Source: a virus
Length of the DNA: 30,142 nt
IMG/VR virus record: IMGVR_UViG_3300009506_000155
Span: 1 to 30,142 of that record
Reading direction: 5' to 3' (one strand)
Part shown: one piece after another, positions 1-30,142 of the stretch
How positions within the stretch are numbered: position 1 is the first letter of the stretch
Layout of the letters: every line of letters begins with the position of its first letter
Position numbers and translations under genes: made by a program
The notes under the pieces: model-generated
What the model was told of the DNA's origin: nothing
Database searches by the model: none
What the model saw: only the letters and a program-made list of their open reading frames with translations

Positions 1-71
1 ACGCGATACCTCGCGGCATTGGCAAAGCAAAAGCAAAAGCCATTGAAGCAGAATCAACTAAACCAGAATGA
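1..71 (+). CDS. 3' part of a small ORF that probably begins at the other end of the window
   Basis: An open frame (codons from base 3) runs from the window edge to a TGA at 69-71 and reads AIPRGIGKAKAKAIEAESTK then PE. The stop overlaps the ATG of the next gene (AATGA), the usual translational-coupling layout. If the right end of the window (30130-30142) is joined to base 1, the frame is continuous and gives a 27-residue basic peptide starting MIYPHAIPRG. If the window is linear, this is only the C-terminus of an unseen gene, possibly the missing lysis enzyme. I recognise no family. Confidence 0.45.
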   Translation, partial: AIPRGIGKAKAKAIEAESTKPE

Positions 72-343
72 CGGCCTACTTAATCTCATATATAATTCTG
101 GGCGCGGTAATAATTGGGTTGCTCGTTTGGATTATCTACAGCAAGAAGACTCTAGGCGTGACTAATGGCGCTGGCGAGTTAGCCAAGCAACACAAAAAGA
201 AAGTTGTCGAAGTTGCCAAAGAGCACAACAAAGACGCTCTTAGGTTGGCAAACGAAGTGATAAAGAAGGCGGAAGAACATGCAATCAAGGCTACTGGTGG
301 CGATCTTAGTCTTACTGATATCTTCAACGGCAAGCGCGGCTGA
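68..343 (+). CDS. Small membrane protein with N-terminal TM segment and charged helix (i-spanin-like layout)
   Basis: The protein has 91 residues. Residues 4-25 form one hydrophobic segment (LISYIILGAVIIGLLVWII), followed by a Lys/Glu/Ala-rich stretch (about 40-75) likely to be a long helix. The layout, N-in with a periplasmic helix, is that of an inner-membrane spanin subunit (Rz-like), but at 91 residues it is short and has no diagnostic motif. The start overlaps the preceding stop (AATGA), and the next gene begins inside this one in another frame (65 nt overlap), which recalls Rz/Rz1 nesting. A spanin or accessory lysis role is inferred from layout and context only. Confidence 0.6.
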   Translation: MTAYLISYIILGAVIIGLLVWIIYSKKTLGVTNGAGELAKQHKKKVVEVAKEHNKDALRLANEVIKKAEEHAIKATGGDLSLTDIFNGKRG

Positions 344-761
344 AGTAGGCGAAGCGCCTTCAGTGCCGCCAATACCGAGCGGTTTGCCGTTGCCTGTCAA
401 GCTTGGCGGTGGTCAAGTTACAATTTCTGAGAACGGTCAGCAAGTAGTAATACAAGAGGGTGATGTGCTAGTGCCACAAGAGCTTGACTTGTTTATTGCA
501 CAAAGATTGATGTATCTTGAACAACGGCCTAGGCTTTGCCAGACCGCGCTTGATGAACAAAAGCGAGTGCTGGCTGTAGAATGTAATGGCGTGATTGAGA
601 CTATGCAAGCGGGTTGTGATGAAGAAAAGTTAAGAATCGAATCGCAGTCTCAGAACAGTTTACAGCGCTGGCAGCTAATCGGTGCGCTTGCTGTAGCAAC
701 TGCTTTAGGTGTCGGTATTGGGATTTACTTTGGTTCATTGTCTTTTGTGTCGTCACGATAA
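279..761 (+). CDS. Exported protein with signal peptide, proline-rich N-terminus and C-terminal TM segment
   Basis: The protein has 160 residues. Residues 1-20 look like a Sec signal peptide (basic MQSR, hydrophobic LLVAILVLLI, cleavage-like ASA/AE). A proline-rich stretch follows (SVPPIPSGLPLPVK), then a helical region with three cysteines (about 87-122) and a C-terminal membrane segment (about 133-155). There is no lipobox cysteine, so it is not a standard Rz1-type lipoprotein. The ATG has an upstream GGCGGAAG ribosome binding site inside the preceding gene. It resembles a class of poorly characterised proteins at the end of phage lysis regions that have a coiled-coil and a C-terminal TM. 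Involvement in lysis or envelope disruption is an inference. Its 3' end overlaps the convergent gene at 725-997. Confidence 0.65.
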   Translation: MQSRLLVAILVLLISSTASAAEVGEAPSVPPIPSGLPLPVKLGGGQVTISENGQQVVIQEGDVLVPQELDLFIAQRLMYLEQRPRLCQTALDEQKRVLAVECNGVIETMQAGCDEEKLRIESQSQNSLQRWQLIGALAVATALGVGIGIYFGSLSFVSSR

Positions 762-997
762 TGCGGTACCCATCGCATCACCTCAGTTTCATAACGTTTG
801 TCTTTTTTGTTTCCGATTTTTAATCTACAAATTGTATCAGCATTGGCTCTTAGCTCTTGGTCACTATGCTCTTGCTTGCCACACTGACACGGCCTTGACT
901 TGATGCGAATCGGATTGAATTGCCGCTCGCGCAACTTGTCAAGCTCTTCTGCTGTAGCGTCAAAGTAGCCACAGCGTTTGCAGGGGTTGTTGGTCAT
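725..997 (-). CDS. Small zinc-ribbon protein, function unknown
   Basis: The protein has 90 residues. It has a CKRCG knuckle at residues 6-10 and a CQCG pair near residue 38, a pattern expected for a treble-clef or zinc-ribbon metal site. The C-terminal half is charged. The start has a good ribosome binding site (AGAGGT on the minus strand, 6-7 nt upstream). This is the last gene of the leftward early operon, and its end overlaps the end of the convergent gene at 279-761 by 37 nt. I recognise no named family. Small CxxC proteins of this kind in phage early operons often bind nucleic acid or host proteins, but nothing here decides that. Confidence 0.6.
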   Translation of the reverse strand: MTNNPCKRCGYFDATAEELDKLRERQFNPIRIKSRPCQCGKQEHSDQELRANADTICRLKIGNKKDKRYETEVMRWVPHYRDDTKDNEPK

Positions 998-1061
998 TGT
1001 TTACCTCTATAATCACGCTCACACGCTGCAAGTAATAATAATAATAAGATTTTATTCTGCA

Positions 1062-1268
1062 TTACTCCTCCTCCATAAAAAACAAATTGCCAAGCCCATC
1101 TTGGCAAAGTTTCATTTTATCACATTTTGCTGTAGGCTCGTGATAAACCCCTTGCTCGTCAAACATACCGACACTACAATACTCACTAGCATCGAACGGG
1201 TAGCTGCAAATTACCAAGCCTTGGCCGCCGTAGAATATCAGGGCGGCTATGAAGAGGGGGTTAATCAT
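1062..1268 (-). CDS. Small, possibly exported protein of unknown function
   Basis: The protein has 68 residues. The N-terminus (MINPLFIAALIFYGGQG) is hydrophobic and could be a short signal or anchor. The rest contains four cysteines and ends in MEEE. The ATG follows a GGAAGG-type ribosome binding site and overlaps the stop of the upstream gene (1261-1569) by 8 nt, so translation is probably coupled. I recognise no family. The cysteines and hydrophobic start suggest a periplasmic or membrane location, which is an inference. Confidence 0.5.
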   Translation of the reverse strand: MINPLFIAALIFYGGQGLVICSYPFDASEYCSVGMFDEQGVYHEPTAKCDKMKLCQDGLGNLFFMEEE

Positions 1269-1569
1269 TGCCTTCCTTTTTTTGTAGTGCGTTTTTGAGA
1301 CGATCGAGTTTTGCTTCGCAATATTCTATTATTGCTTTATTTGTTCTGGTATGGACAAACGCTACTATGAACTCAAAGCCTGTTTGCGCGTCTTCTACTG
1401 CTTCAACTAATTCGCGGATTGCGGGGGCACATAAATCATAACACTGAATTGGTTCTTTGTCGTATCTACAGTTGTAAATATCTTCTGTGTCGGGACTATG
1501 ATAATGACAATCAAGGTCACACATCGGATAATTATCAACCCAAATTGGCTCTGGTTTTAGTTTAGTCAT
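1261..1569 (-). CDS. Cysteine-containing hypothetical protein
   Basis: I chose the ATG at 1569 (102 residues, MTKLKPEPIW). It overlaps the upstream stop as ATGA and is preceded by GGAGGA, whereas the longer version starts at a TTG at 1587. The N-terminal half has five cysteines and two histidines (CDLDCHYH, NCRYD, QCYDLC), a pattern that could bind zinc. The C-terminal half looks helical. It lies in a chain of small genes linked by short overlaps in the leftward operon. I recognise no family and assign no function. Confidence 0.55.
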   Translation of the reverse strand: MTKLKPEPIWVDNYPMCDLDCHYHSPDTEDIYNCRYDKEPIQCYDLCAPAIRELVEAVEDAQTGFEFIVAFVHTRTNKAIIEYCEAKLDRLKNALQKKEGND

Positions 1570-1922
1570 TTTTGTAAATCCTCCCAAGCCTTGATGGCTT
1601 CTTGTATCTTCTGCCAGTCTTCTGGCTTGTATGCTGTGTTGTCGGCTTGATTATTAAGCAGGGCTTCATAGCAAAGTTGGCCTTTTTCTGTTGTTACATC
1701 TAGCACATACTCTGCATGTTCTGCTCTCTCTGTTTGTTCTGTTAGCATAATGCGTAGTTGTTCGTTTTCGTGCTGGAGTTGTTTGGTCCATCTAATAAGT
1801 GTATCAGATACAATTTGTTTGACGGCGTTAACCGAATCTTCTCGCTCTGTATCGTTAACACGATAACCAAGCTCATCAGTTATGCTATTAACAACCATAT
1901 TTATAGCTTTTTGACTAATCAT
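1566..1922 (-). CDS. Hypothetical coiled-coil protein
   Basis: The protein has 118 residues. A predicted helical core (about residues 35-80, WTKQLQHENEQLRIMLTEQT) looks like a coiled coil, and the C-terminus (EDWQKIQEAIKAWEDLQK) is also helical. It overlaps both neighbours by an ATGA stop/start, so it is translated as part of a coupled chain. It has no catalytic motif, membrane segment or recognised family. Confidence 0.55.
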   Translation of the reverse strand: MISQKAINMVVNSITDELGYRVNDTEREDSVNAVKQIVSDTLIRWTKQLQHENEQLRIMLTEQTERAEHAEYVLDVTTEKGQLCYEALLNNQADNTAYKPEDWQKIQEAIKAWEDLQK

Positions 1923-2167
1923 CGCTCACACTCCATCTTTGTTACTTCACCACTCGTCAAGTTCTTCACCTGCCAACCAGACTCGTATAAATCAACACAG
2001 AACTCACCAAAGCAAGCATTAAAGGTTTTGGTTTGCTCTGGTTTTGGGTCGTTAACCTTAGACTCAACAAACCAAAACTTATACACAAGCACGCTTACGA
2101 ATAACAAAACCCATGCAACAATGAACACAATCGAAAATTTGTCCATCACTGATGTTTTTTCTTTCAT
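1919..2167 (-). CDS. Single-pass membrane protein, unknown function
   Basis: The protein has 82 residues. Residues about 12-33 form one transmembrane segment (FSIVFIVAWVLLFVSVLVY), followed by a soluble C-terminal domain with three cysteines (ACFGEFC and MEC). Both ends overlap neighbouring genes by ATGA. The layout, with a short cytoplasmic N-terminus and an exported cysteine-containing tail, would suit an envelope-acting accessory protein such as superinfection exclusion, but that is speculation from topology. I recognise no family. Confidence 0.55.
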   Translation of the reverse strand: MKEKTSVMDKFSIVFIVAWVLLFVSVLVYKFWFVESKVNDPKPEQTKTFNACFGEFCVDLYESGWQVKNLTSGEVTKMECER

Positions 2168-2391
2168 CGCTTCACCCTCTTAATCTGCACCGGCTTCATA
2201 AGACTATTCCATGCCTGAATCGCTCCGCGTTTGGTTTTTCTTACTGGTCCAGACCAACATGGGCCTGACTGGTATTGATAGCTAGAGCATCTAACAAGCC
2301 ATCCATCTTCGCGAATACCGAGCGACGGTTCGAACAGCGGGCCGATAACACCGCGCCTACCGCATTTACATCTGTAGATTTTAATTCGCAT
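2164..2391 (-). CDS. Lar-like zinc-ribbon protein
   Basis: The protein has 75 residues from the ATG at 2391 (a GTG lies directly upstream). It has a CKCGRRG knuckle near the N-terminus, a central GWLVRC segment and a C-terminal TKRGAIQAWN motif. This order (zinc knuckle, second cysteine region, then an A-I-x-A-W-N helix) is the layout of phage restriction-alleviation (Lar-like) small proteins. The family match is by eye and partial, since the second CxxC is not clean. It is coupled to the downstream gene by ATGA. A role in countering host restriction is possible but unproven. Confidence 0.5.
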   Translation of the reverse strand: MRIKIYRCKCGRRGVIGPLFEPSLGIREDGWLVRCSSYQYQSGPCWSGPVRKTKRGAIQAWNSLMKPVQIKRVKR

Positions 2392-2399
2392 CACAACCC

Positions 2400-2689
2400 C
2401 TAATCTGCAACATATCTTAACCCCTCTGGAGTATATTCTTGCTGGCGTATAACGTGATAGTCTCCGGCTGGTAACCTTATCGTAGCGTGCTCTTCGTGTT
2501 CAATTTCTGCCTCTCTTAATGCTCGGTTCCAAGCATGTACATCATAGCATGTTTGGCACTTATTGCGTGAGCATGTCCTGTTGCTTCTCCCTCTGCTAAT
2601 ACCAATCTACCGTTTTGTGGCTTTTCTTTTTTGGCCCCTTTGGGTATTTCACTGGCTTTAATTATTAATACATCCCCTTGTCTATACAT
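2400..2689 (-). pseudogene. Frameshifted GDVL/GHAH/HEEH-family phage gene
   Basis: From the ATG at 2689 (ribosome binding site AGGAG upstream) the frame reads MYRQGDVLIIKASEIPKG, then LAEGEATGHAHAI, and stops at 2516-2518 after 57 residues. In the -1 frame the missing second half follows: IEHEEHATIRLPAGDYHVIR, then QQEYTPEGLRYVAD, ending at 2400. The two halves match the order of a common uncharacterised family found in phages and bacteria (MxRQGDVLL, GHAH, HEEH, YTPE, VAD), recalled from memory. The simplest explanation is loss of one base near 2518-2520, by mutation or assembly error; the sequence there is not an obvious slippery site. The repeat-containing gene upstream ends 10 nt before its ATG. 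Confidence 0.7.
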
Positions 2690-2698
2690 TTCAATCTC

Positions 2699-3931
2699 CT
2701 ATGTTTCTGCTAATGGCCGATATTGATCGGCGGTTAAGCCAAATGTTGATGCAACAGCTTCGTGTGCTGTTTTTGCCTGTGGTGTTACTGGTATAAAATA
2801 TTCTTTTTTGGTACCATCGTGTTCTGGTGTTGAATTGATGACTCTTACTAGAGCTAATGGTTCATTGTTATAGAATCCATCTCGGTGATACAATACCCCG
2901 TAATCATCTCTGTTGATTTCTTTTGCTCCACTATTTTTTATATAGTTCTCAAAACCGTAGATTTCAAGTTTTGCTCTTTTAACCTCAAGATTTTGTTCTT
3001 TGTCGATTTCTTCAACAGTAATTGTTTCTGGTTGTTCAACAACTCTCTTATTTAATCTTAAACCCTTCCAACAATGTACTTCCCACCCATCACGAAAACG
3101 TAATGCTGGGCCATTGGAACAATGCAAGCGTGATGGCATATTTTCTCTATGTTCCCATTTAACAATTTCTGGTCGTTCACAGATGATACACACCCCTTTA
3201 TAGGGGTACCACCATCCACATGACTTAGCTAGATCAGACCATAGCTTCAATTGTTGAGATTTTTCTGAATCGTATTTAATTTTTAAAACCTGTTCGACAA
3301 ATAAATAAAACGCAATCCAGTACGCATCTTGTTGACCCCATAGCCACGTTGGGGTGAAAATATTTTTCTCCCCCAACGAAGCCCGCAACGAAACCCCCAA
3401 CGAATCCCGCAACGAAGCCCACAACGAAGCCCGCAACGAAGCCCACAACGAAGCCCCCAACGAATCTTGCAACGAATCTTGCAACGAAGCCTGCAACGAA
3501 GCCCACAACGAAGCCCGCAACGAATCCACCAACGAATCCCGCAACGAATCTTGCAACGAATCTTGCAACGAATCCCCCAACGAAGCCCCCAACGAAGCCC
3601 GCAACGAATCTCCCAACGAATCCCGCAACGGATCCCACAACGGATCCCACAACGAATCCCACAACGAATCCCACAACGAATCTTGCAGAGAATCCTCCAA
3701 AAGAGACTTATTCTTCAAAAGACTCACCAGCAAACATGCTGTTGCCGGTGAATCTGCCCAAATAAATTTTGGTGGTTGTTCACCAATGATAGAATACATT
3801 TTTTCTATAACATTCTCTGCTGTTTTTCGATCGGCTGATTCTGTGGAGCATCCGATATCGAACCATTGTTGTTTAAAATATAATAATTGTTTTTCTTGTT
3901 CTTTTGTTAATTTTTTTATTTTTTGTTTCAT
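2699..3931 (-). CDS. DUF6745-like protein with 27 tandem tetrapeptide repeats
   Basis: The protein has 410 residues. Residues 1-78 are a helical lead-in. Residues 79-186 are 27 consecutive four-residue units of the form x-(D/A)-S-L (QDSL, WDSL, RASL, GASL). Residues 187-410 match what I know of the DUF6745 family: aromatic WIAFYLFV, SCGWWYPYKGVCIICERP, NGPALRFRDGWEVHCWKG, ITVEEI, YGVLYHRDG, VRVINSTPEHDG, and the C-terminal TAHEAVASTFG. Family members often carry xxSL-type repeats of varying number before this domain, so the array is a family feature that looks expanded here. The function is unknown. It has no signal peptide, so it is probably cytoplasmic. Confidence 0.75.
   Translation of the reverse strand: MKQKIKKLTKEQEKQLLYFKQQWFDIGCSTESADRKTAENVIEKMYSIIGEQPPKFIWADSPATACLLVSLLKNKSLLEDSLQDSLWDSLWDSLWDPLWDPLRDSLGDSLRASLGASLGDSLQDSLQDSLRDSLVDSLRASLWASLQASLQDSLQDSLGASLWASLRASLWASLRDSLGVSLRASLGEKNIFTPTWLWGQQDAYWIAFYLFVEQVLKIKYDSEKSQQLKLWSDLAKSCGWWYPYKGVCIICERPEIVKWEHRENMPSRLHCSNGPALRFRDGWEVHCWKGLRLNKRVVEQPETITVEEIDKEQNLEVKRAKLEIYGFENYIKNSGAKEINRDDYGVLYHRDGFYNNEPLALVRVINSTPEHDGTKKEYFIPVTPQAKTAHEAVASTFGLTADQYRPLAET
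3373..3690 (-). repeat. 12-bp tandem repeat array inside a coding region
   Basis: On the plus strand the core AACGA (twice AACGG) recurs 26 times at an exact 12-bp spacing, with a degenerate 27th unit (GCAGAGAAT). Flanking positions vary among GCC, TCC and TCT. Each unit encodes one tetrapeptide of the minus-strand gene at 2699-3931. The exact period keeps all frames open, which produces long artificial ORFs in the other frames. Unit number is likely to vary by slippage or recombination without breaking the reading frame. Confidence 0.95.
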
Positions 3932-3934
3932 TGT

Positions 3935-4156
3935 CTATAGCCCCAACTTCTCAAAAGCATTGCCCGCGAGCCGTATCTTCTCAACGTCATTAGGCGTCTG
4001 CCTGATAAGATTTATTTGTCTTAAGACTTTGTTCTGCAACCGACACAAATCCTCAAGATGCCCTACGCGGTCATTTAAGAAACGTACTGTTTTTATCAAC
4101 TCGCTTGTCTCGTTAACAAGCTCGTTTATTTCAAAATTTTCGCTGTAAGGTATCAT
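3935..4156 (-). CDS. Small coiled-coil hypothetical protein
   Basis: The protein has 73 residues and is almost entirely helical in appearance, with heptad-like hydrophobic spacing (INELVNETSELIKTVRFLND, then LEDLCRLQNKVLRQI). The ATG follows a GGGGA ribosome binding site. It ends 3 nt before the start of the repeat-protein gene, so the two are probably co-translated. I recognise no family. Confidence 0.5.
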   Translation of the reverse strand: MIPYSENFEINELVNETSELIKTVRFLNDRVGHLEDLCRLQNKVLRQINLIRQTPNDVEKIRLAGNAFEKLGL

Positions 4157-4167
4157 GATAATCCCCT

Positions 4168-4371
4168 TTAATCTGACATCACGCGCCCATGTTGCAGAAA
4201 GCGTATAGCCACTTTCTCTAACCCTCTTACAGTGGGTAATGAGCTACTAGGTTCTATTGCACGACAATTCATAAGCGCGATTCCAAGTGTTGCTGGCAAT
4301 GATGTCCAACAACCGAGACGCTTGCCGCACCCTGTAAGAATTGTAATAGCTTGGCCTATGCGTGATGTCAT
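4168..4371 (-). CDS. Hypothetical protein
   Basis: The protein has 67 residues, with four cysteines and a basic, hydrophobic composition. The N-terminus (QAITILTGCGKRLGCW) is weakly hydrophobic. A weak ribosome binding site (AAGGAAA) lies 8 or more nt upstream of the ATG. Spacing to neighbours (12 nt downstream) fits the operon, but there is no recognised domain, so reality rests mainly on position and on filling an otherwise empty stretch. Confidence 0.35.
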   Translation of the reverse strand: MTSRIGQAITILTGCGKRLGCWTSLPATLGIALMNCRAIEPSSSLPTVRGLEKVAIRFLQHGRVMSD

Positions 4372-4480
4372 TTCTTTAATTTCCTTTTAAAAACCACCGC
4401 GCCACCCGCAACCAAAATTAGTCAGTAACCCAGGAGAAACAATACGAGTGACGCGGCTTAAGCAGCGCACAGGAGGCGTC
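4372..4480. other. Intergenic stretch between the recT-like gene and the next small gene
   Basis: 109 nt with no convincing gene on either strand. Its left part holds the ribosome binding site of the gene at 4168-4371. Its right part holds most of an inverted repeat that reaches into the stop codon of the recT-like gene (see 4462-4490). I see no promoter that I would defend. Confidence 0.5.
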
Positions 4481-4490
4481 CTAGCGCTGC
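4462..4490 (-). other. Two-step inverted repeat overlapping the recT-like stop codon
   Basis: GCAGCGC (4462-4468) pairs with GCGCTGC (4484-4490), and inside it AGGA (4471-4474) pairs with TCCT (4479-4482) around a GGCG loop. In minus-strand RNA this hairpin contains the TAG stop (4483-4481) of the recT-like gene. No T-run follows, so it is not a classical terminator. RNA stabilisation or partial termination is possible. Confidence 0.5.
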
Positions 4491-5374
4491 AACCTTTTAA
4501 CGTCCTGTTCTATGATTTCGCCGTCTAGTAGATCACAGATTTGATCATCCGTTAGTGGCGGTGGCTCAATCAAATCTTGTTGCTCTGGTTCTTGCTTCAC
4601 TTGATCAAAGTCTTTTGACCGCGCCGCAAACGCTTCTCTTGCAGCGATAAGGTCTGGGCCTTTTAATTCTTTGCATTTAGCAACAGTTGAATCAAGGTCT
4701 GTTTTATCTTTAGCGGATTCTATTGCTGCAAGTACGTCCTGTAGCTTGCTTTTACCATTCTTTTTTATTTTGTGTAGTATTCTTTTTGGGGCTGGTTCAG
4801 CTTCTTCAAATCTCGCTTCAACAACCTGCACGCTTTTTTGTGTCTTGTCGGCTGGTATATCTTGCGCCTCTTCTGCTGTTATCAACCCGCGCAAAGCATC
4901 AGGAAAAGCATCCCGTAAAGCAAATCCCCTTGCACGCATCTGCAACATGCGGTCGGGGTAAGTTTTCCATGGGCCTGATTTTCCCCATAAGCCAGCCCGC
5001 TTTGCATCATCTACGGTAAAAGTTCTTTTAACCGGAGTACGCCCCTTGCGTTTGACTTCGCAAGTTGCCGACTGGCCTTGAATATTAGTTTCAATGATAT
5101 CTTCACAGTCGGGATGATTGCTGACTATTGCTAGCAACGCATCACCCCAAACACTCGGTCTACCATTGATCACAGCAATGTTTTGCAAGCTCTGCATCGG
5201 TGCAAGTCCAAGCTCGCTACCCATTTGCATGGCGACAACAACATCACCATGCTTGCCTTTATACTGCTGTGGCACGAATGAGCTTGATGCTATCAGCTTC
5301 CCGAACTCAATTGCTTCGCCCAGTGTTGTTGGGCGCATACTATCATACTTCTGTAGTTGATTCTCTTTAGACAT
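4481..5374 (-). CDS. recT: RecT-family single-strand annealing protein
   Basis: The protein has 297 residues. The core (about 15-175) carries the signature order I associate with phage RecT-like recombinases: an N-terminal LGEAIEFGKLIASSSFVP, then VAMQMGSELGLAPMQSLQNI and INGRPSVWGDALLAIV, a KRAGLWGKSGPWKTYPDRML segment, and MRARGFALRDAFPDALRGL. The C-terminal third is acidic and low complexity, as in many annealing proteins that contact SSB or the exonuclease. It would anneal complementary single strands made by the exonuclease encoded just upstream (5388-6386, 13 nt apart). The start is set by ACAGGAGGCAAA, shared with two other genes of the operon. Family assignment is confident; activity is inferred. 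Confidence 0.85.
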   Translation of the reverse strand: MSKENQLQKYDSMRPTTLGEAIEFGKLIASSSFVPQQYKGKHGDVVVAMQMGSELGLAPMQSLQNIAVINGRPSVWGDALLAIVSNHPDCEDIIETNIQGQSATCEVKRKGRTPVKRTFTVDDAKRAGLWGKSGPWKTYPDRMLQMRARGFALRDAFPDALRGLITAEEAQDIPADKTQKSVQVVEARFEEAEPAPKRILHKIKKNGKSKLQDVLAAIESAKDKTDLDSTVAKCKELKGPDLIAAREAFAARSKDFDQVKQEPEQQDLIEPPPLTDDQICDLLDGEIIEQDVKRLQR

Positions 5375-5387
5375 TTTTTGCCTCCTG

Positions 5388-6386
5388 TTATTTTTTTGAT
5401 TTGGTTATTCTTAGCACTCTCGCTCCTGGCTTTTCAAGCGTGTATTGCGCAATTAATTCTTGTGGTACGCTTAAAGATTCAATAAGCGATGCATAGTCAA
5501 TAAGTGTTTGCGGCTTGTTGTTCTCAAACGTGACCTTGTAATTGTCGGATCTTATCCCATCGTGTGACTGTATCAGCACCTTAAGGGCGGCGGCGGCTTG
5601 CTTCTTTGCCTGCTCTGCAAGTTTAAACTCTTCTTTTTTTAGAATTTCGCTTGCTTCGAGATATTGTTTGACGAGCAACTCATGCTCGCTTGTCATATCG
5701 ATCATATTAAGTTCGTTAGTTGGCCAAAGCACGCGCCAGCTATCTTCGCCAATTGAGTTTATTGATACTGGTGGCGGCTCTTGTTTCTCAACGTAATTCC
5801 AAAAGCGCTCGGCTGATTCGCGCAGGTGATTGATAAGCTCTTCATTTCGATTGATGTTGTAAGTTTCTAGTGAGCCCTCTACAGGCACAATAACGTGTGC
5901 CTTATCAACACCAAGCACCGCCATCTCTGCGTGTACTTGGATTACAACTTCATCAGGCACTTCATCAGTTCCAGGCTCGCCCCAACGATCCAGTGATCGC
6001 CAGTGCGGACACTTGGCTTCGCCTGCTGCATTTGGTTTAGATGTTTTTTTGCCGCTGTAATATATGCGAGCGTCAGGCGTTGCAATCAATCGCTTGCAAC
6101 TATCGTCGACAAGCGTTTGTTCATGCTTACCGTAGTGCGAGCAAGCATGATTTGTTTTCGCTTGATACCAGTCCCAAAGCGCTGGGCCAAGGTACTGACC
6201 GCGCATCATGTGCTCGTTTGTCTCAATCGGCTGAGCCTTGCCGATTTTTTCCGCATAGACATTAAGTGGGTGCTTGTGTGGGTTGACGCTCACAAAGGCT
6301 TGCTCTTCTTCAGACCACAAGCAAGCTGAGATTTCAGATCCGCCAACGCCTTGAGAGCGGATCTCTTTTTGTTTTTCGTTAAGCAT
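5388..6386 (-). CDS. YqaJ-family (lambda-exonuclease-like) recombination nuclease
   Basis: The protein has 332 residues. Core motifs in order: GVGGSEISACLW near the N-terminus, MRGQYLGPALWDWY, ATPDARI (metal-binding Asp), GEAKCP (the E-x-K of the PD-(D/E)xK fold) and VIQVHAEMAVLGVDKAHVIV with the helix after the active site. This is the YqaJ/lambda Exo architecture. The C-terminal third (about 215-330) is helical and Ala/Lys rich. It would resect double-stranded ends for the RecT-like partner encoded immediately downstream. The ATG has a strong AGGAGG ribosome binding site 5 nt upstream. Confidence 0.85.
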   Translation of the reverse strand: MLNEKQKEIRSQGVGGSEISACLWSEEEQAFVSVNPHKHPLNVYAEKIGKAQPIETNEHMMRGQYLGPALWDWYQAKTNHACSHYGKHEQTLVDDSCKRLIATPDARIYYSGKKTSKPNAAGEAKCPHWRSLDRWGEPGTDEVPDEVVIQVHAEMAVLGVDKAHVIVPVEGSLETYNINRNEELINHLRESAERFWNYVEKQEPPPVSINSIGEDSWRVLWPTNELNMIDMTSEHELLVKQYLEASEILKKEEFKLAEQAKKQAAAALKVLIQSHDGIRSDNYKVTFENNKPQTLIDYASLIESLSVPQELIAQYTLEKPGARVLRITKSKK

Positions 6387-6410
6387 TTTTGCCTCCTGTT
6401 TTGACGCTTA

Positions 6411-6461
6411 ATTGCGCTATTGGTAGCAGCTAGCATTGACTAACTGCTACGATAGAGCAAT
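6411..6461 (-). other. Long imperfect hairpin between two early genes
   Basis: Arms 6411-6429 and 6444-6461 pair over about 17 positions (ATTGC, CTAT, GTAGCAG against CTGCTAC, ATAG, GCAAT) with a small internal mismatch and bulge and a 14-nt loop. The 3' arm in plus coordinates overlaps the stop codon of the minus-strand gene at 6461-6676. In minus-strand RNA it lies between that gene and the exonuclease gene. No U-tract follows, so processing, stabilisation or attenuation is more likely than simple termination. Confidence 0.6.
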
Positions 6462-6676
6462 TATTCACCAAAGCACTTAGGGCAGCTATACCAAGCGCTA
6501 TCGTCAACATAGCGTGGATTATTAATCTTTGGCTGTCCGCTTGTCATAGCTAGATACTCATGCCCATGACAACACTTGGCAATCACAGACGGACAATCAC
6601 TATCCGCGTGTATTACATAACCGTCGCGTTCGATAATTTTTTTGGCCTCATTAATTGTTTTGATTTTTCTTGTCAT
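6461..6676 (-). CDS. Small cysteine-rich (zinc-ribbon-like) protein, first gene of the leftward operon
   Basis: I chose the ATG at 6676 (71 residues, MTRKIKTINEAKK). AGGAGG lies 6 nt upstream, and the alternative start at 6748 would lie upstream of the leftward promoter. Cysteines and histidines occur as CPSVIAKCCHGHE and a C-terminal CPKC, which suggests a metal site. The N-terminus has an IKTINEAKKIIERDGYVI helix-strand pattern. It is first behind the leftward promoter, the position of immediate-early phage genes that act on the host. I recognise no family. Confidence 0.6.
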   Translation of the reverse strand: MTRKIKTINEAKKIIERDGYVIHADSDCPSVIAKCCHGHEYLAMTSGQPKINNPRYVDDSAWYSCPKCFGE

Positions 6677-6706
6677 CATTTGCCTCCTGTTTGTCTGTCT
6701 ATTATT

Positions 6707-6735
6707 AGTATCGTCTATTACGTGCTTAATGTCAA
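6707..6735 (-). promoter_or_regulatory. Leftward early promoter (PL-like)
   Basis: On the minus strand TTGACA (6735-6730, perfect -35) is separated by 17 bp from GATACT (6712-6707, 4 of 6 matches to -10). Transcription would start near 6700, giving a leader of about 24 nt before the ATG at 6676. Operator O1 (6744-6758) lies directly upstream of the -35. Confidence 0.7.
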
Positions 6736-6743
6736 CTATTTTT

Positions 6744-6758
6744 TGCACAATCTGTGCA
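6744..6758. promoter_or_regulatory. Operator O1, TGCAC-N5-GTGCA
   Basis: A 15-bp inverted repeat, TGCACAATCTGTGCA. It shares both 5-bp half-sites and the 5-bp spacer length with O2. It sits next to the leftward promoter and is a likely binding site for a dimer of the Cro-like protein encoded at 6878. Confidence 0.65.
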
Positions 6759-6829
6759 TTTATTTACTTTTTATTTTGTAATAAAAACAGGGGTTTACAA
6801 ATAAAAGTAATTTTGTTGAGAATAAACTA

Positions 6830-6861
6830 TTGCACTGATCGTGCACAAACATGTATATAAT
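6830..6861 (+). promoter_or_regulatory. Rightward early promoter (PR-like)
   Basis: A consensus -10 TATAAT at 6856-6861 lies 17 bp before the ATG of the cro-like gene. The -35 is poor: TTGCAC at 6830-6835, 18 bp before the overlapping TATATA at 6854. It overlaps operator O2. The -10 is convincing; the exact -35 is not. Confidence 0.55.
6831..6845. promoter_or_regulatory. Operator O2, TGCAC-N5-GTGCA
   Basis: TGCACTGATCGTGCA, with the same half-sites as O1, 87 bp away. It covers the -35 region of the rightward promoter, so binding would block transcription of the cro-like gene (autorepression). Confidence 0.65.
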
Positions 6862-6877
6862 GATAGAGGTGCTTTTT

Positions 6878-7069
6878 ATGAAGTTGAAAAGATATATCAA
6901 GTTAAATAATATCCGCGTTGCTGATTTTGCAGCTCGGCTCAGAGTATCTGGTCGTAGTGTGTATGCGTATTGCAACGGTGAGCGTATACCGTCACGAAAA
7001 GTTATGATTAGGATCGGACGTATTACGTCCGGTCTTGTGACTGCAAATGATTTTTATGGTGGGAAATGA
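6878..7069 (+). CDS. Cro/CI-type helix-turn-helix repressor
   Basis: The protein has 63 residues from the ATG at 6878, chosen because AGAGGT lies 7 nt upstream and the upstream in-frame ATG (6851) sits in the promoter. A helix-turn-helix occupies about residues 10-35 (VADFAARLRVSGRSVYAYCN), followed by a short dimer-type tail that includes a GERIPSRKVMIRI helix and ends TANDFYGGK. The size and the VTANDFY ending are typical of small Cro-like phage repressors. It probably binds the two TGCAC-N5-GTGCA operators flanking its promoter. No CI partner gene is present, so it may act alone as an autoregulated early-gene switch. Confidence 0.8.
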   Translation: MKLKRYIKLNNIRVADFAARLRVSGRSVYAYCNGERIPSRKVMIRIGRITSGLVTANDFYGGK

Positions 7070-7422
7070 TAGATCTCAGACTAGGAGCATGGCAAGATGC
7101 GCTTGCTGATGTTGAGCGGGTCGATACAATTTTGGCGGATCCTCCCTATGGGGAAAAGACGCACGCAGCAAACAATGAGTCTGTTAGGAGGCGGTTTGAT
7201 GGGTGCATGGATCGCTGCATAGGTTACAGCTCTTTATCAGCCCAAGACATCAACACGATGGTAGATCACTGGTCGCCCCGTTGCAATGGCTGGTTCGTTG
7301 TGATGACAAGCCACGATCTGATCGGCGCTTGGTCGGATGCGCTTGAAAAAAACGGGCGGTATGTTTTTTCCCCGATTGCTTATGTCGAGCGCGGTGGCCG
7401 CGCTGCTTTTTTGTTGACTTGA
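7066..7422 (+). pseudogene. Truncated DNA methyltransferase (N-terminal DPPYG half only)
   Basis: An ORF of 118 residues, starting at ATGATAG over the cro-like stop. The sequence up to VFSPIAYVERGG follows a common phage DNA methylase family: RLGAWQDALADVERVDTILA, the catalytic DPPYG motif IV at residues 26-30, and WFVVMTSHDL. Family members are roughly twice as long, with the SAM-binding motif in the missing C-terminal half, so this copy should not be catalytic. The last codons run into a GC-rich hairpin and T-tract (7388-7415). Truncation by deletion is the simplest reading. A domesticated DNA-binding fragment is possible but unsupported. Confidence 0.65.
7388..7415 (+). terminator. Rho-independent terminator at the end of the methyltransferase remnant
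   Basis: AGCGCGG (7388-7394), loop TGG, CCGCGCT (7398-7404), then GC and TTTTTT (7407-7412). It is a 7-bp GC-rich stem followed by a run of six T, a textbook intrinsic terminator on the plus strand. It lies between the cro-like gene and the replication genes, the position of lambda tR1, so it may limit early transcription unless antiterminated. Confidence 0.8.
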
Positions 7423-7440
7423 ACTATAAATTACTCTAAT
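7414..7440 (+). promoter_or_regulatory. Candidate promoter just downstream of the terminator
   Basis: TTGACT (7414-7419) and TCTAAT (7435-7440) each match 5 of 6 consensus positions, but the spacer is only 15 bp. A transcript would begin near 7447, at the first arm of the interleaved repeat element. The short spacer keeps confidence low. Confidence 0.3.
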
Positions 7441-7447
7441 GTTGTTC

Positions 7448-7534
7448 TTGCAATGACTGACTACAAAAAATAACAGGCTCTCGCTGGTGCTAATTGGTGA
7501 CCTACAGTCATTGCAGCCGATTAGCGCCAGCGGG
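7448..7534 (+). ncRNA. Interleaved inverted-repeat element (candidate structured RNA)
   Basis: There are two complementary pairs in the order A-B-A'-B'. A is TGCAATGACTG (7449-7459) and A' is CAGTCATTGCA (7505-7515), 11 bp perfect. B is 7480-7497 and B' is 7517-7534, 18 consecutive pairs with no mismatch when three G-U wobbles are allowed in plus-strand RNA (7481/7533, 7488/7526, 7495/7519). B/B' alone forms a hairpin whose 19-nt loop contains A', so A can pair with the loop (pseudoknot) or compete with the hairpin. Every departure from perfect pairing is a wobble on the plus strand only, which favours a role in rightward RNA. I recognise no known RNA family. Confidence 0.6.
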
Positions 7535-7547
7535 TTTGGTGGTTTAT

Positions 7548-7664
7548 ATGTTTAAAAGGAAACAGTTTTCCAAAAGGACGCGGTTTGAGATTTTCAAATT
7601 AGTTTTTGTAAAAAAGAGGGCGTTTTGTTCTGCGATTATTTGGATCTTCTTGACGATAGGATGA
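7548..7664 (+). CDS. Possible 38-residue basic peptide
   Basis: An ATG at 7548, behind a weak GGTGG, opens a frame MFKRKQFSKRTRFEIFKLVF continuing through VKKRAFC to a hydrophobic end (SAIIWIFLTIG). It starts 13 nt after the inverted-repeat element and could be controlled by it. Its highly basic first part and hydrophobic tail resemble small membrane-binding peptides, but there is no homology evidence and it may be spurious. Otherwise 7535-7703 holds only the AGGAGG ribosome binding site of the next gene. Confidence 0.22.
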   Translation: MFKRKQFSKRTRFEIFKLVFVKKRAFCSAIIWIFLTIG

Positions 7665-7703
7665 GGGACTCAATATTAGAAAGCATACAAGATAGGAGGC
7701 GTT

Positions 7704-8558
7704 ATGGCTCGCGGTAGGATGCTCAACAAGAAAATATCTCTCAATCCAGAAATTGCAGAGATAGCAAATAGCTTGGGGTGTGAGGCAGCTTTGGTTATAA
7801 CTTGGATGATATCTCACCTTGATCGTGATGGCAGAATTACAGCAAATCCAATTGTGCTCAAGGCTCAAGTGGCGCCGATGTTGTCCGGAGTAACTCCGGA
7901 TCTAATCCGGAGTGTTTTGGCTAAAGCGAGCGAGCTTGGCGTTGTTTCTCTGTACTCGGTTGACGGCAAGGATTTTCTGGAGTTTGTAAAGTTTAAGGAA
8001 AATCAGTCTGGTATGAGATACGAGAGAGAGGCTGAAAGTGAAATACCCGCTAACTCCGGACTAGCTCCGGACTTAGTCAGGACTAACTCCGACAACTGTC
8101 GGCTGAATAGAATAGAAGAGAATAGAAGTAAAGAGAAGAGAAAAGAAGAGAATATAAAAGAAAAGAATACCGCGGCTAGCGCCGCTTTGATTTTGTCTGT
8201 TTTTGATCACTACAGAACATACCACCCAAGAGCACACCCTAAGCCGAACAGCAACAGCAAGGAATGGCGCGCTATAGCTGCGAGGTTAAAAGAGGGCTAT
8301 ACAGCAGCAGGGCTTAAGCAAGCAATTGACGGTTGTCATAAGTCACCGTTTCACCAGGGTGAGAATGACAGAGGAAAAAAGTATGATACTCTTGAATTGA
8401 TTATGAGAGATAGCAGCAAGGTTAATAATTTCATAGAAACAGCAGAGGCGCCAGAGCAGCCAGTTATGAGCGAAAATGAACGCCGAAGCAAAAGGGCGGG
8501 GCAAAATTTCTTAAAGCGGCTAGAGGTATTTGAGCAACAGCAAAGGGGGGATGAGTAA
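7704..8558 (+). CDS. Phage replication initiator (lambda O-like organisation)
   Basis: The protein has 284 residues and starts 7 nt after an AGGAGG site. The N-terminal about 100 residues look like a winged helix of the phage replisome-organiser type (MLNKKISLNPEIAEIANSLG, then TWMISHLDRDGRI, DLIRSVLAKASELGVVSLY and DFLEFVKF). A low-complexity Arg/Lys/Glu linker (about 133-152) joins it to a C-terminal domain (SVFDHYRTYHP, KEWRAIAARLKEGY, YDTLELIMRDSSKVNNFIE) typical of such proteins. The gene contains iterons and a purine-rich tract, as lambda O does, so it probably binds an origin inside itself and recruits the host helicase through the loader-like products downstream. The architecture is seen; the role is inferred. 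Confidence 0.7.
   Translation: MARGRMLNKKISLNPEIAEIANSLGCEAALVITWMISHLDRDGRITANPIVLKAQVAPMLSGVTPDLIRSVLAKASELGVVSLYSVDGKDFLEFVKFKENQSGMRYEREAESEIPANSGLAPDLVRTNSDNCRLNRIEENRSKEKRKEENIKEKNTAASAALILSVFDHYRTYHPRAHPKPNSNSKEWRAIAARLKEGYTAAGLKQAIDGCHKSPFHQGENDRGKKYDTLELIMRDSSKVNNFIETAEAPEQPVMSENERRSKRAGQNFLKRLEVFEQQQRGDE
7884..7913. repeat. Cluster of three 8-bp sites in the initiator gene
   Basis: TCCGGAGT (7884-7891), ACTCCGGA (7893-7900) and TCCGGAGT (7906-7913). The first two form a perfect 17-bp palindrome around one A. The same core recurs in the second cluster at 8051-8094, so both may be initiator-binding sites. Confidence 0.65.
8051..8170 (+). other. Candidate replication origin: four 11-bp iterons plus a purine-rich tract
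   Basis: Tandem units at 11-bp spacing: TAACTCCGGAC (8051), TAGCTCCGGAC (8062), TTAGTCAGGAC (8073) and TAACTCCGACA (8084). They are followed at 8104-8168 by an A+G-rich, almost C-free plus strand (GAATAGAATAGAAGAGAATA and on). Iterons next to an asymmetric AT/purine-rich unwinding region inside the initiator gene is the layout of lambda ori within gene O. Confidence 0.65.
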
Positions 8559-8559
8559 A

Positions 8560-9060
8560 ATGAAGCCAGCAGACAAGGAACAGTTCGAGCAAGCAATGGA
8601 GATGCTTTGCGCTATTTTTGGCAAAGAGTCAACAGAGGCAATGCTTGCTGGCTATTGGGTAGCACTGCAAGATGTATCCCTTCAGGATTTTCTGGTTGCT
8701 GCCAAAAAGGCAATGAGCGAGTATCAGTTTATGCCGAAGCCTGGAGAACTAAGGGGCATTGATGGCAACACGGATTTAAAAACGCAAGCGGGCTATATGT
8801 GGATTAGTGTTGTGGATCAAATAGGCCGCACTGGTTCTTATGGCTCTCCAGATCTTGACGATAAGACAATGGCGGCAATAAGAGCAATTGGCGGGTGGCG
8901 CACTATATGCGCTATGAGCAGACATGCTCTTGATACAAGAGCAAGGCAAGCGTTTATTGACGCTTATTCTCACATGCGGTTAATTGAGCGAAACAGAAAA
9001 GCAATTGAGAGCAATGGCGGGATTGCGACAAGGCTATTACCGGAGGGATACGATGATTGA
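8560..9060 (+). CDS. DUF6475-like protein, probable helicase-loader-type replication protein
   Basis: The protein has 166 residues from the ATG at 8560, which has proper 9-nt spacing to GGGGGG; the ATG at 8551 touches it directly. The N-terminal part (MEMLCAIFGKE, YWVALQDVSLQDFLVAAKKA, FMPKPGELR) resembles phage helicase-loader and inhibitor modules. The C-terminal part (AAIRAIGGWRTICAM, RQAFIDAYSHM) resembles the DUF6475 domain commonly encoded next to phage initiators. It would help bring the host DnaB-type helicase to the origin, since no helicase is encoded here. Family recall is moderate; the role is inferred from context. Confidence 0.6.
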   Translation: MKPADKEQFEQAMEMLCAIFGKESTEAMLAGYWVALQDVSLQDFLVAAKKAMSEYQFMPKPGELRGIDGNTDLKTQAGYMWISVVDQIGRTGSYGSPDLDDKTMAAIRAIGGWRTICAMSRHALDTRARQAFIDAYSHMRLIERNRKAIESNGGIATRLLPEGYDD

Positions 9061-9523
9061 GAGAGAAGAGATAAAAAAATACTTAATGCAAGCGGCTGGT
9101 ACTTACAGAAAAGTATTGTCAGAAAAAGAGCTGCAAGAATACATAGAGCAGCTTAGTAAATATTCAGACGAAGAAATTAAAAAAGCGACAATTGAAGCCT
9201 GCAAGGTAAGCAGGCAGTGGTTTCCTGCGCCGCAAAAGATAGCACATGAGGCAATGCTGACAAGGAAACAAACCAACGCACAGCAAGCAAGGGTAGGCAG
9301 GCAGCAACGCGAATACAGATCCGACGTTAGACTTGATCCAAGCAACCCATTCGCAAGACTGGCAAAGCTGTATGCAGAAGATAGTACCAAAAGAAACCTT
9401 AACCCAGACAGACCAGCGCCGCCAGATGTTGCAAAAAGAAGGTTTGATGCTTTTTGGGCGGTGTGGAAGTTTTATGAAAAAACAAAAGAGGGGGAAAAAC
9501 ATGGCCAAACAAACAAGCATTGA
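9053..9523 (+). CDS. Second helicase-loader-like replication protein
   Basis: The protein has 156 residues. The ATG at 9053 overlaps the previous gene and follows GGAGGG by 5 nt. The first about 65 residues (MIEREEIKKYLMQAAGTYRK, LSEKELQEYIEQLSKYSDEE, then a FPAPQKIAHEA motif) have the same pattern as the module in the preceding gene: helix, helix, then F-x-P-x-P-x-x-I. This resembles G39P-type loaders. The remainder is basic and probably disordered. Tandem genes with related N-terminal modules suggest duplication or a two-part loader. Assignment is by pattern only. Confidence 0.5.
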   Translation: MIEREEIKKYLMQAAGTYRKVLSEKELQEYIEQLSKYSDEEIKKATIEACKVSRQWFPAPQKIAHEAMLTRKQTNAQQARVGRQQREYRSDVRLDPSNPFARLAKLYAEDSTKRNLNPDRPAPPDVAKRRFDAFWAVWKFYEKTKEGEKHGQTNKH

Positions 9524-9908
9524 TGCGTATCGCGAAATTAAAGAAAGCGGGTTGTTGTCAAATAAACGGCTAGCAGCATATGAGGCTATTGTTAAGCATG
9601 GGCCATGCACCAGCGGCGAGCTTGCAAGGGTTATAAACAGTAAGCACCCTATACCGCAATTGAGGCCAAGATTAACAGAGCTGAGAGAGATGGGAGCAAT
9701 TGAAGAGGCTGAGGAAAGAATATGCAAAGTTAGCGGCAAGCGGTGTATAGTCTGGAAAGCAACAGGCTGTTTACCGACAAAAATAAAAAGCAAGCAAGGA
9801 AAAACCAAAGAGTTAAAGGCCGCATGTAGAAGGCTCATAGATGCGTATGTTGACAACGAAAGTATGCTTCTGTACTTGGCGGTCGAAGAAATTAAGCGGC
9901 TTGTGTGA
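9501..9908 (+). CDS. Winged-helix DNA-binding protein of the replication cluster
   Basis: The protein has 135 residues from the ATG at 9501 (AGGGGGAAAAAC upstream), overlapping the previous gene by 23 nt. Residues about 15-70 form a winged-helix pattern (NKRLAAYEAIVKHGPCTSGE, then PQLRPRLTELREMGAIEEA), followed by a wing with CKVSGKRCIVWKATG. Similar wHTH proteins are common next to RusA and initiator genes in phages of Gram-negative hosts. It could regulate transcription or take part in replication; the sequence does not decide. Confidence 0.65.
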   Translation: MAKQTSIDAYREIKESGLLSNKRLAAYEAIVKHGPCTSGELARVINSKHPIPQLRPRLTELREMGAIEEAEERICKVSGKRCIVWKATGCLPTKIKSKQGKTKELKAACRRLIDAYVDNESMLLYLAVEEIKRLV

Positions 9909-10309
9909 TGAACAGCAACGATCGTTACAGTATAGAGCTAAGCTGGCCACCAAGCATGAATAGTTACTGGCTGAGGTCTAAGCATGGCATGTATTTGAGC
10001 AAGCGGGGTAGAGACTATAAGCTAGAATCAGAGACCAAGATAATGGGAAAAAGCGGTTTTTATTTTGGCAAAGCGAGGTTGTCTTTTTGTGTTAAAGCGT
10101 ATCAGCCTGACAAAAGAAAGAGAGATCTAGACAATATTTTAAAGCCCCTGATTGATGTATTTAACAAAATAGTATTTGACGATGACTCGCAGATTGACTA
10201 TATCAGCATAGAACGAAAGCATGACGGAAGCAAAAAAGGCGTTGTGCTGGTTACAATAACAGAACTAACTAAAGATCAGGAAGCGACTAAAAATGGCAGG
10301 CGTAAATAA
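9908..10309 (+). CDS. rusA: RusA-family Holliday junction resolvase
   Basis: The protein has 133 residues from the ATG at 9908, which overlaps the previous stop (TGATG). RusA hallmarks are visible: PPSMNSYW near the N-terminus (residues 14-21), PDKRKRDLDNILKPLID (67-83, with catalytic-type Asp73 and Asp75), and FDDDSQID (90-97, third acidic site). Length and motif spacing match the family. It would cut branched DNA from recombination or replication before packaging, and it fits with the RecT/YqaJ system on the other strand. Confidence 0.9.
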   Translation: MNSNDRYSIELSWPPSMNSYWLRSKHGMYLSKRGRDYKLESETKIMGKSGFYFGKARLSFCVKAYQPDKRKRDLDNILKPLIDVFNKIVFDDDSQIDYISIERKHDGSKKGVVLVTITELTKDQEATKNGRRK

Positions 10310-10619
10310 AGCGATCATTGTTGGGAATCTGGGCAAAGATCCAGAACTTAAACAAACAAACAACGGATCATCTGTTTGCAACATGTCAATAGCCACAAGC
10401 GAAAAGTGGACTGACAGGCAGACAGGCGAACAAAAAGAGAGCGTTGAATGGCACAAGGTTGTATGCTTCGGCAAACTTGCAGAAATTTGTTGTGAGCATT
10501 TGAAAAAGGGCAACAAGTGTTTTGTTGAGGGACAAATCCAATCGCGCAAGTGGCAAGACAATTCAGGAGTAGAGAAGCTTGCTTTTGAGATTGTTGCCAA
10601 AGAAGTTAAATTCCTGTAA
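10293..10619 (+). CDS. ssb: Single-stranded DNA-binding protein, OB fold without acidic tail
   Basis: The protein has 108 residues and overlaps the resolvase gene by 17 nt. It is a classic SSB start (VNKAIIVGNLGKDPELK) with CNMSIATSE, VEWHKVVCFGKLAEIC, YVEG-like CFVEGQIQSRKW and a terminal KEVKFL. Cellular SSBs are usually longer, with a flexible linker and an acidic DDDIPF-type tip that recruits partners. This one ends right after the OB fold, so it should bind single strands but not recruit host SSB partners by the usual tail. Confidence 0.9.
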   Translation: MAGVNKAIIVGNLGKDPELKQTNNGSSVCNMSIATSEKWTDRQTGEQKESVEWHKVVCFGKLAEICCEHLKKGNKCFVEGQIQSRKWQDNSGVEKLAFEIVAKEVKFL

Positions 10620-10628
10620 GATACAGGC

Positions 10629-11162
10629 ATGAATAAAAAGAAAAAAAGAAAACCATCTTTGGCGCAATATAAAAAGTTCGCCAAGGAATACCTACTTGAC
10701 TTTAATGCCACCCGCGCGGCTGAACGCGCCGGATATTCTCCAAAAACAGCGTACGCGCAAGGTCATAGGCTGTTGAAAAATGCTGAGATAAAACAGCTAT
10801 TAGAGGCCGAAGCTAAAAGACAAATCGAGAAAACAGACATTAAGATCGCGAAAGTATTGAAAGAGTTAGAAAGAGTTGCATTTTCGGATATTACAAATTG
10901 CTTAGAGTTTAGTGCAAGCGGAGTGATTTTGAAAAACTCAAATGATTTAGGCGAAGACATAACTGGCGCCATATCAGAAGCAAGCCAAACAGAAACAAAA
11001 GACGGCGGGACGGTTAAGGTGAAAATGCACGATAAAATAAAAGCCTTGGCTTTGCTTACTAAATATTTAGACATGGAAAAAAGCAAAATAGAACTATCCG
11101 GCCCAGACGGGGAGTTGCTGCCAATAAATGTTATAGTTGAACTAGTCGGCAATGAAGACTGA
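10629..11162 (+). CDS. terS: Terminase small subunit
   Basis: The protein has 177 residues. The N-terminal helix-turn-helix region (FAKEYLLDFNATRAAERAGY, SPKTAYAQGHRLLKN) is the DNA-binding domain of terminase small subunits of the Terminase_2 type. The middle and C-terminal parts include KALALLTKYLDM and the LSGPDGELLPINVIVELV tail seen in this family. It recognises the packaging site and feeds DNA to the large subunit, whose gene overlaps its end by 11 nt. Confidence 0.88.
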   Translation: MNKKKKRKPSLAQYKKFAKEYLLDFNATRAAERAGYSPKTAYAQGHRLLKNAEIKQLLEAEAKRQIEKTDIKIAKVLKELERVAFSDITNCLEFSASGVILKNSNDLGEDITGAISEASQTETKDGGTVKVKMHDKIKALALLTKYLDMEKSKIELSGPDGELLPINVIVELVGNED

Positions 11163-12348
11163 TGGCGCAAGGATACAGATAGATCGCAAATGTGGATTTT
11201 TGTTGGAACCAGCCCCGTATAAAGTATTATATGGCGGTCGTGGCGGGGGCAAAAGCTACAGCATGGCGAGGGCGCTTTTGGTTTTGGCCGCACAACAAAA
11301 AAAGCGCATATTGTGTACCAGGGAGTTTCAAAATTCAATAAAAGACTCGGTTCATTATCTATTAAAAAGTCAAATTGATTTATTTGATTTAAACAGAATA
11401 TTTTCCGTAAAAGAAACAACAATCAAGGCGGTAAATGGATCAGAGTTTATCTTTGCTGGCCTATCAAGAAATATTTCTAGTATTAAATCAACTGAGGGGA
11501 TCGACATAGCTTGGGTTGAAGAGGGCCAAACAATTTCAAAGGAAAGTTGGGAGGTGTTAGATCCAACTATTCGTAAGGGCGGATCTGAGATCTGGGTTAG
11601 CTTTAACCCAAAAAAAGACACAGATGTCATGTACAGTGTTTTTGTGATCAACAAACCGCCAAAGGGCGCGGTTGTAAAAAAAATACTGTGGTCGGATAAT
11701 AGGTTTATCACACAAGATCTGTTGCGCAAAAAAGATCACATGTACTCGGTCGATCCATCGGCGGCGCGTCATGTGTGGGGCGGAGAAACATTAAAATATA
11801 CTGATGCCCAGGTATTACATGATAAGTGGGTTATAGGCGATTTTGATCCTAAGCCTGATTGGGACGGGCCATATTTTGGCGCCGACTGGGGATATTCCAA
11901 AGATCCAACAACGCTTGTGAAATGTTGGGCATATAAAAATATTCTGTATGTGGAGCATGAGGCCTACGGAGTTGGTGTTGAGTTGGATGAAGTGCCGTCT
12001 TTATTTGGATCTGTACCAGGATCAAAAAAACACACAATAAGAGCAGATAGCTCTAGACCTGATACGATCTCCCATGTTAAAAGCAAGGGGTTTCCTTTGC
12101 TTGTTGGGTGCGAAAAAGGCAAGGGCAGCGTTGAAGACGGGGTCGCTCATTTGCGAAGTTATGAAAAAATAGTTATTCACCCAAGATGCAAGCACGCGAT
12201 TGATGAGGCGTCGCTGTGGTCTTGGAAAGTTGATAAGTCAGGCGATATACTACCGATACTTATAGATAAACACAATCATATTATGGACGGGCTGCGCTAT
12301 GCGCTAGAGCCGTTAATCAAGATTAAGCAAGACTTTTTTTTGATATAG
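11152..12348 (+). CDS. terL: Terminase large subunit
   Basis: The protein has 398 residues, compact for the family. The ATPase domain has Walker A GGRGGGKS (28-35) and Walker B IAWVEE (119-124) with its catalytic Glu. The nuclease domain has the RNase H-like acidic set: GADWG (Asp245), RADSSRPD (Asp299) and HIMDGLRYAL (Asp379). The layout is that of the Terminase_3/6 type. It pumps DNA into the prohead through the portal encoded next and cuts it at the end. The packaging mode cannot be read from sequence alone. Confidence 0.93.
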   Translation: MKTDGARIQIDRKCGFLLEPAPYKVLYGGRGGGKSYSMARALLVLAAQQKKRILCTREFQNSIKDSVHYLLKSQIDLFDLNRIFSVKETTIKAVNGSEFIFAGLSRNISSIKSTEGIDIAWVEEGQTISKESWEVLDPTIRKGGSEIWVSFNPKKDTDVMYSVFVINKPPKGAVVKKILWSDNRFITQDLLRKKDHMYSVDPSAARHVWGGETLKYTDAQVLHDKWVIGDFDPKPDWDGPYFGADWGYSKDPTTLVKCWAYKNILYVEHEAYGVGVELDEVPSLFGSVPGSKKHTIRADSSRPDTISHVKSKGFPLLVGCEKGKGSVEDGVAHLRSYEKIVIHPRCKHAIDEASLWSWKVDKSGDILPILIDKHNHIMDGLRYALEPLIKIKQDFFLI

Positions 12349-12355
12349 GTGCAAC

Positions 12356-14419
12356 ATGAAATTAATAGATCGAGCGTTGGGCTGGTTGAGTGAGAAGGGA
12401 CTACTTTTCGAAAACGGCGGTGATGTTTGGGCATCTAGTTATTACAGCAATAGCAGATCTGCAGGTACTAAGTATCTAATAGGATCTTATCAATCATCAC
12501 CAGGATTACGCCGCGTGACAAATCAGATTTCAAACGCCGTAGCAACAACGCCGATCAAGTTGTATAAGACAACAAAGAACGGCAAGCCGGTTAGAAACAT
12601 AACTCTACAGATGGCTGGTTATCAACAAAGGTCTGCAATCATACGAGAGTTGTCGGCAAAGGGTGAAGCGCAAGAGATAACAGATCACCCGATGATTGAC
12701 TTGTTGCATAATCCCAACGACGAAATGACGGGGTTGCTACTGCGAAAATATACGCAACTATATTTAGATATTCCAGGCGAGGCTTTTTGGATCATAGATC
12801 GCAACAAGATAGGTAAACCCGTTGGCTTGTGGGTAATACCTCCGCACTGGATAACAGCGACACCAACGGATGAATCAGAATATTATACAGCTAACATAGG
12901 TAGCCAAAGCAATTTGAAAATTCATAAAGATGATATTGTCTGGTTTAAAGATGTTAATCTTAGCAACCCGCGTGGCAGAGGCACAGGACTCGGCCAAAGT
13001 TTAGGCGATGAAATTGAAACCGACGAATACGCCAGCAAGTTTTTGAAAACGTGGTTTCAGAATAGAGCAAAGCCGGAGATGATTATAAGCGTTGAAGGCG
13101 CATCGAAGCCAGCGCTGGAAGATGCAAAACGCAGGTTTGAGCAAGAGCACAGGGGATACAGGGCAGCACACAAAACTTTTTGGACTCCTGGAAAGTTAAT
13201 AATAAAAGAACTTCAACAAAAGTTTAGCGATATGGAATTAAGTTTGCTTAGAAAAGATCAGAGAGACATAACAAATCAAACGTTTGGTGTACCTCCTGAG
13301 ATCATGGGCATAATTGACAACAGCAACAGAGCAACGATAGATGCTGCAATGTATATATTTCAAAGGGCTGTTATCATGCCAAGGCTTGAGTTTTTTAGAG
13401 CCGAATTACAAGCAAAGATGGCTCCGCTTTACGATCCTAGACTTATTGTCGGATTTGAATCGCCGATTGATGCTGACAAAGATCGTCAAATCGAAATTAT
13501 GAAGGGCGCACCGTGGGCATTAACAAGGGGAGAGTGGCGCAAGAGGGCGGGTCTTAATGATCGCGGTGATGTTGACAACGTTCACTATGTGCAGGCGGGG
13601 TTGTTGCCAGAACAGGTACCAAAAAGTAAAGGGCTTAAAAAAAAAGATCTGAAAACGTCAAAAGGAATGAGTGCGGAGGATCTAGCCCCAATTGTCAATG
13701 CTGTTGACGCTAAACTATTAGCACAAGAGGTCGTACCGGCGCACTCTGAACAACTACAAAACTATGGTGATAGTGTTTATGCTGATGATCTTGGCATGGA
13801 TACAAGTTTTAATCTGCAGCACCCTGCAGTATATGCACACATGCAAGAGTTTGCAGGCAACAGAATAAACTGGATCAATGATACAACAAGGCAAGAGCTG
13901 TTGGCAACGCTGGCTATTGGTGCGGAGCAAGGCGAAAGTGAGGTCGAGCTTATGGAGAGGGTTAAAGCATATTTTGGTGATATGGAAGATTACAGAGCGG
14001 CCAGAATAGCAAGGACGGAGGGCGTCAGATCGTCAAACTTTGGAACTTATCACGCTTACAGTACAAGTGGCATTGTGCAGCATAAAGAGTGGGTGGCGAC
14101 GCTTGATCAAAACACAAGAGATGAACATGCGGATCTGGGCTTAAGGGAGCCAATAAAATTAAACGATCCTTTTGTGATTGGTGGCATGTCAGCAATGTAC
14201 CCTGGTGAGTTTGGCGATCCTGCTATGGACATAAACTGCAGATGTACTATTGTTGCAGTGATATCAGAGGATAAGGCGTTGGACAAAGAAACCTACTGGA
14301 AAGCATACGATCGCAAGCTGACATCATGGGAGAATGTTTTGCAGAAAGCAATAAAACGAGGCTTTAGAAAGCAACGAGACGCTGTTCTTGAAGTGATGCC
14401 TTTTTATTTGCGGGGATAG
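12356..14419 (+). CDS. Portal protein fused to MuF/SPP1 gp7-like head morphogenesis domain
   Basis: The protein has 687 residues. Residues about 30-430 are an HK97-type portal (SPGLRRVTNQISNAVATTPI, HPMIDLLHNPN, WFKDVNLSNPRGRGTGLG, QTFGVPPEIMGIIDN). Residues about 480-685 are a minor-head-protein domain of the MuF/gp7 type (NRINWINDTTRQELLATLAI, RAARIARTEGVRSSNFGTYH, KEWVATLDQNTRDEHADL, DINCRCTIVAV). These are usually two adjacent genes; here they are one polypeptide with a charged linker at about 430-465. The portal is the DNA gateway, and the MuF part is a minor internal or head-closure protein. It begins 7 nt after the terminase gene. Confidence 0.9.
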   Translation: MKLIDRALGWLSEKGLLFENGGDVWASSYYSNSRSAGTKYLIGSYQSSPGLRRVTNQISNAVATTPIKLYKTTKNGKPVRNITLQMAGYQQRSAIIRELSAKGEAQEITDHPMIDLLHNPNDEMTGLLLRKYTQLYLDIPGEAFWIIDRNKIGKPVGLWVIPPHWITATPTDESEYYTANIGSQSNLKIHKDDIVWFKDVNLSNPRGRGTGLGQSLGDEIETDEYASKFLKTWFQNRAKPEMIISVEGASKPALEDAKRRFEQEHRGYRAAHKTFWTPGKLIIKELQQKFSDMELSLLRKDQRDITNQTFGVPPEIMGIIDNSNRATIDAAMYIFQRAVIMPRLEFFRAELQAKMAPLYDPRLIVGFESPIDADKDRQIEIMKGAPWALTRGEWRKRAGLNDRGDVDNVHYVQAGLLPEQVPKSKGLKKKDLKTSKGMSAEDLAPIVNAVDAKLLAQEVVPAHSEQLQNYGDSVYADDLGMDTSFNLQHPAVYAHMQEFAGNRINWINDTTRQELLATLAIGAEQGESEVELMERVKAYFGDMEDYRAARIARTEGVRSSNFGTYHAYSTSGIVQHKEWVATLDQNTRDEHADLGLREPIKLNDPFVIGGMSAMYPGEFGDPAMDINCRCTIVAVISEDKALDKETYWKAYDRKLTSWENVLQKAIKRGFRKQRDAVLEVMPFYLRG

Positions 14420-14420
14420 T

Positions 14421-14588
14421 ATGGCGGGCGACACAAATCCTAGATGCTCAGGATCGCTCACAATCAAAGGCAAGAACGGGCAGTTCACAAAAGTTTGCAA
14501 CAAGTTACTTGTAAGCGGAAAAATATCAAAACCATGGTTGATTAGATGCCCAAGATGTGGTAATATTAACACGTCAAATAATACTTGA
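14421..14588 (+). CDS. com: Com-like small zinc-finger protein
   Basis: The protein has 55 residues, starting 1 nt after the portal stop. Four cysteines lie in the order C9, VCNKLL (C26), and RCPRCG (C43, C46). CNKLL followed by RCPRC is the signature of the Com family, which includes the phage Mu protein that activates translation of the mom DNA-modification gene by binding its mRNA. In many phages com-like genes sit near the portal, as here. Its target is unknown. The only DNA-modification gene in the window is a truncated methyltransferase far away (7066), so this may be an orphan. Confidence 0.7.
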   Translation: MAGDTNPRCSGSLTIKGKNGQFTKVCNKLLVSGKISKPWLIRCPRCGNINTSNNT

Positions 14589-14668
14589 CAAAAGATTTAA
14601 GAGGGCTTAAAAAACGACAAAGCGGCCAATTTGCAACAAGCGCCCCAAGTTGCAGAAAAAAGGTAAAT

Positions 14669-15622
14669 ATGGCAGGCCGCAAACTTTTAACAAATAAACA
14701 GTTTAAAGAAATGGCAAAGGGCGGCTCTTTGCCCGAATCTTATTTAGTAATAAAAAACATTGATTGCCAGTTTATAAAAAGCCCAGATGATGGCGGATCT
14801 ATAACGGTTGTTATGTCAACAGACAAGCCAGATCGTGAAGGTGACACAATAGCAATAGATGGCTGGAGTCTATCGAATTTTAAAAAAAATCCGGTTGTGT
14901 TGTGGGCACACGAGCACAAGTTGCCGCCGATTGGCAAAGTGTTAAAAACATGGATTGATGGCGGCAAGTTATATGGCAAGCTGCAGTTCACTCCTGGTGA
15001 CATGGATCATCCGCTAGGCATGGGTTTTGGTTCTACAATTAGCAGAATGTATAAAGAGGGTTATTTGTCGGCGGTTAGTGTTGGATTTAGACCAGACGAG
15101 TGGAAGTTTAACGAGTCACGCGGCGGGGGCGCAATTGATTTTGTTTCGCAAGAGTTATTAGAGATCAGCGCGGTGCCCGTGCCAGCAAACCCGCAAGCGT
15201 TAATTGATGCGACCAAAAGCGGTATTGATACAAAACAGCTATTTGACTGGCTCACAAACAACGAAAGCAACCCATGCGCTGCAGGCTTAAAAATAGCACG
15301 CGATGATAAAATAGAGATTAACAAGAAAGATGCTGAAACTTTATTTCAGCAAATTAAAAATCTTTTTACTTTTTCTGGTAAAAATGAAAACATAAATCAG
15401 GAGAGTGATGAAATGGAAGAAACTCTTAAGGGTTTAATTAAGGAAATATCTGAACTAAAAACAGTTGTCGAAGAGTTGAAAAACGAAAAACAAGATCAAG
15501 AAAAAATAGAAACCATAGAACTATCAAAAGATGAAATTGATGACGTTGTAAAAGATGTCACAAAAAATCTATTTGATGCGTTCGAGAATAAACTGCGTTC
15601 CATTACGGGCGCGTTAGACTAA
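14669..15622 (+). CDS. HK97-type prohead protease with C-terminal scaffold-like extension
   Basis: The protein has 317 residues from the ATG at 14669 (AAAGGT upstream). A longer frame from a TTG at 14585 would add 28 unlike residues. Herpesvirus-type serine protease motifs: GDTIAIDGW, NPVVLWAHEH (His81), GYLSAVSVGF (nucleophile-type Ser137) and ISAVPVPANP. After about residue 190 it continues into a charged, coiled-coil-rich region ending SITGALD, which is probably a fused scaffold. It cleaves itself and the capsid delta domain during maturation. A strong internal start (15413) may release the scaffold part on its own. Confidence 0.88.
   Translation: MAGRKLLTNKQFKEMAKGGSLPESYLVIKNIDCQFIKSPDDGGSITVVMSTDKPDREGDTIAIDGWSLSNFKKNPVVLWAHEHKLPPIGKVLKTWIDGGKLYGKLQFTPGDMDHPLGMGFGSTISRMYKEGYLSAVSVGFRPDEWKFNESRGGGAIDFVSQELLEISAVPVPANPQALIDATKSGIDTKQLFDWLTNNESNPCAAGLKIARDDKIEINKKDAETLFQQIKNLFTFSGKNENINQESDEMEETLKGLIKEISELKTVVEELKNEKQDQEKIETIELSKDEIDDVVKDVTKNLFDAFENKLRSITGALD
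15413..15622 (+). CDS. Nested in-frame scaffold protein (internal start)
   Basis: An in-frame ATG at 15413 is preceded by CAGGAG (AGGAG 15399-15403, 9-nt spacing). It would yield 69 residues, MEETLKGLIKEISELKTVVE and on, almost wholly coiled coil. This matches the lambda C/Nu3 arrangement, in which the scaffold is translated from inside the protease gene. No separate scaffold gene exists between the protease and the capsid gene, and the capsid protein itself has its own helical N-terminus. Evidence is the ribosome binding site and composition only. Confidence 0.45.
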   Translation: MEETLKGLIKEISELKTVVEELKNEKQDQEKIETIELSKDEIDDVVKDVTKNLFDAFENKLRSITGALD

Positions 15623-15629
15623 GGGGTTA

Positions 15630-16835
15630 ATGATGAATGATAATTCAAAAGCCCAAGTGAAACTACTCAAGGACGCGCTAACTGGCGAGCTGAAGGTTAT
15701 CGCTGAACGTATTGAGGAACGCTTGGCAAAGTTGGACGAGAAAGCGACAAACAACAAACCGAAAACATCTGAAAAGGATTTGGATAAAACCAAGCCACAA
15801 AAAGGATGCGGAGCGGCTCGCTGCTTAATGTATCTTTATCGAGCTGGTGGCAAAGATGTTGATAAAGCAATCAATATGGCCCAGGATGCTGGAGATCATT
15901 ACGTTGCTGACGTTTGGGAAAAAGCGATGGCTACCGAGTCGTTGTCGGCTGGCGGCGCACTATTACCAGCGGAGTTTGTTGGAGAGTTAATCGAGGAACT
16001 TGGCGCAAAAGCCCAAGTACGTGCCTCTGGTGTTAGTCCTGCTGACATGGATGTACCAATTCCATATATTGACACAAGTGCAAGCGCAACCTGGGTGGGT
16101 GAAGCTGCAGCAGTCAATGAAGGTACTCCTACTTTTGGTCAATTGCAATTCAACCCGCACAAACTTGTGTGTGTTGGTGCCTTGTCTAATGAAATGTTGA
16201 TCAAGGGCGGTGAGAGATCTGAGCGTATTTTAGCGAATCATTTGGTGCGTGTTATTGCTCGCGCCGAAGATTTGGCATTAATTACTTCTGATGGCAGCTC
16301 CAATGAGCCACAAGGCTTATTGTATCTTGCAGATTCAAGTAATAAGTTTAATGCTAATGCAACGGTGAGCCTAGCAAATGTAACTGTCGATATGTCAAAA
16401 GCTCTTCTGAAATTAGAAGACAACAACGTTGACATGACCGGAAATGTTGGCTGGTTAATAGCTCCAAGAGTAAAGCATTATTTCCGCAATGTGTTAGACA
16501 GCAACGGAAACGCTGTATTCAGAAACGACGTTGAACGCGGTGTGCTGTTTGGCTATCCGTTCAAAGTTTCTTCGCAGATCGTAACCAATGCTGGCTCTGG
16601 AACAAACGAAACAAAGATCTATCTTGCAGCGTTCCAGTACATGATGCTGGCTGAAGATTATGCTATGCAGGTTGAAATGTTTCCAAACGCTACTTTTAGC
16701 AACTCAAGCGGTACTTTGGTTAGTGGTATTAGCACAGATCAAAGCGCTGTTCGAGTTAAAGAAAGTATTGATTTCGGCGCTTCTTATCGAGGCAAAGAAA
16801 TTGCAGTCATTGAAGCTGCAAAATGGGGTGCATAA
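15630..16835 (+). CDS. HK97-fold major capsid protein
   Basis: The protein has 401 residues (two adjacent ATGs at 15630 and 15633; AGGGG upstream). Residues 1 to about 95 form a helical delta-like domain (AQVKLLKDALTGELKVIAER), probably removed by the prohead protease. The mature part begins around SAGGALLPAEFVGEL and has standard Phage_capsid features: VPIPYIDTSASATWVGEA, GQLQFNPHKLVCVGALSNEM, LALITSDGSSNEPQGLLYLA, WLIAPRVKHYFRNV, GVLFGYPFKVSSQI and the C-terminal RVKESIDFGASYRGKEIAVI. It builds the icosahedral shell. Confidence 0.93.
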   Translation: MMNDNSKAQVKLLKDALTGELKVIAERIEERLAKLDEKATNNKPKTSEKDLDKTKPQKGCGAARCLMYLYRAGGKDVDKAINMAQDAGDHYVADVWEKAMATESLSAGGALLPAEFVGELIEELGAKAQVRASGVSPADMDVPIPYIDTSASATWVGEAAAVNEGTPTFGQLQFNPHKLVCVGALSNEMLIKGGERSERILANHLVRVIARAEDLALITSDGSSNEPQGLLYLADSSNKFNANATVSLANVTVDMSKALLKLEDNNVDMTGNVGWLIAPRVKHYFRNVLDSNGNAVFRNDVERGVLFGYPFKVSSQIVTNAGSGTNETKIYLAAFQYMMLAEDYAMQVEMFPNATFSNSSGTLVSGISTDQSAVRVKESIDFGASYRGKEIAVIEAAKWGA

Positions 16836-17311
16836 TGAGTTTACTTCCAAAAACAGACTTAACTAATCATGTAAAAGTAGCACCGGCTTGTGGTCAAGCA
16901 ACTGCTGCAGGTGTTGCCGTTGTCTTAACCGCTGCAGCAACTGAGGATAACGTTAAAGTTACAGGCCAAAGCATTGATCGTATGGGCTATCAGTCTTGTG
17001 TACTCTCTCTTGGCTGCATCGCAACCTTGGCAGCAAGTGAAACAATCGCGTTCGCTGTAGAATATCAAGATAGTGACGATAATTCTACATGGAACACAGC
17101 CGTTGCTTTGCAAGCATCAACTGTATTGTTGACCGATAGCGGATCTGGGTCTAATTTGCATGGCTCTTTAGAGATTGCTTTAAGTCTCAAGGCGCGTGCA
17201 AGATATATTAGATTTAATGTTACGCCAAACATGAGCGCATCTGGAACAGATACCGCTGTATGGTATGCTAACGCCATCCTTGCAGGCCCACAAAAACTAC
17301 CTGCTGCATAG
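16835..17311 (+). CDS. Small virion structural protein, probable capsid decoration
   Basis: The protein has 158 residues from the ATG at 16835, overlapping the capsid stop by one base. It is beta-rich, with a MSLLPKTDLTNHVKVAPACG start and a RYIRFNVTPNMSASGTDTAV strand pattern near the end. I recall similar proteins directly behind major capsid genes of many phages, usually annotated as hypothetical or structural. Decoration of the capsid or head fibre attachment is the likely role, from position. Confidence 0.65.
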   Translation: MSLLPKTDLTNHVKVAPACGQATAAGVAVVLTAAATEDNVKVTGQSIDRMGYQSCVLSLGCIATLAASETIAFAVEYQDSDDNSTWNTAVALQASTVLLTDSGSGSNLHGSLEIALSLKARARYIRFNVTPNMSASGTDTAVWYANAILAGPQKLPAA

Positions 17312-17318
17312 GTGATTT

Positions 17319-17666
17319 ATGGAACCTGAAAAAAGCATGGCCTATAACGGCCTTTTGATTAAAGTTGTTCTCCATAAGCGTTGTATGGGTTATCAGGCTG
17401 GCGATATCGCTGGCCTGAAACCAGACACTGCAAAGCAGATCATAAGCAGCGGCCTAGGTCATTTGCTTACTGAAGATGAGTGGCAAAAAAAAGAAGAGGA
17501 AGCCAACGAAAAAATGAAAGCAGAAAAAATGCTTAAAAAAGAAATTGAACAAAAAGCAATTGATGAGATAGCAGAGATTCAAAAAAACAAAAGTGTTGTG
17601 AATAATATGGTTACTAAAAGCAAAGAAAACAAAGCTGGCAAAAAAATCAACACTAAGAAAAAGTAA
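17319..17666 (+). CDS. Accessory head protein with lysine-rich tail
   Basis: The protein has 115 residues and follows an AGGTG site. An N-terminal domain of about 50 residues (LLIKVVLHKRCMGYQAGDIA, GLKPDTAKQIISSGLG) is a short beta-helix module seen in phage head-gene clusters. The rest is a long charged helix that ends in a Lys-rich tail (KAGKKINTKKK). The basic tail could contact DNA or the capsid interior. Position between capsid and connector genes supports a head role; I cannot be more exact. Confidence 0.55.
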   Translation: MEPEKSMAYNGLLIKVVLHKRCMGYQAGDIAGLKPDTAKQIISSGLGHLLTEDEWQKKEEEANEKMKAEKMLKKEIEQKAIDEIAEIQKNKSVVNNMVTKSKENKAGKKINTKKK

Positions 17667-17701
17667 CCAGCGGGCGCATTGGTTGCTTTATGGGGTAATA
17701 G

Positions 17702-18349
17702 ATGACTGTTAGTCTCGCGGCCAATGCGTTAACAGAGTTAGCCGCGGTTAAAACAGAACTTGGCATTACAGGATCATCAGATGATGATTACCTCAATAGA
17801 GCAATCAACGCGGCCTCAGATTTTGTTGAGGCTTATTGTGGCAGGGTTTTCTATTGGGATGACGATATTACTGAAGCATTAAAAGGATTTGGCGATTACC
17901 ATTTGGTGGTTAGCAGAAAGCCGCTTGATACAATAATAGCAATTACCTATGACGGATCAACAGTCGATTCGGGCAACTATGAAATACATGATGCCGATGC
18001 CGGTATAATATTTGCGCCTGGACGGTGGAATAATACAGCCTACAGGGACACAACTCCGACACAAGATCCGATAGAGGGCACAAATAGAAAATTGTATTCT
18101 GTAAATTATAAAGCCGGATATGTTACACCAAAGCAAGAAACAGATGATCCAACACTGACAAGAAACTTACCTTGGAGCCTAGAACAGGCTTGTATAGATT
18201 TGGTAACAGCGCAATATAGATCAAAAGGATCTGATAAAAACATAAAGAGCGAACGGTTGATGTCATGGTCTGTTGTGTATGGAGATCAAGCAATACCGCC
18301 GAGCATTAAAACGGTTCTTGATAGCTATATGGTAATAGGGTTTGCATGA
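17702..18349 (+). CDS. Head-tail connector (gp6-like)
   Basis: The protein has 215 residues. The N-terminal half has the connector signature: LTELAAVKTELGITGSSDDD, YLNRAINAASDFVEAYCGR and VFYWDDDITEALKG. The second half is beta-rich with LPWSLEQACIDLVTAQYRSK near the end. This is the HK97 gp6/SPP1 gp15 type adaptor that attaches under the portal. It overlaps the next gene at its stop. Confidence 0.8.
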   Translation: MTVSLAANALTELAAVKTELGITGSSDDDYLNRAINAASDFVEAYCGRVFYWDDDITEALKGFGDYHLVVSRKPLDTIIAITYDGSTVDSGNYEIHDADAGIIFAPGRWNNTAYRDTTPTQDPIEGTNRKLYSVNYKAGYVTPKQETDDPTLTRNLPWSLEQACIDLVTAQYRSKGSDKNIKSERLMSWSVVYGDQAIPPSIKTVLDSYMVIGFA

Positions 18350-18666
18350 TGAATATACAGCACCTATTGACTGACACCATAACTTACAAGCTGAAAACAG
18401 GCGTTGGTACTTATGGAGATCCATCTTTTGGCAGCGCATTGACAACAAAGGCAAGGGTTGAGTTTACCTCGAAAACATATGTTGATCCTAGTGGCAACGA
18501 AAAGTATTCACAACATGTGCTCACAACAACCGTTGAATTACCAAGAGGTACTAGGCTGTGGGTTCCTGGAGCCAGCACGTCAAATGATAACGAAGCTCTT
18601 GAAGTCAAACAAATAAAAAAAGCAAACATTCCAGGCGGCGATTATCTTTACGAGGTTTATACATGA
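18346..18666 (+). CDS. Head closure protein (SPP1 gp16-like)
   Basis: The protein has 106 residues and overlaps the connector gene by ATGA (another ATG at 18349). It is all-beta with the typical segments DTITYKLKTGVGTYGDPSFG, HVLTTTVELPRGTRLWVPG and LEVKQIKKANIPGG. The family (phage head-tail joining protein) forms the valve ring below the connector. Gene order connector, closure, gp10-like, terminator is canonical. Confidence 0.75.
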   Translation: MMNIQHLLTDTITYKLKTGVGTYGDPSFGSALTTKARVEFTSKTYVDPSGNEKYSQHVLTTTVELPRGTRLWVPGASTSNDNEALEVKQIKKANIPGGDYLYEVYT

Positions 18667-19037
18667 TAGACTTCAAGATACATGGCATTAAGATAATACA
18701 GCAAAACCTTAAAAAGGTTAATGCTGAAATGCGGCAAGCGGTTGCGGCATCGCTTTATGAGAAAGCACTGAAAATCGAAAACTTATCAGTCAAGATGGTT
18801 CCAGTTGTCACTGGTACGCTTAAAAGATCGCATTTTGTTAAAAAACCAAAAGCTGGAGACGAAAAACCCAAGGCGCAAATAGGGTACAATACAAAATATG
18901 CGGCAAAGGTGCATGAAATAAGCAGGCGCGGGTGGAAATACCTAGAGCGGCCATTTAATTCTGAAACTATGGATTTAATCCCTTGGTTGCGTCGCAGAAT
19001 TGCAGAAAACTTAAAAAGCGGGGTAAGATTTAAGTAA
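18663..19037 (+). CDS. HK97 gp10-like head-tail/tail-completion protein
   Basis: The protein has 124 residues and is coupled by ATGA to the preceding gene. Family features include MRQAVAASLYEKALKIENLS, KMVPVVTGTLKRSHFV and IGYNTKYAAKVHEI followed by an RPFN segment. Proteins of this family are needed to finish the neck and tail. Confidence 0.8.
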   Translation: MIDFKIHGIKIIQQNLKKVNAEMRQAVAASLYEKALKIENLSVKMVPVVTGTLKRSHFVKKPKAGDEKPKAQIGYNTKYAAKVHEISRRGWKYLERPFNSETMDLIPWLRRRIAENLKSGVRFK

Positions 19038-19441
19038 TGTCACAGCCAGAGATTACATTGGCAACTTATATAGGATCGCAGGTCGGAGCGCTGACCTATG
19101 GTACCAATTTGTTCCCTGGGCCAATGAGGCCAAGCGGTGAGGGTAGCATCCCGCATGAGTGCGTATTTGTAATTTCTACTGGCGGGCTTGCACCTCAGCA
19201 GTTTGTCGGTATGTCAACAAGCATCAAATATCACGGTGCACAAGTTATGATAAGGGGGGATAGAAAAGATTTTCAAGGTGGTTTGGCGTTGGCTCGTAGC
19301 TGTTACGATGCGGCGCACAAGGCACCATTAAGCGGTTATATTGATTGCTTGGTTGTTGAGTCAGATCCAAGCTATTTAGGAGAGGATGACGACGGTCATC
19401 CATTATGGTCTATAAACTTAATTCTACACATAAGAGAATAG
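19037..19441 (+). CDS. Tail terminator protein
   Basis: The protein has 134 residues. The motif order LATYIGSQVGALTYGTNLFP, VFVISTGGLAPQQFVG, HGAQVMIRGDRKDFQGGLAL, ARSCYDAAHK and SINLILHIRE fits tail-terminator/minor-capsid family proteins that cap the tail tube at the neck. It overlaps the previous stop by 1 nt. Confidence 0.7.
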   Translation: MSQPEITLATYIGSQVGALTYGTNLFPGPMRPSGEGSIPHECVFVISTGGLAPQQFVGMSTSIKYHGAQVMIRGDRKDFQGGLALARSCYDAAHKAPLSGYIDCLVVESDPSYLGEDDDGHPLWSINLILHIRE

Positions 19442-19450
19442 GAGCTAACA

Positions 19451-19801
19451 ATGGCAAGAACAGCAATAACAGTGCAAGCAATGGCTGCACACGGCGGCGG
19501 CAAAGATGATATTGCTTGGACAGCGGCGGACGCGACAAACGATCATGAGTTTCTAAACACAGGCAGAGAACTAGTGTTAATGAAAAACGACAGCGCTGGC
19601 GCATTGACGGCAACACTGGTTAGCGTTGCTGATGAATACGGTCGCACTGGTGATAAGACGATCACAACCGGCGCTAGTGATATATCGATCTTTGGCCCAT
19701 TTCCGCCTAGCAAGTTTAATCAGGCTGGTGGCTTGATGCATATAGATCTTACTGACGACACAAGTTTGAGCTTTGCGGTTGTTCAGTTTCAAAACTACTA
19801 A
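19451..19801 (+). CDS. Small beta-rich structural protein
   Basis: The protein has 116 residues and follows AGGAG. It has a compact beta-sandwich pattern (FLNTGRELVLMKNDSAGALT, GPFPPSKFNQAGGLMHIDLT). I recall similar proteins of this length next to tail tube or capsid genes, with a conserved GPFPPxxFN motif. It may decorate the tube or capsid; no experimental role is known to me. Confidence 0.6.
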   Translation: MARTAITVQAMAAHGGGKDDIAWTAADATNDHEFLNTGRELVLMKNDSAGALTATLVSVADEYGRTGDKTITTGASDISIFGPFPPSKFNQAGGLMHIDLTDDTSLSFAVVQFQNY

Positions 19802-19813
19802 GGAGTGTAAACA

Positions 19814-20233
19814 ATGGCAGATATTACAGCGAGAAGCGGTAAACTTGACGTATCAACAGATGGCGTCACATATACCGACATTGGCGGGATCAAAGACTAT
19901 GATCTATCTTACGATGGCGGCACCATAGATGTTACTGATTTTGACAGCGCTGGCTGGACAGAATTGCTAGCAGGAATCAGAAGCGCATCAATAAGCCTGA
20001 CAATGAACTATGACGAGGCCGACGCAGGTCAAGACAAGATAAGAACAGGCAATGAGAACGGGTCGATTCTTTACTGGAGAATAAGGCCTCGTGGTGATGG
20101 TACTGGGCTGCAAGAAACAATCTTCCAAGGTATCATAACAGGCTTGTCTGAATCAGGAGCGACTGATGGCGCGGTTGAGTGTAGCGTTGATGTTGCAACA
20201 ACAGGCGCACCGACAATACAAAACCAGACATAA
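19814..20233 (+). CDS. Major tail tube protein
   Basis: The protein has 139 residues after an AAGGAG site. The sequence runs GKLDVSTDGVTYTDIGGIKD, GGTIDVTDFDSAGWTELLAG, then LYWRIRPRGDGTGLQETIFQ and ATDGAVECSVDVATTG. This is the TP901-1-type tail tube pattern. It polymerises around the tape measure to form the tube. Confidence 0.8.
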   Translation: MADITARSGKLDVSTDGVTYTDIGGIKDYDLSYDGGTIDVTDFDSAGWTELLAGIRSASISLTMNYDEADAGQDKIRTGNENGSILYWRIRPRGDGTGLQETIFQGIITGLSESGATDGAVECSVDVATTGAPTIQNQT

Positions 20234-20266
20234 TAACAATATACCCCATATAAAGGACTAACAGTA

Positions 20267-20644
20267 ATGACACAAAAAAAAGCTAATCCACTAAAGGGAG
20301 AGGTTGATTTTGATTTTGGCGGCGAAAACTTGATTATCAAGTTTGACGCGTCGGCTCATATTCTATTAGAAGAGACTTACAATATGCCATTAGCCAAGTT
20401 CTTAACAAAACTTGAAAACGATGGAAGGTTGAAAGATATTATTTTTCTTTTAGGTGTGTTGCTGACGTCAGGTAAAAATCAAAAAGATGACCAGTTTCTG
20501 GTAGATAACTTTGATCATGGTGATATTGAATATTACAAAGCTAAGATACTTGAAGTTATTGAAAAGGCCGGAAACAAAAAGAAGAGGGGAAACAACCTCC
20601 CTTTAGTGCAGCCAAGCCAGCAAGAACAGACTGGAATAAGTTAA
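20267..20644 (+). CDS. Tail assembly chaperone, G-like part
   Basis: The protein has 125 residues. FDASAHILLEETYNMPLAKF, then DIIFLLGVLLTSG, is typical of tail assembly chaperones found between the tube and tape measure genes. Near its end the in-frame codons AGG GGA AAC create the GGGAAAC heptamer (20587-20593), and a long open frame continues in -1. The short product is the G-type chaperone; a fraction would be extended by frameshifting. Confidence 0.8.
   Translation: MTQKKANPLKGEVDFDFGGENLIIKFDASAHILLEETYNMPLAKFLTKLENDGRLKDIIFLLGVLLTSGKNQKDDQFLVDNFDHGDIEYYKAKILEVIEKAGNKKKRGNNLPLVQPSQQEQTGIS
20587..20593 (+). other. Programmed -1 frameshift heptamer G GGA AAC
   Basis: GGGAAAC fits X XXY YYZ in the zero frame of the G-like gene and is one base from lambda's GGGAAAG. 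An AGGGG-like stretch overlaps it and the stop of the zero frame follows 48 nt later. The -1 frame is open from here to 20913. Confidence 0.75.
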
Positions 20645-20913
20645 TTATTCTTTGTTTGCAAGCTGGCATGACGTTGGATCAGTTTTACGATTCAACAGCT
20701 AAAGAGATTGATTATTATATTGAGGCGTATAGAAACAAGGAAGAAAACGAGATGATGAAACTGGCTTGGCAAACAGCATATTTGATCAACTGCTGGTCAA
20801 AAAAGAAAGTCACGCCTAAGCGCTTATTGTCTCGCGGTAAGGATCTGACTGGTGCGCCGGCTGAGATAGTCAAAGCCCATTTTAACAAGGTTAAAGAAAA
20901 GGCTGGATTGTAA
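20593..20913 (+). CDS. Tail assembly chaperone, T-like extension made by -1 frameshift
   Basis: In the -1 frame the sequence continues QPPFSAAKPARTDWNKLIIL, then CLQAGMTLDQFYDSTAKEID and on to the stop at 20911-20913. DWNKLI...AGMTLDQFYDST...EI is the classic T-domain that binds the tape measure. An independent start (TTG 20656 or ATG 20668) has no ribosome binding site, so expression as a 215-residue G-T fusion is more likely. It ends at the tape-measure ATG. Confidence 0.75.
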   Translation, partial: QPPFSAAKPARTDWNKLIILCLQAGMTLDQFYDSTAKEIDYYIEAYRNKEENEMMKLAWQTAYLINCWSKKKVTPKRLLSRGKDLTGAPAEIVKAHFNKVKEKAGL

Positions 20914-23282
20914 TGACTATGAATGTAGGATCTGTTGCTGTTGATTTAGTCGCCAATACAGCAAAGTTTTCAAAAGGCATCGATGGTGCATCAAGCAAGT
21001 TAGAGTCATTTGCTGACAAGTCCAAGTCACTAGCAATCGGAGCCGGTGCTGCATTTGCTGGTATGTCTGCAGCAATTGGCGGCTTGATAATGGCTACGGA
21101 TAAACAGAGAAACGCAGAGCTAAGATTGGAAGCGGCCATAAGGGGTACTGGTCAAGCTATTGATCCGGAGAAAATTAAAGCGTATGCCGGAGAGTTGCAA
21201 AAGCTAACGACGTTTGGCGACGAGGATACCATTTCAGCGGCTGCCATGCTTACAACATTCCAGTTGACCGAAGATCAAATAATGTCCTTGTTGCCAAGGG
21301 TGCAAAACTTGTCGTCAATGTATGGGATGGATCTTAATCAGGCAGCTATTACGGTTGGCAAATCACTGACTGCAGGCGCGGGCGCATTGTCTCGCTATGG
21401 TATAACATTGAGCGAAGCGGAGAAGGAGGCGTTTAATTTCGGCGACACCACTGAAAAGGTATCAATATTATTAGGCGCCCTTGATAAAAATACAGGCAAT
21501 GCGGCTGAGATGTTGGCAACAACCGCAAGCGGCGCGTTTAAGCAGGTTGCTAACTCTGCAGGAGATTTTGCCGAAAAGCTAGGGATGGAATTAACACCAG
21601 CTCTAACATCTATCGCTGGCGTTATAAAAAGTATGGTAGATGGCCTCAATGAAATGGATCCGAGATATAAAAAACTAATTGCATACACTATTGGATTCGG
21701 CACAGTGGGAGCCGGTGCCGCTGCAGTGCTTGGTACTATGGGAATGATGTTGCCGGCGATTGCTGGTGGGTTTGTTTCAATGGCATCGGCGATTAAAAAA
21801 GTATCTACAGCGCTCTGGGCTGTTAAGACCACCCTGTTACCAATAATAGCTCTTGTGAGTTCGTTAATAGGTGCGCTCGGTCTTGTCAAGGCAGTAATGG
21901 CCGACATCAAAGAAAAGGGAGCCGGCGCTAAAATGCTTGGGATTAGCGTTGAAGAGGGCCTTTCTTTCGGGAATGTAATGAAAGCCATGGGTGGCGCATT
22001 AAAGGTCGGTGTTGATACGATACTGGAGCCGCTCAAGGGTGCATTTGGTGATCTGCAGGGCGACAGTGTTGAACCGGCTAGCGATGCGATAAAAGACGAT
22101 TTTACAAAAGCAATTAAAGACGCACAAAAGGCAGCCGGTACTTTTACAACATCAATATCTGAATCAAAAGAAACGGTCGATGATTTTGATTTTAGTGACA
22201 TGGGCGAAATGGTTGCCGATGAAATATCAGACTCTATAACGCAATCAATAGCAACACATGGGCCGCTTATAGACCCATATGCACAAGGTACAAGTGGCAA
22301 ACTAATGGATCCTTATTCTGGCGACTATGCAGAAATGGAACAGCAGGTTGCAACGTCTTTTGCCGATGTTTTGCTAAACTCGGTAACTAACATTGGCAGC
22401 TTGATCGGCAATTCAATAAAAAACTCAGCTCCATTAATATCTAAAACAATAGAGGGCGCAATGCAAGGGTTCAAGGCCGGAGGAGTATTTGGCGCGATTA
22501 TTGGCGCGATTATGTCGCTTGTGTCTGAAACCGAAACCTTTAGCAAGGCAATGGTTCAAGCCAACTATTCAACCAAGCTACTAGTTAAGATGTTTGATGT
22601 TGGTCTAAAAAACCTAATGCCAATGATTGAAAGTTTCTCAGCGTTGGCTAATGTCTTGATCCTTGTTGGTATGCAATCAAATCTTGTTAACGCTTCGCTT
22701 GCTTTCCTTGGGCCTATTTTTGAAGGCGTTGCATCTGCCATATATTGGATCGCGTCAGGTATTGCTGGCGTGTGGAATTGGATCGTTGATATACTCGCTG
22801 ACTTTTTGGACTCGATAAAATTGGGCGATGCTGCAGACGCGATAAGAGACAACAAAATAAAATTATCAGATTTGACCGCTGAGTACGAGGACGCATCCGA
22901 CGCCCTGAAAAACGCGGCTGATGATATCCAAACAGCAACCCCTGAAATGCAAGATCCACCAATGCAAACAGCGGCGACGCTTGCGGTTGGTTCAATGTAT
23001 GATCTTGCTGATTCTGCAAATGAAGTCACTGAGAGTTTATTAAATATGGTATCCGGATTCAACGTTAACCTTGCAAGGTTCCAGTCGATTAACCCAAACG
23101 CGGTTGCGTTTGACAAAATCTCTAAAGATGCTGGTGTTGGCCGTGGCGCGATTAATATAGCCAATGCTAACATTTTGGCAAACAGCCCTTTTGAGCTGGC
23201 TGAGCAACTAGCACAGCAAAGCGAGCGCAGAAACTTTTCAACATCTGGCAGCATATATAGCTTGTTGCCGTTTAGTGTGTAA
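20913..23282 (+). CDS. Tail tape measure protein
   Basis: The protein has 789 residues, the usual position and composition: an N-terminal helical region (ANTAKFSKGIDGASSKLESF), hydrophobic segments (about 255-330) and Ala/Gly-rich stretches (GALKVGVDTI, MQGFKAGGVFGAIIGAIMSL). The conserved ITLSEAEKEAFNFGDTTEKV and TGNAAEMLATTASGAFKQVA segments match phage tape-measure families. It fixes tail length and is ejected into the envelope with the DNA. I see no peptidase or muramidase motif that could replace the missing endolysin. The start overlaps the previous stop (TAATG). Confidence 0.9.
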   Translation: MTMNVGSVAVDLVANTAKFSKGIDGASSKLESFADKSKSLAIGAGAAFAGMSAAIGGLIMATDKQRNAELRLEAAIRGTGQAIDPEKIKAYAGELQKLTTFGDEDTISAAAMLTTFQLTEDQIMSLLPRVQNLSSMYGMDLNQAAITVGKSLTAGAGALSRYGITLSEAEKEAFNFGDTTEKVSILLGALDKNTGNAAEMLATTASGAFKQVANSAGDFAEKLGMELTPALTSIAGVIKSMVDGLNEMDPRYKKLIAYTIGFGTVGAGAAAVLGTMGMMLPAIAGGFVSMASAIKKVSTALWAVKTTLLPIIALVSSLIGALGLVKAVMADIKEKGAGAKMLGISVEEGLSFGNVMKAMGGALKVGVDTILEPLKGAFGDLQGDSVEPASDAIKDDFTKAIKDAQKAAGTFTTSISESKETVDDFDFSDMGEMVADEISDSITQSIATHGPLIDPYAQGTSGKLMDPYSGDYAEMEQQVATSFADVLLNSVTNIGSLIGNSIKNSAPLISKTIEGAMQGFKAGGVFGAIIGAIMSLVSETETFSKAMVQANYSTKLLVKMFDVGLKNLMPMIESFSALANVLILVGMQSNLVNASLAFLGPIFEGVASAIYWIASGIAGVWNWIVDILADFLDSIKLGDAADAIRDNKIKLSDLTAEYEDASDALKNAADDIQTATPEMQDPPMQTAATLAVGSMYDLADSANEVTESLLNMVSGFNVNLARFQSINPNAVAFDKISKDAGVGRGAINIANANILANSPFELAEQLAQQSERRNFSTSGSIYSLLPFSV

Positions 23283-23283
23283 T

Positions 23284-24927
23284 ATGGCATTTTTACAAAT
23301 TAATGGTTATACGGTGCCGGTCAAAAGTTGTGAAGAACAACGCGAGGAAATAGGCTACAGGGATCGAGCGTTCAGCGGCGTTCCTGTATCTGACATAAGA
23401 ACAATTAAGCGGGTTTGGAATTGCACAACTAAGCCAATGTTGCAAAGAGATGCTGACAACTTAGCTAGGGTCATAAGCGGAGATGGGGATCGGTATGGTT
23501 TTAATAATTTTATAAGCAGCGGGCTAACCAAGTACTACGCGACTGACAAGGGTATAATCAACCTGACCTCTAACAGTGCGGGTACATGGATACCGGCAAC
23601 AAACCACGGTGATCAGGTGCGGACAGACAAAGAACTACATCATGCAACCGCCGTTGAGATGACACCCACGCAATCAAGCGAAACAGAAAGAACTAATGGA
23701 TCTTTAGGGTTGCAAAATCCAAAAACTAATTTATTTAGTCCAAATACAAGATCCGCAGAAAATGCGCCGACTGGGTATAGTGCCGTTGGTGGCGCGACCC
23801 TTGCCTCTGATACAAATAAATATTGGCAAGGCTCTAAGAGTTTAAAGGTTACAACATCGAGCAACGGCGACGGCGTGAGAACAGACGCTATAGATCTTGG
23901 GGCCGTACCAAATGGTACAAGCGGAAAGACATATACGGCTTCTGCATATGTATGGGTAGATAACACTGCAACTACGTATGCTTATATAAGAGATGAAACT
24001 AATGGCGTTAACGGTCCGCAAACCTCCGCTATTTTAGAGTTTGGTGGTGGGTGGGCAAGGTATAGCGCAAGCATAACACTTGCAGCAGACTCTCAGTATT
24101 TGCGCTTATATGTGAAAACAACCGCCACAACAACGCGAAATTATTACTTGGATGCTTTTCAGATTACAGAAAGCAATTGGCCGACCCCGTTTATTAACGG
24201 TGCCGAGTCCGCCTATTCTTACAATCTAAATTATTTATCAGCCGCCACACGATCTACAACCAAAAATCTGTTTGACTGGACAAAAGATTTCACCATAAAT
24301 TTATGGGTCAGGGGTATAGACACGGCAATATGTGGTGAAACCACAGGGACCATCGTTGACTTTTTAGCGAAGGACTACAACGGGAATGCTTGTGTATGCA
24401 CATTGTCCAGGCAGTCTGGTAACGACCTAAGGGCGTATTTCCTCGGGGCGTCGGGTTCGCCAAGCATAATAACTGAAATTAATGTATTTGACAATGATTG
24501 GCATATGATTACTCTTGTTGTAAGGCAAATTTATTCTGTCATTAGCGGCTCATACGCTTTAGAGTTGTATATTGATGGGACAAGTGTCGGTAATCAAGCC
24601 ACGATTACCAAGCCTGTCCCTGGGTATATATCAACTTTTGGTTTTGGTGGTCCTTTTACTGACAGAATTAGCGATTGCACCATTGTGCCCTTTGCTGCTA
24701 GCTCCGATATTATAACGGGCTGGTATGATACCATGGGACCAGTCGGCAACAATAAGGTTTTGCCAGATTTGCCTAGGTTTTTTATTGGGGGCGATATCAT
24801 TAACGATCCGGATTTACTGATTGAGTGTGTTGGAAAAGTAGACAGTCAGCTAGGTACGCAGGCTAGCAGCTCCGGTACTTGGGAAAATAACATGAGAAGT
24901 TTATCTTTTACAATTTTTGAGGTTTAA
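23284..24927 (+). CDS. Distal tail protein with carbohydrate-binding-like inserts
   Basis: The protein has 547 residues from the ATG at 23284. The start (LQINGYTVPVKSCEEQREEI, DIRTIKRVWNCTTKPM) and the end (GKVDSQLGTQASSSGTWENN, MRSLSFTIFEV) belong to a distal-tail-like scaffold. Between them are two added beta domains. One spans about 150-300 and has a carbohydrate-binding-module pattern (WQGSKSLKVTTSSNGDGVRT, TYTASAYVWV, YLRLYVKT, YYLDAFQI). The other spans about 325-490 and has a LamG/concanavalin-like pattern (FDWTKDFTINLWVR, DWHMITLVVR, LELYIDGTSVG). Such inserts usually bind surface glycans, so this protein may help adsorption. Confidence 0.7.
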   Translation: MAFLQINGYTVPVKSCEEQREEIGYRDRAFSGVPVSDIRTIKRVWNCTTKPMLQRDADNLARVISGDGDRYGFNNFISSGLTKYYATDKGIINLTSNSAGTWIPATNHGDQVRTDKELHHATAVEMTPTQSSETERTNGSLGLQNPKTNLFSPNTRSAENAPTGYSAVGGATLASDTNKYWQGSKSLKVTTSSNGDGVRTDAIDLGAVPNGTSGKTYTASAYVWVDNTATTYAYIRDETNGVNGPQTSAILEFGGGWARYSASITLAADSQYLRLYVKTTATTTRNYYLDAFQITESNWPTPFINGAESAYSYNLNYLSAATRSTTKNLFDWTKDFTINLWVRGIDTAICGETTGTIVDFLAKDYNGNACVCTLSRQSGNDLRAYFLGASGSPSIITEINVFDNDWHMITLVVRQIYSVISGSYALELYIDGTSVGNQATITKPVPGYISTFGFGGPFTDRISDCTIVPFAASSDIITGWYDTMGPVGNNKVLPDLPRFFIGGDIINDPDLLIECVGKVDSQLGTQASSSGTWENNMRSLSFTIFEV

Positions 24928-24930
24928 TTT

Positions 24931-26418
24931 ATGATATCTGCGAATCCAGGCGAGTTGTTGACACTAGCAAACCAACACAAAAGCACTCATGTCAGGGTTG
25001 AGATCTTGGGGGATTCTGGTTCCTGGTATGATTTAACTGATCTGAATGGTTTTGATTGGGTCAAAGGTGTTGATATTGTCAATTCAGTAGATGCAGCCGC
25101 CGCCAGCGCAGATGTTGAGTTGTTTTCAAAAATATACGGATATAGCTTATCGCCATTTATTACTGATCCTACAATTAATATTGTTAATCTTGATGGCGTA
25201 ATAGTCGACATTCCTCACCGGATTAAGATCTATATTGCCGTTGTTGGCTCAAACATATCGCCAGCATCGGATGATTATCATTTGGTTTTTCACGGCTATA
25301 TTGAATCGTTAAACGTATCCTCGGAAACGATAAAGCTGGAGTGTACAGATCTTAGCTCTGAGTTGTTGGGCAGGTTTATTGACGTTAGCTGGGTTTGGGG
25401 ATCTGGCGGCGGCGAGCCTGTTGAAGAAGTGATCCAAGATATCATAGATGATATTTGTCAGACAAAAACAAAACTGGCAGCAAACTATACTTGGAATGGA
25501 ACCCCAACGGTCACAAGCGCGGACACAAGCGGTGTAAGCGTCGGTGATTATATCGGGTTTAATTCGGGAAGTTGGCAAGCTGCCCCTTATTTTGAGATTG
25601 TATCTATTAACCCTGGCGTATCTGTGACGATATCCAACCCGTCTAGTCGCACAATAAGAAGCGGTAGCGGCGCAAGTAGCACTGTAAAGATTGATCCATT
25701 GATTAGCGGAAGGATAACTTTGTACAGCAAGACAGGAACAACAGCGGTGCCTTTTCAGGCGGGCGATTCGCCAGGTTGGACAATACCGACATACACACAA
25801 AACAAAGTTCCTGTTATGAACGCGATTAAAACGCTGGCAATGCAAATTGGATGGGAATTACGTTATATTTGGAACAGCAGCGCTAATGATTTTGTTTTAA
25901 CCCTGTACGAGCCAGATCGCGCTAAGTCTACTCCGGATCATACATTTACAAAAGATGAAATATTGCAAGATTCAGGAATAAGGGTTTCTCGAACTAATGT
26001 TAGAAATTATATAAAGGTTAGTTATGGCGGAGGCACTTCTGTTGCCCAGGATTCAGCGAGTCAGTCTAGGTACGGGTACAGATCAATGGAAATAACCGAG
26101 GCATCAAGCTCACAGGTTGACACGGCAGGGGAAGCAACAACTATGGCAACGGCTTGTTTGAATGATCTAAAAGAGCCAACAATGGAGCGGGGAATTTCAG
26201 TGACAACATTTTGGCCGGTTGAGTTAGGCGATTTGATAAGTTTTCCCGCTGATAATATTCATAGTGACAGTGCTATTGATTTAGCTGTACACGGATACAG
26301 TCATTCGGTAAAAGACAAAAAAGGATTAACTAAAATTAATGGCAAGGGTGCGCCATCGGTCGGATCTCGACAGTGGTTAATAAGAGAGGGCCGATCCGGT
26401 GTTGCACCTGCAATTTAG
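24931..26418 (+). CDS. Tail hub / tail-associated protein
   Basis: The protein has 495 residues, 3 nt after the previous gene. The N-terminal part is a tail-hub type (THVRVEILGDSGSWYDLTDL, VDIVNSVDAAAASADVELFS, HGYIESLNVSSETIKLECTD), followed by an internal small beta insert (about 185-245) and the gp27/Tal-like part (PVMNAIKTLAMQIGWELRYI, ISVTTFWPVELGDLISFPAD). It would close the tube tip and hold fibres. The last bases contain the AGGAGG site of the next gene. Confidence 0.7.
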   Translation: MISANPGELLTLANQHKSTHVRVEILGDSGSWYDLTDLNGFDWVKGVDIVNSVDAAAASADVELFSKIYGYSLSPFITDPTINIVNLDGVIVDIPHRIKIYIAVVGSNISPASDDYHLVFHGYIESLNVSSETIKLECTDLSSELLGRFIDVSWVWGSGGGEPVEEVIQDIIDDICQTKTKLAANYTWNGTPTVTSADTSGVSVGDYIGFNSGSWQAAPYFEIVSINPGVSVTISNPSSRTIRSGSGASSTVKIDPLISGRITLYSKTGTTAVPFQAGDSPGWTIPTYTQNKVPVMNAIKTLAMQIGWELRYIWNSSANDFVLTLYEPDRAKSTPDHTFTKDEILQDSGIRVSRTNVRNYIKVSYGGGTSVAQDSASQSRYGYRSMEITEASSSQVDTAGEATTMATACLNDLKEPTMERGISVTTFWPVELGDLISFPADNIHSDSAIDLAVHGYSHSVKDKKGLTKINGKGAPSVGSRQWLIREGRSGVAPAI

Positions 26419-26428
26419 GAGGTTTGTT

Positions 26429-26944
26429 ATGTTGAGATTTTTATTTGGATTTGTTTTGCTATTACCAGTAATAGCATTTGCGCGAACAGGTGACAATGAA
26501 GGCGCTTGGGCTGATTATCAAGAGATCGGAGCAATGGACAACTGCAACAACGATGCTATAAATTCGGCAGTTGTTTGCGGTGATACCTTTGGCGTTAAAA
26601 CAGAGGGATATAATATCGCAACTTTTGAGATTAAATACACCAAGGGAGCAGGTACAGGGTATCAGTTTTATCTACAGGGGTGTAATGAAGGTCATTCAAC
26701 AAGCGACTGTACCAACGCCGCAGATTGGCATACGATAGCGATTGAGCAGGTTATTCCAGGAACAGGCGTTGCTTTGACTACGGATCTTATTTATCACGAT
26801 GCTGCAGCCAGTGATCAATTAACCTGGTCAATAGGTATTAATTATAGACGCATACGCTTATCGTCTTTTGTTGCCAAAGGCACACCAAACACTAGCGACA
26901 AGATTACCGTGTATTTACGCTTAGTCAAGACACATGCGTTTTAA
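26429..26944 (+). CDS. Virion-like protein with Sec signal peptide and four cysteines
   Basis: The protein has 171 residues from the ATG at 26429 (AGGAGG 6 nt upstream). Residues 1-20 form a clear signal peptide (MLRFLFGFVLLLPVIAFA, then RTG). The mature part has four cysteines (DNC, VVC, QGC, SDC) and a beta-sandwich pattern like the capsid-adjacent protein at 16835 (FEIKYTKGAGTGYQFYLQGC, RRIRLSSFV). Its place between the hub and fibre genes suggests a tail-tip or fibre-associated role, but an exported, disulphide-bonded protein is unusual for a virion component assembled in the cytoplasm. Confidence 0.65.
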   Translation: MLRFLFGFVLLLPVIAFARTGDNEGAWADYQEIGAMDNCNNDAINSAVVCGDTFGVKTEGYNIATFEIKYTKGAGTGYQFYLQGCNEGHSTSDCTNAADWHTIAIEQVIPGTGVALTTDLIYHDAAASDQLTWSIGINYRRIRLSSFVAKGTPNTSDKITVYLRLVKTHAF

Positions 26945-26955
26945 TGAGGTTTACT

Positions 26956-29445
26956 ATGAAATGTATTATTGTCTTTTTTTTATCAATGTTGTTTTGTTTT
27001 GATGCCTATGCGAATCAAATAGGCGCATCAAGAATAAACCCGCGTTCAAGCGGCGTGCCTTATTCTGGCGGCTCATTCTCTGGCGACGTGCACCTGCAAG
27101 ATGACGTTGCTCTTGAATGGGGCAATACTGATGCGGCTCCTGATTATTGGTGTCAATACAACTCAAGCGCAACTCAGTGGGAATGTGTCAGCACTGATTC
27201 AGATGGTGGTGGTACTGACTTGGTTTTTATGTCGATTGATGACGGTACTGCAATTGTAGACTTCAAAAGCTCAATTTCAATAAATGACGTTTTGTTTGCG
27301 GACGAAAACAACCTCTGGTGTGCAGCCCCAGTAAGCGATGTTGCTCCAGATACATTACAGGTAGCTGGTGGTGATGCATATAGCGCGGCTACTGGTGGCA
27401 ATCAATCGGGGGCGCCTCTGTATATTCGCGGCGGTTTTGGCTCTTATCTTATAACCATAGATGATTGGAATAATTGCGCGGGTGATAATGTAGCCGTGAT
27501 CATCAATGGTGTCACCAACACGTTAACTGAGGGTGTTGATTGGGTGGCTGGAACTGATAACGCAACCACGGCCATATCTCTCGCGGCTGCTGCTGATGCG
27601 CTTAGCATATCTGCTAGTGCCTCTGCTTCTACGGTCGAAATAATAATCGGGCAAAACATCAATGAATTTAATCTCACCGAAAGTGATGCAACTTGTACTA
27701 CGCTTACCGAGGGGGCCTCTGGTGACGTAAGACTGGCCGGTCGCGGTAATGCCAGAACAGCTTTCGATTTAATGGGGAACCTTTTAACAGTAGATAAGGA
27801 GCAATCTGGTTATTATGCGGGTATAGATGGTTGTGCCGGAGTTGGAACTTTACTGTGCCTTAATTATGGTACGACAGCGGGGCAGGTTGCTATGAAGGTG
27901 GAGGCTGATGGAGATTTGGACATAAAAAAAGTTGCGTATAATTCGGGCGGCGTCTTGGAAATGGGTGGAGCAATGGTGTCCACACACTCACTAGGTGCTA
28001 CAGATGTTGGATTTGTGAAAGACATAGAAGTTGATGGCACATCATATCTTGATGGTTCCACTATTTTAGGAGAAAATTTATATTTTGGAACTAAAACAGT
28101 AGCAGATCCCATGATTAAAAAATTCGGATCGTCTATGGCCGCTAGAACAGGAGACGATGCTAATTACACTGGGTGGTTCGCATCAGTATTTACGACTCAA
28201 GTTGGTGGGTGGTTTAGTTTTTCAACACGTAGTGAAATACGTAGTCTTGTTGATGGGGATATACAACTTACCAACGATGCTAATACCGATTTTGGTTCTT
28301 TATATTTGGGTACGGTAGACGCGTCTGGAGTTAGAATTAGAAAAAGTGGAACATCTATTCTCATCGAGAGAGGCGATGGTGTCAATGCTAACGTAAGTAT
28401 GGGATCATTAACATTAGGTTCAGCGTCAATCTTGCAATATGCGGGGCGCTCAAGAATTACGTCACCAGCTAATGGTTGGACATTACGAACAGATCAAACA
28501 GCAGCTAACGGCATTTGTGAGAGTTTCGCGGTTAGTGGGGCTCTGTCATTATATGACATGGATTGTGTTAGTGATGCAGTATTAAACGTAGAGACAATTA
28601 ATGCTGGAACGATAACACTTAATTCTGGAACTAACTCTCCTGCAATACAAATTTTCGCAGAAAACGTATCTGGTGAAGTATTTATTATGGACCGTTATGC
28701 CGATAGCACTGGGGCTGTAAATTATTTAGCACAAAAAGCGCGCGGAACCAAAGTGGCCCCCACAGCAGTATTAGCAAATGACAATGTTTTTGCTCTTCGC
28801 GCCGCTGCGTATGACGGTAGCACATTTGACATCATCGGTTATCAACGTTTTGAGGTACAAAGTATTGCCGCTGGAAACATTGGCGGGCGTTGGTCTTTGT
28901 ATACATCTGACTCTACTGGTGGAACGCAGCAAGCAATACTTGTAGATCAAACACAATCAACATATTTTTATGGCAATGTGTATGCAGATACAACAGGCTC
29001 AAGTGTCAACGGTAAGAAAATATATTCAAGTGGTGATAATGCAGGTAATCAAGTTCAGTCATATTTCTATACTGCTTATGGCGCACAGCCATATATGATT
29101 ATTGGTGTAAGCGATGACGGCACAACACCTGCTGATACTGACGTGTTGCATATTGATGATAACAGCATTAGACCTGCAAGCGATCTGTTATTAGATGTAG
29201 GCTCGACATCTAACAGAGTTAATAATACTTACACTAAGACTATAGTAGTAAGTGGTGTTGAAGGCGCTGCACCTACTGAGCCTTATGCTTGTAGCAATAC
29301 AACGGTTGGAGCGATTGTCTATGTTGATGATACAGATGATGGTGTACCTAGTTACTATTGCGTTTGCTTAGACATGGATGACGGTTCAACGTTCGATTGG
29401 AGATCACAGTATGATCCGATTAATACGGCTTGTACTGCTTTTTAA
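26956..29445 (+). CDS. Large tail-fibre-like protein with Sec signal peptide
   Basis: The protein has 829 residues from the ATG at 26956 (GAGG 7 nt upstream; another ATG at 26944 would lengthen the signal). The N-terminus MKCIIVFFLSMLFCFDAYAN is a good signal peptide. The mature protein is rich in Gly, Ser, Thr, Asp and Asn, beta-helical in appearance, with fibre-type segments (GGSFSGDVHLQDDVALEWGN, VEADGDLDIKKVAYNSGG, LLLDVGSTSNRVNNTYTKTI) and a Cys-containing end (SYYCVCLDMDDG). The arrangement resembles trimeric receptor-binding fibres. Thirteen mature cysteines plus a signal peptide suggest periplasmic export, which is unexplained for a fibre. Confidence 0.65.
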   Translation: MKCIIVFFLSMLFCFDAYANQIGASRINPRSSGVPYSGGSFSGDVHLQDDVALEWGNTDAAPDYWCQYNSSATQWECVSTDSDGGGTDLVFMSIDDGTAIVDFKSSISINDVLFADENNLWCAAPVSDVAPDTLQVAGGDAYSAATGGNQSGAPLYIRGGFGSYLITIDDWNNCAGDNVAVIINGVTNTLTEGVDWVAGTDNATTAISLAAAADALSISASASASTVEIIIGQNINEFNLTESDATCTTLTEGASGDVRLAGRGNARTAFDLMGNLLTVDKEQSGYYAGIDGCAGVGTLLCLNYGTTAGQVAMKVEADGDLDIKKVAYNSGGVLEMGGAMVSTHSLGATDVGFVKDIEVDGTSYLDGSTILGENLYFGTKTVADPMIKKFGSSMAARTGDDANYTGWFASVFTTQVGGWFSFSTRSEIRSLVDGDIQLTNDANTDFGSLYLGTVDASGVRIRKSGTSILIERGDGVNANVSMGSLTLGSASILQYAGRSRITSPANGWTLRTDQTAANGICESFAVSGALSLYDMDCVSDAVLNVETINAGTITLNSGTNSPAIQIFAENVSGEVFIMDRYADSTGAVNYLAQKARGTKVAPTAVLANDNVFALRAAAYDGSTFDIIGYQRFEVQSIAAGNIGGRWSLYTSDSTGGTQQAILVDQTQSTYFYGNVYADTTGSSVNGKKIYSSGDNAGNQVQSYFYTAYGAQPYMIIGVSDDGTTPADTDVLHIDDNSIRPASDLLLDVGSTSNRVNNTYTKTIVVSGVEGAAPTEPYACSNTTVGAIVYVDDTDDGVPSYYCVCLDMDDGSTFDWRSQYDPINTACTAF

Positions 29446-29469
29446 TTATTTTTTAAGGAGATTAAGAAA

Positions 29470-29820
29470 ATGGATAAGAAATTAGTTTACATTGTTGGAG
29501 CTGCACTAGCAGCAGGTTATGGATTAGGCGAAGCTGAGCTTGGGGGCGCCAAGGCTGCTATACCAGTTTCACATAGTATAATTGTAGATCACGAATTATC
29601 AATCCCTCAAAAGAATTTCATGGAATCAAAATTTATAGAAATTCTTTGCCCCAAGGTTGATGCTGCTTTTGGTAGTAGTAATTGTACTGTGAATAATTTT
29701 AACAAAGGTGTTTGTTTTTCATATGTGGAGATTATCGATAAAGACGGTCTTCCGACTGGCGAGCAATCAATGCACATGCGCTCTAAGGTTCAAAAGGTTG
29801 GACAATTCACCGAACAGTAA
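29470..29820 (+). CDS. Small protein with hydrophobic N-terminus, unknown function
   Basis: The protein has 116 residues with a strong ribosome binding site (AAGGAG, 9 nt upstream). Residues 5-31 are hydrophobic and Gly/Ala-rich (VYIVGAALAAGYGLGEAEL), either a signal peptide or a membrane anchor. A soluble domain with three cysteines follows. Position between the fibre gene and the membrane proteins suggests a lysis or envelope role. I see no muramidase, amidase or peptidase signature. Confidence 0.55.
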   Translation: MDKKLVYIVGAALAAGYGLGEAELGGAKAAIPVSHSIIVDHELSIPQKNFMESKFIEILCPKVDAAFGSSNCTVNNFNKGVCFSYVEIIDKDGLPTGEQSMHMRSKVQKVGQFTEQ

Positions 29821-29824
29821 TTCG

Positions 29825-30133
29825 ATGGCAAACGGCAACGGGAAAAAAGTTGATTATTACCGCTGGTTGTTACCTCTGGTGATGACAGCGGTGGTGGGTA
29901 TGGTCGGGATAGGTGTGTTTCCGCGTTGCGACGAGGTACAACTCAAAGCAGCAGCGGAAAAGCAACATCTAATTCTTGAGACTGGAATCATAAAAGTTGA
30001 TAAAAAGATTGATGTCGTAGAAGAGAAAGCTGCTATACGTGACAAGGAAATTTCTACCGACCTAAAAGACGCGCAAAATAAAATAGATGAGAAACTCGAC
30101 AGAATAATATGGGAAATTAGGCGGCGCAGATGA
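29825..30133 (+). CDS. Small membrane protein with C-terminal coiled coil (holin or spanin candidate)
   Basis: The protein has 102 residues from the ATG at 29825; the longer frame from 29708 lies inside the previous gene. One TM segment (about 14-32, LLPLVMTAVVGMVGIGVF) is followed by a long charged coiled coil (VDKKIDVVEEKAAIRDKEIS and on) and a basic RRRR end. The layout resembles small phage membrane proteins near holin and endolysin genes. It overlaps the next ATG by ATGA. Whether it is a holin, a spanin or something else cannot be told. Confidence 0.6.
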   Translation: MANGNGKKVDYYRWLLPLVMTAVVGMVGIGVFPRCDEVQLKAAAEKQHLILETGIIKVDKKIDVVEEKAAIRDKEISTDLKDAQNKIDEKLDRIIWEIRRRR

Positions 30134-30142
30134 TTTATCCAC
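30130..30142 (+). CDS. 5' end of a gene cut by the window edge
   Basis: An ATG at 30130 overlaps the previous stop (ATGA) and has AGGCGG (30119-30124) 5 nt upstream, a good ribosome binding site. Only MIYP is visible. Joining to base 1 keeps the frame open to the TGA at 69-71 (27 residues). Otherwise this is the start of an unseen gene. Confidence 0.5.

Follow-up and report, generated by a model that had tools for sequence, protein, structure and literature searches.

Two long interlocked helices between the cro-like and replication genes of a tailed phage, a candidate leader of a putative truncated HNH endonuclease gene

In this study, we have followed up an interleaved set of inverted repeats (A-B-A'-B') in a virus record of IMG/VR. 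The record comprises 30,142 bases, carries a set of tailed-phage genes and is, as a whole, called the window here. The element is real and RNA-like, and it is probably a cis-regulatory leader. The first-pass annotation had proposed an RNA structure at this place; shuffle statistics, together with covarying elements of the same topology before HNH genes of distantly related phages, support a plus-strand leader that contains either a pseudoknot or competing folds. The more specific reading that we prefer, although with slightly less than even confidence, is that of a cis-acting 5' leader limiting the translation of the ORF that starts at 7548, a truncated HNH cassette inserted between cro and rep. 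For a leader function, support is moderate in the window and better in two other phage loci (L194 and L198). The features on which the argument is built are collected in Table 1.

Table 1. Coordinates of the interlocked element, its surroundings in the window and the elements of loci L194 and L198
Feature	Position	Strand	Basis or remark
Cro-like HTH regulator	6851-7069	+	True start may be further downstream
Methylase-like ORF, 118 aa, DPPYGE motif, apparently short	7066-7422	+	Sub-threshold family match
Possible second target of loop A', TTGCAATGGCTG, 12 uninterrupted pairs and one extra G.U	7281-7292	+	Inside the methylase-like ORF
Intrinsic terminator, end of the methylase-like ORF	7388-7412	+	Terminator scan
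Weak candidate promoter, TTGACT (7414-7419), 15-nt spacer, TCTAAT (7435-7440)	7414-7440	+	By eye
Arm A, 11 Watson-Crick pairs and one U.G with A'	7448-7459	+	Visible in the sequence
A-B linker, 20 nt	7460-7479	+	Predicted fold
Arm B, 18-19 pairs with B', 3-4 of them G.U	7480-7498	+	Sequence
Arm A', in the 17-19 nt loop of hairpin B:B'	7505-7516	+	Sequence
Arm B'	7516-7534	+	Sequence
Putative Shine-Dalgarno GGTGG of the 38-aa ORF	7538-7542	+	Sequence; predicted unpaired probability 0.15-0.27
38-aa ORF, begins MFKRKQFSKRTRFEIFK, probable truncated remnant	7548-7664	+	Weak resemblance to an HNH N-terminus
Replication initiation protein (rep)	7704-8558	+	phrog_16167, E 4.8e-32
L194, element before an AP2-HNH gene	1613-1676		Immediately upstream of the gene
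L194, second element before an AP2-HNH gene	6976-7049		Immediately upstream of the gene
L198, element before an AP2-HNH gene	308-380		Immediately upstream of the gene

The two complementary pairs are present exactly as first described. Positions 7449-7459 form an 11-bp perfect inverted repeat with 7505-7515, which U7448.G7516 extends, and 7480-7497 form 18 consecutive pairs with 7517-7534, three of them G.U, or 19 pairs with four G.U when U7498.G7516 is included; G7516 can take part in one helix only, either A:A' or B:B'. As A/A' interleaves with B/B', the two helices cross on one strand, which is the arrangement of an H-type pseudoknot. The statement that the imperfections are wobbles on the plus strand only was also borne out, as every one of them is a G.U pair in the plus strand and becomes C.A in the minus strand. 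Because the wobbles turn into C.A, the minus strand is without a comparable structure at the element, and its best interleaved pair (merely -39.0 kcal/mol) is located elsewhere. Since single-stranded DNA, too, tolerates G.T pairs, the wobble bias indicates the strand but by itself does not prove RNA. The same tolerance, the perfect A/A' inverted repeat and the repeated ACTCCGG motifs of the adjacent rep gene, which could be an origin, would agree with an element acting as DNA, either as a single-strand initiation site or as paired inverted protein-binding sites near the origin. However, words resembling arm A are not enriched in the window (12 found, 12.8 expected), a count on which we also rejected arm A as a repeated operator, and a role in DNA does not predict that the topology should recur before HNH genes with a Shine-Dalgarno inside it, as described below; we regard this alternative as very unlikely.

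The strength of the pairing is far outside what shuffled DNA produces. The stacking energies of A:A' and B:B' sum to -59.2 kcal/mol, the strongest interleaved pair in the window, compared with -39.3 at the second-best place and with a mean of -38.0 (sd 2.8, extreme -50.6) for the best pair per shuffle when the whole window was dinucleotide-shuffled 250 times. B:B' alone (-38.1) is both the longest and the strongest stem of the window, the best stem in any shuffle being -37.1. When 7440-7545 was folded as a single strand, the energy was -40.7 kcal/mol, with a z-score of -4.0 for the plus strand and -2.8 for the minus strand.

The genome setting suggests that the element arrived with its neighbours. 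The leftward genes of the phage include RecT- and RecE-like genes, and the rightward genes encode the cro-like regulator, the replication initiator, RusA, SSB, terminase, portal and capsid. Between the end of the cro-like gene (7069) and the start of rep (7704) lie the methylase-like ORF, the terminator, the interlocked element and the 38-aa ORF. In the Vibrio phages VvAW1, D478 and PGA, the nearest named phages that share the early-gene order, rep comes directly after cro, so that 7066-7703, element included, appears to be an inserted segment, in a comparison where Rep identity to the window is just 27-42%. The methylase-like ORF has its start at the stop codon of the cro-like gene, and its end is in the intrinsic terminator. 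Compared with the usual adenine methylases of phages it looks short, and no close relative was found for it in the collections searched.

The orientation of the genes suggests that a plus-strand transcript crosses the element. The first-pass annotation had placed an intrinsic terminator upstream of the element and a candidate promoter at its start. The terminator is indeed there, whereas the promoter (TTGACT/TCTAAT) can be recognised by eye but is weak and, with its 15-nt spacer, was not listed by a scan requiring 16-18 nt. If used, it would place the transcription start at about 7447, immediately before arm A. With such a start, arm A would be the extreme 5' end, and the element could be a 5' stabiliser whose pairing protects the mRNA of the replication operon, or a site that prepares the rep message for processing by RNase III; both the long uninterrupted stem of 18-19 bp and the insulation of the unit by the upstream terminator are consistent with this idea. 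Against it, besides the weakness of a promoter that the scan did not pick, stems of this kind require no interleaved partner, and comparative support is absent; we regard this explanation as unlikely.

Immediately downstream, three bases separate the end of B' (7534) from the putative Shine-Dalgarno of the 38-aa ORF (7538), which means that a stable structure abuts a ribosome binding site, as in the endonuclease leaders discussed below. Beginning at the start codon, the first 17 residues of this ORF (MFKRKQFSKRTRFEIFK) can be aligned with two HNH endonucleases, one from Vibrio phage 219E41.2 (MTKRKAISKRTRFEVLK; 12 of 17) and one from Synechococcus phage Ssp-JY42 (MANRKPISKKTRFEVFK; 11 of 17), a weak resemblance over 17 residues with database E-values of 3-6. 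The fact that two unrelated phages give the same kind of protein at the same position makes this lead more credible. The residues after the first 17 are without a match and the remaining HNH protein is missing; the ORF matched no Pfam or PHROG family, and its codon score is borderline. We read the ORF as a probable stub left from a truncated HNH (homing-type) endonuclease cassette. The matching HNH genes of 219E41.2 and Ssp-JY42 have no comparable leader, and no convincing one was found at nine further AP2-HNH/HNH starts in named phages, which indicates that only some HNH genes carry such leaders.

The predicted order of folding offers a way in which the element could act. When growing prefixes of the RNA were folded from 7447, A:A' had a probability of 0.96-0.99 for RNA ends at 7515-7526, after which B:B' rose to 0.73 at 7530 and 0.99 at 7534 and replaced A:A', in a nested model that cannot represent the two helices together and in which B:B' displaces A:A'. 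In the final predicted fold, the Shine-Dalgarno-like GGTGG is mostly paired, through linker bases 7459-7464 and 7474-7478, which can pair with the region 7532-7544. The loop lengths for the crossing helices are 20, 6-7 and 0-1 nt, and because of the 0-1 nt between A' and B' the first-pass annotation had suggested that full simultaneous pairing may be strained. We do not find the objection compelling, as the geometry would allow A' and B' to stack as one continuous strand of a rod, with bridges of 6-7 nt and 20 nt, so that it is possible for A:A' and B:B' to coexist. With A:A' predicted to form first and B:B' last, a timed switch would be a further possible role. In the mechanism that we propose, A would pair with A' first during RNA synthesis; when B' emerges, B:B' would form and either displace A:A' or, together with A:A', make up an H-type pseudoknot. 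The rod so formed would stop three bases before the Shine-Dalgarno of the 7548 ORF, and its basal extension would pair with the Shine-Dalgarno and slow ribosome loading. The HNH cassette would have been inserted, with its own leader, between cro and rep.

That the element would repress translation is suggested by analogy with known phage genes. Stable RNA structures control the translation of T4 I-TevI/II/III and segB and of Aeh1 mobE, and in seg43(25) a ribosome binding site that is itself free is immediately preceded by a very stable hairpin (PMC2988022). Like the element of the window, all of these are very stable RNA structures located at a ribosome binding site or a little upstream of it, in these cases that of a phage endonuclease gene, and the layout of seg43(25) is the closest to ours. 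Importantly, there are also clear differences: the known homing-endonuclease leaders are simple hairpins whereas the element has two long interleaved helices, and they precede endonuclease genes whereas the window has a 38-aa stub of uncertain identity. We propose, with moderate confidence, that the crossing long helices are a new variation on the RNA structures that restrain phage endonuclease genes.

Among the three functions first suggested for the element (an antitermination element, a regulatory RNA or a translational switch), the translational switch fits best. A put-like RNA would act in cis on RNA polymerase, with no protein needed, and cause read-through of downstream terminators. The element resembles HK022 put in being a structured RNA of similar size (about 87 nt vs about 70 nt) in an early phage transcript, and it stands after an early regulator and a terminator. 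However, put is built from two nested stem-loops that follow one another over a total of about 70 nt (PMC9378689), with no crossing helix, whereas the element is one hairpin plus a crossing helix; the layout thus leaves this reading unsupported. In addition, the terminator-like site downstream, at 7893-7913, is part of the rep gene and falls on a repeated CTCCGGA motif. A put-like function is, in our opinion, very unlikely.

The strongest rival is an antisense RNA like P4 CI or P1 C4. The processed B:B' hairpin would then pair in trans, through A' in its loop, with arm A (7448) and with 7281-7292, and the early operon would be either terminated or blocked in translation ahead of rep; we consider both the antisense activity and this outcome unlikely. 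As in P4, there is a long wobble stem, with a loop complementary to upstream sequence of the same transcript, located between the early promoter region and the replication genes. The P4 immunity locus, which served as a positive control (Rfam C4 hit at 8420-8507, 74.9 bits), has a 17-bp wobble stem (-35.1), loop segments complementary to flanking targets and an interleaved sum of -60.4, nearly that of the window. In P4, the CI RNA has seqA as its partner on the upstream side and seqC on the downstream side (PMC4825925). The second target in the window lies 156 nt upstream of arm A; 0.53 such sites are expected per 30-kb strand. On the other hand, no C4 (RF01695) covariance match was obtained in the window even at E 10, nor any match in sequence. 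C4 has three stems, with loops a' and b' complementary to a target RNA that includes a ribosome binding site (PMC5320573), whereas the element has a single loop of 17-19 nt in place of two inner hairpins. Neither of its targets covers a recognisable ribosome binding site, the one at 7281 lies in coding sequence, and there is no nearby downstream target.

Searches of annotated phages, plasmid records (by protein query only), IMG/VR scans and genome contigs brought up no homologue of the element, and no copy was returned by DNA queries, by the exact interleaved pattern or by queries with neighbouring proteins (rep, the methylase-like ORF, p176, RecT, capsid and TerL). Rfam gave nothing at gathering score in the window and related loci, with chance-level matches only at 7400-7720. 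As no copy had been found, we scanned for the architecture instead of the sequence, on both strands of the window and of 80 phage loci recovered by terminase (43-60% identical over the best segments), restricting the scan to pseudoknot-compatible spacings and using one shuffled copy per locus as the null. The window beats its own shuffles by 26.7 kcal/mol, and the worst null does so by 16.2. Against the corresponding null extreme of -16.2, the interleaved pairs of L194 (-27.2), L191 (-26.4), L124 (-23.0) and L198 (-17.9) also exceed their own shuffles. The elements of L194, L191, L124 and the window lie between longer ORFs of their own strand and are unrelated in sequence. If the HNH ORF of L198 is read at its greatest length, its start falls within the element; the likely start codon, however, is the one just after the element, as in L194. 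Because the scan allows G.U, the G.U-only pattern across the elements is partly built in, and we did not use it as evidence for a class.

The AP2-HNH genes at the L194 and L198 elements belong to phrog_374 (E 1.5e-68 and 8e-62), and the second such gene of L194 is 42% identical to the first. In all three elements, the 3' strand of the second helix contains a Shine-Dalgarno (AGGACGGGAG or GGAAGGA), with the start codon 5-8 nt past it, and the elements were matched by 0 of 60 local shuffles. The window differs in that its Shine-Dalgarno comes after helix B and not within it. These pseudoknots correspond to no Rfam family. The L198 element and the L194 element at 6976-7049 are homologous, with 74% identity over 98 nt. 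In an alignment made by hand on the helices, helix 1, with 20 pairs, has five double compensatory changes and three single ones, and two of its pairs are broken; helix 2, with 10 pairs, has one double compensatory change. These six compensatory double changes are direct evidence, from one sequence pair, that selection maintains both crossing helices in the L194/L198 phages.

The L191 element (11-90, contig 6761-6840) is intergenic, beside a probable primase gene on the opposite strand, and the L124 element (1186-1277) is intergenic, beside a 109-aa ORF; no recognised HNH gene adjoins either of them. Several other candidates were set aside: the GC-rich loci L010, L014, L012, L040 and others lie in coding sequence or were equalled by shuffles of the same DNA, and the interleaved pair of L115 is inside coding sequence. 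L123, which resembles a bidirectional terminator, and L147, in which further direct repeats are present, were not counted.

Homing endonucleases must stay quiet for phages to tolerate them. It is conceivable, although we doubt it more than we believe it, that phages carry a sequence-independent class of long-helix A-B-A'-B' leader pseudoknots, which would travel with mobile HNH cassettes and other inserted genes, diverge in sequence while keeping their topology, and time or cap translation by helix exchange during transcription. If true, such a recurring pseudoknot would be invisible to sequence-based RNA searches, as its topology and not its sequence is retained. Scanning leaders for interleaved complementarity would be a way to find more of them, and the folding-order switch is directly testable.

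The window holds some further features of note. Two similar palindromes at 6744-6758 and 6831-6845 (TGCACAATCTGTGCA and TGCACTGATCGTGCA) lie between the divergent early genes and are probable operators of the cro-like protein. In the interior of the rep gene, repeated motifs of the ACTCCGGA type are found at 7888-8100; some phages have their origin within the initiator gene and, by analogy, these repeats are possibly the replication origin of this phage. Finally, a 410-aa protein encoded at 2699-3931 carries a DUF6745 domain (E 6.8e-53), which is unusual among the identified early genes of the phage.
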